Position numbers and translations under genes: made by a program. A stretch of DNA of 55,171 bases, taken from the NCBI GenBank assembly GCA_902591485.1, contig CACJAV010000002.1, positions 1 to 55,171 on the forward strand, given 5' to 3'. The notes beneath the pieces were generated by a model. That model worked only from the letters and a program-made list of their open reading frames with translations. It made no database searches and was not told the DNA's origin. Shown piece after piece: positions 1-55,171 of this stretch (positions within the stretch are counted from its first letter, which is position 1; each line of letters starts with the position of its first letter). The stretch is from an uncultured Alphaproteobacteria bacterium (GTDB taxonomy: Bacteria > Pseudomonadota > Alphaproteobacteria > HIMB59 > GCA-002718135).

Positions 1-2
1 TA

Positions 3-50
3 CCTACTACTGGAAATGACAAATTTTTTCCTAATTTGATTATAAATTAG
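3..50 (+). CDS. Possible C-terminal tail of an upstream gene (5-formyltetrahydrofolate cyclo-ligase?)
   Basis: The window opens inside an open frame that reads 15 residues (PTTGNDKFFPNLIIN) before a TAG at 48-50. The pattern P-x-x-x-x-D-...-I-I-x loosely resembles the extreme C-terminus of 5-formyltetrahydrofolate cyclo-ligases (P...HD...IIT), and that gene often precedes the YmdB-type phosphoesterase gene in alphaproteobacteria. The tail is too short to prove identity. It could equally be non-coding, since the other two forward frames also stop within 40 bases. Confidence 0.3.
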   Translation, partial: PTTGNDKFFPNLIIN

Positions 51-87
51 ATTTTGTTTTGACTGAAAAACAATTATACAAATTTCT

Positions 88-876
88 ATGAAAATAGTTT
101 TTATAGGAGATATAGTAGGAAAAGAAGCTAGACAAAAATTTATCGAGTCAATTCCTAAAATTAAAAATGAATATGAGCCAGATGCATTAATAGTTAATGC
201 TGAAAATGCAGCTGCGGGCTTTGGTCTTACTAAAAAAATTGCAAATCAACTTCTTGATGCAGGTGTAGATGCAATAACTTTAGGAAATCATGCATGGGAC
301 CAAAAAGAGATGTTATCTTATATCGAAGAGTGTCCAAAAATTATTAGAGCCTTAAACTACCCAAGCGGTGTTCCAGGTAAAGGATACTACGAACTAATAT
401 TACCAAATGAAAAAAAAATTCTTATTATTCAAATTATGCTTAGATTATTTATGGGACTTTTTTTAGATGACCCATTTAGTGTCACAAAAAATTTTTTACA
501 AAGAGAAAAACTTGGGTCTACTTGTAATGCAATTTTTATTGATATGCATGGAGAAGCAACTTCAGAAAAAAATGCTTTTGGTCATTTTTTTGATAGTAAG
601 GTGTCCGCAATAATTGGAACTCACACCCATGTACCAACTTCAGATGCAAGAATTCTAGTTGGTGGCACTGCTTATCAAACTGATGTGGGAATGACTGGTG
701 ATTATAATTCAGTAATAGGTATGGACAAAGAAAGCCCTATTCACGGATTTGTAAAAGGTTATAGATCGGAAGGTAGATTTTTTCCTGCTAGTGAAAAAAT
801 AACTATATGCGGAACATTCGTAGAAACTGACGATAGCACTGGATTATCATTGAAAATCTTGCCTTTTCAAGTCTAA
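88..876 (+). CDS. YmdB-family metallophosphoesterase (TIGR00282)
   Basis: This is a 262-residue calcineurin-like metallophosphoesterase of the TIGR00282/YmdB family, close to the family's usual length of about 260-270. The dinuclear metal site is visible in order: GDIVG with D8, NAEN with E39 and N40, GNHAWD with N67 and H68, DMHGE with H154, and GTHTH with H179 and H181. Characterised relatives hydrolyse 2',3'-cyclic nucleotides and affect RNA turnover or stress behaviour; the substrate here is not known. There is no signal peptide, so it should be cytosolic. It lies 77 bp upstream of yebC in the same direction, a common alphaproteobacterial arrangement. The LDDPF segment after residue 120 carries an extra residue relative to the form I remember, but all metal ligands are intact. 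Confidence 0.88.
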   Translation: MKIVFIGDIVGKEARQKFIESIPKIKNEYEPDALIVNAENAAAGFGLTKKIANQLLDAGVDAITLGNHAWDQKEMLSYIEECPKIIRALNYPSGVPGKGYYELILPNEKKILIIQIMLRLFMGLFLDDPFSVTKNFLQREKLGSTCNAIFIDMHGEATSEKNAFGHFFDSKVSAIIGTHTHVPTSDARILVGGTAYQTDVGMTGDYNSVIGMDKESPIHGFVKGYRSEGRFFPASEKITICGTFVETDDSTGLSLKILPFQV

Positions 877-953
877 AAAATTACATATATATGCCACAAT
901 ATTCTTTTATTTAAATACTTTACTGACAACGAATAACACATTTATAGAGAATT

Positions 954-1703
954 ATGGCAGGTCATTCCAAATTTAAAAATATTATGCACCGTAAAGGTGC
1001 GCAAGACAAAAAACGTGCCAAAATATTTTCTAGATTGGGTAGAGAAATTTCCGTTGCAGTTAAAGAAGGAGGTCCTGATCCTGATACAAATATAAGACTT
1101 CGCTCTGCAGTTGGATCAGCCAAATCTCTTAACATGCCTAAAGACAATATTGAAAGAGCGATTAAAAAAGGAGAAGGAAATGATCCAGATAATAATTATG
1201 AAGAAGTTAGATATGAGGGTTATGGTCCAGATGGTGTAGCTATAATAGTTGAAGCACTTACTAATAATAAAAATAGAACAGCAGCTGAAGTAAGATCTAC
1301 TTTTAGTAAATATGGAGGTAATCTTGGTGAGACTGGCAGTGTAAGCTTTGGCTTTAAGAGACTTGGAAGTATTACGCTAAAAAAAAATGATATTGATGAA
1401 GAAGAGCTTGTTGATTTTATTTTAGAAAATGGATCTGAAGATTATGAACATAATGAAGATGAGTATATTGTTTATTGTGAACAAAAAAAATTACATCAAC
1501 TTAATCAAAAAATTATTGATAAATTTGGTCCCACAAATTTTACTGGACTTATATGGAAAAGTGAAAACGAGATTTCTGTTTCTAAAGATAAGGCTGAAAC
1601 ATTATTCAAACTATTAAATATATTAGAGGAAAACGAGGACGTGCAAGCAGTATCATCAAATTTTGATGTTAGTGATGAGGTATTAGAATCGTTGGCAGTT
1701 TAG
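954..1703 (+). CDS. yebC: YebC/PmpR family protein
   Basis: This 249-residue protein begins with the diagnostic YebC N-terminus MAGHSKFKNIMHRKGAQDKK and has the usual three-domain length of about 240-250. Family members were long annotated as transcriptional regulators; more recent work places YebC-like proteins on ribosomes, where they help with difficult (proline-rich) stretches. The sequence alone cannot separate these roles. The gene is 13 bp upstream of a small nuclease-like gene at 1717. In most alphaproteobacteria, and in many other bacteria, ruvC follows here, so the neighbourhood is altered. No clear promoter was found in the 77-bp gap upstream. Confidence 0.95.
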   Translation: MAGHSKFKNIMHRKGAQDKKRAKIFSRLGREISVAVKEGGPDPDTNIRLRSAVGSAKSLNMPKDNIERAIKKGEGNDPDNNYEEVRYEGYGPDGVAIIVEALTNNKNRTAAEVRSTFSKYGGNLGETGSVSFGFKRLGSITLKKNDIDEEELVDFILENGSEDYEHNEDEYIVYCEQKKLHQLNQKIIDKFGPTNFTGLIWKSENEISVSKDKAETLFKLLNILEENEDVQAVSSNFDVSDEVLESLAV

Positions 1704-1716
1704 GGAAAGGAATATT

Positions 1717-2016
1717 ATGCCTGACAAAGCTTGGAAAAAAAGAGAGCGAGATGTAGCAAATTATTTTAACGGCAAAAGAACACCTTTAAGTGGAGGTAAT
1801 GGAAAAGTCACTCGAGCGGATGTCATTCACGATGAGCTTTTTATAGAATGTAAATTAAGAGCTAAGCATACTGCAGTGTCACTTTGGGATGATACAGCAA
1901 AACTTGCAAAAGATGAAGGCAAAACTCCTGTTATAGCTTTATGTGAAAAAAATAGACCTGGTTTTTGGATTATGGTGCACAGTGATGATTTAAAAAAAAT
2001 AAAGGATAAAGAATAA
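1717..2016 (+). CDS. Small PDDEXK-nuclease-like protein in the ruvC position
   Basis: This 99-residue protein has no signal peptide or membrane segment. It shows the skeleton of a PD-(D/E)XK nuclease: an N-terminal helix with KKRERDVANYF (E10), a glycine-rich turn (SGGNGK, 25-30), an acidic residue at D35 (RADVIHD), and the E44-C45-K46 pair on the next predicted strand. This resembles archaeal Hjc-type Holliday-junction resolvases and small phage nucleases, which are about 100-130 residues. It sits between yebC and tolQ with a good ribosome binding site (AAAGGA) and its stop overlaps the tolQ start by one base. That slot normally holds ruvC-ruvA-ruvB. The nuclease fold is inferred from motifs; resolvase activity is a hypothesis from position. 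It could also be a DNA repair or restriction-like nuclease. Confidence 0.6.
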   Translation: MPDKAWKKRERDVANYFNGKRTPLSGGNGKVTRADVIHDELFIECKLRAKHTAVSLWDDTAKLAKDEGKTPVIALCEKNRPGFWIMVHSDDLKKIKDKE

Positions 2017-2735
2017 TGGAAGAAGTTAATTCAATAAATAATATTGCATCAGAAAATGTAGACTTTTCAATGTTTGCATTATTTATGAGTGCTGATTTAG
2101 TCGTAAAATCGGTAATTATAATCTTAGTTCTAGCTTCAATTTATTCTTGGATCATAATTGTTTCTAAACTTTTAAGATTAAGACAACTTAAGCAAATGGA
2201 AAAAGAGTTTGAAGAAATTTTTTGGTCAGGAAATTCTTTTGAAGATTTATATGAAACTCTGAACTTCAATAAACTTGATCCTAAATCAAAAATATTCTGT
2301 GCAGCAATTTCAGAATGGAAAAAAACAAAGTCTAATTATGAAGGTCAAATAAGCACTAATATTTCATCTCTCAAGGATCGCATGCAACGCTCAATGATAG
2401 TTACATTTAATAAAGAAAGTGAAATAGTGGAAAAGAATTTAACTTTTTTAGCTACTTCTGGCTCAACTGCACCGTTTATAGGTTTATTTGGAACAGTTTG
2501 GGGAATAATGAATAGTTTTAAATCAATAGCTGTAGCTCAAAATACTAATTTATCTGTTGTTGCACCTGGTATTGCAGAGGCATTATTCGCAACAGCACTC
2601 GGTCTGTTTGTCGCTATTCCAGCAGTAGTTGCATATAATAAAATATCTAGTGATTTATCTAAATATTTTGTTTCACTAGAAACATTTATGGATGAATTTA
2701 CGACTATTTTTTTCAGACAATTAGAGAAAAAATAA
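2016..2735 (+). CDS. tolQ: Tol-Pal system proton channel subunit TolQ
   Basis: TolQ is the MotA/ExbB-family inner-membrane subunit of the Tol-Pal complex, which uses the proton gradient to drive outer-membrane constriction at division. The 239-residue length fits. Three membrane segments are visible: about 28-50, about 143-170 (with the conserved run LATSGSTAPFIGLFGTVWGI), and about 185-210 (GIAEALFATALGLFVAIPAV). It opens a colinear tolQ-tolR-tolA-tolB-pal-cpoB run. Its ATG shares one base with the stop of the upstream nuclease-like gene. The ybgC thioesterase that often precedes tolQ is absent. Confidence 0.95.
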   Translation: MEEVNSINNIASENVDFSMFALFMSADLVVKSVIIILVLASIYSWIIIVSKLLRLRQLKQMEKEFEEIFWSGNSFEDLYETLNFNKLDPKSKIFCAAISEWKKTKSNYEGQISTNISSLKDRMQRSMIVTFNKESEIVEKNLTFLATSGSTAPFIGLFGTVWGIMNSFKSIAVAQNTNLSVVAPGIAEALFATALGLFVAIPAVVAYNKISSDLSKYFVSLETFMDEFTTIFFRQLEKK

Positions 2736-2736
2736 A

Positions 2737-3168
2737 TTGTTAAATTTTAGTAACAATTCATCAAGAAAACGCAAAAGATACACTCAAATGAGTGAAATTA
2801 ATGTCACACCTTTTGTTGATGTGATGTTGGTTTTATTAATTGTTTTTATGGTTACTGCTCCTTTGCTAACTGTTGGTATTCCAGTTGATCTTCCAAAAGT
2901 TAAATCATCTGCATTAACTGATCAAAAGGATCCTCTTGAAATCACAGTGAAATTAGGCGGTGAGATATTTTTAGGAGAATCAAAAGTAGAGGTTGAGAAT
3001 TTGATACCAAGATTAAATGCAATAACTGAGTTAAATAAAGAGGCAAGAATTTATGTAAGAGGCGATAGGGTTGTAGCCTATGGAAGAATAATGGAAATTA
3101 TGTCTTTAGTAAATTCTGCAGGCTATACAAAGGTAGCACTGGTTACGCAAAATCCAACGGACAATTAA
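2737..3168 (+). CDS. tolR: Tol-Pal system protein TolR
   Basis: TolR is the ExbD-family partner of TolQ: one inner-membrane helix followed by a periplasmic domain. The 143-residue protein carries the family hallmark MSEINVTPFVDVMLVLLIVF, with the proton-path aspartate at D28. The start is a TTG one base after the tolQ stop; the first in-frame ATG is codon 18, at the start of the conserved motif. TTG is preferred because the preceding 17 residues form the basic cytoplasmic lead (KRKR) normally present. Translation is probably coupled to tolQ. Confidence 0.93.
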   Translation: MLNFSNNSSRKRKRYTQMSEINVTPFVDVMLVLLIVFMVTAPLLTVGIPVDLPKVKSSALTDQKDPLEITVKLGGEIFLGESKVEVENLIPRLNAITELNKEARIYVRGDRVVAYGRIMEIMSLVNSAGYTKVALVTQNPTDN

Positions 3169-3172
3169 AAGT

Positions 3173-4249
3173 ATGCAGTCTTTGTATATTAAGACATTTA
3201 ATTTCATAGAAAATTCTCAACCAAATCATATTGGAGTTTATTTCTCTCTTTTACTTCATTTATCTATATTATTATTTGCTGTGGGTCTTCCAGATTTTTT
3301 TAAACCAAAAGAAATTCCAATGCCTCAAGTTATACCAATTGAAATTTTGAATGTTTCTGATGTTACATCCTTAACTCCAAAAAAAGAAAATGTTGAAATT
3401 GAAAGTAAAGAAACTAAAAAAGTAAAACAAAAAAAATTTAGCTCTGCAGAAAATACTGAGATTCAAAAATTAGAGTTAAGAGAAAAGCCTAAGAAAAAAA
3501 TAGAATTGAATACAATTGAACCCGACGATAATATTTTAACTCAAAAACCAGAACAAAATAAAATTTCATTAAATAAAAATGAAATCATTAAACCTAAAGA
3601 GCAAGAAAAAGCAAACTTAGAAAAAATTGATACTTTAAAAGAAAATAAAATAAAACCCAAGCTGAAACCAAAAATCCAAGAAGAAGTTAAAGAAGTTAAA
3701 CAAGAAAGTGATTTAAAAATAGAAAATAAAACTAAACCTGATTTAAAAAATGTTGAAAAAAAGATAATAGATAAACCAAAGCCAGTAGAAAAACCAGAGC
3801 CAGATTTTAATTTAGCAACTATGCTTAAAGATCTTAGAAATGAAGATATTGCAAATACGTCTGAAGATAACGAAGATAATGATGAAAAAGTTGTTACAGA
3901 AAAAGATGAAAACCAACAAAATAATTTAGAGGTCTCAATTTCTGAGATGGATCTTGTTCTTCAACAGTTAAGAAGTTGTTTTAATCCTAGAGCTGGGACT
4001 CAAATCGTGGGTGATGAAATGGTCAAAATAAGTGCCAAAATTGACAGAGACGCTAATGTAAGAAAAGATACTGTACAAATTATTGACACAAATATAAGTA
4101 ATAGTAATCCATATTATGAAGCAATTACAGAAAGTGCAGTGGCAACTCTTTATAATCCACTTTGTTCAAAACTTAAATTACCCCTTGATAAATATGAATC
4201 GTGGAAAGATTTGAAGATAACAATTGATTATAGTTGGATAAAAAATTAA
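3173..4249 (+). CDS. tolA: Tol-Pal system protein TolA
   Basis: TolA spans the periplasm and links the TolQR motor to Pal and TolB. The 358-residue protein has one N-terminal membrane anchor (about residues 20-39), a long charged Lys/Glu/Pro/Asn-rich stalk (about 50-250), and a C-terminal TonB/TolA-like domain starting near LVLQQLRSCFNPRAG and ending ITIDYSW. The stalk is rich in KPK/KPE-type repeats rather than the alanine-rich helix of E. coli TolA, which fits the AT-rich genome. Identity rests on architecture and its position between tolR and tolB. Confidence 0.92.
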   Translation: MQSLYIKTFNFIENSQPNHIGVYFSLLLHLSILLFAVGLPDFFKPKEIPMPQVIPIEILNVSDVTSLTPKKENVEIESKETKKVKQKKFSSAENTEIQKLELREKPKKKIELNTIEPDDNILTQKPEQNKISLNKNEIIKPKEQEKANLEKIDTLKENKIKPKLKPKIQEEVKEVKQESDLKIENKTKPDLKNVEKKIIDKPKPVEKPEPDFNLATMLKDLRNEDIANTSEDNEDNDEKVVTEKDENQQNNLEVSISEMDLVLQQLRSCFNPRAGTQIVGDEMVKISAKIDRDANVRKDTVQIIDTNISNSNPYYEAITESAVATLYNPLCSKLKLPLDKYESWKDLKITIDYSWIKN

Positions 4250-4264
4250 TTATTTATAAATAAA

Positions 4265-5578
4265 ATGAAATATATACTTTCAATATTAATTAGCTTGATA
4301 TCATTAAATTCTTACAGTCTAGAGTTAACTCTTAGTCAAGGCACAGTAAAACCAACACCAATTGCGGTTACTGACTTATTTTCTCAAGTTTCTTCATTAG
4401 AAAAAATTGGTAAAAATATATCTTCTGTAATTTCTGATAACTTAGAAAGATCAGGTTTATTTCTACCGATTAATCCAAAAGCTTTTATCCAATCATCTGA
4501 GTCATTATCAAGTCAACCTAGATTTGAAGATTGGAAAGTTATTAAAGCCCAGCATTTGGTGGCAGGTAAAATAGAAACTAGTGGTGATAACATTTCTGTT
4601 GAATTTAGGTTGTTTGATGTTTTTGCCCAAAAACAAATAGTTGGAAAAAAATATCAAACAAGTAAAAAAAACTGGAGACGTGTCGCTCATATCATTTCAG
4701 ATGCAATTTTTCAACGTATCACAGGCGAGGGTGGTTTCTTTGATACAAGAATAGTTTATGTGGCTGAAACTGGCCCAAAAGACAATAGGCAAAAGAGATT
4801 AGCAATTATGGATCAAGATCAAGCTAATCATCGTTTTTTAACTGATGGATCATATTTAGTTTTAACCCCTAGGTTTTCTCCAAATTCTCAAAAAATAACT
4901 TTTATGTCTTATGTTAAAGCAAATAGTCCTAGAGTTTTTATTTTTGATATAGAGACTGGCCAACAAGAAATAGTAGGGGAATTTCCTGGAATGACTTTTG
5001 CTCCTCGTTTCTCTCCAGATGGAACTAAAATTGTAATGTCTTATTCTGATCCAGATGTTGGAAATGCTGAGATTTATATTCTTGATCTTAAGACTAGAGT
5101 TTCTAAAAGAATAACAGATAATTCATCAATTGATGTTTCTGGAAGTTTTTCTCCAGATGGGAAAAAGATTGTTTTTAATTCAGATAGAACAGGTAGAAGA
5201 CATTTATACATTGTAGACAATGACGGAAGTAATCTTAAAAGAATAAGTAGAGAAAGAGGGAGTTATTATACGCCTGTGTGGTCCCCTAGAGGAGATATGA
5301 TTGCTTTTACTAAACAAGAAGGTGGCCAATTTTACATAGGTGTTATGGAAATTGATGGATCAAATGAGAGAATGATTGCAAAATCTTTTCATGTTGAAGG
5401 ACCTACTTGGTCTCCAAATGGCCGATATTTAATGTACTTTAAGGAAGAGCGCACGTCCGCAGATGGATCAGGAGGTGAGTCAAATCTGTACTCTATAGAT
5501 CTAACTGGTTATAATGAGCGAAAAATTATCACTCCTTTGGGAGGTTCTGACCCCGCTTGGTCTCCTTTAATGCATTAA
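4265..5578 (+). CDS. tolB: Tol-Pal system protein TolB
   Basis: TolB is a soluble periplasmic protein that binds Pal and signals to TolA. The 437-residue product starts with a signal peptide (about 1-19, MKYILSILISLISLNSYS), then a TolB N-terminal domain (to about 150), and a six-bladed beta-propeller shown by repeated FSPDG/WSPNG motifs (for example RFSPDGTKI, SFSPDGKKI, WSPNGRYL). Length matches the family. It follows tolA by 15 bp and is followed by a 109-bp gap before pal that holds an inverted repeat. Confidence 0.96.
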   Translation: MKYILSILISLISLNSYSLELTLSQGTVKPTPIAVTDLFSQVSSLEKIGKNISSVISDNLERSGLFLPINPKAFIQSSESLSSQPRFEDWKVIKAQHLVAGKIETSGDNISVEFRLFDVFAQKQIVGKKYQTSKKNWRRVAHIISDAIFQRITGEGGFFDTRIVYVAETGPKDNRQKRLAIMDQDQANHRFLTDGSYLVLTPRFSPNSQKITFMSYVKANSPRVFIFDIETGQQEIVGEFPGMTFAPRFSPDGTKIVMSYSDPDVGNAEIYILDLKTRVSKRITDNSSIDVSGSFSPDGKKIVFNSDRTGRRHLYIVDNDGSNLKRISRERGSYYTPVWSPRGDMIAFTKQEGGQFYIGVMEIDGSNERMIAKSFHVEGPTWSPNGRYLMYFKEERTSADGSGGESNLYSIDLTGYNERKIITPLGGSDPAWSPLMH

Positions 5579-5630
5579 TTTTGTAGAAAATAATGATTTT
5601 TTATTAAAAAAAACATATGAATTAATAAAA

Positions 5631-5657
5631 AAAATGTTAATTAAAGCTTAACATTTT
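5631..5657 (+). repeat. Inverted repeat upstream of pal
   Basis: The arms AAAATGTTAA (5631-5640) and TTAACATTTT (5648-5657) pair perfectly over 10 bp around a 7-base loop. It lies in the 109-bp tolB-pal gap. The stem is almost all A/T and lacks a U-tract, so it is a weak terminator candidate at best. It may be an mRNA stability or attenuation element, or a protein-binding palindrome. The pal ribosome binding site GGGAG (5675-5679) lies 9 bases before the ATG, downstream of the hairpin. Confidence 0.4.
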
Positions 5658-5687
5658 AAGGATATTACACATCGGGAGAATTTTTGT

Positions 5688-6218
5688 ATGATTATAAAAT
5701 TACTCACAAGCGCGACTTTAGTATTTTTTTTAGCAGCTTGTTCAACAACTCCAAAAGATACAGCAGATTCATCTGGATCAGGATCATCGTCATCATCCTC
5801 TGATGTGTCTTCAACTGAAACAACTACTGAAACTTCAAGCGCAGACTCTGCTTCAATAGAACCAGGCTCACAAGAAGATTTAATTGTTAATGTTGGAGAT
5901 AGAGTTTTCTTTAACTATGATAGTTCTGAATTAGACTCAGATGCCCAAGAACTTCTTCAAGATCAAGTAGCATGGTTAAAACAATATTCCGATGTCTCAG
6001 TTATCATAGAGGGTCATTGTGATGAAAGAGGCACAAGAGAATATAACCTTGCACTAGGAGAAAAAAGAGCTCAAGCGGTAAAAAATTATCTAATTAGTCT
6101 TGGAATTTCATCTGATAGAATTTCAACTATATCTTATGGAAAAGAAAGACCTTCAGTTGTAGGCTCTAATGATGGTGCATGGGCGCAAAACAGAAGATCT
6201 GTTACAATAGTTAACTAA
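5688..6218 (+). CDS. pal: Peptidoglycan-associated lipoprotein Pal
   Basis: Pal is an outer-membrane lipoprotein that binds peptidoglycan and TolB/TolA. The 176-residue precursor has a lipoprotein signal ending LAAC with the lipidated cysteine at C18, a serine/threonine-rich linker (about 24-60), and a C-terminal OmpA-like domain from about 65. The peptidoglycan-binding signature is visible (EGHCDERGTREYNLALGEKRA). Length is typical. A strong GGGAG ribosome binding site precedes the ATG, suggesting high expression separate from tolB, and a rho-independent terminator follows. Confidence 0.96.
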   Translation: MIIKLLTSATLVFFLAACSTTPKDTADSSGSGSSSSSSDVSSTETTTETSSADSASIEPGSQEDLIVNVGDRVFFNYDSSELDSDAQELLQDQVAWLKQYSDVSVIIEGHCDERGTREYNLALGEKRAQAVKNYLISLGISSDRISTISYGKERPSVVGSNDGAWAQNRRSVTIVN

Positions 6219-6234
6219 CCAATTTTCCCATAAT

Positions 6235-6264
6235 GGCGCTATAATTTTATAGCGCCTTATTTTT
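6235..6264 (+). terminator. Rho-independent terminator after pal
   Basis: A perfect 9-bp stem (GGCGCTATA at 6235-6243 with TATAGCGCC at 6248-6256) with a 4-base loop is followed directly by TTATTTTT. The GC-rich base and T-run make this the clearest intrinsic terminator in the window. It separates tolQRAB-pal from cpoB, so cpoB either has its own promoter or depends on read-through. Confidence 0.85.
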
Positions 6265-6292
6265 GTCTAAAAAATAATAATAGTATTCATTT

Positions 6293-7222
6293 ATGAGGCC
6301 AATTTTATTTTTAATATGTTTTGTTCTTGTAAGTTTTAATTCTTATGGAATAAGAGGTGAAGAAGCTCTCACGATCAAACAACAGCTTGACCGCATTATG
6401 CAGGAAGTGAGCGATTTAAATAGAGCGGTTTTTAATAAATCTTTTGATTCAAAAAATATAAACTCAAAAAACAATGATCAAGATGTAGAGAAATTTGCTT
6501 CAATTGATTTAAGAATTTATGATTTAGAAAAAGACATTAAAAATTTAACCCTTCAATTTGAGGAAATTATATTCAAGTTAGATGATTTATCAAATAATAT
6601 TAATAAAATCGAAACAGAACTTAACTCAAGTTTGAATGAAATAAAAAATAATAATTTGACAATAAATACTAATTCATCAACTAAAAATGAAACCAATACA
6701 ATGGAAACTGCAAAAAAAGAAAATACTCTTGGCAAACTGGTTTTATCAGACAATCAAACTCAGATTATTAGTGAAAATGAAACATCATCCACACAGTTAG
6801 AGGCGCTAGTTCAAAATAATGAATTAGAAAATTTGTCTCCTGAGGAACAATTCCAACTAGCATTAGATGAAATGATGAAAAAAAAATACGAAAATTCTAA
6901 AATTAGTCTAGAAAAATTTATTGAAAAATTTCCCAATAATCAATTATCTGGATCTGCACATTTTTGGTTGGGAAGAATTTATCAATTTGAAAAAAATTTT
7001 AGAAAAGCAGCTATTGTATTTGGTGAAGGTGTTCAAAAATTTCCAAAAAGTATAAAAGCTGCTGAAATGTATTATGAATTGTCAAAATCGCTTAAAGAGA
7101 TGAATAAACTGTCTGAGGCTTGTAAAACTCTTGAAATTTTGTCTAAAAATTACAAAGAAAGCAAGTTTGCTTCTGATCCCGAAAAAATTACTCAAAGCCT
7201 TGAATGTAAAAATGAAAATTAA
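6293..7222 (+). CDS. cpoB: Cell division coordinator CpoB (YbgF)
   Basis: CpoB is a periplasmic protein that links Tol-Pal with peptidoglycan synthesis at division. The 309-residue product has a signal peptide (about 1-20), a helical coiled-coil region (about 25-120, many Leu/Ile heptads), a low-complexity Asn/Thr/Glu-rich linker (about 120-180), and TPR repeats to the C-terminus (for example SAHFWLGRIYQFEKNFRKAA). Position directly after pal is the standard one. The stop shares a base with the tilS start. Confidence 0.87.
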   Translation: MRPILFLICFVLVSFNSYGIRGEEALTIKQQLDRIMQEVSDLNRAVFNKSFDSKNINSKNNDQDVEKFASIDLRIYDLEKDIKNLTLQFEEIIFKLDDLSNNINKIETELNSSLNEIKNNNLTINTNSSTKNETNTMETAKKENTLGKLVLSDNQTQIISENETSSTQLEALVQNNELENLSPEEQFQLALDEMMKKKYENSKISLEKFIEKFPNNQLSGSAHFWLGRIYQFEKNFRKAAIVFGEGVQKFPKSIKAAEMYYELSKSLKEMNKLSEACKTLEILSKNYKESKFASDPEKITQSLECKNEN

Positions 7223-8181
7223 TGTCATTAAATGAGGAAAAATTTTTTTCTATTTTAAAAAAAATAAATTGTTTTGAGAGAAATCCACATGTTGCCGTTG
7301 GAGTTTCTGGAGGACCAGATAGTATAGCTCTTGTTTTTTTAGTTAATAAATGGATTAAGCTAAGAAATGGTAAACTGACCGCAATAATATTTGACCACAG
7401 AATTAGAGATAATTCAAAAAATGAATCTTTTGAGGTTAGAACAATATTAAAAAATTTAAACATTAATTCTGTAATTTTAAGAGCTCAAAGAAACAATCTT
7501 ACAAAAAAAAATATGTCACAAGCAAGAAATAATAGACTTAATGGCCTGACAAATTTTTGTAAAAGAAAAAAAATTTTACATCTATTCTTGGGTCATCATT
7601 ATGATGATAATATTGAAACTTATTTAATAAGGAAAATCAATGGCAGTAACTTTGAGGGTTTGGGATCTATGGAAGAACTTTCCTATTTTAATCAAATTCA
7701 ACTTTTGAGGCCCCTTCTTAAAATACAAAAAAAATCAATCCTTACTTTTAATAAAAAAAACAACTTAGTTTATTTGAATGATCCATCTAATAAAGACTTA
7801 AATTACACTAGAGTTAAGGTGAGAAATTTTTTAGAAAGCGAAAACTATCAAAATCTTATAAGATATGATTTTTTAGCTATAAAAAAAGAAATGCCATTTT
7901 TTAGAGATATGATTTGGTCATATTTTTTAGATACTTTAAGTTATGCAACATCAAATAAATTAAAAATCAACATACACAAACTTCTAAAACTAGATAATTT
8001 GATTGTTGAGCGAATAATACTGATTGGTTTAAAATATTTTTCTTTGCAAAACTTTAGAGTAAGAAGTGCAAAAATTGCTATTTTTATGGATGAAATTAAA
8101 AAATCTAGTTTTAAGAATTTTAATTTAAAAAGTATATCAATAGTAAAAAAAGACAATTTTCTAGTATTTTCTAAAAAATAG
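7222..8181 (+). CDS. tilS: tRNA(Ile)-lysidine synthase TilS
   Basis: TilS converts the wobble C of the CAU anticodon of a minor tRNA-Ile to lysidine, so that it reads AUA. This should matter in an AT-rich genome. The 319-residue protein has the PP-loop ATPase motif SGGPDS (29-34), then LFLGHHYDDNIETYLIRKI, which is typical of TilS. It is shorter than the E. coli enzyme (about 430), so the C-terminal tRNA-binding domains are reduced, as in other small-genome alphaproteobacteria. It sits between cpoB and ftsH, its usual place. Confidence 0.9.
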   Translation: MSLNEEKFFSILKKINCFERNPHVAVGVSGGPDSIALVFLVNKWIKLRNGKLTAIIFDHRIRDNSKNESFEVRTILKNLNINSVILRAQRNNLTKKNMSQARNNRLNGLTNFCKRKKILHLFLGHHYDDNIETYLIRKINGSNFEGLGSMEELSYFNQIQLLRPLLKIQKKSILTFNKKNNLVYLNDPSNKDLNYTRVKVRNFLESENYQNLIRYDFLAIKKEMPFFRDMIWSYFLDTLSYATSNKLKINIHKLLKLDNLIVERIILIGLKYFSLQNFRVRSAKIAIFMDEIKKSSFKNFNLKSISIVKKDNFLVFSKK

Positions 8182-8230
8182 CTCAAAAACTATTGTGTTT
8201 TTACTTTTAATTCCTATTTAGTAAGTATTA

Positions 8231-10135
8231 ATGAAAAATTTCAGCAAAAACATTATCTTATGGATTGTCATTGGCATTTTATTAATTGCTCTTTTCAATT
8301 TATTCCAAAACAGTTCATCAACAAATAAGTCAAAAGAAATATCTTTTTCTGATTTTTTAATAGCAACTGATAATGGAAATATTTCAGAAGTTAAAATAGT
8401 AGGAAATAATGTTTCAGGTTTTTTTGAAGATGGAAGATCTTTTTCTACATACTCACCAAATTACCCAGATCTAGTCGATAAATTAAATCAATCAGGTGTT
8501 AAAATAATAGCTGAACCAGCAGAGAGATCAATGCATCCAATTTTGAGTGTTCTTCTGTCATGGTTTCCAATGCTTTTATTAATTGGAGTTTGGATTTTCT
8601 TCATGAGGCAAATGCAATCTGGGGGAGGAAAGGCAATGGGTTTTGGTAAATCTAAAGCAAAACTCTTGAATGAAGCAATTGGAAAAATTACTTTTGATGA
8701 TGTTGCAGGAATTGATGAAGCAAAACAAGAACTTGAAGAAGTTGTAGAATTTTTAAAAGATCCTAAAAAATTCTCAAAATTAGGTGGAAAGATACCTACC
8801 GGAGCTCTTTTAGTTGGCCCTCCTGGTACAGGTAAAACTCTTTTAGCTAGAGCCATTGCAGGGGAGGCAAATGTACCTTTCTTCTCAATTTCAGGTTCTG
8901 ACTTTGTCGAAATGTTTGTAGGTGTTGGAGCAAGTAGAGTTAGGGATATGTTTGAGCAAGGCAAAAAAAATGCACCATGTATCATTTTTATTGATGAAAT
9001 TGATGCAGTTGGAAGGCATAGAGGTGCTGGTTTAGGTGGTGGTAACGATGAAAGAGAACAAACCTTAAACCAATTACTAGTTGAGATGGATGGTTTTGAA
9101 GCAAATGCAGGTGTTATCATTGTTGCAGCAACTAACAGACCTGATGTTCTTGATCCTGCACTTCTAAGACCAGGTAGGTTTGACAGGCAAGTTCATGTAT
9201 TGCTTCCAGATATCATTGGTAGAGATAAAATACTCAAAGTTCACATGAAAAAAATTAAGGTTTCACCTAAATTTGACTCAAAAGTTATTGCAAGAGGAAC
9301 ACCTGGTTTTTCAGGAGCAGATTTAGCTAACTTAGTTAATGAAGCTGCTTTAATAGCTGCTAGAAAAAACAAGAGAATGGTAACTTTAGATGACTTTGAA
9401 AACGCAAAAGATAAAGTTTATATGGGTGCCGAAAGAAGATCAAAAGTTGTCTCTGAAGAAGACAGAAAATTAGTTGCGTATCATGAAGCAGGACACGCGA
9501 TAGCAGGTATAAACTGTAAAAATGTCGATCCATTGCATAAGGTAACCATAATTCCAAGAGGCGCAGCTGGAGGAGTTACATGGTTTTTGCCAAAAGAAGA
9601 CAAAGATTATGTAAGACTTAATCAAGCTAAAGATGAAATGGTTATGGCTCTTGGTGGAAGAATAGCAGAAGAAATAATATTTGGTAGAGAAAAAATAACA
9701 AGTGGAGCATCTTCGGATATAAAAGGTGTTACCCAGACCGCAAGACGAATGGTTACGCAGTGGGGTATGAGTGAAAAACTTGGTTCAATTCTTTATGATA
9801 GTAGTTCCCAAGAAGTTTTTTTGGGCCACTCTGTTGCACAATCTAAAAATATCTCTGAAGAAACGGCTAATTTGATTGATAAAGAAGTTAAAGATTTAGT
9901 TAATGAGGCAAAAGAAAGATGTACAAAAATTCTTAAGGATAAAATTGATGATCTACATACACTTGCTAAAGGTTTGCTTGATTATGAAACACTAACCTAT
10001 GATGAAGTCAAAGATTTACTGAATGGAATTGCTCCAAAAAGAGATGACTTTGATGATAGCCCAACAACTTCTTCAATGCCGCCTAAAACGTCAGTTCCAA
10101 AATCAGGCGGTGCTACTGCTCCTCAACCAAATTAA
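8231..10135 (+). CDS. ftsH: ATP-dependent zinc metalloprotease FtsH
   Basis: FtsH is a membrane-anchored AAA+ protease that degrades misfolded membrane proteins and short-lived regulators such as RpoH and LpxC in other bacteria. The 634-residue protein shows two membrane segments (about 8-25 and 103-125), Walker A GPPGTGKT (196-203), Walker [10 protein letters not shown] (about 251-259), the SRH region ([19 protein letters not shown]) and the zinc site HEAGH (418-422). The C-terminal tail is low complexity. The substrate candidate rpoH is encoded nearby at 13.9 kb. Confidence 0.98.
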
Positions 10136-10152
10136 AAAATCATATATCTTTA

Positions 10153-10176
10153 TTTTATTGAATATTTTCAATAAAA
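10153..10176 (+). repeat. Inverted repeat between ftsH and glmM
   Basis: TTTTATTGAA (10153-10162) and TTCAATAAAA (10167-10176) form a perfect 10-bp stem around a TATT loop. The 3' arm runs straight into AAGGA, the probable glmM ribosome binding site, six bases before the ATG at 10183. It may influence glmM translation or mark the ftsH mRNA end. There is no T-run, so it is not a convincing intrinsic terminator. Confidence 0.4.
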
Positions 10177-11503
10177 GGAATTATGGGCAAAATATTTGGC
10201 ACCGATGGCATAAGATGCTTGGTAAATGAAGAGCCACTTACAGCCGAGACTACATTAAAAATTTCAAAGACAGTAGGGTATTTATTAAAATCAACCAAAA
10301 AGATCAATTCCAGGGTTATCATCTGTAAAGATACAAGGCTCTCTGGATATCTGTATGAGCCTCTTATAACAGCTGGATTTATCTCGATGGGCATGGAGGT
10401 AATCTTGGTTGGGCCATTACCCACCCCTGCAGTGCCACATCTAATGAAAACATTAAGGGCAGATATTGGAGTAATGATTACAGCTTCTCATAATACATAC
10501 GAGTATAATGGTTTAAAATTTTTTAATTCAGATGGTTATAAAATAAGTTCAATATTAGAAAAAAAAATTGAAAATATAGTTTTGAATAAAAAAAAATATG
10601 CAAAAATTATTAATACAAATTCAAACACTGGAAAGGCAATTAGACTTGAAGATGCATCAGGGAGATACTCTGAATTTTTAAAAAGTACATTAGATAAAAA
10701 AATTAAATCAAAAAAATTTAAAATAGTTTTAGATTGTGGTAATGGCGCAACCTATGAAATAGCTCCAAATATTTTTTGGGAACTAGGTCATGAAGTTATT
10801 TCTATCAATGACAAGCCCAATGGAAAAAATATTAATTATAAATGTGGTGCAGTAAATACAAATGCATTATCTAAAAAAGTAGTTGATGAAAGTGCGGATA
10901 TAGGTTTTGCGTTTGATGGAGATGGAGATAGATTGATTATTGTTGATGAAAAAGGAAATGAAATTGATGGCGATAAAATCATTGCATTGTTTGCTAAACA
11001 TTTAATAAAATTTAATAAAAGTAAATCAAAATACCCGATCGTTACAACAGTTATGTCAAATATAGGATTAGAAAATTATATTTTAAATAAATTTAAAGTT
11101 AATTTAAAACGTTCTTCTGTAGGTGATATAAATGTAATTAAAGAGATGCAAAAGTATAATTCACTTTTAGGTGGAGAACAATCTGGTCATATAATTTTAT
11201 CTGATTATTCTAAAACAGGGGATGGTATTTTAGCAGCATTAAAAGTAACGGAAGTAATGACTAAATTAAACAAATCTGCTAGTTCAATTTTTAGTTTATA
11301 TGAAAATTCTCCTCAAATCAAAATTAATATACCTTATAAAAAAATATCAAAAAATACAGTTAATTATATTAAAAATATTAACAAAAAAAAATTAAAAAAT
11401 AATAATATGAGATTGTTAATTAGATTATCTGGGACTGAGCCTATAATAAGAATACTTGTTGAAGGAAATGATTTAATCCAGGTTAATAAAATCGCAAAAA
11501 ATA

Positions 11504-14763
<3,260 letters not shown>

Positions 14764-14794
14764 AGTTGCCCTATAACATATTATAATTTCTAAT

Positions 14795-15766
14795 TTAATA
14801 TTTTAATAATAAATCAAGTAAATTCCTCATATCTGGAGGTAATTTGGAGTCAAATTGCATTTGTTTTTTTAATGTTGGATGAAAAAAACCTAAATGAACA
14901 GCGTGTAAGGCTTGACGTTGAAAATTTTTCAAAAGTAAAAATTTATTAAAATTTTTTTTATCTAATCCATACTTACTAGTTTTATTTTTTCCATAAATTA
15001 CATCTCCAACTATCGGCGTATTAATTGATGTTAGATGTAGTCTTATTTGATGTGTTCTCCCAGTGTGTAATGAGCATTCAATGAGAGAAGAATTTTCAAA
15101 TGATCTAATCAATTTAATTTCAGTTTTTGAAAACTTTCCTTTTTGTTTATTATTTAAACTCATTTTTTTTCTGTTTATTTTATGCCTCTCTATGTATCCT
15201 TCTACAGTTTGATTTGATGGTACTCCCCATGTAATAGCTTGATACTTTCTTGAAATTGTATGAAGCTTGAATTGATCAGCTAAATTCATATGAGTAAAAT
15301 TATTTTTTGCAATTACCATTACCCCGCTAGTATTTTTATCTAATCGATGAACAATACCTGGTCTTTTGCTACCATTAATATCACTTAGTTTATTTTTTAC
15401 ATGATACAATAAAGCTTGAACTAATGTTCCAGTTTCATTACCAGGAGCAGGATGAGTTACAATTCCTGCTTGTTTATCAATTACTATTAAATCATCATCT
15501 TCATAAATAATATTTAACTCTATATCTTCAGCTAAATATTTTATTTCTTTAGGCTTAATGATAGCAATTTCAAAATTATCATTTTCTCTTACCAAATAAG
15601 ATGGATCTAGTATTGGAAAACCGTTTAAATTTACATTTCCACTTTTGATTAATGTTTTAATTTGCATACGTGAGAGTTTTTCAAGTTTTTTTGTAAGGAT
15701 CTTATCTAAACGAATTGAACTTAGCTCTTTATTTATTTTTACTTTGTGAGTATAGGTTTTATTCAT
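14795..15766 (-). CDS. rluD: 23S rRNA pseudouridine synthase RluD family
   Basis: RluA/RluD-family synthases form pseudouridines in helix 69 of 23S rRNA. The 323-residue protein has an N-terminal S4 RNA-binding domain (SIRLDKILTKKLEKLSRMQI) and the catalytic aspartate in HRLDKNTSG. The ATG at 15766 (MNKTYTHKV) is preferred over a TTG two codons upstream, as it gives the usual short lead before the S4 domain. That ATG overlaps the ATG of the divergent gene at 15765, so each gene's upstream control sequence must lie inside the other. The RluD rather than RluC assignment follows from the S4 domain, length and the rluD-rpoH neighbourhood. Confidence 0.9.
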   Translation of the reverse strand: MNKTYTHKVKINKELSSIRLDKILTKKLEKLSRMQIKTLIKSGNVNLNGFPILDPSYLVRENDNFEIAIIKPKEIKYLAEDIELNIIYEDDDLIVIDKQAGIVTHPAPGNETGTLVQALLYHVKNKLSDINGSKRPGIVHRLDKNTSGVMVIAKNNFTHMNLADQFKLHTISRKYQAITWGVPSNQTVEGYIERHKINRKKMSLNNKQKGKFSKTEIKLIRSFENSSLIECSLHTGRTHQIRLHLTSINTPIVGDVIYGKNKTSKYGLDKKNFNKFLLLKNFQRQALHAVHLGFFHPTLKKQMQFDSKLPPDMRNLLDLLLKY

Positions 15767-16052
15767 GAGCAATAAATTTTTGAAATTTGTAGTTATATTT
15801 TTAGCCGTTTTAATTGTTATATGTTTTGCTCTATTGTTATATGGTTTCTATTCTAAAATTTCAAATAATCAAAAAATTTCTAATAATGATGTGTTAAATT
15901 TTTCACTAAATCTTAAAAGTTCTGAAAATATTAAAGATATCAAAATTATTGACCAAAATAATGTACTGATAGTTATTTCTGATAATGACCAGTTATATTT
16001 AATTATGTATAATTTAAAAAATAATAAGATTGTATCAAAAATAGGAAGATAA
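15765..16052 (+). CDS. Small single-pass membrane protein of unknown function
   Basis: This 95-residue protein has one strongly hydrophobic N-terminal helix (about 7-29, LKFVVIFLAVLIVICFALLL). A polar domain of about 60 residues follows, with a predicted beta pattern (IKDIKIIDQNNVLIVISDNDQLYLIMYNL) that looks like part of a propeller blade. Small membrane proteins divergent from rluD are common in alphaproteobacteria (DUF6476-like), and this may be a diverged member, but I cannot confirm that. It is followed two bases later by xseB, so it likely heads an operon with xseB and dxs. No strong ribosome binding site is seen. Confidence 0.65.
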   Translation: MSNKFLKFVVIFLAVLIVICFALLLYGFYSKISNNQKISNNDVLNFSLNLKSSENIKDIKIIDQNNVLIVISDNDQLYLIMYNLKNNKIVSKIGR

Positions 16053-16053
16053 T

Positions 16054-16275
16054 ATGGGTAAAGATAAAGAAAATAGTTTTGAGTCAAATTTACAAAAACT
16101 TGAAAGTATTGTTGATAAACTGGAATCTGGAGAGATTGGCTTAGAAGAGTCAGTTAAGCTTTACGAAGAGGGTATGAAAATTAAAAAAATTTGTGACAAA
16201 AAACTTCAAGATATTGAAATGCAAATTAAAAAAATAAAAATAGAAGATAATAAGATTTCAAAAGAAGATTTTTAG
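16054..16275 (+). CDS. xseB: Exodeoxyribonuclease VII small subunit
   Basis: XseB is the small subunit that forms a hetero-oligomer with XseA to degrade single-stranded DNA. The 73-residue length and the signature FESNLQKLESIVDKLESGEI-GLEESVKLYEEGMKI are typical of the family. It sits three bases before dxs; in many proteobacteria ispA lies between xseB and dxs, but it is absent here. The xseA gene is not in the window. Confidence 0.93.
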   Translation: MGKDKENSFESNLQKLESIVDKLESGEIGLEESVKLYEEGMKIKKICDKKLQDIEMQIKKIKIEDNKISKEDF

Positions 16276-16278
16276 AAA

Positions 16279-18201
16279 ATGAATTATAAGCATTTAGATA
16301 AGATTAATTTTCCTTCCGATATGAGAAAACTATCCATAGTTGATCTGGAAAACTTATCAACTGAACTTAGGGATAAAACAATTGAAACTGTCTCTAAAAC
16401 TGGAGGTCATTTAGGTGCTGGCTTAGGTGTGGTTGAGCTAACAATAGCATTGCACTATGTTTTTAACACTCCTAGAGATAGATTGATTTGGGATGTTGGA
16501 CACCAGTCCTATCCTCATAAAATTTTAACTGGTAGAAAGCATAAGATTGAAACTTTAAGACAAAAAAATGGCTTGTATGGTTTTGTAAAAAGAAGTGAAA
16601 GTGAATATGACCCTTTTGGAACTGCACATAGTTCTACATCCATTTCTGCTGGAATGGGTATGAAAGTTGCTAAGGATTTAAACAATGATGATGCTAAAAT
16701 TATTTGTGTTATTGGTGACGGAGCTCTTAGTGCCGGTATGGCGTATGAAGCACTCAATAATGTGGGTGCTAGCAACAAACAGATAATAGTAATTTTGAAT
16801 GATAACGAAATGTCTATTGACAGGCCCGTAGGTGCAATGAGTAATTACTTAACAAAATTGCTTTCTTCTAAACAATATACAAATGTTAGAACTTTGTTAA
16901 AAAAAATATCGTCTAAATTATCAAATTCAGTATCCAAAACTTTATACAAAGCTGAAGAATTTTCAAAAAGTTTAGTTACTGGAGGTACGTTGTTTGAGGA
17001 GCTAGGTTTTTATTACTTAGGCCCAATTGATGGACATGATATTAAAACATTGGTACCTGTATTAGAAAATATTAAAAATTTATCAATTGAAAAACCTATA
17101 TTCCTCCATTGTGTAACTAAAAAAGGAAAGGGTTATGAGCCAGCAGAAAAATCTGATGATAAATTCCATGGTGTAAATAAGTTTGATCTAAAAACAGGTC
17201 AATCTCTAAGTTCATCTAATAAAAAATCTTATTCATCTGTATTCGGAGAAACATTGTCAAATGCAGCTTTAAAAGATGAAAAGATTGTCGCTATTACTGC
17301 AGCTATGATGAGTGGAACGGGACTTGATATTTTTAATTCTCAACATCCTTCACGGTTGTTTGATGTTGGGATTGCTGAACAACATGCCGTAACAATGGCC
17401 GCTGGCCTTGCTACAGAAGGATTTAAACCATATGTTGCTATTTACTCTACATTTTTACAACGTGCTTATGATCAAATAGTACATGATGTTGCTCTTCAAA
17501 ATCTCCCTGTGCGATTTGCGATTGACCGAGCTGGACAAGTTGGTGCAGATGGTCCAACACATGCAGGATCTTTTGATATAGCGTTTTTATCTACATTACC
17601 GAACTTTATAATTATGGCTCCTAGCAATCAAAATGAACTAATTAGAATGATAAATACTACTTTGTTTATTAATGATAGACCCTCAGCCTTTAGATATCCA
17701 AGAGGTACCGGTGAATTATCCAATAGCGATAAAGATACTGAACCAGTTGAAATTGGAAAAGGAGTTATTCTTAATGAAGGTAATGATGTTGCGGTTTTAA
17801 ACCTAGGTTCAAGATTGCAAAGTTGCCATGAAGCAATAAAAATACTTAATATCAGAGGAATTAACCCTACTTTAGCTGATGCTAGGTTTGCAAAACCTAT
17901 AGATACAGATTTATTAGATCTACTTTTAGATAATCATAAATATTTATTAACTATTGAAGAAGGATCAAGTGGTGGTTTTAGTGCAAGCGTTTTAAATTAT
18001 ATTCATAACAAGAGAATTAAACTCACATCAACAAAAGTAAATAATATCTTTTTTCCTGATAAATTTGTTGACCATCAATCTCCTGATGATCAATATTCTG
18101 AAATTGGTATGGATGCTGACTCTATTAGTAAAAAGATACTAAAAATTTATGAAGATAATGTAATTAATTTTCAAAATTATAATAAAAATATTAAAAATTG
18201 A
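16279..18201 (+). CDS. dxs: 1-deoxy-D-xylulose-5-phosphate synthase
   Basis: Dxs condenses pyruvate and glyceraldehyde-3-phosphate using thiamine diphosphate, the entry to the MEP isoprenoid pathway. The 640-residue length matches. Visible motifs are WDVGHQSYPHKI (71-82), the ThDP motif IGDGALSAG (145-153) ending at N174, and in the pyrimidine-binding domain FDVGIAEQHAVTMAAG and RAGQVGADGPTHAG. Its stop codon overlaps the TTG start of tlyA, so the two are probably coupled. Confidence 0.97.
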   Translation: MNYKHLDKINFPSDMRKLSIVDLENLSTELRDKTIETVSKTGGHLGAGLGVVELTIALHYVFNTPRDRLIWDVGHQSYPHKILTGRKHKIETLRQKNGLYGFVKRSESEYDPFGTAHSSTSISAGMGMKVAKDLNNDDAKIICVIGDGALSAGMAYEALNNVGASNKQIIVILNDNEMSIDRPVGAMSNYLTKLLSSKQYTNVRTLLKKISSKLSNSVSKTLYKAEEFSKSLVTGGTLFEELGFYYLGPIDGHDIKTLVPVLENIKNLSIEKPIFLHCVTKKGKGYEPAEKSDDKFHGVNKFDLKTGQSLSSSNKKSYSSVFGETLSNAALKDEKIVAITAAMMSGTGLDIFNSQHPSRLFDVGIAEQHAVTMAAGLATEGFKPYVAIYSTFLQRAYDQIVHDVALQNLPVRFAIDRAGQVGADGPTHAGSFDIAFLSTLPNFIIMAPSNQNELIRMINTTLFINDRPSAFRYPRGTGELSNSDKDTEPVEIGKGVILNEGNDVAVLNLGSRLQSCHEAIKILNIRGINPTLADARFAKPIDTDLLDLLLDNHKYLLTIEEGSSGGFSASVLNYIHNKRIKLTSTKVNNIFFPDKFVDHQSPDDQYSEIGMDADSISKKILKIYEDNVINFQNYNKNIKN

Positions 18202-18938
18202 TTTTGAGTAAAATTCGCCTAGACCAAATACTTTTTGACAGGAAGTTGGCTGAGTCAAAATCCAAAGCTCAGGCTATGATTATGGCGGGTCAAGTTTTTG
18301 TTGAAGGTAAAGTAATTAATAAAAGTGGCTACAATATAAAACCTGATGCTAAAATAAAAATAAAAGATATAGGGCCAGAATGGGTCTCTAGAGGAGCATA
18401 CAAATTAATCAAAGCTTTGGATGAAAATAATATTAAAGTAGATAATAAAACCTGCATGGATATTGGAGCTTCTACTGGAGGATTCACTGAAGCATTAATT
18501 AAGCGAAATGCAAAGAAAGTATTTGCTGTAGATGTTGGAACAAATCAACTGCATGAAAAATTAAAAAAAATGAAAGAAATTATAAATTTAGAAAAAACAA
18601 ATGCTCGATATTTAACAACAGATTTAATAACTGAATCTATAGAATTGTTAGTTTGTGATGTTAGTTTTATTAGTCTTAAAAAAGTTATTTTACCGTGTTT
18701 AAATTTTTTAAAAAAAAATAGTGTTATTATTGTTCTAATTAAACCTCAATTTGAATCAAAAAAAAATGAAACAAAAAAAGGTGTAGTTAAGGACTCAGAA
18801 GTTCATCTTAGAATTTGTAATGAGATTCAAAACTGGTTTGAGAATGAATGCAATTGTGAAGTACTTAAAATTATTGAAAGTCCAATTACGGGACCCAAAG
18901 GAAATAAGGAGTTTTTGCTTACTGCAAGGTGCTTATAA
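18198..18938 (+). CDS. tlyA: TlyA family rRNA 2'-O-methyltransferase
   Basis: TlyA-family proteins join an N-terminal S4 domain to an FtsJ-like methyltransferase; characterised members methylate ribose positions in 16S and 23S rRNA. The 246-residue protein shows the S4 segment ([20 protein letters not shown], about 6-25) and the SAM-binding motif [14 protein letters not shown] with [13 protein letters not shown] after it. The start is TTG at 18198 within the dxs stop; a second TTG two codons on is also possible. It converges with aroC and the two overlap by six bases. Confidence 0.9.
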
Positions 18939-20003
18939 GAAACGAAGAATATGATCTGCGATTGTCGTCGCAATCATTGCTTCACCGACAGGAACAGCTC
19001 TTATGCCAACACATGGATCGTGACGGCCTTTAGTTGAAATTGTTGTTTCTTTTAAATTAATATCTATTGTTTTTCTTTCAGTTGAAATTGAACTTGTTGG
19101 CTTTACAACAAAACGGCATATTATATCTTGTCCAGAACTAATACCTCCAAGTATCCCTCCATTGTTATTACTTAGAAATGTAGGTTTTCCATCTTTGATG
19201 CTCATCTCGTCTACATTTGTTTTTCCATCTTCATTTACGCTACCAAAGCCATTTCCTATTTCTACACCTTTAACTGCATTTATTGTCATTAGCGCTTTCG
19301 CGATATCAGAGTCTAGTTTATCATAAATTGGTTCTCCTAGTCCTGCTGGTACGCCAGATGCTCTAACTTCAATTATTGCTCCTAATGATGAACCATCTTT
19401 TCTAGCTTGAGTAATAAGATCTTGCCATATAGGTATAATTTTTTCATCTGGGCAGAAAAAATCATTTTCATGAATATTACTTTCCTTCCAATTATCATAA
19501 TTAATTTTTGATTTACCAATTTGAATAAGTGCGCCCGTGATTTTAACTTTATTATCAATTTTTTTCCAGATTACTTTTCTTGCAACAGCCCCAGCTGCAA
19601 CTCGCATTGCAGTTTCTCTAGCACTAGATCTTCCTCCACCTCTGTAATCTCTGATGCCATATTTTTTCCAATATGTAAAATCAGCATGACCAGGTCGGAA
19701 TTTATCTTTTATATCTGAGTAATCTTTTGATCTTTGGTCATTGTTATAAATAATTAATGATATTGGATGACCTGTTGTTTTGCCTTCAAACACTCCTGAT
19801 AAAATTTCTACTTTATCATCTTCTTTTCGTTGAGTGGTATACTTTGATTGTCCAGGTTTTCTAAGATCAAGATATGGCTGTATATCTTTTTCACTAAGTT
19901 CAATATTTGAAGGAACACCATCAATTAAACAGCCTATTGCTTTACCATGACTTTCCCCCCATGTTGAAAATGAGAAAATTTTTCCAATTGAATTAGATGA
20001 CAT
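18933..20003 (-). CDS. aroC: Chorismate synthase
   Basis: AroC makes chorismate from EPSP with reduced FMN, the last step of the shikimate pathway. The 356-residue length fits. Signatures include [14 protein letters not shown] at the N-terminus, [31 protein letters not shown] and GGISSGQDI. The gene follows fabI with a TAATG stop/start overlap, so the two are co-transcribed and probably coupled. Confidence 0.97.
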
Positions 20004-20824
20004 TATTTATTATTAAATTCACTTAATAAATCTGATACCTTATCAGCTTCATCCACAGCTACCATTCCAACAGTATGATAACCACAGTCAACATGCTGTA
20101 TTTCTCCAGTTACAGCACTTCCTAAATCACTCAAAAGATATAATGCAGAGTTGCCTATATCATTTTGATTAACATTTCTTTTTAATGGTGCATTTAATTC
20201 ATTCCATTTTAAAATGAATCTAAAATCTCCAATTCCAGAAGCTGCTAAAGTTTTAATTGGACCAGCACTTATAGCGTTAACTCTTACATTTTTTTCACCT
20301 AGATCAACTGCTAAGTATCTAACACTAGCTTCTAAAGCTGCTTTCGCAACACCCATAACATTATAGTGAGGCATTACTTGTTCTGCTCCGTAATACGTTA
20401 GAGTTAAAATAGAGCCTCCCTCATTCATTAGCGGTTCAGCTAATCTACAAGCTTCAGTGAAAGAGTAGCATGAAATATGCATCGTTTGATTAAAATTTTC
20501 TGATGTTGTATTGTAATATTTACCTCTTAGTTCATCTTTATTTGAAAAACCAATGCCATGAACTAAGAAATCAAGTTGACCCCATTTTTCCTTAAGAGTT
20601 TTAAAAACGTTTTCCATGCTTAGTGAATCTGCAACATCGCAAGGTATTAAAATGTCTGAATTTATTGATTGTGCTAGCGGTTCCACTCTTTTCTTAAGCG
20701 CTTCACCTTGATAAGTAAGAGCAATAGAAGCCCCATTATCAGCTAATGATTTAGCTATTCCCCAGGCAATTGACCTATCGTTAGCCACCCCCATGATTAA
20801 CCCTTTTTTTCCTTGCATTAACAT
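20003..20824 (-). CDS. fabI: Enoyl-[acyl-carrier-protein] reductase (NADH) FabI
   Basis: FabI reduces enoyl-ACP in the last step of fatty-acid elongation. The 273-residue protein has the FabI-type nucleotide-binding segment [20 protein letters not shown] and the catalytic Y-x6-K pair (Y154 and K161), with [12 protein letters not shown] before it. The C-terminal part is typical ([17 protein letters not shown]). It is first in a fabI-aroC unit, and its start is 61 bp from the divergent pdxH. Confidence 0.96.
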
Positions 20825-20885
20825 TTAATACCTATTTTTTATTATTTTAAAGATTATATTAGTCTTAATACTTAAAATATCGAAA

Positions 20886-21488
20886 ATGTTAAAGCACAAA
20901 GATTTAATTGAACAAATAAAGGATCCATTTGAATTATTTAAAAAGTGGTATGATTTAGCTTGTGAAACAGAGATAAATGATCCAAATGCCATGACCTTAT
21001 CTACAGTCTATAACAATCAACCATCTTCAAGGGTCGTTCTTTTAAAATCATATGACCAAAATGGTTTTGTTTTTTACACAAACTCAAATAGCAAAAAAGG
21101 CACTTCAATACAGATAAATAACAATGTCGCTCTTAATTTCCATTGGAAAACGCAAAATAGACAAATAAGAATAGAGGGAAATGCAAATATTGTAAGCGAC
21201 AGTGTTGCGGATTCATATTTCAAATCTCGACCCAGAGGAAGTCAAATTGGGGCTTGGTCTTCTAATCAAAGTGCAGACTTGTCTTCTAGAGAAGAGCTGT
21301 TAGACAGTATAGAAAAGTTTGAAAAAAAATTCAAAGATAAAGATATCCCACGTCCAACACATTGGAATGGCTATTTAGTAATTCCCAGTTTAATTGAGTT
21401 TTGGCAAGAGATGCCTTACAGAGTTCATGATCGAATAATATATACTAATACTGATAATATATGGGTAACTAAAAAGTTATACCCTTAA
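20886..21488 (+). CDS. pdxH: Pyridoxamine/pyridoxine 5'-phosphate oxidase
   Basis: PdxH oxidises PNP or PMP to pyridoxal phosphate with FMN. The 200-residue protein has the family core: ADP-like lead (DPNAMTLSTVYNNQPSSRVV), FYTNSNSKKG and NFHWKTQNRQIRIEGNA, and a C-terminal FWQEMPYRVHDRIIY. The last residues WVTKKLYP keep the usual W...RLxP ending with K for R. It is a single plus-strand gene between minus-strand units, and its stop codon abuts the stop of the next gene with no gap. Confidence 0.95.
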   Translation: MLKHKDLIEQIKDPFELFKKWYDLACETEINDPNAMTLSTVYNNQPSSRVVLLKSYDQNGFVFYTNSNSKKGTSIQINNNVALNFHWKTQNRQIRIEGNANIVSDSVADSYFKSRPRGSQIGAWSSNQSADLSSREELLDSIEKFEKKFKDKDIPRPTHWNGYLVIPSLIEFWQEMPYRVHDRIIYTNTDNIWVTKKLYP

Positions 21489-21926
21489 TTATTTTTCTTT
21501 CCATTTTTTCAATATCCATGAACTAGAATTTGATTTGTTCTCTCCACCAATACCAAATAGTGTTTCAATATCATTTTTATTACAAAATTCTTGTTCAGGT
21601 CCAGGAGTAGTGTTGTCATTTCTATCGCCGCCATTTGCAAATTTAATTATACTGTCTTTGTAGATTGATTTTGCTTTTTTTATTCCATCAACACAAGTTC
21701 TATCACTATCATCAAACTCAATTACATCGAGGACACCTTTTAAATTTTGCATAATTATTTTTCTTTCACCAAATGGAAGAAATTCTTTACCCTTTTTATT
21801 TCTTAACCACTTATCAGAATTTAGTAGCACAACTACATCACCATATTTATTTGCTTCATTAATTAATTTTATATGTCCACTATGGATAGGATCAAATCCA
21901 CCACTTACTAATATTATGTCAGGCAT
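21489..21926 (-). CDS. Cytidylyltransferase-like nucleotidyltransferase
   Basis: This 145-residue protein belongs to the HxGH nucleotidyltransferase superfamily: GGFDPIHSGHIKL carries the H15-S-G-H18 signature near the N-terminus. NSDKWL, FANGGDR and a C-terminal GIGGENKSNSSSWIL match a widespread but poorly characterised subfamily also found in phages. Related enzymes activate glycerol-phosphate or sugar-phosphate with CTP or ATP; the substrate here is unknown. The ATG at 21926 is chosen because GGAG lies 8 bases before it and the motif follows at once; a start 18 bases upstream is possible. It overlaps pyrE by eight bases and ends the long minus-strand run. Confidence 0.8.
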   Translation of the reverse strand: MPDIILVSGGFDPIHSGHIKLINEANKYGDVVVLLNSDKWLRNKKGKEFLPFGERKIIMQNLKGVLDVIEFDDSDRTCVDGIKKAKSIYKDSIIKFANGGDRNDNTTPGPEQEFCNKNDIETLFGIGGENKSNSSSWILKKWKEK

Positions 21927-22554
21927 TATCTTTTCTCCAATCATCTGGATTAGATAAGAATTTTTTTAAGTTTTTTATATCATTTTCTTTATAAATATTT
22001 TTCTTTTCTATAACCGATATAATGTCTTTCCATGTACAAAGAGAATGAATATTAACATTTAATTTTGATATCACAGAGTTTTCTATATTAAAGATATCAT
22101 AATAAAAGATTACAAAAATATCATTTACTATTAATCCAGCTTTTCTCATAGCTTCAACAAATACAACTTTACTTCCCCCGTCAGTAGCAAGATCTTCAAT
22201 TAAAATAGCTTTTTCTTTTTCTTTAAAATGTCCCTCGATTTGTTGGTTTTGACCAAATCCTTTTGGTTTTTTTCTTATATAAACCATTGGCTTTTTTATT
22301 TTTTCAGAAATTATAGCAGCATAAGGAATGCCTGCAGTTTCACCTCCAGCAACTAAATCAAATTGAATTTTGTTTTTTTTAAAATAATTTAACGCTTCAT
22401 TCATAATTAATTCTCTTTCACCTATAAATGAAATAATTTTACGACAATCTACATAAACAGGAGATTTCAAGCCTGAAGTTAGAGTAAAATGATTTACAAA
22501 AGAAAATTTTACAGACTCTATGTCAATTAATTTTTCAGCTATTATTTCTGACAT
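21919..22554 (-). CDS. pyrE: Orotate phosphoribosyltransferase
   Basis: PyrE forms orotidine monophosphate from orotate and PRPP in pyrimidine synthesis. The 211-residue protein has the PRPP-binding motif AILIEDLATDGGSKV (normally VEDVxTTGxS), LVAGGETAGIPYAA, and VYIRKKPKGFGQNQQIEG. The N-terminal FTLTSGLKSPVYVDCRKI is typical. It follows uspA directly and overlaps the downstream nucleotidyltransferase gene. A pyrimidine gene within a sulfite-oxidation run is unusual. Confidence 0.92.
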   Translation of the reverse strand: MSEIIAEKLIDIESVKFSFVNHFTLTSGLKSPVYVDCRKIISFIGERELIMNEALNYFKKNKIQFDLVAGGETAGIPYAAIISEKIKKPMVYIRKKPKGFGQNQQIEGHFKEKEKAILIEDLATDGGSKVVFVEAMRKAGLIVNDIFVIFYYDIFNIENSVISKLNVNIHSLCTWKDIISVIEKKNIYKENDIKNLKKFLSNPDDWRKDNA

Positions 22555-23028
22555 CTATGTTATTAAAGCAATATGATCTTTTGAAAAGTTGCCAGGAACA
22601 ATCATAACAGGCACTCTCATATTTGTTATTTCTTGACTAACCAAAGAATTTATAATGACATTTGATTCTTTGCTTTTTGAATCTGAGTTTGCAGCTAAAA
22701 CTAAGACATTAATATTTTCTTCTTCATCAATCAGTTTTTTTAGTTCTGTGATGGTCTCTCCCTCTCGCACTGCTAAAGCAGGTATTTCACCAGTTTTTTC
22801 TTTGACATAACTCGCTGCTTTTTGGAGAATTTTTTCTGCTTCTTCTCTAGCTTCATTTTTCATTATTTCCGTTACACCTTGAGTTGTTAAAACATCTAAG
22901 GGCTCTACAAATGTTGCAATAATTATTTTACGACTTGTTTTTTTTGATCTGGCGCATGCATATTCTAAAGCAATTTCCATCTCTGGTGACTCATCAGCAA
23001 TAACTAATATATATCGATTATCATTCAT
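22555..23028 (-). CDS. Universal stress protein (UspA family)
   Basis: This 157-residue protein begins MNDNRYILVIADESPEMEIA and ends with VPVMIVPGNFSKD, an alpha/beta Usp-fold layout. The exact ATP-binding G-x2-G-x9-G(S/T) motif is not clear (LAANSDSKSKESNVIINSL), so ATP binding is doubtful. Its start is preceded by AGGAGG, the strongest Shine-Dalgarno seen in the window, with the stop of the upstream gene overlapping as TAATG. It sits between the TIGR02186 gene and pyrE. Function in this context is unknown; a stress or redox role is inference. Confidence 0.82.
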   Translation of the reverse strand: MNDNRYILVIADESPEMEIALEYACARSKKTSRKIIIATFVEPLDVLTTQGVTEIMKNEAREEAEKILQKAASYVKEKTGEIPALAVREGETITELKKLIDEEENINVLVLAANSDSKSKESNVIINSLVSQEITNMRVPVMIVPGNFSKDHIALIT

Positions 23029-23771
23029 TAAGACCTCCTAAATAATGTAGCGGCTAGAAAACCAGATAATATAGCAAATATGATTGCAAACAAACCATAA
23101 GCTGCTGCATTCTTGTGTGCAAAATCATATATTTGACTTCCAATACCTGATTTTTTTAAAGTAATAATTTTTTCTTTCTTATTTAAAATAACATTATTTT
23201 TTATTTGATAGACAATAACCTTATATTCTCCTGGTATTGACTCAGCTGGGAAAAACACTCTTGTTTGAAAAAGTTTGTTCTCTATTTTTTCTACATTATA
23301 TTCCTTAAATAAGTTCTTATCTTTTTTTATTCTAACGAAGTTATTTTTCCAATCATCAAGAGAAATGTCTGAGATAAAATTTCTTTTTGATAGTTTATTT
23401 TCTAGCAATAAATCAAAACTGAGTTCTTCTTTTATTATTGTGGACATGGGAAGAATATCTTTTAGATTTCCAGATGATGCTATAAAAAAAATACTAGGTA
23501 TTTTATTGTAAGTGATTTGCTTAGTGTTAAACCAAAAACCTAAAATTCTCTCTTTTTTTTGGATTAATGCATTTTTTTCAGGCCCTTTGATAGTTATAAG
23601 AGTTTCTTGATCTTCGTTCAATATTCCAAATATAATTATTTCTTTTCCATTGAAATCTGTTTGAATTTTAATGTTATTTTCTGAGAGGTCAAAATATGCT
23701 TCAGCTGAAACTATTTTAACGAGAAATGTTATAATAAAAAATATGGTTAGTAAGAAATGTTTGTGATTCAT
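23028..23771 (-). CDS. TIGR02186 / Alph_Pro_TM membrane protein
   Basis: This 247-residue protein matches what I know of TIGR02186 (PF09608), a family found mainly in alphaproteobacteria and of unknown function. It has a signal peptide (about 1-23, ending VSAEA), a periplasmic beta-rich domain (DFNGKEIIIFGILNEDQETLITIKGPE and KERILGFWFNTKQITY), and one C-terminal membrane helix (about 222-243, YGLFAIIFAILSGFLAATLF). The ATG at 23771 gives a cleaner signal peptide than the ATG seven codons upstream. It lies immediately downstream of soeC and upstream of uspA. In other alphaproteobacteria it is often beside TauE-like sulfite exporters, so a role in sulfite handling or SoeABC function is likely but unproven. 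Confidence 0.8.
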   Translation of the reverse strand: MNHKHFLLTIFFIITFLVKIVSAEAYFDLSENNIKIQTDFNGKEIIIFGILNEDQETLITIKGPEKNALIQKKERILGFWFNTKQITYNKIPSIFFIASSGNLKDILPMSTIIKEELSFDLLLENKLSKRNFISDISLDDWKNNFVRIKKDKNLFKEYNVEKIENKLFQTRVFFPAESIPGEYKVIVYQIKNNVILNKKEKIITLKKSGIGSQIYDFAHKNAAAYGLFAIIFAILSGFLAATLFRRS

Positions 23772-23772
23772 T

Positions 23773-24714
23773 TTAAACTTTATTTTCTCCATAATATAAA
23801 CTTACAACATGTTTTGCTTGGATAAAAAATAAGTATCTTTCAATCAGCATTCCAATTAGAGCAAAAACTAAAGTAATAAAAAAAGATAATTTTAATATAA
23901 AAGCATCGATTATTAGCGTTGCTTCTTGAACAATCATATAAATAGGTAAGACGCAAGAAAGAATGATAAAGCATAATCTTAAAAAATTTGCTTTTTCTTT
24001 TTTGATTTTATTAATCATCTCAGTCGTTAAAAAATTTTTTCCAGTGTGAGGCCCTTCAAAAAACGATACCTTATTATCTTTTCCTAATCCAATTGCTGTG
24101 TTTATAGAGCTAGTGGACTTAGTTCTAATGTGAAACCAATAAATAATTTTTAACATTAAGCATAAAGCTAAACTTAGTAGAGTAAATTGATACAAATGTT
24201 GAACTTCAGACTCGTAGAAACGTGTTAGGCAATAAATGCTTAAAGAGCCAATAGATAGCCCATTAATTAAATAGATTGGAGTGACATATACATTGTTCCA
24301 AGCAGGTACAGTTTTTAAACTAGCATACATTTGTCCTGTGCAGTAAATTGTAATCACAGACAAAATTGAAGCGCTATAAAGAAAATATTTAAATATATCC
24401 ATTTCAAGAAACCATAATAAATAAAATAACATTAGAGGTATGTATGTCAAAACTGCAGCCAAACCTTCTCTTGATAACCAAGAAGATCTCCATTGACTAA
24501 ATGATCTCCATGCTCTTTCAGGATGACCTAAATGAAGAGTAGAGGATAATAGGCCGAGGGTGATAAATAAAAAACTAATTAAAATAAGTGATAATTTAAA
24601 ACCATAATTAAAGTTTATTTCTGCAATTAACGCTAAAAATGATAGACAAATAATTATACCATAACCAGTACCTGACATGACAGTAAAAAAAATTATTGAT
24701 TTACTTGGATGCAT
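23773..24714 (-). CDS. soeC: SoeC-type membrane anchor subunit (DmsC family)
   Basis: This is the membrane subunit that anchors the molybdoenzyme and passes electrons to quinone. The 313-residue protein has about eight hydrophobic helices and DmsC-like sequence (SGTGYGIIICLSFLAL, LHLGHPERAWRSFSQWRSSW, SREGLAAV). The ATG at 24714 (MHPSKSIIFF) fits the family better than the upstream start, which lacks support; it overlaps soeB by 14 bases. Together with soeA and soeB it forms a complete soeABC set. DmsABC or PsrABC subunits are alternatives, but the TauE neighbour favours sulfite oxidation. Confidence 0.83.
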   Translation of the reverse strand: MHPSKSIIFFTVMSGTGYGIIICLSFLALIAEINFNYGFKLSLILISFLFITLGLLSSTLHLGHPERAWRSFSQWRSSWLSREGLAAVLTYIPLMLFYLLWFLEMDIFKYFLYSASILSVITIYCTGQMYASLKTVPAWNNVYVTPIYLINGLSIGSLSIYCLTRFYESEVQHLYQFTLLSLALCLMLKIIYWFHIRTKSTSSINTAIGLGKDNKVSFFEGPHTGKNFLTTEMINKIKKEKANFLRLCFIILSCVLPIYMIVQEATLIIDAFILKLSFFITLVFALIGMLIERYLFFIQAKHVVSLYYGENKV

Positions 24715-25441
24715 CTTCAATAATTTCTTTCCAAGTATCAAAAGAAAAATCATTATCATTAGTTATGGAATTAAGTGCATCATTTTTAAATTGATTATTT
24801 TTTTCTCTTGGCGGTAAATATTTATTTGTTGGCAAGCAATCTTGCTCAGGCATCAAATCATAGCCATTTCTCTCTTCTACGAGTTTGAATATATCAGAGT
24901 TTTCATCACCTAAATCTCCAAAACTTCTGGCACCTGCTGGACATGTAGAAACACATGCTGGTACTCGATCACTTTCAGGGATATTTTCATTATAAATTTT
25001 ATCTACACATAATGTACATTTTTTCATTATACCGGCCTCTTCATCATATTCTCTTGCACCGTAAGGGCAAGACCATGAACATAATTTACAACCTATGCAT
25101 GTTTCAGGGTTTACTAGAACTATTCCATCTTCCTCTCTTTTGTATGAGGCGCCAGTTGGACATACTGTAACACAAGGAGCATCACTACAATGCAAGCAAC
25201 TTTTAGGAAAATGAACTGTTTTACTTCCATTTATTTCAGACTCTACTTCAAAAGTATGAATTCTATTAAACCATACTCCAGTAGGATCATCTCCGTAAGG
25301 ATCAATATCATGTAGAGGCGATGAATGACCTGAAGTATTCCATTCTTTACAATTTACTGCACAAGCATGACAGCCAACGCAAATATCTAAATCAATTACA
25401 AGTCCAAGTTTTTTATTTTGTTTTGCAGGTAAAGATGTCAT
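24701..25441 (-). CDS. soeB: SoeB-type iron-sulfur subunit
   Basis: This 246-residue protein carries four ferredoxin-type cysteine clusters: CVGCHACAVNC, CLHCSDAPCVTVCPTGA, CIGCKLCSWSCPYGAR, and CTLC...CVSTCPAGA. This is the standard four [4Fe-4S] electron-transfer subunit of membrane-bound molybdoenzymes. There is no Tat or Sec signal, so it faces the cytoplasm like the described SoeABC enzymes. Its ATG overlaps the soeA stop as ATGA, and soeC starts inside its 3' end. Confidence 0.9.
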   Translation of the reverse strand: MTSLPAKQNKKLGLVIDLDICVGCHACAVNCKEWNTSGHSSPLHDIDPYGDDPTGVWFNRIHTFEVESEINGSKTVHFPKSCLHCSDAPCVTVCPTGASYKREEDGIVLVNPETCIGCKLCSWSCPYGAREYDEEAGIMKKCTLCVDKIYNENIPESDRVPACVSTCPAGARSFGDLGDENSDIFKLVEERNGYDLMPEQDCLPTNKYLPPREKNNQFKNDALNSITNDNDFSFDTWKEIIEDASK

Positions 25442-28365
25442 TTTATGTTTTTACTATTTCCTATATATTCTTGATTTAAAGTTAAATTATTATCTTTAAA
25501 TTCTTTTGTGAACTGTTTGCCATAATCACTAATATACATATTTTTTCGAGATTTATTTTTTATGGTGTCGAAATTAGGGTAAATTTTACCATCTATTTCT
25601 TCATCCTTACATTTGTATATTTTTACTTTTAAATCATACCACGCAGCCTGACCTGTAATAGGGTCTGAGTTTGATAACTGTGAATTTCTATTACCTTCAT
25701 TAGGCAACACATCTGAAATTAGATGATTTAATAAAAAACCTTTATTTGATTCAGGAGCTCCTGGACTTAAATTCCAAGCACCTTTTCTTTTTCCAATTGC
25801 ATTCCATGTCCAAACAGTATTCTTGTTTACACCTTTCATAACACGACATTGAACTTTTATTTTACTACTAAAGCTCTCTAGCCATACCCAATCTAGATTT
25901 TTGAGATTATTTTCTTGAGCTATGTACTCACTTATATAGAGATAATTAAGGTTAGTAATTTGTCTTAACCACGCATTTTGTGAACCCCATGAATGATACA
26001 TATGAGGTGGTCTTTGAGTTACCGCATAAAGATCAAAATTTTTGCCTTTTTCTTTATTGATCTTTTCTTCAAATGGTTGATACCAGGTTGGTACAGGATT
26101 AAAATATTTTGTGATCCTATCTTTTAAATGATCAGGTGGAATTTTATCTCCATAACCTTCACCTGCAAGTTTAAATTTTTGCATTTCTTCACTATACATT
26201 TGTATAATAATAGGTTCTTTTTTATTTATCCATCCCATTTCATAGGCGAAATTTAAATAATGCTTATTTGTGAATTTATAATATTTTTGATTGTCATTGA
26301 ATTCATAATTATGAAAACATCCGTTTTGAATATACTCTTCAAGTTGATTTTTATTTATTTCACCTTTCCCAAACTGATTTCCGTTTCCTCTCCAACCTGC
26401 TAAAGGTCCTATACCAGGTTGTCTTTCGTGATTAACAATATAATCGCTGTATCCATTTGGATATTTTGGCGACATATCTTCATTTACAAAACCTGGAAGC
26501 CCTAACCTTGCTCCGAGATCAATTAGTACGTCCTGAAATGGTTTTACATCTCTTGTTGGTTTTATAATTGGTTGTCGAATTGCATCGGCTGCACTATCTG
26601 CTGAACTTATGGGCCTATCCAAGAGAGATATACAATCCCATCTCTCTAAATATGTTGTATCAGGTAATACAAGGTCTGCATAAGGAACCGTTTCAGAATA
26701 ATATGCATCACTATAAATAATTTTAGGAATTTTATACTCTCCAGTTTCTTTGTCTTTATTGGTTAATTTTTTAATTGTCTCTTCGGTATTCATTGATGAA
26801 TTCCATGCCATATTTGCCATATACATAAAAAGAACATCAATTTTATATGGGTCACCCTTCCAAGCATTGTTAATGACCATATGCATTAAACCATGTGCAG
26901 ATAATGGATTTTCCCAACTGTATGCTTTATCAATTCTTAGTGGTTTTTCATTTTCATCGGTCAGAAGATCTTCAGGAGATGTTGGAAACCCTAATGGCAT
27001 TCCTCCAATTGGAGTGTTAGGCTTTACTATTTTACCTGCAGGCTTTGGTCCAGGGACTACATGTTTTGGATATGGCGCTTTGTACCTAAACCCCCCTGGT
27101 ACATCTATAGATCCAATTAAAGTTTGAAGAATGTGAATTAATTTACATGTATTAAATCCATTCGAATGAGCAGAAATACCTCTCATAGCATGCATTGAAA
27201 CTGGTCTTCCTTTAAAAGATGAGTGTTTTTTTCCATTATGATCTTCCCAATCAACTTTGATTTCTATTTCTTTTTCAAAAGCAGTTTCAGCTATTTCTGC
27301 AGCAATTTTTTTTATTACTTTTGCATCAATATCAATTAATTTGGAAATATTTTCTGGTTTGTATTTTGGATTTAAATATTCCTTTGATAAAAATTCAAAG
27401 GAAGGAATCACCTCAATATCATTATATTTATATTTTCCAAAAAAAGCAGAGTTTGTATTTTCTATATCAGAGGAAAAAATTTTAGTATTTTTACAGTATA
27501 CAACTGGAAGATTATTTTCATCTCTTGCAAATAAACCATGTTTTGCATTCCCAGGGATATTATAGACCAGCCAATTAGCATTCGTATATTTGCTTAAGTA
27601 CTGCCAATCTACTTTATTAGATTTTAATAACTCGTAAATTAAACTATGAACAAATAAACCATCAGTACCTGGCCGTATACCTATCCACTCATCAGCAATA
27701 GCCGAATAGCCTGTCTTTACAGGATTCACAGAAACAAATTTACTATCAACCTTTGATTTTAATTTACCCAAACCCATTTTTATTGGGTTGGAGTCATGAT
27801 CTTCAGCACATCCAAATAAAATAAAATATTTAGTATGTTCCCAATCGACCTCACCAAATTCCCAAAAGGAACCTCCAATTGTATAAAGTCCTGCTGCTGC
27901 CATGTTAACAGAACAAAAACCTCCGTGGGCAGCAAAATTGCAAGTTCCAAATTGATTAGCCCACCAACCAGTTAATGATTGGCTTTGATCTCTTCCAGTA
28001 AAAAAGGCAAGTTTTTTAGGATCTGTATTTCTAATATCAGATAACCAAGTTGTTGCTATTTGCATAGCTTCATCCCATTCAATTTCTTTAAATTCTCCCT
28101 TGCCTCTCTCACCAATTCTTAGAAGAGGTTTGGATAACTTAGCGGGAGAATTTTGCTGCATAATTCCCGCTGAGCCTTTTGCGCAAAGAACCCCTTTATT
28201 TGTAGGATGATCCTTGTTACCTTCAATGTATCGAATTTGATTATCTAACATGTGTACATCAATCCCACATCTGCAAGCACACATGTAACAGGTGGTCTGC
28301 TTTATTTCATCACTTACTCGCGGTGAAGTTTTTACAATTTCTTTTTGATTTTTAAATGGGTTCAT
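25438..28365 (-). CDS. soeA: Sulfite dehydrogenase (quinone) molybdopterin subunit SoeA
   Basis: This 975-residue protein is a DMSO-reductase-family molybdopterin oxidoreductase. Near the N-terminus it has a [4Fe-4S] motif with C26, C29, C33 and C61 (CYMCACRCG...LCAKG). The likely metal ligand is C151 in HGGFCSVNMA. Length and the B and C partners fit SoeA, which oxidises sulfite to sulfate at the cytoplasmic side of the membrane. No twin-arginine signal is present, as expected for SoeA and unlike periplasmic thiosulfate or polysulfide reductases. It is flanked by a TauE-like exporter and cofactor genes. The reaction direction is inferred from context, and reductase function cannot be fully excluded. 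Confidence 0.85.
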   Translation of the reverse strand: MNPFKNQKEIVKTSPRVSDEIKQTTCYMCACRCGIDVHMLDNQIRYIEGNKDHPTNKGVLCAKGSAGIMQQNSPAKLSKPLLRIGERGKGEFKEIEWDEAMQIATTWLSDIRNTDPKKLAFFTGRDQSQSLTGWWANQFGTCNFAAHGGFCSVNMAAAGLYTIGGSFWEFGEVDWEHTKYFILFGCAEDHDSNPIKMGLGKLKSKVDSKFVSVNPVKTGYSAIADEWIGIRPGTDGLFVHSLIYELLKSNKVDWQYLSKYTNANWLVYNIPGNAKHGLFARDENNLPVVYCKNTKIFSSDIENTNSAFFGKYKYNDIEVIPSFEFLSKEYLNPKYKPENISKLIDIDAKVIKKIAAEIAETAFEKEIEIKVDWEDHNGKKHSSFKGRPVSMHAMRGISAHSNGFNTCKLIHILQTLIGSIDVPGGFRYKAPYPKHVVPGPKPAGKIVKPNTPIGGMPLGFPTSPEDLLTDENEKPLRIDKAYSWENPLSAHGLMHMVINNAWKGDPYKIDVLFMYMANMAWNSSMNTEETIKKLTNKDKETGEYKIPKIIYSDAYYSETVPYADLVLPDTTYLERWDCISLLDRPISSADSAADAIRQPIIKPTRDVKPFQDVLIDLGARLGLPGFVNEDMSPKYPNGYSDYIVNHERQPGIGPLAGWRGNGNQFGKGEINKNQLEEYIQNGCFHNYEFNDNQKYYKFTNKHYLNFAYEMGWINKKEPIIIQMYSEEMQKFKLAGEGYGDKIPPDHLKDRITKYFNPVPTWYQPFEEKINKEKGKNFDLYAVTQRPPHMYHSWGSQNAWLRQITNLNYLYISEYIAQENNLKNLDWVWLESFSSKIKVQCRVMKGVNKNTVWTWNAIGKRKGAWNLSPGAPESNKGFLLNHLISDVLPNEGNRNSQLSNSDPITGQAAWYDLKVKIYKCKDEEIDGKIYPNFDTIKNKSRKNMYISDYGKQFTKEFKDNNLTLNQEYIGNSKNIK

Positions 28366-29279
28366 TAAATTAATGATGTTGAAAATAAATCAGAAGGCGT
28401 AAGAATCAAATCTGTCAAAATTTTTGCACAAACAAGTAAAACTAAAATTGCTAGAATGCCTCGTAAATATTCGGCTTTTAGTTTTGTACCTATTCTAACA
28501 CCTATTTGAGCTCCAATAACACCACCAAGAATCATTAAAGCAGATAATACAATATCAACTGTTTGATTAAGATAAGATTGAAAGAAAGTTGAGTTAGCTG
28601 TTACAAAAATGATTTGAAACAATGAGGTTCCTACAACAACATTTGTTGACATTCCTAATATGTAAACCATTGCAGGTATCATTATGAAACCTCCACCTAC
28701 ACCCATCATTGATGATAAAACACCAACAAAAAAACCAATCAAAATTGGTGGGATTGCAGATATGTATAATTTTGAGCGATGGAATCTTAGTTTAAAAGGA
28801 AGACCGTGTATCCAAGAGTGTTGATGAAGTTTTGTTCTAATTGCAGATGTTGTTCTGTAGTTTTTAATTGTAGTTTTGGCACTCTCAAAAGCCATTGACA
28901 CTCCAATGAAGCCAAGAAAAACTAAAAATAAAAACTGAATTACAATATCAATTTGTCCATAAGTCTTTAGCAGTTTAAATAAATTAACTCCCAAAGTTGA
29001 ACCTACCAAACCTCCTGATAATAGAAAAAAACCCATCTTAAAATCTACATTTTTTTTTCGCCAGTGCGCAATTACGCCAGATACGCTTGACGCTAATACG
29101 TGAGGAGCTTCAGATCCAACTGCTACAACTGGAGGTATGCCAAGAAATATTAAAAGAGGAGTCATTAAAAAACCTCCACCGACTCCAAATAGACCTGATA
29201 AAGCTCCTACGAGCATACCTATAAATACTATTAAGAAAATATTTATATTAATTTCAGCAATGGGAAGATAAATTGACAT
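28365..29279 (-). CDS. TauE/SafE family sulfite exporter
   Basis: This 304-residue polytopic membrane protein has the TauE/SafE duplication: two copies of a glycine-rich helix motif, LVGALSGLFGVGGGFLMTPLL (about 21-41) and FFVGVLSSMMGVGGGFIMIPA (about 183-203). Family members export sulfite or sulfoacetate, or import sulfur compounds. Its stop overlaps the soeA ATG as TAATG, so it is in the same operon. A sulfite exporter beside a sulfite dehydrogenase suggests this cell generates cytoplasmic sulfite and must both oxidise and vent it. Substrate is inferred from family and context. Confidence 0.88.
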   Translation of the reverse strand: MSIYLPIAEININIFLIVFIGMLVGALSGLFGVGGGFLMTPLLIFLGIPPVVAVGSEAPHVLASSVSGVIAHWRKKNVDFKMGFFLLSGGLVGSTLGVNLFKLLKTYGQIDIVIQFLFLVFLGFIGVSMAFESAKTTIKNYRTTSAIRTKLHQHSWIHGLPFKLRFHRSKLYISAIPPILIGFFVGVLSSMMGVGGGFIMIPAMVYILGMSTNVVVGTSLFQIIFVTANSTFFQSYLNQTVDIVLSALMILGGVIGAQIGVRIGTKLKAEYLRGILAILVLLVCAKILTDLILTPSDLFSTSLI

Positions 29280-29327
29280 TATTTCTAATATTAATTTATA
29301 TTCTTATTATTTAGATTATCCAGAAAA

Positions 29328-29963
29328 TTATTGTATTTTTAATGAGTTCTCAATTTTAGTTGCTTCCTCTAAATCAGATCTAGTATTAATATTAAAAAAA
29401 TAATTTTCGTTCTCAAAATTCAAAATTTCATAATTTTGCATATTTACCCAATTCATAATTTTTCTATCTTTTTTTTCAAGAAAATGACCAAGTCTATTTA
29501 GTAATGAAACATGCCATAGACCTATGACTGGATGAATTTTATCAGCACTTTTTGCTAAAATTATTTTTGATTTTTTGTTAAATTCAGATTTGAAGAATTT
29601 GTTGATTATTTTTTCATATAAAAAAGGAGTATCTGATGGAGTGGTAAGCACCCATTCGATATTTTTTTTATTTTGCAATATCCATTTTATCGAAGAGTAT
29701 ATTCCTGCAAGTGGACCTTGAAAATTTTCTGTTTGATCTCTAATCAAATTTAGACCTGTATCAAAAAACTCCTTTTCGTCTGAATTTATATTTAATGCAA
29801 TATCAATATTTAAATTTTTAAAATTATCTATAATTCTTTTTAAAAGAGAAGCATTATTAAATTTATATAAAGTTTTAAAACCTCCTCCAAAGCGTTTAGA
29901 TTGCCCTCCTGCAAGAATTACTAAATGTGTTTTTGATTTATCTATAATCAATTCTCTTCTCAC
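29328..29963 (-). CDS. mobA: Molybdenum cofactor guanylyltransferase MobA
   Basis: MobA adds GMP to Mo-molybdopterin to give the bis-MGD cofactor used by DMSO-reductase-family enzymes such as SoeA and the formate dehydrogenase here. The 211-residue protein has the nucleotide-binding loop VILAGGQSKRFGGG and TTPSDTPFL, the acceptor-site motif (normally xxCDxPFL). The start is GTG at 29963, inside the end of fdhD; TTG four codons later is possible. It is separated from the downstream tauE gene by 48 bp. Confidence 0.88.
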   Translation of the reverse strand: MRRELIIDKSKTHLVILAGGQSKRFGGGFKTLYKFNNASLLKRIIDNFKNLNIDIALNINSDEKEFFDTGLNLIRDQTENFQGPLAGIYSSIKWILQNKKNIEWVLTTPSDTPFLYEKIINKFFKSEFNKKSKIILAKSADKIHPVIGLWHVSLLNRLGHFLEKKDRKIMNWVNMQNYEILNFENENYFFNINTRSDLEEATKIENSLKIQ

Positions 29964-30756
29964 CTGATAAAACTAAATATTTTTTACCCTTTGCTCTTCC
30001 AATAAGCGTAAGATTAGTTTTTTTTGCTAGCTCAACACCCCAAGATGTAAAACCAGATCTTGATATTAATATTGGAATTTTCATTTTTACAGTTTTAATA
30101 ACCATTTCACTTGTTAATCTTCCGGTCGTGTAAAATATTTTATTTGTTCCAGCGATTTTTTTTAAAAACATATATCCAGCAATTTTATCAACTGCATTAT
30201 GACGTCCAACATCCTCCATATAAATAATCGGATTGTTATTGTGAATAATTGCACATCCATGAATAGCGCCTGCCTCTAAATATAAACTTGGAGTTAAATT
30301 TATTTTCTTTGATATTTCATAAATCCATGAATGCATAATTTTCTTTTTTGATTTAATTTTAGTTTTTAAAATTTCATCATAAACATCGCCAAATACTGTA
30401 CCAACAGCGCACCCACTCGTGGTTACTTTTCTTTTTAATTTAGTTTCGTAATTAGTTTTTCTTAACGTTCTCACAACTATGACTTTCAACTCAGCGTCAT
30501 ACTCAACTTTTTTAATCTGATCGTTCAATTTTAACATATTTTGATTGAGTAAATATCCAACAGCAAGATACTTTGGGTGATCACCAACAGTCATAAGAGT
30601 TACAATTTCTTGATTATTTAAATAAATTGTTAGATCTTTTTCTATAATAACCTTAGTTTTTATTCTTTTAAAACTTTCATCAAAACCACTAATTTCTTCA
30701 GTAAGCTTCTTATCTTTAGGATTTGGCGCAACTAAATATTTAATTTTTTTCTTCAT
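29938..30756 (-). CDS. fdhD: Formate dehydrogenase accessory sulfurtransferase FdhD
   Basis: FdhD transfers sulfur from a cysteine desulfurase to the metal cofactor of formate dehydrogenases. This 272-residue protein has TTSGCAVGTVFGD (the catalytic cysteine region) and MEDVGRHNAVDKIAGYMF, which are diagnostic. The ATG at 30756 (MKKKIKYLV) is preferred over the TTG 18 bases upstream. Only one cysteine is present at the active loop where E. coli has C-x2-C; the essential first one is kept. It is the first gene of the long minus-strand run and is 24 bp from the divergent tupB. Confidence 0.9.
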   Translation of the reverse strand: MKKKIKYLVAPNPKDKKLTEEISGFDESFKRIKTKVIIEKDLTIYLNNQEIVTLMTVGDHPKYLAVGYLLNQNMLKLNDQIKKVEYDAELKVIVVRTLRKTNYETKLKRKVTTSGCAVGTVFGDVYDEILKTKIKSKKKIMHSWIYEISKKINLTPSLYLEAGAIHGCAIIHNNNPIIYMEDVGRHNAVDKIAGYMFLKKIAGTNKIFYTTGRLTSEMVIKTVKMKIPILISRSGFTSWGVELAKKTNLTLIGRAKGKKYLVLSGEKRIDYR

Positions 30757-30780
30757 AATATATTCTGATAACAACTTTAT

Positions 30781-31470
30781 ATGAACATTATAGAAATTTT
30801 CACTAAATCTTTAGCTTTAATCTTTTCATTAGATAAGGATTTGTGGGAAATTATACTTTTGTCATTATATGTAAGTATTACAGCTCTGATTTTTGCGTCA
30901 ATTTTTGGCTTACTTATTGGTTACTATCTGGCTATTAAAAATTTTTTTTTAAAAAATTTTATTCTAATAATTTTGAATTCATTAATGGGAATTCCCCCAG
31001 TTGTTGTTGGTTTAATTGTCTACTTTATGTTTGCCTCTGGAGGTCCTCTAGGTGTTATTCAATTGCTTTACACTCCAACTGCAATGATAATAGCTCAAGT
31101 AATTATTATTTTTCCAATTGTAACTTCTTTGTCTCACGAGATTTTTGATCAAAATTGGCGAGAATATAAAGATCAACTACGTTCTATTAATATGACCTTT
31201 TTTGGAGTATTATTTATTATTTCTAAGCACAGTTATTTTCTTGTAATAACAGCTCTTCTTTCAGCATTTGGACGGGCAATATCAGAAGTTGGTGCTGTAA
31301 TGATTGTTGGAGGAAATATTAATCATTTTACTAGAGTAATGACAACTGCAATTTCTTTAGAAACAAGAATGGGAAATTTAGAATACGCAATGGCCCTAGG
31401 TATAGTATTAATACTATTAACAGTTTTAATTTATTCATTGGTGTATATTTTGAATAAAAGAAAAATATGA
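30781..31470 (+). CDS. Tungstate-type ABC transporter permease (TupB-like)
   Basis: This 229-residue protein has about five or six membrane helices and the ABC-permease loop GRAISEVGAVMIVGGNI (about 166-190), characteristic of TupB/WtpB-type tungstate permeases rather than ModB. The substrate-binding protein and ATPase (TupA and TupC) are not in the window, so the permease is an orphan here. It overlaps mobB by four bases (ATGA) and is followed by moeA, which places metal uptake with cofactor synthesis. Tungstate specificity is inferred from family resemblance; molybdate is the alternative. Confidence 0.78.
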   Translation: MNIIEIFTKSLALIFSLDKDLWEIILLSLYVSITALIFASIFGLLIGYYLAIKNFFLKNFILIILNSLMGIPPVVVGLIVYFMFASGGPLGVIQLLYTPTAMIIAQVIIIFPIVTSLSHEIFDQNWREYKDQLRSINMTFFGVLFIISKHSYFLVITALLSAFGRAISEVGAVMIVGGNINHFTRVMTTAISLETRMGNLEYAMALGIVLILLTVLIYSLVYILNKRKI

Positions 31471-31952
31471 CAAAGGTAGTTGGTATTGTAGGCTGGAAAG
31501 ATGTTGGTAAAACTTTTTTTGTAACAGAGATAATCAATTTATTGGTTCAAAAAGGTTACAAGGTAGGTGCAATAAAACATGCACATCACAATTTTGATAT
31601 TGATAAACCAGGAACTGATAGTTTCAAGCATCGACAATCAGGTGCTAGCGAAGTTATAATTAGTTCTTCTAAGCGTTGGGCAAAAATTATAGAACATAAA
31701 AACAACAACGAAAAAAAACTAAACGAATTGTTGAAAGAGTTTATTAATGTAGATCTTGTTATAGTTGAAGGTTTTAAAAAAGAAAATCACCCTAAAATTG
31801 AAATAATAAGTCAAAACTCAAAAATCGTTAATAATGAAATCAAAAATGTAGTTGCTATTGTTGCTGATCAGAAAATAAAATCTAATATACCTATATTTAT
31901 GAGGAATGATGTTGAGAGTTTAACTGAATTTATTATAAATAAATTTTTATGA
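31467..31952 (+). CDS. mobB: Molybdopterin-guanine dinucleotide biosynthesis protein MobB
   Basis: MobB is a GTP-binding accessory protein that supports MobA. The 161-residue protein has a P-loop, GWKDVGKT (9-16), followed by KVGAIKHAHHNFDIDKPGTDS and VEGFKKENHPKIEI, both family hallmarks. It overlaps tupB at its start and moeA at its end (ATGA), so the three genes are almost certainly one transcript. Confidence 0.92.
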   Translation: MTKVVGIVGWKDVGKTFFVTEIINLLVQKGYKVGAIKHAHHNFDIDKPGTDSFKHRQSGASEVIISSSKRWAKIIEHKNNNEKKLNELLKEFINVDLVIVEGFKKENHPKIEIISQNSKIVNNEIKNVVAIVADQKIKSNIPIFMRNDVESLTEFIINKFL

Positions 31953-33166
31953 ATAAAAAACCTCTTTACCTAAAACAAATTATAAGTTTTGTTAAAAAAC
32001 AATCAATTTTAGTAAAAAAAATTGAATTAATAAATTTGTTAGATGCAGAAGATAAAATTTTAGCAGAAAATATCTACTCTAAAATTAATTTACCACCTTT
32101 TAAAAACTCTGCAGTGGATGGGTACGCAATATTAAAGCATGATTTAAATAATAATTATAAAAAAATTTCTAAAACAAGAATTGCGGCTGGAGATTCAAAA
32201 GAGGTAAAAATAAATAAAGGTGAAGTAGTAAGAATTTTTACAGGTGCAAAAATGCCATTGAATTCAAATACTGTTGTGATGCAAGAAAATACAAAATTAG
32301 AAAATAATAAACTTAAACTTTTAAAAATACCTAACTATGGTGAAAACTGTAGGCACAAAGGAGAAGATATTTCTAAAGGTAAGTTGGTACTAAAAAAAGG
32401 ATCAAAAATAGATGTTAAAAATCTTAACTTAATTGCTGCTATCGGCTACAACAAAGTAAAAGTATATTCAAAAATTAAAGTCGGTTTTTTTACAAGTGGG
32501 AATGAGCTTGTTAGACCAACAACAAAACTTAAAAAATCAAAAATTAATAATTCAAACTATTTTTTACTGAATTCACTTTTAAATAAAAATTATATATCTA
32601 AAAGATTTCTAGGGAATCTCTCAGATAATTATAAAAAAGTTGAGAATAATTTATTAAAAAATATTTCTAAATTTAATATGATAATTACTACAGGTGGTGC
32701 ATCTGTTGGAGATGAAGATCATCTTGTGAAAGCGTTAGAGAATAACGGTACAATTTTTTTTTGGAGAGCTGCGATAAAGCCTGGAAGACCAATAGCGGTT
32801 GGAATGATTCAAAATACTTACATTGTATGCTTACCAGGCAATCCAGTATCGGTTCAATTACTTTACGCATTTATTGTGAAACCATTAATTTTAAAATTAT
32901 TGGGTGCACCTTTTCTAAAAATTAGCGCTGAAAAATTAAAGACAAACTTTTCAATGATAAAAAAAACTAAAAGACTTGAATGGTTAAGGGTATCAAAAAA
33001 GTTTGTTAAAAATGAATATATGATTATTAGGCATCCTAAACAAGGTTCAGGTATGATTTCATCTATTTCATATTCAGATGGTATAGTTGAAATACCAGAG
33101 CAAGTCAGTGTGATCAAGAAAGGTGACACTTTTGATTTTTACGACTTTGATAAATTATTTAACTAA
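31949..33166 (+). CDS. moeA: Molybdopterin molybdenumtransferase MoeA
   Basis: MoeA inserts molybdate (or tungstate) into adenylylated molybdopterin. The 405-residue length is normal. Conserved stretches include PPFKNSAVDGYAI, RIFTGAKMPLNSNTVVMQE, FFTSGNELV, TTGGASVGDEDHL and LPGNPVSVQ. It follows mobB with a four-base overlap. Its 3' end overlaps tusA, which converges from the other strand, by eight bases. No MogA domain is fused to it. Confidence 0.94.
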   Translation: MNKKPLYLKQIISFVKKQSILVKKIELINLLDAEDKILAENIYSKINLPPFKNSAVDGYAILKHDLNNNYKKISKTRIAAGDSKEVKINKGEVVRIFTGAKMPLNSNTVVMQENTKLENNKLKLLKIPNYGENCRHKGEDISKGKLVLKKGSKIDVKNLNLIAAIGYNKVKVYSKIKVGFFTSGNELVRPTTKLKKSKINNSNYFLLNSLLNKNYISKRFLGNLSDNYKKVENNLLKNISKFNMIITTGGASVGDEDHLVKALENNGTIFFWRAAIKPGRPIAVGMIQNTYIVCLPGNPVSVQLLYAFIVKPLILKLLGAPFLKISAEKLKTNFSMIKKTKRLEWLRVSKKFVKNEYMIIRHPKQGSGMISSISYSDGIVEIPEQVSVIKKGDTFDFYDFDKLFN

Positions 33167-33410
33167 TTTTTTTAAATTTATATCTTATTATTACTTTTTC
33201 ACCTTCATTATAACTTTCAAGCAAATCAAAACCTGATTGTGAGCAATAATGTTCAAAGTCAGCTTTTGCGAGGGGGTCTGTTGCTACAACTTTAATTATG
33301 TCACCATTTTTTAATTCTTGAGCAAGTTTTCTTGCTTTTAATACTGGGATGGGACATTCTGTACCGCTTGTATCAAGGATTATTTCATCATTTTCAACTG
33401 AATCTTTCAT
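33159..33410 (-). CDS. tusA: TusA-family sulfur carrier
   Basis: This 83-residue protein (ATG at 33410; a TTG 15 bases upstream is less likely) has the TusA/SirA core DTSGTECPIPVLKARKLAQEL with the single sulfur-carrying cysteine in the CPxP motif. TusA accepts sulfur from IscS for tRNA thiolation and also affects molybdenum-cofactor synthesis; related proteins carry sulfane sulfur in sulfur oxidisers. It sits between moeA and the formate dehydrogenase genes on the opposite strand. Context suggests a link to cofactor sulfuration with FdhD or to sulfur oxidation, but this is inference. Confidence 0.85.
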   Translation of the reverse strand: MKDSVENDEIILDTSGTECPIPVLKARKLAQELKNGDIIKVVATDPLAKADFEHYCSQSGFDLLESYNEGEKVIIRYKFKKIS

Positions 33411-33450
33411 TTTATTCTGATACAAAATATATATTAATAATTCAATTCAA

Positions 33451-35154
33451 ATGGATAAATTTATTTCTCAAACTGACAGCTCTTTAAAAAAAAAGAAGCG
33501 AAGATGGAAGCCAAAAGGCAGGCAAGCAGAAAATAATTATTATGAAGAAGTATTAAATCTTTTTCAAGATATTAACTTTAAGCGAGATGAATTAATTGAG
33601 TATTTACATATTTTACAGGATAAGTTTGGAGTATTATATGACAAACATTTAGTAGCGTTATCTACTATAACTAATCTACCTCTTTCAGAGATTTATGAAG
33701 TAGCCACATTTTATGCGCATTTTAATATAGTTAAAAATTCTGAAACTTTTGAACCACTTAAGGTTGTGAGAGTTTGTGAGAGTTTAACTTGTGAGCTATT
33801 TGGTGCAAACAAATTACTTGATGATTTAAAAGTATGTGAAAGTAAAAATATTAAAGTTGTTCCTGGACCATGTATGGGCAGATGTGATGTAGCACCTACA
33901 GTTTGTGTTGGAAAAAACTATGTTGATCACGCCTCACTTCAGTCTGTTCAAGAAACAATAAAAAATAATGATTTTGAGGCAGTCATCCCAAATTACATAG
34001 ATTTAGATGAGTATAGAAACTCTGGAGGTTACAAAATTTCAGAAAAAGTTAGGGAAGGAAAGATTGACAATGCACAAATTATTAAAACTCTCAAAGAGAG
34101 TGGTCTTAAAGGTAAAGGTGGTGCGGGCTTTCCTACAGGAATGAAATGGGAAATTGTTTCTAAATATAATGGAACAAAATATGTAGCTGTTAATGGTGAC
34201 GAAGGTGAACCCGGAACATTTAAGGATAGAAGTTATTTAGAGAGAGATCCACATAGATTTTTAGAGGGAGCTCTAATTGCTTCTTTATTTATTAAAGCAT
34301 CAAATGTTTACATATATATGAGAGACGAATATCCAGCTGTAATAAAAATATTAAAAGATGAGATCTTGAAGTTAGAAAATGAAAATATTATTCCAACTGG
34401 TCACTTTATAATTAGAAGGGGTGCAGGCGCCTATATATGTGGAGAAGAGTCAGCAATGATAGAGAGTATTGAAGGAAAAAGAGGTCTTCCTCGCCATAGA
34501 CCTCCTTACGTAGCTGAGGTTGGTTTATTTAATTCTCCAACTCTTACAAATAATCTTGAAACACTATTCTGGATTAGAGATATAATTGAAAAAGGCTCAG
34601 AATGGTTTGCGGAAAAAGGTGTGAGTGGAAATAAAGGTTTTCACAGTTTCTCTGTTTCTGGGCGAGTTAAAAATCCAGGTGTTAAAGTTGCTCCTGCAGG
34701 AATTACAATCCAAGAATTAATTGATGACTACTGTGGTGGAATAGAAGATGGCCAAAAATTTAAAGGATATTTACCAGGAGGTGCATCAGGAGGAATACTC
34801 CCTGCCTCGATGAACAATATACCTCTAGATTATGGCTCTAAAAAATTATCAGATGCAGGCTGTTTCTTAGGCTCGGCTGCAATAGTTGTTTTATCGGATA
34901 AAGATAGTATGAAAGATGTAGCTCTTAATTTATTAAAATTTTTTGAAGAAGAAAGTTGTGGTCAATGCACTCCTTGTAGAGTTGGGACAGAGAAAACAGT
35001 TAAATTGATGAGGGAAAAAATTTGGAATAAAGAAAAACTTGCAGATTTATCAGAGGTAATGTCACAAGCTTCTATTTGTGGATTAGGTCAAGCAGCTACA
35101 AACCCTCTTAATTCAGTACTGAGATATTTTGGAAATGAAATAAGTTATGAGTGA
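33451..35154 (+). CDS. Formate dehydrogenase beta subunit, NuoE-NuoF fusion
   Basis: This 567-residue protein joins a NuoE-like domain (about 30-175, [2Fe-2S] ligands C109, C114, C141 and C145) to a NuoF-like domain with the FMN/NADH site (GLKGKGGAGFPTGMKW, NGDEGEPGTFKDR) and a [4Fe-4S] motif ESCGQCTPCRVG. It carries electrons from the alpha subunit to NAD. The same fusion is known in NAD-linked formate dehydrogenases such as the two-subunit FDH1 of Methylorubrum, whereas Fds-type enzymes split it into FdsG and FdsB. An N-terminal basic patch (KKKKRRWKPKGRQ) has no clear role. It overlaps the alpha gene by eight bases. Confidence 0.93.
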   Translation: MDKFISQTDSSLKKKKRRWKPKGRQAENNYYEEVLNLFQDINFKRDELIEYLHILQDKFGVLYDKHLVALSTITNLPLSEIYEVATFYAHFNIVKNSETFEPLKVVRVCESLTCELFGANKLLDDLKVCESKNIKVVPGPCMGRCDVAPTVCVGKNYVDHASLQSVQETIKNNDFEAVIPNYIDLDEYRNSGGYKISEKVREGKIDNAQIIKTLKESGLKGKGGAGFPTGMKWEIVSKYNGTKYVAVNGDEGEPGTFKDRSYLERDPHRFLEGALIASLFIKASNVYIYMRDEYPAVIKILKDEILKLENENIIPTGHFIIRRGAGAYICGEESAMIESIEGKRGLPRHRPPYVAEVGLFNSPTLTNNLETLFWIRDIIEKGSEWFAEKGVSGNKGFHSFSVSGRVKNPGVKVAPAGITIQELIDDYCGGIEDGQKFKGYLPGGASGGILPASMNNIPLDYGSKKLSDAGCFLGSAAIVVLSDKDSMKDVALNLLKFFEEESCGQCTPCRVGTEKTVKLMREKIWNKEKLADLSEVMSQASICGLGQAATNPLNSVLRYFGNEISYE

Positions 35155-37903
35155 AAGCATAATTAAATTTTACCTAAATAATGAGCAAGTAGAAGCAAAG
35201 AAAGATGAAACAATATGGCAAGTTGCTAACCGACTTGGAACTGAAATACCTCATCTATGTTACGCAGATAAACCTGGTTATAGAGCCGATGGAAATTGCA
35301 GAGCTTGTATGGTTGAAATTGAGGGTGAAAGAGTTTTGGCAGCTTCATGTGTAAGAAAACCATTACCTGAAATGAAAGTTCAAACCACATCTGATAAAGC
35401 AAAAAAATCGAGAGAATTAGTATTTGAGTTGCTATTGGCTGATCAACCAGAGAGAGATGTTGCTCATGATAATAATTCACATTTCTGGAACTGGATAGAT
35501 AAAGTTGATCTTAAAGAAAATAGATTTCCAAAAAAAACTCCCTGTCAACCAGATAGCTCTCATCCAAGTATGGCAGTAAATTTAGATGCCTGCATACAAT
35601 GTAATCTATGTGTAAGAGCTTGCAGAGAGGTACAAGTTAATGATGTTATTGGAATGGCCTACAGAGGGGAAAACTCAAAAATAGTTTTTGATTTTGATGA
35701 TCCTATGGGAGATAGTTCTTGTGTTGCTTGTGGAGAATGCGTTCAAGCTTGTCCTACAGGCGCACTGATGCCTGCAACAGTTGTAAATGAAAAAGGGGTT
35801 GGTAAGAGTAACGTAGATAAAAAAATTAAAAGTGTTTGCCCTTATTGTGGAGTTGGGTGTCAAATTGAATACAATGTTAAAGATAATAATATAAAGTATG
35901 TAAATGGTATTGATGGACCAGCTAATAAAAACAGGCTTTGTGTAAAAGGTAGATTTGGTTTTGATTATGTTAGTAATCCTGAGAGGCTAACAAAACCTTT
36001 GATCAGGATTACAGGCAAACAAAAAGATTTACATCCCAGCATTGATTTTTCAAACATGCATGAATATTTTAGAGAAGCTAGCTGGGAAGAAGCGTTAGAT
36101 CATGCAGCAAAAGGTTTTTTAGAACTCAAAAAGAAAAGAAATGGCAAAAGTAATCTTGCTGGTTTTGGATCTGCAAAATGCTCTAATGAAGAAGCTTATC
36201 TTTTTCAAAAACTTATTCGTACTGGATTTAATACTAATAATGTAGATCATTGCACACGTCTTTGTCATGCATCTTCCGTAGCAGCTTTGTTAGAAACTAT
36301 AGGTTCAGGAGCTGTTACTGCTCCATTCTATGAAGTTGAACATTCTGATGTCATAATTGTAATTGGTGCCAATCCAACAGAAAATCATCCTGTAGCTGCA
36401 ACTTTTTTTAAGAATGCAGCTAAGAAGGGGTCAAAGCTGATTGTAATGGATCCACGTGGGCACTCTTTAAAAAAACATGCTACTCATATGTTACAATTTA
36501 AGCCTGGCTCAGATGTAGCTCTCTTAAACTCAATTATGCATGTAATAATTGAGGATAATTTATTTAATGATGAGTATATAAAAAAGCAAACTTCAGGTTT
36601 TGATGATCTAAGAAGGCATTTAAAAAATTATCCACCCGAAATAATGGAAGAGCAAACTGGTATAAATGCAAGTTTGATTCGCGAAGTTGCGCATCTCTAT
36701 GCAAAGACTAACAGAGGAATTATTTTTTGGGGAATGGGAGTATCTCAACACACACATGGAACTGATAATGCGAGATGTTTGATATCATTAGCATTAATGA
36801 CAGGTAATGTTGGAAGAAGGGGTTCAGGATTACACCCACTAAGGGGACAAAATAATGTGCAAGGTGCTTCTGATGCTGGATTAATACCTATGATGTATCC
36901 AGATTATCAGCTAGTTGAAAAAGATGATAAAAAAGATTTTTTTGAAAAATTTTGGAATGCACCTCTTGATGATAAAAAAGGATTAACTGTTGTAGAGATT
37001 ATGGATGCGATTCACGAAAACACCATAAAAGGCATGTACATACTTGGAGAAAATCCAGCAATGTCAGACCCAGATTTGAATCACGCAAGAGAAGCTCTTC
37101 AAATGCTTGAACATTTAGTTGTCCAAGATATTTTTTTAACGGAAACAGCAACTTATGCAGATGTAATTTTCCCAGCTTCAGCTTGGCCTGAAAAAAATGG
37201 TACTGCTACAAATACCAATAGACAAGTTCAAATGGGTCGCAAGGCACTTGATCCTCCTGGTTCTGCAAAAGAGGATTGGTGGATTACAAATGAATTAGGA
37301 AAAAAAATGGGTTTAGATTGGTCTTATTCACATCCTAAAGAAATTTATGAGGAAATGTCAAAGACCATGCCTTCATTAAATAATATTTCATGGGACAGAT
37401 TAGAAAATGAAAACTCTGTCACTTACCCAAGTAGGTCTCCAACTATGCCAGGTGATGAAATAGTTTTTGGAGATAAATTTCCAAATGAAACTGGAAGAGG
37501 AAAATTTGTTCCAGCAAGCGTAACTGCTCCAAATGAAGTTCCTGATGATGAATTTGAAATGATACTCACTACTGGAAGGCAGCTTGAACACTGGCATACT
37601 GGAGCTATGACAAGAAAAGCTTCCAATTTAGATGCTATTGAACCAGAGGCAACAGTATCCATATCTCCGAATGAAATTTTAAAGAAAAATATGAAGCCAG
37701 GAGATACAATCAAAGTATCTACTAGAAGAGGAACTGTGAATATAAGGGTAAGAGAAGACAGAGCTATTCCTGAAGGAGTAATTTTTATACCCTTTTGCTA
37801 TAATGAGGCTGCTGCAAATCTTTTAACTAATCCAGCTCTAGATCCGTATGGAAAAATTCCAGAATTTAAGTATTGTGCTGCAAAGATAGAAAAGATAAAC
37901 TAA
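35147..37903 (+). CDS. NAD-dependent formate dehydrogenase alpha subunit
   Basis: This 918-residue catalytic subunit has, in order, a [2Fe-2S] NuoG-type domain (C38, C51, C54, C68), two ferredoxin clusters (CIQCNLCVRAC at 149-159; CVACGECVQAC at 192-202), a [4Fe-4S] site (C231, C234, C238, C265) and the bis-MGD domain. The metal ligand is a cysteine: C373 followed by H374 in DHCTRLCHASS, not selenocysteine. Known relatives oxidise formate to CO2 with NAD. No FdsC or FdsD gene follows; instead a 39-residue lipoprotein is 9 bp downstream. Mo versus W cannot be told from the sequence. Confidence 0.93.
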   Translation: MSESIIKFYLNNEQVEAKKDETIWQVANRLGTEIPHLCYADKPGYRADGNCRACMVEIEGERVLAASCVRKPLPEMKVQTTSDKAKKSRELVFELLLADQPERDVAHDNNSHFWNWIDKVDLKENRFPKKTPCQPDSSHPSMAVNLDACIQCNLCVRACREVQVNDVIGMAYRGENSKIVFDFDDPMGDSSCVACGECVQACPTGALMPATVVNEKGVGKSNVDKKIKSVCPYCGVGCQIEYNVKDNNIKYVNGIDGPANKNRLCVKGRFGFDYVSNPERLTKPLIRITGKQKDLHPSIDFSNMHEYFREASWEEALDHAAKGFLELKKKRNGKSNLAGFGSAKCSNEEAYLFQKLIRTGFNTNNVDHCTRLCHASSVAALLETIGSGAVTAPFYEVEHSDVIIVIGANPTENHPVAATFFKNAAKKGSKLIVMDPRGHSLKKHATHMLQFKPGSDVALLNSIMHVIIEDNLFNDEYIKKQTSGFDDLRRHLKNYPPEIMEEQTGINASLIREVAHLYAKTNRGIIFWGMGVSQHTHGTDNARCLISLALMTGNVGRRGSGLHPLRGQNNVQGASDAGLIPMMYPDYQLVEKDDKKDFFEKFWNAPLDDKKGLTVVEIMDAIHENTIKGMYILGENPAMSDPDLNHAREALQMLEHLVVQDIFLTETATYADVIFPASAWPEKNGTATNTNRQVQMGRKALDPPGSAKEDWWITNELGKKMGLDWSYSHPKEIYEEMSKTMPSLNNISWDRLENENSVTYPSRSPTMPGDEIVFGDKFPNETGRGKFVPASVTAPNEVPDDEFEMILTTGRQLEHWHTGAMTRKASNLDAIEPEATVSISPNEILKKNMKPGDTIKVSTRRGTVNIRVREDRAIPEGVIFIPFCYNEAAANLLTNPALDPYGKIPEFKYCAAKIEKIN

Positions 37904-37912
37904 TATTATATT

Positions 37913-38032
37913 ATGAAAAAATTATTATTAATATTGTTTTTATTGACTGCACCTTTAACGGCTTGCTCAACTTTGAGCGAAATCAATGAAAAAGCAAAAG
38001 GTGATGGCGTTCCTTATATTCCTGGAATTTAA
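37913..38032 (+). CDS. 39-residue putative lipoprotein
   Basis: A short frame, ATG at 37913 to TAA at 38030-38032, encodes 39 residues. The first 18 form a lipoprotein signal (MKKLLLILFLLTAPLTAC) with the lipobox LTAC and lipidated cysteine C18. The mature part is only 22 residues (CSTLSEINEKAKGDGVPYIP plus GI). It starts 9 bp after the formate dehydrogenase alpha stop. It resembles entericidin-like or other tiny outer-membrane lipoproteins in form only. The signal is very convincing for a chance frame, but function is unknown. Confidence 0.7.
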   Translation: MKKLLLILFLLTAPLTACSTLSEINEKAKGDGVPYIPGI

Positions 38033-38044
38033 AACATAAATCAC

Positions 38045-38073
38045 TTGTCGAAATTTTAAAATAATTGTAAATG
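38045..38073 (+). promoter_or_regulatory. Candidate promoter for tRNA-Thr
   Basis: TTGTCG (38045-38050) and TAAATG (38068-38073) are separated by 17 bases, and the tRNA begins 10 bases after the -10 element. The spacing is ideal, but both hexamers are imperfect and the region is AT-rich, so this is only a candidate. Confidence 0.3.
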
Positions 38074-38083
38074 GCTTCTAAGT

Positions 38084-38159
<76 letters not shown>

Positions 38160-38178
38160 TTGATCAAAAAAATTAAAA

Positions 38179-38943
38179 TTAAGATTTATAAAATTCGTAA
38201 AGTGCAATTGAAGCAGCATTTGAAACATTTAAACTATCAATCATGTAGTTTGAATTTTTTTGCATTTTTAATTTTATTATTTCATCACATTCTTTTTTTA
38301 CCAATTCTCTCATACCTTTTCCTTCAGAGCCAAAAACCAAAATTGCCTTTTTTGAAAAATTAACATTTACTGATTTACTATCATTGGAAGAATCAAATCC
38401 ATAAGCCCAATAACCATACTTTTTTAATTCTGAGATACTTCTCTTTAGATTCGTAACTTTAAAATAATTTACAACTTCTGCTGCTCCTGATGCAGCTTTG
38501 TATAATGAGGCGGTTAGATCGGGAGCGTTATCTTTTGCTACTATTACTCCTGTGCAGTTGAACAAGGCGCATGATCGCATTATAGAGCCTATATTTTGGG
38601 GGTCTGTTATTTGATCTAAAGCTAATAAAACAGATTTATCCTTTGCATTTTCTTTTTTTATGAATTGTTGAAGGCTTGGTCTTTCAAAATCATTAGTCCT
38701 TAATACTATTCCTTGAGTAGATTTTATTTCTCCATGTATTTTTTTAAATTCTTTCTGATCTAAAATAGTAATTTTTTGAATTTTTGTTCTAATATTTTCA
38801 GCTATTTGCCTATTATTTTCAGTAATATATAGTTCTTCATGAGTCCTTTTACTATTAAGTAGAGCAGCTCTTACAGCATGGAGACCACAAATTATCTGAA
38901 TTTTCCCAGTATTATTGGGTTTTTGATACTTTTTTTTTGGCAT
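38179..38943 (-). CDS. rlmB: 23S rRNA 2'-O-ribose methyltransferase RlmB (SpoU/TrmH family)
   Basis: This 254-residue SpoU-family enzyme has an N-terminal substrate-binding domain (IICGLHAVRAALLNSKRTHEEL) and the knotted methyltransferase core: LLALDQITDPQNIGSIMRS, VFGSEGKGMRELV and the C-terminal DSLNVSNAASIALYE. RlmB methylates the ribose of G2251 in 23S rRNA; TrmH on tRNA is the alternative, but the length and RlmB-like N-terminus favour rRNA. It is transcribed away from tRNA-Tyr and toward tRNA-Thr. Confidence 0.9.
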   Translation of the reverse strand: MPKKKYQKPNNTGKIQIICGLHAVRAALLNSKRTHEELYITENNRQIAENIRTKIQKITILDQKEFKKIHGEIKSTQGIVLRTNDFERPSLQQFIKKENAKDKSVLLALDQITDPQNIGSIMRSCALFNCTGVIVAKDNAPDLTASLYKAASGAAEVVNYFKVTNLKRSISELKKYGYWAYGFDSSNDSKSVNVNFSKKAILVFGSEGKGMRELVKKECDEIIKLKMQKNSNYMIDSLNVSNAASIALYEFYKS

Positions 38944-39068
38944 TTTTGTTTATCACAGATTTGTTGTTTAAATACAATCTAGATATATACAAAATCTAAT
39001 TTTTTGTCTAAAAGGGGCGCGCTTTTAAGAACTTATGTTTCTTAGGGTGGAAAGTTAGTTGTTTTAGA

Positions 39069-39098
39069 TTGACAATCATACTAATTAATTAGTATGTG
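39069..39098 (+). promoter_or_regulatory. Promoter region for tRNA-Tyr/tRNA-Gly/tuf with a perfect palindrome
   Basis: TTGACA at 39069-39074 is a consensus -35. The -10 could be TAGTAT (39090-39095, 15-bp spacing) or TATGTG (39093-39098, 18-bp spacing). Between and across them lies a perfect 20-bp palindrome at 39077-39096 (half-site CATACTAATT). The tRNA-Tyr gene begins 18-20 bases downstream. The -35 match and position make a promoter likely; the palindrome could be an operator or chance in an AT-rich spacer. Confidence 0.55.
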
Positions 39099-39115
39099 CC
39101 ATTTTCTTCAAATCT

Positions 39116-39201
39116 GGAGGGGTGGTCGAGTGGTTAAAGGCAGCGGACTGTAAATCCGCCCGCGTGAGCGTACGTAGGTTCGAATCCTACCCCCTCCACC
39201 A
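39116..39201 (+). tRNA. tRNA-Tyr (anticodon GTA)
   Basis: An 86-nt class II tRNA. Acceptor GGAGGGG pairs with CCCCTCC, the anticodon loop CTGTAAA gives GTA, a long variable arm follows (CCGCGTGAGCGTAC), the T-arm is GTAGG/CCTAC, and the CCA is encoded. It heads the tRNA-Tyr, tRNA-Gly, tuf group. Confidence 0.97.
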
Positions 39202-39249
39202 TAAATGGAGAGTAGGCAAAAAGTGTTGAGTGTGTGAGTCGGTTATAAA

Positions 39250-39323
39250 GCGGGTGTAGCTTAGTGGTAAAGCTCCAGCCTTCCAAGCTGGCTACGAGGG
39301 TTCGATTCCCTTCACCCGCTCCA
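39250..39323 (+). tRNA. tRNA-Gly (anticodon TCC)
   Basis: A 74-nt cloverleaf. Acceptor GCGGGTG pairs with CACCCGC, the anticodon stem is CCAGC/GCTGG with loop CTTCCAA (TCC, Gly), the T-arm is GAGGG/CCCTT with one wobble pair, discriminator T, and CCA is encoded. It is 48 bp after tRNA-Tyr and 31 bp before tuf. Confidence 0.97.
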
Positions 39324-39354
39324 AAATGAATATTTTAATACTGGGGTAAAAAAA

Positions 39355-40545
39355 ATGGCTAAAGCAAAATTTGAAAGAAACAAACCGCATTGTAATATCG
39401 GTACTGTTGGACACGTTGATCATGGTAAAACTACTTTAACTGCTGCAATAACAAAAGTTTTGGCAGAAGCTGGTGGAGCAGAATTTACTGATTATGCAAA
39501 TATAGATAAAGCTCCTGAGGAGAGAGAGCGTGGAATTACAATTTCAACAGCTCATGTGGAATATGAAACAGAAGCAAGACACTATGCACACGTAGATTGT
39601 CCTGGTCACGCAGATTACGTTAAAAATATGATTACTGGTGCTGCACAAATGGACGGTGGTATTCTTGTTGTTAATGCAGCTGACGGACCTATGCCTCAAA
39701 CTAGAGAACATATTCTTTTAGCAAGGCAAGTTGGTGTTCCAGCACTCGTTGTATACATGAATAAAGTTGATCAAGTTGATGACAAAGAATTAATTGATTT
39801 GGTTGAGATGGAAATTAGAGAACTTCTTACTTCATATGAATTCCCAGGTGATACTATCCCAATCATCAAGGGATCTGCTCTTGCTGCCTTGGAAGGCAGA
39901 GATGATGAAATAGGTAAAAATTCAATTATTGAACTTATGAAAGCAGTTGATGAGTCTATACCACAACCATCTAGACCTATTGATCAACCATTTCTTATGC
40001 CAGTAGAAGACGTTTTTTCAATTTCTGGTAGAGGAACTGTTGTAACAGGTCGTATTGAGCAAGGCCAAATCAAGGTCGGTGAAGAAATTGATATCTTAGG
40101 AATAAGAGAAGCACAAAAAACCACATGTACTGGTGTAGAAATGTTTAGAAAACTTCTAGACTCAGGTGAAGCAGGTGATAACGTTGGTGTATTACTTAGA
40201 GGAACTAAAAGAGAAGAAGTTGAGAGAGGTCAAGTTCTGGCTAAGCCAGGTTCAATCAAACCCCATACCAAATTTAAAGCTGAAGCTTATGTTCTAAAAA
40301 AAGAAGAAGGTGGAAGACACACTCCATTCTTTTCTAACTATAGACCACAGTTTTACTTCAGAACAACAGATGTGACTGGCACCATTAAACTTCCTGAAGG
40401 AACTGAAATGGTTATGCCAGGAGATAATATCGCAATGGAAGTTACTTTACTATCTCCAATAGCAATGGACAAAGGTTTGAAATTCGCAATTAGAGAAGGT
40501 GGTAGAACTGTTGGCGCTGGAGTTGTAGCTGAAATTATTGAATAG
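39355..40545 (+). CDS. tuf: Elongation factor Tu
   Basis: EF-Tu delivers aminoacyl-tRNA to the ribosome. The 396-residue protein has the full set of G motifs: GHVDHGKT (19-26), DCPGHADY (about 81-88), NKVDQVDD and GSAL, and ends VVAEIIE. Length and sequence are highly conserved. It lies between tRNA-Gly and tRNA-Trp, the usual position of one of the two proteobacterial tuf copies. The second copy, normally between fusA and rpsJ, is absent at 55.1 kb. Confidence 0.99.
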
Positions 40546-40588
40546 GTGTTTGAGACCGCTCTTCTAGTTTTAGCTATTTCAAAATGTT

Positions 40589-40664
40589 AGGAGTGTAGCT
40601 CAACTGGTAGAGCACCGGTCTCCAAAACCGGGGGCTGCGGGTTCAAGTCCTGCCACTCCTGCCA
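40589..40664 (+). tRNA. tRNA-Trp (anticodon CCA)
   Basis: A 76-nt cloverleaf. Acceptor AGGAGTG pairs with CACTCCT, the D-arm is GCTC...GAGC, the anticodon stem is CCGGT/ACCGG with loop CTCCAAA (CCA, Trp), the T-arm is GCGGG/CCTGC, discriminator G, and the CCA end is encoded. It lies between tuf and secE, the usual proteobacterial position. Confidence 0.97.
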
Positions 40665-40681
40665 CTATTTAGAAAAAATAT

Positions 40682-40891
40682 ATGGAAAACAAAAAAACAT
40701 CACCCGCTCTTTTTGTAAGACAAGTAAGGCAAGAATTACAGAAGGTTACTTGGCCTACTAGAAGGGACACATTTATTTCTTCGTTGATTGTCATTTTGCT
40801 AATTTTTTTATTTTCCCTTTTTTTTCTTTTAAGTGATCAAGTGTGGTCGTTTTCAATAAAAAAAATAATAGAAATAGGCTCAGGTTTATAA
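40682..40891 (+). CDS. secE: Preprotein translocase subunit SecE
   Basis: SecE clamps the SecY channel. The 69-residue protein is the short one-helix form: the conserved amphipathic segment RQVRQELQKVTWPTRRD, then a single membrane helix (about 37-59). It starts 17 bp after tRNA-Trp and is one base from nusG, the universal secE-nusG arrangement. Confidence 0.95.
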   Translation: MENKKTSPALFVRQVRQELQKVTWPTRRDTFISSLIVILLIFLFSLFFLLSDQVWSFSIKKIIEIGSGL

Positions 40892-40892
40892 T

Positions 40893-41426
40893 ATGATAAA
40901 GTGTAGATGGTATGTTCTTCATGCTTACTCTGGCTATGAAAAAAAGGTAGCAGACAGTATTGTTGATCAAGCTAATAAACTTGGTATTGCAGATCATATA
41001 GAGGAAGTTTCTGTTCCAACCCAAAACATTGTTGAAGTAAAAAGAGGAGTTCGTGTAAATACTGAAAGAAAAATTTTTCCTGGTTACATACTGATCAAAA
41101 TGAATCTAAATGATGATACTTGGCATATTATTAAGAATACCCCAAAATTGTCAGGTTTTTTAGGTAATAAAGGTAAACCAGTTCCAATTAGTAATGCTGA
41201 GGCTAAGAGAATTTCTGAACAAGTGGTTGATGGTGTTGAAAAATCAAGACCAGCAGTTATGTATGATGTGGGTGAACAAGTTAAAGTTATTGATGGACCT
41301 TTTGCATCTTTTAATGGAGAAATAGAGCAAATTGATGAAGAAAAAGCTAGATTAAGAGTTGCAGTTTCTATATTTGGCAGATCAACCCCCGTAGATTTAG
41401 AATATTCACAAGTTGAAAAGGCATAA
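40893..41426 (+). CDS. nusG: Transcription termination/antitermination factor NusG
   Basis: NusG binds RNA polymerase and the ribosome or Rho. The 177-residue protein has the NGN domain ([27 protein letters not shown]) and a C-terminal KOW domain ([19 protein letters not shown]). It follows secE by one base and precedes rplK by 14. Confidence 0.97.
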
Positions 41427-41440
41427 AATTAGGAGTTAAT

Positions 41441-41869
41441 ATGGCAAAAGAAGTACTTGGATTAATAAAACTTCAAATTCCTGCAGGTGGAGCAAATCCT
41501 TCCCCACCAGTTGGGCCAGCACTAGGTCAAAGAGGTTTAAATATTATGGATTTCTGCAAAGCTTTCAATGATAAAACAAAAGATGTAGAAAAGGGAGCTC
41601 CAATACCAGTCGTTATAACTGCATACAAGGATAGATCTTTTGATTTTATAACTAAACTTCCTCCTGTAAGTTACTATTTAAAAAAAGCTGCAAAAATTAA
41701 AAAAGGCAACTCAACACCAGGTAGAACATTGGTTGGAAAAGTTACAATGGCAGATATCGAAAAAATTGCAAAAGATAAAATGCAGGACTTAAATGCTGTT
41801 AATCTTGAAGGCGCTGTTAACATGGTTAAAGGTTCAGCAGTTTCAATGGGCATGGAGGTTTCAAAATAA
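41441..41869 (+). CDS. rplK: 50S ribosomal protein L11
   Basis: L11 forms part of the GTPase-associated centre. The 142-residue length is typical, and the N-terminal [20 protein letters not shown] with [12 protein letters not shown] and the C-terminal [16 protein letters not shown] are diagnostic. AGGAG lies 5-8 bases upstream of the ATG. It is followed immediately by rplA. Confidence 0.98.
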
Positions 41870-41870
41870 T

Positions 41871-42560
41871 ATGAAGATTACAAAGAACAATAAAAAATTA
41901 ATAGAATCAATTGATGTCTCTAAAACTTATGAACCAATGGAAGCAATTAAAATATTAAAAGAAAATAAGTATGCTAAATTTGATGAAACTCTAGAAGTTG
42001 CAATTAACTTAGGTATTGATTCAAATAAAACTGATCAAGGTATTAGAGGTGTTACAAGTTTGCCTAGAGGTACTGGCAAATCTGTTAATGTAGCAGTTTT
42101 AACTAAAGGTGATAAACAAAAAGAAGCTAAAGACGCTGGAGCAGATTTAGTTGGAGAAAATGATTTGATTGAGTCAATTTCATCAGGAAAGATTTCTTTT
42201 GATCTTCTTATAGCTTCTCCAGATATGATGCCATCTATAGGAAAAGTAGCAAAAATATTAGGCCCTAAGGGCTTGATGCCAAATCCTAAACTAGGGACAG
42301 TAACGCCTGATATTGCGAGTGCTGTTAAGAATGCGAAAGCTGGTCAAGTACAATTTAAAAATGATAAAAGTGGGATTGTGCATGCCGGTATTGGAAAAAT
42401 GAGTTTTGATGAAAATGACCTATTAGAAAACTTAAAGTTTTTTTATTCTTCAATTAATAAGAGTAAACCTGATACAGTGAAAGGGTCATTTATAAAAAAA
42501 GTTACCATAGCTTCAACTATGGGTGTTGGATTAGAAATTAACTTAGCAAGTCTACGTTAA
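41871..42560 (+). CDS. rplA: 50S ribosomal protein L1
   Basis: L1 forms the mobile L1 stalk and in many bacteria represses its own operon. The true start is the ATG at 41871 (MKITKNNKKL), one base after the rplK stop; the longer frame back to 41793 lies inside rplK. The 229-residue protein has the conserved SPDMMPSIGKVAKILGPKGL and PNPKLGTVT. The spacing suggests coupling to rplK. Confidence 0.97.
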   Translation: MKITKNNKKLIESIDVSKTYEPMEAIKILKENKYAKFDETLEVAINLGIDSNKTDQGIRGVTSLPRGTGKSVNVAVLTKGDKQKEAKDAGADLVGENDLIESISSGKISFDLLIASPDMMPSIGKVAKILGPKGLMPNPKLGTVTPDIASAVKNAKAGQVQFKNDKSGIVHAGIGKMSFDENDLLENLKFFYSSINKSKPDTVKGSFIKKVTIASTMGVGLEINLASLR

Positions 42561-42746
42561 CTAGTTCAACAGATAGCTTTTAAAAAAGCTATCACCTGTC
42601 AAAGACTGCAGGGGCGCAAGCTTAATAACCTGCACAGACTGAAGCGAGTCCATTGATTAGCTTCTTGACAGGCTTGTCTTAGTTTGATTAGCAAACTTAA
42701 GACAGCTAATTTTAGGGTTAAACCTAAATAATAAACCGAGGTAAAA
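42561..42746 (+). promoter_or_regulatory. rplJL leader (L10-type mRNA leader)
   Basis: This 186-bp gap before rplJ is the longest in the window and is packed with stems: GATAGCTTTT/AAAAGCTATC (42572-42593); the L10-leader-like core AGACTGCAGGGGCGCAAGC...CCTGCACAGACTG (about 42603-42644); GTCTTA...TAAGAC (about 42675-42702); and TTTAGG/CCTAAA (42711-42728). The core resembles the L10 leader, where L10-L7/L12 binds to repress rplJL. The last stem sits close to the GAGG ribosome binding site of rplJ. A promoter in this stretch is also possible; none is obvious. Confidence 0.75.
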
Positions 42747-43268
42747 GTGAACCGTTCTGAAAAAAAAGATTTTGTAGAAAAACTTAAAGAAGAATTAAAC
42801 TCTTCTTCTTCAGTTATTGTCGCTCATTATTCTGGTATTACTGTTGATGAAGCTGAACAGTTAAGAAAAGATATGAGGGATAATGGTGCAAAATTTAAAG
42901 TAACAAAGAACAGACTCACTAAACTTGCTTTGGAAGACACACAGTTCAAAAATATTGCTGATTTATTTACAGGTCCTACTGCAATTGCATATTCAAACGA
43001 TCCTGTAGCTCCAGCAAAAGTTGCCGTCAATTTTGAAAAGAAATTTGAGAATTTCAAAATAATTGGTGGAGGCTTTGATGGCGAGAAAATAGATAATACT
43101 AAAATAAATTTTCTTGCTTCTCTCCCATCGATGGATGAATTAAGAGGTAAGATTGTCGGACTTTTATCTGCACCAGCTCAAAAAATTGCATCAATTGTAA
43201 AAGAGCCTGCTGGTAAAATGGCGAGAATGATGAGTGCTCAAAGTAAGAAACTTGAAGAGTCTAACTAG
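42747..43268 (+). CDS. rplJ: 50S ribosomal protein L10
   Basis: L10 is the base of the L7/L12 stalk. The 173-residue protein starts with GTG at 42747 after GAGG and has the family pattern VIVAHYSGITVDEAEQLRKD and KVTKNRLTKLAL, with a C-terminal helix that binds L12. It is likely autoregulated through the leader immediately upstream. Confidence 0.97.
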   Translation: MNRSEKKDFVEKLKEELNSSSSVIVAHYSGITVDEAEQLRKDMRDNGAKFKVTKNRLTKLALEDTQFKNIADLFTGPTAIAYSNDPVAPAKVAVNFEKKFENFKIIGGGFDGEKIDNTKINFLASLPSMDELRGKIVGLLSAPAQKIASIVKEPAGKMARMMSAQSKKLEESN

Positions 43269-43286
43269 GTTTAAGAGGAGATAAAA

Positions 43287-43664
43287 ATGGCTGATATAAA
43301 TAAAATTGCAGATGAATTATCATCACTAACAGTCCTTGAGGCAGCAGAACTAAGTAAGTTGCTTGAAGAAAAATGGGGTGTCTCAGCTGCAGCCCCCGTA
43401 GCAGTTGCTGCCGCTCCAGGAGCTGGAGGAGGCGAAGCAGCAGCAGAAGAAAAATCTGAATTTGACGTGGTTCTTGCAGAAGCTGGATCAAATAAAATCG
43501 CAGTGATCAAGGAAGTTAGAACAATTACTGCTCTTGGTCTCAAAGAAGCTAAAGATTTAGTTGAAGGAGCTCCAAAACCACTAAAGCAAGGTGTTGCTAA
43601 AGCTGAAGCAGAAGAGATGAAAAAAGCTCTAGAAGCGGCTGGAGCAAAAGTTGAGTTAAAATAA
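43287..43664 (+). CDS. rplL: 50S ribosomal protein L7/L12
   Basis: L7/L12 forms the flexible stalk that recruits translation GTPases. The 125-residue protein has the N-terminal dimer domain ([21 protein letters not shown]), an Ala/Gly-rich hinge (about 33-53), and the C-terminal domain ([20 protein letters not shown]). AAGAGGAG before the ATG is a strong ribosome binding site, in line with the high copy number of this protein. Confidence 0.98.
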
Positions 43665-43671
43665 TTTTTTT

Positions 43672-43697
43672 TAAGACCTCCATTTATGGAGGTCTTA
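43672..43697 (+). terminator. Hairpin between rplL and rpoB
   Basis: TAAGACCTCCA (43672-43682) pairs perfectly with TGGAGGTCTTA (43687-43697) around TTTA. It lies in the 59-bp rplL-rpoB gap. A T-run precedes rather than follows the stem, so full termination is unlikely on the plus strand. In E. coli the same gap holds an attenuator and an RNase III site, so partial attenuation or processing between ribosomal protein and polymerase genes is a fair inference. Confidence 0.6.
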
Positions 43698-43723
43698 ATT
43701 AACTTTTCAAAAAGGGTAAATGC

Positions 43724-46700
43724 ATGAGTTTAGACTATATTAATTCAAAAAAAATTAGAAAATCTTTTGGTAAAATTCCACTAGTAACTTCACTTCCAAA
43801 TTTAGTTGAGGTTCAAAAAAGATCTTACGATAGTTTTTTACAGTTAAAAGTCGATCCTGAAAAAAAAGAAGATAAAGGTCTTCATGCAATATTTAAATCT
43901 GTATTTCCAATAAATGATTATACTGAAAGAGCTACAGTTGATTATGTTAGTTTTGATATAGGTGTCCCAAAATATGATGTAGACGAATGCTCACAACGAG
44001 GGATGACTTATGGAGCTCCATTATTAGTTAATTTTAGGTTAATTATTTGGGACATAGACGAAATTGCAGGTACAAAATCTGTTCGAGATATTAAAGAGCA
44101 AGAGGTCTACATGGGAGATATTCCTCTCATGACCAAAGATGCTACATTTGTAGTTAATGGCACCGAAAGAGTAGTTGTTAGTCAGATGCATAGATCTCCA
44201 GGTGTATTTTTTGATCATGATTATGGCAAAACCCATACTAGTGGTAAGTATTTATTTAATGCAAGAATAATTCCATATCGAGGTTCTTGGCTTGATTTTG
44301 AGCATGATGCGAAAAATAATATTCATGCAAGAATTGATAGAAAAAGAAAATTTCCAGTTACAACATTGTTGAAATGTCTTTTAAGCTCTAGATCTGAAAA
44401 TTATTTGAGTAAGTGTGAGGAAAATAAAATTGACCCTGATCCAAAAAAAATACTTGGTATGACTTCTGAAGAAATCCTTGCAACTTTTTATGATAATATT
44501 CAATTAAGAAAGGATCAATATGGGTGGAAATTCAAAATTAATCTATCCTATTATAAAGGAAAAATATTAAACTATGATTTATTAGATCAAAAAAATGGAA
44601 AAATACTTATTTCAAAGGGGACAAAAATTAACCAAAAGCATTTAAGAGAATTAGAGAGTAAAGTGGGTCAAAACTTATGTGTGGATCATAATTCTTTAAT
44701 CGGTATGTATATTGCCTCTGATATTATAGATGAAAAATCAGGTAAAATTTTTTATGAAGCAGGCTACGAAATTGAAGAAGATTTTTTAAATTTTTTAGAA
44801 AATAACAAAGTAAAAAAAATTGATTTATTAAAAATAGATAACATAGAAATAGGCTCCTATATAAGAAGTTCATTACAATTAGACAAAGCTAGATCAAGGG
44901 AGGAGGCTTTGTTTGAAGTATTTAAAATATTAAGACCAGGAGAGCCACCAACTATTGAAACAGCTGAAATGTTATTCAATAATTTGTTTTTCAATAAAGA
45001 TAGATACGACTTATCCTCTGTTGGAAGGTTAAAAATAAACTCTAAGTTTAAAAAAATCACTGAATTAGGACAAAGAGTTCTTGATAAAACAGACATAATT
45101 GATGTTGTTAAACATATGCATGACCTAATTGATGGTAAGGGGGAGATAGATGATATCGATCACCTTGCAAATAGAAGGGTAAGATCTGTGGGGGAGCTTC
45201 TTGAAAATCAGTATCGCGTAGGTCTATTAAAAATGGACAGAGCAATTAAAGAACGATTAAGTTCACTTGAAGTTGATAATATAATGCCCCAAGATATAAT
45301 AAATTCTAAACCTGTTGCGGCTTCAATAAAAGAATTTTTTGGAACTAGTCAGCTAAGTCAATTTATGGATCAAACCAATCCATTAAGTGAGATCACACAC
45401 AAGAGAAGGGTTTCAGCCTTAGGTCCAGGTGGTTTGAACAGAGAAAGAGCTGGTTTTGAAGTAAGAGACGTCCATCAAACTCACTATGGAAGAATATGTC
45501 CAATAGAAACCCCAGAAGGTGCAAATATTGGACTAATTAACAGTCTTGCATCTTACTCTAGAATTAATACTTATGGATTTATTGAAACTCCTTATAGAAT
45601 TGTAGATAACGGCAAGGTCACAGAAAAGGTAATTTATCTTAGTGCGATTAATGAAGAAGATTTTGTAATTGCCCAAGCTAATTCTGAAGTAGACAAAAAA
45701 GGAACCTTTATTAGTAATCTAGTAAGTTGTAGAAAAAATGGGGAATTTATTAATGCTCCTGTTACTGCAATTGATTTAATGGATGTTTCACCTCAACAAC
45801 TAGTATCAGTTGCATCCTCGCTCATTCCTTTTCTGGAAAATGATGATGCTAACAGAGCTCTCATGGGTTCTAATATGATGAGACAGGCAGTGCCATTGAT
45901 TAAGCCTAAAGCACCTTTAGTTGGAACTGGAATGGAATATACGGTAGCAAAAGACAGCGGATCAACTGTTGTTGCTAAGAGAGAGGGTATTGTTGATCAA
46001 CTTGACGCTAATAGAATAGTAATTAGAGTAACAGATAAAAAAGATACATCTTTAAATAAAATAGACATCTACAATTTGCTTAAATTTCAAAGATCTAATC
46101 AAAATACATGCATAAACCAAAGACCTTTGGTGAGCGTTGGTGATAAAGTTTCAAAAAATCAAGTTATTGCAGATGGTCCTGCTACTGATTTAGGAGAGTT
46201 AGCTCTTGGTAGGAATGTTTTGGTAGCATTTATGCCATGGAATGGATATAATTTTGAAGATTCAATATTAATCTCAGAAAAAGTTGTTCAAGATGATGTC
46301 TTTACTTCAATACATGTTGAAGAGTTTGAAGTAATGGCAAGAGATACCAAATTAGGACCAGAAGATATCACAAGGGACATACCAAATGCAAGTGAGGAAA
46401 TGCTTATAAATCTTGATGAAACTGGGATAGTTTATATCGGAGCAGAAGTAACATCTGGAGATATACTTGTTGGTAAAGTCACACCAAAAGGTGAGTCCCC
46501 TATGACTCCTGAGGAGAAACTTCTAAGAGCCATTTTTGGAGAAAAAGCTGCAGATGTTAAAGATACAAGTCTTCGAGTACCTCCTGGAGTAAAAGGTACT
46601 GTTGTTGAAATAAGGGTTTTTTCAAGAAGAGGAATTGAAAAAGATGAAAGAGCTATAAGTATAGAAAATTTTCAAATAGAAATGATTTCAAGAGATAAAG

Positions 46701-47935
46701 AGGATGAATTAGAAATTTTGAAAAAAAGTTTTGGAAACCATCTTAAAGAGATTTTAATTGGAAAAACTTATTTATCTGGCTTGAATAATTTTGAAAAAAA
46801 TACAAAACTTTCATTTGATCAGCTTGATTTGTTAAATGTAAATGATTTAATTAAAATTAATATTGAAGAGGAAAAAACAACTTCACAAGTTGAATCTTTG
46901 ATTAAGAATTATGAAAATCAATTAGGAAATATAAATCAAAAGTTTGAAAATAAAATTGATAAAATACAAAGTGGCGATGAACTCTTACCTGGCGTTCTTA
47001 AACTTATAAAAGTCTTTATTGCAGTTAAAAGAAAACTTCAACCTGGTGATAAAATGGCTGGAAGGCATGGAAATAAAGGTGTTATTTCAAAAATCTGTCC
47101 TGCAGAAGATATGCCATATCTTGAAGATGGTCGACCTGTTGATATTGTATTAAATCCATTGGGAGTTCCTAGTAGAATGAACATTGGGCAAATACTAGAA
47201 ACACATTTAGGTTGGGCGTCCGCATCTCTTGGAAGGCAAGTCTCTGAAATGATTACAAAAATGAAGGTTGAAGGTCAAACAAATGATTTAAAAAATAAAC
47301 TTCTTCAAATTTATGAGCAAGTTAATCACAAAGATAAAATTAATGAAATGAATGATGACCAATTACTAGAACTAGCTGAAAATCTAAAAGAAGGAATTCC
47401 ATTTGCAACCCCCGTTTTTGATGGAGCAAAAGAGAAAGATATTACTTTGTTGCTAGAACAATCCGGTGTATCCACTTCAGGTCAAGAAATTCTTTATGAT
47501 GGTATAACAGGTGAAAAATTTGAAAGACCGGTTACTGTCGGTTATGTTTATATGCTAAAGCTTCATCATTTAGTTGATGAAAAAATTCATGCAAGATCTA
47601 TAGGGCCTTATAGTCTGGTTACTCAACAGCCTCTTGGAGGTAAAGCTCAATTTGGTGGACAAAGATTTGGAGAAATGGAAGTTTGGGCATTAGAAGCTTA
47701 TGGAGCGGCCTATACTCTTCAAGAAATTCTTACTATTAAATCTGATGATGTTGCAGGTAGAACAAAGGTATATGAGTCAATTGTTAAGGGTGATAACAAT
47801 TTTGAGTCTGGGACACCAGAATCATTCAACGTAATGGTCAAAGAATTAAGATCCTTAGGTTTAAATTTAGAATTTAAGGAGAGTAATTCTGAAGAGTTTA
47901 ACAAAATAGAAGCTAAGGTGACAGACAATGAATAA
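43724..47935 (+). CDS. rpoB: DNA-directed RNA polymerase subunit beta
   Basis: The beta subunit forms half of the catalytic cleft. The 1403-residue length is within the alphaproteobacterial range. Recognised regions include [18 protein letters not shown], the rifampicin-pocket segment [20 protein letters not shown] followed by [33 protein letters not shown] and the C-terminal [21 protein letters not shown]. The pocket residues look wild type. It overlaps rpoC by eight bases. Confidence 0.99.
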
Positions 47936-50900
47936 AGAATTAATGAACATTTTTAGCCAAAATTTAGGCGTCCAAAATTTTAATAGTCTCAAAATTTCGA
48001 TAGCCAGTGCCGATGATGTAAGATCATGGTCATTTGGTGAAATTAAAAAACCAGAGACAATTAACTATAGAACTTTCAAACCTGAAAAAGATGGGTTGTT
48101 TTGTTCAAGAATATTTGGGCCTGTAAAAGACTACGAGTGTATTTGTGGAAAATACAAACGTATGAAATTCAGGGGAATAATATGTGAAAAATGTGGCGTT
48201 GAAGTAACTTTATCAAAAGTTAGACGTGATAGAATGGGTCATATAGAGCTTGCAGCACCTGTTTCACACATATGGTTTATGAAATCTCTACCAAGCAGAA
48301 TTGCTACTCTGTTGGATATGACAATAAAAAATTTGGAAAAAGTACTTTATTTTGAACAGTTTATTGTAGTTGAGCCAGGTTTGACCGATTTGAAAAAAGG
48401 GGATATCATTTCAGAAGAACAATACATTGATTATCAAGATGAATATGGTGAAGACTCATTTAGTGCAGCAATTGGAGCAGAAGCTATAGAGCAAATGCTT
48501 TTAAATATAGATCTCGAAGCAGATTTTAATCAAACAAAAAATGATCTTTTAGAAACTAAGTCAGAGTTAAAAAAAACAAAACTTACAAAAAGATTAAAAT
48601 TACTTGAATCTTTTATAGTATCTAAAAATAAACCTGAATGGATGATCTTGAGAGTATTACCTGTAATTCCGCCTGAACTAAGACCTCTAGTGCCTCTAGA
48701 TGGTGGAAGATTTGCTACTAGTGACTTAAATGATCTTTACAGAAGAGTTATAAATAGGAACAACAGATTAAAAAGGCTAATTGATTTAAGAGCACCTGAT
48801 ATAATAATAAGGAATGAAAAAAGAATGCTTCAAGAATCTGTCGATGCATTATTTGATAATGGAAGAAGGGGTAGAGTTATAACTTCAACTAACAAGCGTC
48901 CATTAAAATCTCTATCTGATATGCTGAAAGGTAAACAAGGTAGATTCAGACAAAATCTTTTAGGTAAAAGAGTAGATTATTCTGGCAGATCAGTAATTGT
49001 CGTTGGTCCAAATATGAAATTACATCAGTGCGGTATTCCTAAAAAAATGGCATTAGAATTATTTAAGCCTTTTATTTTTCATAAACTAGATGTTTATGGT
49101 TGGGCCAATACTATAAAAGCAGCTAAAAAACTTGTTGAAAAAGAAGACCCACGAGTTTGGGATATATTGGAAGAAGTCATAAGAGAGCACCCAGTTCTCC
49201 TTAATCGAGCGCCTACCTTGCATAGATTGGGAATACAAGCTTTTGAACCTGTTTTAATTGAAGGTAAATCAATACAGTTGCACCCATTAGTATGTACAGC
49301 ATTTAACGCTGATTTTGATGGAGATCAAATGGCTGTTCATGTTCCCTTAAGTCTTGAAGCTCAATTAGAAGCTAGAGTTCTAATGATGAGTACTAACAAT
49401 ATACTTTCACCATCAAGTGGAAAACCAATTATAGTACCATCTCAAGACATTGTTCTAGGAATATATTATTTATCAATTATGCGTAATAATCAAAAAGGTG
49501 AAGGCAGAAATTTTTTAGACACTAATGAAATATTAAAAGCGATTGAGGTAAAAGACATAACGTTACATACTAAAATTTATGTAAGAATTAAAAACTTCGA
49601 TGGATCATATTCTAAAGTTGAGACTACTGCTGGAAGGATGTTGCTAGCTGACTCTCTTCCAAAAAATGAAAAAATAAATTTCAATGTAATTAATAAAGTG
49701 CTAACAAAAAAAGAGGTTAGTAATCTAATTGATACTGTTTATAGATTTTGTGGTCAAAAAGAGACTGTTCTTTTTGCAGACAGTATTATGCAAATAGGTT
49801 TTAAGTATGCTGCTATAGCTGGAATCTCATTTGGAAAAGATGATCTTATTATTCCAGACGAAAAGCAGAAATTACTCGACGAGACACAATCTAAAGTTCA
49901 GGAATATGAAAATCAATATCAGGATGGTTTGATTACTCAGGGAGAAAAATACAATAAGGTAGTTGATGCTTGGTCAGAATGTACAAACAAGGTTGCTGAT
50001 AAGATGTTGGATGTTATTTCAAACCCAGAGGATGATAAACCAATTAATTCAGTTTATATGATGGCTCACTCAGGTGCACGTGGATCTGCTGCTCAACTAA
50101 AGCAGTTAGCTGGTATGAGAGGTTTGATGGCAAAACCATCTGGAGAAATTATTGAAAATCCAATAAAATCAAATTTCAAAGAGGGTTTGTCTGTTTTAGA
50201 ATATTTTACATCAACACATGGAGCAAGGAAAGGGCTTGCGGATACAGCTCTTAAAACAGCTAGCAGTGGATATTTGACTAGAAGGTTAGTTGATGTAGCA
50301 CAAGATGCAGTTATTAGAGAATTAGATTGTGGTACTCAAAAAGGTGTGATGGTTGAAGAAATAGTTGAGTCTGGAAATATAACCTCACCATTATCTGAGA
50401 GAGTTTTGGGACGAACTCCTACTAATGATATCTTGGACTCAAATAATAATATTTTAATTAAAGCTGGGGAAATTATTGAAGAAAAACATCTCGATGAAAT
50501 TAAAGGTTTAAGTATTAGGTCTATGAAAATTAGATCTGTTCTTACATGTGAAACTGAAGATGGAATTTGTGCAAAATGTTACGGAAGAGATTTAGCTAGA
50601 GGAACTGAAGTAAACATTGGAGAAGCGGTTGGAATTATAGCTGCCCAATCAATCGGTGAACCAGGAACTCAATTAACAATGAGAACTTTTCATATAGGAG
50701 GTGCTGCTAGTTCTTCTGTAGAGCAATCCAATGCAGTTGCACCTATTGAGGGTAATGTAAAGTTCGAAAATATAAGATTAATTGTTGACAAAATTAAAAA
50801 CAAAATAATTTTAAGTAGAAATGCGAAAATTAAAATATTAGTTCGCAATGAAGAAAAATTTTCTTTCAATGTTCCATTTGGCTCAAAGTTATTAGTTGAA

Positions 50901-52058
50901 GAAAATCAAAAAGTTAGCGTTAATGATCTTTTAGCAGAGTGGGATCCTTACACTCTTCCTATAATTGCTGAAAAAGAAGGATTCATAAAATACGTCGATC
51001 TTAAACAAGGTATTTCTTTTAGAGAATCAATTGATGATACTACAGGAATTTCAAGTAAAATAGTAATTGATTGGAGTCAGAATTCTAAATCCAAAAATTT
51101 TAAACCTGCGATAAATATCACTAGTTCTCTTGATGAAGAAAATATTGCAGAAGAAATTATGATTAATTACCCTATGTCAATAGATTCAATTCTTAGTGTT
51201 GAAGATGGTCAAGAAGTTTCGGCAGGACAAGTTCTTGCAAGAATTCCAAAAGAGTCTTCAAAAACAAAGGATATTACTGGAGGACTTCCAAGAGTTGCAG
51301 AATTGTTTGAGGCTAGAAAACCTAAGGATCCAGCAATAATGTGCGAGATTGATGGACAAATATCTTTTGGTAAAGATTATAAAAACAAAAGGAGACTAGT
51401 AATTTCAAGTGTAGATGGCGAAAATACATTTGAAATATTGATTCCTAGATCGAAATATTTAAATGTTCAAGAGGGCGATTTTGTAAAGAAAGGCGATATA
51501 CTAGTTGAGGGAACTCCAGTCCCGCATGATATACTGCGTATTTTAGGTGTTGAAGAGTTAGCTAGATACTTAGTTAAAGAAGTGCAAGCAGTATACAAAC
51601 TTCAAGGTGTTTATATAAATGATAAACATATTGAGACAATTGCAAGACAAATGTTACAAAAGGTTCTTATCAAAGATTCAGGAGACTCTTCATTAATAGT
51701 CGGTGAGCAAATTCAAAAAAAGGATTTGTTAAAAATTAATAAATTACTTGAATCTAAAGGTAAAAAACCTGTGCTTTCTGAGCCAGTTCTTTTGGGTATA
51801 ACCAAAGCAAGTTTACAAACTTCATCATTTATCTCAGCTGCATCTTTCCAAGAAACAACTAAAGTCCTTACTGATGCTGCAACTGTTGGAAAAATTGATA
51901 ATTTAACAGGTCTTAAAGAGAACGTTATAGTTGGACGTTTAATTCCTGCTGGTACTGGCAAAGTGACAACTGAGTATGAAAAAATAGCCAAGAATAAAGA
52001 TCAAGAAATTTTAGAGCAAAGAAATGTTATTAAAGAAAATAATGAAATTTCTTCATAA
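47928..52058 (+). CDS. rpoC: DNA-directed RNA polymerase subunit beta'
   Basis: The beta' subunit carries the active-site magnesium. The 1376-residue protein has the N-terminal zinc site ([20 protein letters not shown]), the catalytic NADFDGDQ (460-467), the trigger-loop/bridge-helix region ([19 protein letters not shown]), and the second zinc site ([13 protein letters not shown]). It starts inside rpoB and is followed by a 103-bp gap. Confidence 0.99.
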
Positions 52059-52072
52059 TTTGCATATATTTC

Positions 52073-52101
52073 TTGACTTTATCGTCCTCAATTAATAAAG
52101 A
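52073..52101 (+). promoter_or_regulatory. Candidate promoter upstream of rpsL
   Basis: In the 103-bp rpoC-rpsL gap, TTGACT (52073-52078) is followed 17 bases later by TAAAGA (52096-52101), or 14 bases later by TAATAA (52093-52098). The -35 is good and the -10 is ambiguous. A promoter here would separate the str operon from rpoBC. Confidence 0.4.
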
Positions 52102-52161
52102 CCTGCTACTTTTTGTTAATGGTAGTGGAAAATTAATTCCAAACGCTTAACAGGGAAAAAT

Positions 52162-52533
52162 ATGCCGACTATAAACCAACTAGTTAGAAAAGGTAGAAAA
52201 GCTCAAAAAAAAAGGAATAAGGTTCCAGCTCTTTCTGCATGTCCTCAAAAAAGAGGCGTTTGCACAAGGGTTTACACAACAACTCCAAAAAAGCCTAATT
52301 CTGCTCTTCGTAAAGTGGCGAGAGTAAAGCTTACTAATGGGCAAGAGGTATCTGCATACATACCTGGAGAAGGTCATAACCTTCAAGAACATTCAGTCGT
52401 ATTATTAAGAGGTGGCAGGGTAAAAGATCTTCCTGGTGTACGGTACCACATATTAAGAGGAACTCTTGACACTCAAGGTGTTAGTGCACGTAAACAAAGA
52501 CGCTCATTATATGGCGCAAAAAAACCTAAATAA
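52162..52533 (+). CDS. rpsL: 30S ribosomal protein S12
   Basis: S12 sits at the decoding site. The 123-residue length is normal. [38 protein letters not shown] and [18 protein letters not shown] are conserved. The streptomycin-linked lysines (PKKPNS and GGRVKDLPG regions) are the sensitive forms. It starts the rpsL-rpsG-fusA-rpsJ run. Confidence 0.99.
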
Positions 52534-52535
52534 AT

Positions 52536-53006
52536 ATGTCTAGAAGAAGAGCTGCTGAAAAAAGAATAGTGATACCTGATCACAAATTTAAAGACGTTGT
52601 TCTAACTAAGTTTATGAATAGAATCATGGTGGATGGAAAAAAATCTGCATCAGAAAAGATTGTTTATGGAGCATTTGATATTTTATCAAAAAAAACAGAT
52701 AAAAGTCCAATTGATTTTTTTCATGAGGCGCTAAACAATGTCAAACCAAGTCTTGAGGTAAGATCTAGAAGAGTTGGAGGAGCAACATATCAAGTCCCAA
52801 TGGAAGTAAGACCTAGAAGAGCCCAAACATTGGCAATGAAATGGATAGTGGACTCAGCAATAAAAAGAAATGAAAAAACAATGCGGGAAAGAGTTGCAAA
52901 CGAAATCTTTGATGCTTTTAACAATAAAGGTAACTCTGTTAAAAAAAGAGAAGAAACTCATAAAATGGCTGAAGCAAATAGAGCCTTTTCTCATTTTAGG
53001 TGGTAA
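52536..53006 (+). CDS. rpsG: 30S ribosomal protein S7
   Basis: S7 is a primary 16S rRNA binding protein that nucleates the 30S head. The 156-residue protein has [10 protein letters not shown] at the start, [20 protein letters not shown] and the C-terminal [20 protein letters not shown]. It is two bases from rpsL and three from fusA. Confidence 0.98.
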
Positions 53007-53009
53007 TAA

Positions 53010-55088
53010 ATGTCTAGAACTCATAGCTTAGAAAAATATAGAAACATTGGAATAATGGCACATATTGATGCCGGTAAAACAACTACAACTGAAAGAATAC
53101 TTTATTACACTGGAAAATCACACAAAATTGGAGAAGTTCATGATGGTGCTGCAACTATGGATTGGATGGAGCAAGAGCAAGAAAGAGGAATTACTATTAC
53201 ATCTGCCGCTACGACTTGCTTTTGGAATGATCATAGAATTAATATTATAGATACACCAGGACATGTGGATTTCACCATTGAAGTAGAAAGATCATTAAAA
53301 GTTCTTGATGGTGCTGTAGCTGTTTTTGACGGTGTTGCCGGAGTAGAACCTCAGTCAGAAACTGTTTGGCGTCAAGCGGATAAGTATAACGTACCCAGAA
53401 TGTGTTTTATAAATAAACTTGATAGAACTGGAGCAAATTTCTTCATGTGTGTTGATATGATTACAGAAAGATTAGGTTCTTATCCTCTTGTATTGCAGCT
53501 TCCAATTGGCATAGAAAGCAATTTAAGAGGGGTTGTTGATTTGGTATCAAATAATGCTGTTATATGGCATGATGAAAGTCTTGGAGCTAAATTTGATATC
53601 ACTGAAATACCAGATGAATTAAAAGACCAAGTAAAAGAGTATAGGGAAAAATTGATTGAAAAAGCAGTTGAAGAAGATGACTCTATAATGGAAGCTTATT
53701 TAGATGGAAATGAACCTTCAATAGAAGATTTAAAAAAATGTATTCGTAAAGGTACTATAAATGGATCTTTTGTCCCCGTCTTGACTGGTTCCGCATTTAA
53801 AAATAAGGGAGTTCAACCATTACTTGATGCAGTCATAGATTATATGCCTTCACCAATAGATGTAGATAGTGTCCGAGGTGTGGCCGTTGATGATGAAAAA
53901 AAAGAGTTAATCAGAAAATGTGATGACAGTGAACCTTTTAGTGCATTGGCATTCAAAATTATGACTGATCCTTTTGTAGGTAGTTTAACATTCACAAGAA
54001 TTTATTCTGGAACTATTAGTACCAAGGATACCGTTCTAAATTCTACCTCTGGCAAAAAAGAAAATATAGGTAGAATGCTTTTAATGCATGCTAACAATAG
54101 AGAAGAAATTAAGACAGCTAATGCGGGTGATATTGTTGCTCTTGTTGGATTAAAAGACGTTACTACAGGTGAAACATTATGTTCTCCAACTGACCCAATT
54201 GTGCTTGAAAAAATGGATTTTCCTGATCCGGTAATTGAAGTAGCCGTTGAACCAAAAACAAAAGCTGACCATGAAAAAATGGGTACAGCATTAGGAAGAT
54301 TAGCGCAAGAAGATCCTAGCTTTAGAGTAACAACTGATCATGAGAGTGGTCAAACAATCATTAAAGGTATGGGTGAACTCCACTTGGAAATACTAGTTGA
54401 TAGAATGAAAAGAGAATTTAAAGTAGAAGCTAATGTAGGCGCACCTCAGGTTGCTTATAGAGAAACTATTTCAAGCTCATATGACGTTGACTATACACAT
54501 AAAAAACAGTCTGGTGGTGCTGGACAGTTTGCAAGGGTAAAGATTACTTTTGAGCCCGGAGAGCCAGGAAGTGGATATGAATTTGTAAACAAAATAAAAG
54601 GTGGAAATATACCAACAGAACTAATTCCTGGGGTAGAGAAAGGTTTGATTGCTCAACAACAAACTGGTGTTATGGCAGGTTTTCCTTGTATTGATTTTAA
54701 AGCAACATTAACTGATGGAGCATATCATGATGTTGACTCAAGCGTTCTTGCTTTTGAAATAGCATCAAGAGCAGCTTTTAGAGAGGGAATCGCGAAAGCA
54801 AACCCAGTTCTCCTAGAGCCAATGATGAAGGTCGAGGTGGTAACCCCAGAGGAATATATGGGTGATGTTATTGGGGACCTAAACAGTAGAAGAGGTCAAG
54901 TTCAAGAGATGTCGACTAGAGGAAACGCGAATGTAGTTGATGCCATGGTTCCGTTGGCAAATATGTTTGGTTACGTAAATAATCTTAGGTCTCTTTCACA
55001 AGGAAGAGCAAACTACTCAATGCAATTTGATCATTATGAGCAAGTTCCTTCTAATGTTGCAGATGAAGTGAAGGCGAAGTTAGCATAA
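53010..55088 (+). CDS. fusA: Elongation factor G
   Basis: EF-G catalyses translocation. The 692-residue protein has G1 AHIDAGKTT (17-25), [18 protein letters not shown], and the domain IV/V signatures ([35 protein letters not shown]). It is complete. Its TAA shares a base with the rpsJ ATG; no tuf gene lies between. Confidence 0.99.
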
Positions 55089-55171
55089 TGGACTCACAAA
55101 ACATACGTATTAGATTAAGAGCTTTCGATAATAAACTTTTAGATAACAGCACAGGTGAAATAATTAATACT
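55088..55171 (+). CDS. rpsJ: 30S ribosomal protein S10 (5' part, cut by window end)
   Basis: The first 28 codons read [20 protein letters not shown], then STGEIINT, which matches the S10 N-terminus (QxIRIRLKAFDxxLxD). The ATG overlaps the fusA stop by one base. The rest lies beyond the window. It normally begins the S10 ribosomal protein operon. Confidence 0.93.

Follow-up and report, generated by a model that had tools for sequence, protein, structure and literature searches.

A phage-type nuclease in the ruvCAB slot of the alphaproteobacterial order HIMB59, a probable replacement of RuvABC

The window, by which we mean the whole stretch of 55,171 nucleotides analysed here, derives from an uncultured alphaproteobacterium of the order HIMB59, whose genome assembly comprises 1.43 Mb in 54 contigs and is 83% complete. 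The genes of interest are arranged in the order ymdB-like, yebC, nuclease, tolQ, tolR, tolA, tolB and pal (Table 1). The nuclease gene starts 13 bases past the stop codon of yebC, and its own stop codon, TAA, gives its last A to the ATG of tolQ at position 2016, so that the two genes overlap by one base. The motif GAAAGGA precedes the nuclease start in 34 listed loci of the same genus. The earlier note on this DNA had described a 99-residue open reading frame between yebC and tolQ, with a one-base overlap and with E10, D35 and E44-x-K46 in a nuclease-like arrangement; each point of that description was confirmed from the sequence.

Table 1. Positions of the features in the window and of the slot fillers in other lineages of the class
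Sequence	Feature	Positions	Strand	Basis or remark
Window	YmdB-like metallophosphoesterase, left border of the slot in the order	88..876	+	NCBIfam TIGR00282, 268 bits, above cut-off
Window	yebC, immediate upstream neighbour of the nuclease	954..1703	+	NCBIfam NF001030, 335 bits, above cut-off
Window	AAAGGA, hexamer resembling a ribosome-binding site, ahead of the nuclease gene	1706..1711	+	Read from the sequence
Window	99-residue PDDEXK-type nuclease, proposed Holliday-junction resolvase in the ruvCAB slot	1717..2016	+	PHROG 2002; Hjc-like predicted fold; kept in the order
Window	tolQ, immediate downstream neighbour of the nuclease	2016..2735	+	NCBIfam TIGR02796, 266 bits, above cut-off
Window	Genes that we take to be tolR, tolA, tolB and pal, completing the conserved right border	2737..6218	+	ORFs
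L364; L365; L367 (families f99, f119)	PHROG 1770 proteins between yebC and tolQ	4443-4925; 5070-5561; 5814-6287		
L366 (family f50)	PDDEXK_15 nuclease between yebC and tilS	6504-7007		Also in L262, L265 and L266

In a profile search, residues 3-95 of the nuclease matched PHROG 2002, named "Holliday junction resolvase" (E 1.2e-10, 42.4 bits). A hand-picked alignment of 40 bacterial and viral sequences, some of them identical and that of the window included, contained 11 invariant columns (W6, K7, E10, R11, V13, F17, R21, D35, E44, K46 and L56), among which are the four proposed catalytic residues E10, D35, E44 and K46. The predicted fold (pLDDT 86) contains the nuclease core and finds its best solved matches, at a score below the decisive level, in the archaeal Hjc resolvases of P. 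furiosus (1gef) and A. fulgidus (2wcw). Sequence searches linked the nuclease to no solved structure, and when profiles were compared with three Hjc fragments from archaea, no significant similarity emerged. In a Pfam search that listed matches at E up to 10, and whose filters drop most of those above about 0.1, neither archaeal Hjc (PF01870) nor RecU appeared among the matches, and there was none to RuvC (PF02075), T7 endonuclease I or RusA; the predicted fold resembles those of PDDEXK nucleases. The sequence alone does not place the nuclease in the Hjc family; the likeness lies in the predicted fold and the order of the residues.

Of the 101 genomes of the order, 86 have a match to the nuclease, namely 50 of 61 in the window's own family f1 (its genome included) and 36 of 40 in the second family, f2. 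All 13 near-complete genomes (at least 90% complete) carry it, while the 15 genomes without a match are at most 82% complete; 88 of the 101 genomes fall below 90%. Each of the 86 carriers has one match, and no internal stop codon was present among the 86 matches listed. On a 25-kb contig of a single-cell genome (CACKTS010000014.1), two near-identical copies lie in mirrored places (L136 and L140), which is perhaps an artefact of assembly. All 42 loci of f1 and f2 that were compared (41 genomes, the window included) show the arrangement ymdB-yebC-nuclease-tolQ. Between the window and eight loci of f2, the nuclease has a mean identity of 73% (69-76), compared with 52% for YebC, 47% for TolQ, 50% for TolR, 55% for TolB and 44% for YmdB. 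TolA, YbgF and TilS are 27-37% identical, Pal 50-70% and FtsH 52-73%; these five were excluded from the means because their alignments were partial. The nuclease is better conserved than most of its neighbours, FtsH being, by its range, conserved about as well. As this small protein evolves slowly, it is most likely a housekeeping enzyme.

The earlier note had given yebC-ruvC-ruvA-ruvB-(ybgC)-tolQ as a common gene order in proteobacteria. We drew 385 genomes evenly from the class and picked by hand, among the best RuvC matches, 12 RuvC-bearing loci. yebC and ruvC are side by side in ten of the 12, and the nuclease therefore occupies the position of its relatives' ruvC and, in some, that of all ruvCAB. 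ruvB runs straight into tolQ in three loci (L242, L245 and L246), and other genes separate the two in L237. The full unbroken order occurs in one locus of the 12, L242, which reads ymdB, one further gene, yebC, ruvC, ruvA, ruvB, tolQ, tolR, (tolA), tolB and pal. The YmdB gene as left border is missing from some RuvC-bearing relatives. According to tblastn, the order tolR-tolA-tolB-pal is common to the second family of the order, to f25, a family from outside it, and to some RuvC-bearing relatives.

Across the 385 class genomes, the RuvC model matched 353 and the nuclease profile nine, five of the latter belonging to the order and four to f25. RuvC was found in none of the nine, two of which (G352 and G430, both f25) were judged by absence from the match table. 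The mutual exclusion of nuclease and RuvC has a P value of 6e-11 by Fisher's exact test; as the nine genomes represent only two lineages, they do not amount to nine independent events. In f25, all four loci read ymdB-yebC-nuclease-tolQRAB-pal, and the nuclease is 65% identical to that of the window, compared with 47-52% for YmdB, YebC, TolQ, TolR and TolB. The YebC tree gave no firm placement of f25 as sister to the order. Surveyed across these relatives, the gap between yebC and tolQ holds the nuclease in f1, f2 and f25, and no ruv gene is present in those loci.

That ruvCAB has been lost, as the earlier note had proposed, is supported at the genome level. Profile searches found neither RuvC (PF02075) nor RuvA (PF01330) in any of the 101 genomes of the order, RuvC being absent from the window's genome as well; these zeros cover the 13 near-complete genomes, one of which is a single contig of 99% completeness. 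The cut-off of the full RuvB model TIGR00635 (299 bits) was reached in none of the 15 genomes searched, which include a single-contig one of 99% completeness, the best match scoring 30.8 bits, and a true RuvB from a relative in the class scores 456 bits with the RuvB model. Weak matches to TIGR00635 occur in all 15 genomes, one of them at 8795-9016 inside the window's own ftsH frame. RuvB_N (PF05496) matched in all 101 genomes, 91 of them over the Pfam cut-off, which alone speaks against loss. The best of these matches scores 32.4 bits, and most of the matching frames measure about 420, 540-600 or 815 residues, lengths that resemble those of ClpX, DnaX and Lon and so would point to other AAA+ proteins. 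Retention of RuvB was rejected on the weak scores, these frame lengths and the result with TIGR00635. No ruv gene lies in the slots viewed and no intact ruvCAB was found, while other genes of recombination are kept in most of the 15 genomes: RecA in 14, YqgF in 13 and RecG in 13 as a long match of 577-668 bits, over the cut-off of 659 in four. The RecG match is cut by the contig in G060 and absent in G064. Two outcomes that the earlier note had named as refuting its proposal, an intact ruvCAB elsewhere and a predicted fold lacking the nuclease core, were thus not obtained.

Relatives of the nuclease are encoded by viruses as well. Among 50,697 phage records, the window protein matched only two, one from a Bacteroides phage and one from a faecal phage, both at 45%, and 82 viral contigs of IMG/VR encode relatives. 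Among the 80 of these that were compared, 79 are 64-81% identical to the nuclease and one, L134, is 45% identical. terL lies -3 to 699 bases downstream of the viral gene in 75 of the 80, without a gap in 33 of these; four of the remaining five contigs end inside the gene or within 15 bases after it, and the fifth is L134. terS was found upstream in 49 of the 80, some of the others being cut or too diverged for the query. PHROG profiles name TerL, TerS and a head-tail connector in L087, and TerS and TerL in L066. The three viral relatives that were scanned match PHROG 2002 and also PHROG 244 (E 1e-4 to 3e-6), the latter more weakly apart from one that matches it better. In L062-L064, L066 and L070-L072, 160-700 bases lie between nuclease and terL, and in L066 this gap holds a 70-residue frame (3333-3545) that looks membrane-like by eye. 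In the Bacteroides phage BS162P1 (L053), the distant relative makes up the C-terminal part of a frame of 330 residues (5323-6315), the whole of which is annotated in the record as an I-HmuI DNA endonuclease.

In a comparison of TerL, the isolate nearest to these viruses is Pelagibacter phage Baldr (77%), and because of this kinship we take the viruses that carry the nuclease to be probably marine. Baldr itself has no such nuclease before terL, and none was found in it by the search of phage records. A tree of 68 nuclease copies mixes viral and bacterial rows: the clade of f1 holds one viral row, f2 falls within a viral group and f25 lies outside both. A single bacterial clade is compatible with the data (AU test, P = 0.108 for f1+f2+f25 and 0.259 for f1+f2), the alignment having as few as 100 columns. 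The tree may fit transfer from phage to host, from host to phage, or both. Since f1, f2 and f25 have the slot in common, we infer one old chromosomal insertion, followed by later traffic between phages and hosts.

The same position is filled differently in other lineages of the class. RuvC is missing from 32 of the 385 genomes, 23 of which are also without the nuclease, and YebC was found in 16 of these 23. In five of the 23 (four of family f99 and one of f119), yebC is directly followed by the gene of a RuvC-like protein of phage type, about 160-166 residues in length (138 in L269, where the frame as scanned begins late), which matches PHROG 1770, "Holliday junction resolvase", at E 7.7e-22 or better and, in three of the four scanned, also PHROG 159, "RuvC-like". 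Its match to the NCBIfam RuvC model is far below the cut-off, and the genomes have no Pfam RuvC match. tolQ follows directly or past ybgC. The genomes of f99, which are single contigs of 1.2-1.3 Mb, may represent SAR11 proper. In three further genomes of the 23, all of family f50, the gene right after yebC encodes a phage-type nuclease of 168 residues that matches Pfam PDDEXK_15, "Phage putative PDDEXK endonuclease" (E 2.7e-22 and 2.3e-21), and PHROG 244, "RusA-like Holliday junction resolvase" (E 1.3e-13); tilS and ftsH come next. Six of the eight filler proteins were scanned, the other two being identical or near-identical to scanned ones. Phage relatives of the two kinds of filler were found by tblastn in 79 and 51 of the 50,697 phage records, and the f99 protein matched 14 loci in the viral scan, at 46% identity or less. 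The RuvC-like filler belongs to another family than the PDDEXK fillers. The two PDDEXK fillers, that of f50 and that of the window type, may be distant relatives, as PHROG 244 is also matched by the viral proteins related to the latter. In the remaining eight of the 16 yebC loci, no filler was recognised by eye in six (frames of at least 60 residues), and two end right after yebC. In L268 and L273, from ruvC-less single-contig genomes of family f108, no ATG-started frame of at least 60 residues is among those listed for about 1.5 kb after yebC, and the slot has possibly decayed there.

The above findings are best explained if a small metal-dependent PDDEXK nuclease that cuts Holliday junctions has replaced the whole of RuvABC in the order, a reading to which we assign a probability of about 0.77. 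Joint molecules would be formed by RecA, and RecG, which has been retained, would drive branch migration instead of RuvAB. The nuclease, probably a homodimer like Hjc, would then recognise the junction by its structure and cut two opposing strands, acting alone without a RuvAB partner, and a ligase would close the nicks. The nuclease would thereby have taken over the role of RuvC. Its viral counterpart beside terL probably clears branches from replicated phage DNA before packaging.

Alternatively, the protein may be a nuclease for branched DNA or replication forks with another main job, in which case the junctions would be left to RecG and YqgF or to replication and there would be no dedicated resolvase. 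The presence of YqgF and RecG agrees with such a scheme, as do the eight of 16 RuvC-less loci with no recognised replacement after yebC, six of which are long enough to look. We nevertheless regard it as unlikely, as (i) most bacteria have YqgF together with RuvC or RecU, and by 2005 YqgF had not been shown to act as a resolvase, according to the available text of PMC1193525, and (ii) the position in the slot and the complementarity with RuvC indicate the job of RuvC. It is far less probable that the nuclease is a domesticated phage gene that serves in phage conflict, either by rivalling the phage copy in packaging or in defence, and not in recombination. The close relatives beside terL in viral contigs, and the one viral row inside the window's own clade, would be expected in that case. 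Nevertheless, the gene is single-copy in every carrier, evolves more slowly than five neighbours, unlike arms-race genes, and is found only where RuvC is absent; moreover, no family of the PADLOC anti-phage defence models matched at E up to 1, and an identity as a defence gene was rejected on that ground. That ruvABC is present and was missed, through incomplete assemblies (88 of 101 genomes below 90%) or divergence beyond the models, is close to refuted by the lack of RuvC and RuvA matches in all 101 genomes, the 13 near-complete ones and the single contig among them, by a RuvC model that detects 353 of 385 class genomes and by slots that are intact without a ruv gene in the loci viewed.

It is attractive to speculate that the slot after yebC is a site of resolvase exchange in streamlined alphaproteobacteria, from which RuvC, and probably the whole of RuvABC, was dropped several times and each time refilled by a single phage-type cutter: in the order and f25 an Hjc-like nuclease of the kind found beside terL in viruses, in f99 and f119 a RuvC-like phage protein with a different fold, and in f50 a PDDEXK_15 nuclease. 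We hold this broader idea tentatively, at somewhat below even odds, because the two PDDEXK fillers may be distantly related and because the loss in f50, f99 and f119 was judged from RuvC alone.

An ocean order in which neither RuvA nor RuvB nor RuvC is recognisable, and in which a single phage-type nuclease stands in their place, offers a natural test of minimal junction resolution, posing the question of whether a structure-specific cutter and RecG are sufficient. If our reading is true, phage genes would be a recurring source of core repair parts, and widespread ocean groups would finish recombination with enzymes like those of their own phages, RecG replacing RuvAB. The viral gene beside terL, and the other phage-type resolvases in the same slot of other lineages, go beyond the earlier note, and the function of the former, hitherto un-named, becomes directly testable.

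The order, HIMB59/AEGEAN-169, has been equated with SAR11 subclade V in the available text of PMC10308909, the main text of which contains none of the terms "ruv", "Holliday", "recombination" and "DNA repair". "ruv", "Holliday" and "nuclease" are likewise absent from the text of PMC10734472, the available part of which invokes homologous recombination for gene exchange in this group. A "putative Holliday junction resolvase" appears among the core genes in a table on SAR11, with no further detail in the text at hand (PMC3686209). Our searches of the open-licence literature turned up no report that HIMB59/AEGEAN-169 or Pelagibacter has lost or replaced RuvABC, nor one of a terL-type nuclease occupying the slot of a lost RuvABC or of the slot being refilled repeatedly.

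As an idea, the replacement of a resolvase is already known. The archaeal Hjc (PF01870) resembles the nuclease in being its best predicted-fold match and in having, when laid side by side by eye, the same order of Glu-Arg in helix 1, Arg, a Gly/Ser loop, Asp and Glu-x-Lys. The nuclease differs from it in being shorter, in being bacterial and viral, in lying in the ruv slot and in having no significant sequence similarity to it. T7 endonuclease I and RusA are small phage enzymes that cut junctions; the nuclease is small like them and has no Pfam match to their families. PHROG 2002 provides a profile in common, its members being phage genes, whereas here the gene is a conserved chromosomal one. 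Hjc_15-6 of the Thermus phage Tth15-6 is an archaeal-type resolvase that cleaves X-shaped DNA; it has 155 residues and comes from a thermophilic phage, and the available text names no bacterium in which it serves as the cell's resolvase (PMC8805305). The closest bacterial precedents come from a survey of 117 genomes, the accessible text of which places RuvAB, together with RuvC or RecU as the resolvase, among the core recombination genes of bacteria, finds both RuvC and RecU missing from only ten genomes and suggests that prophage resolvases and YqgF may substitute for them (PMC1193525). As reported there, RecU stands in for RuvC in Firmicutes and Mollicutes while RuvAB stays, and RecU adjoins RuvAB in only two genomes (PMC1193525). 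In HIMB59, in contrast, RuvA is missing as well, the 15 genomes searched for RuvB showed no true one, and the replacement occupies the ruv slot itself.
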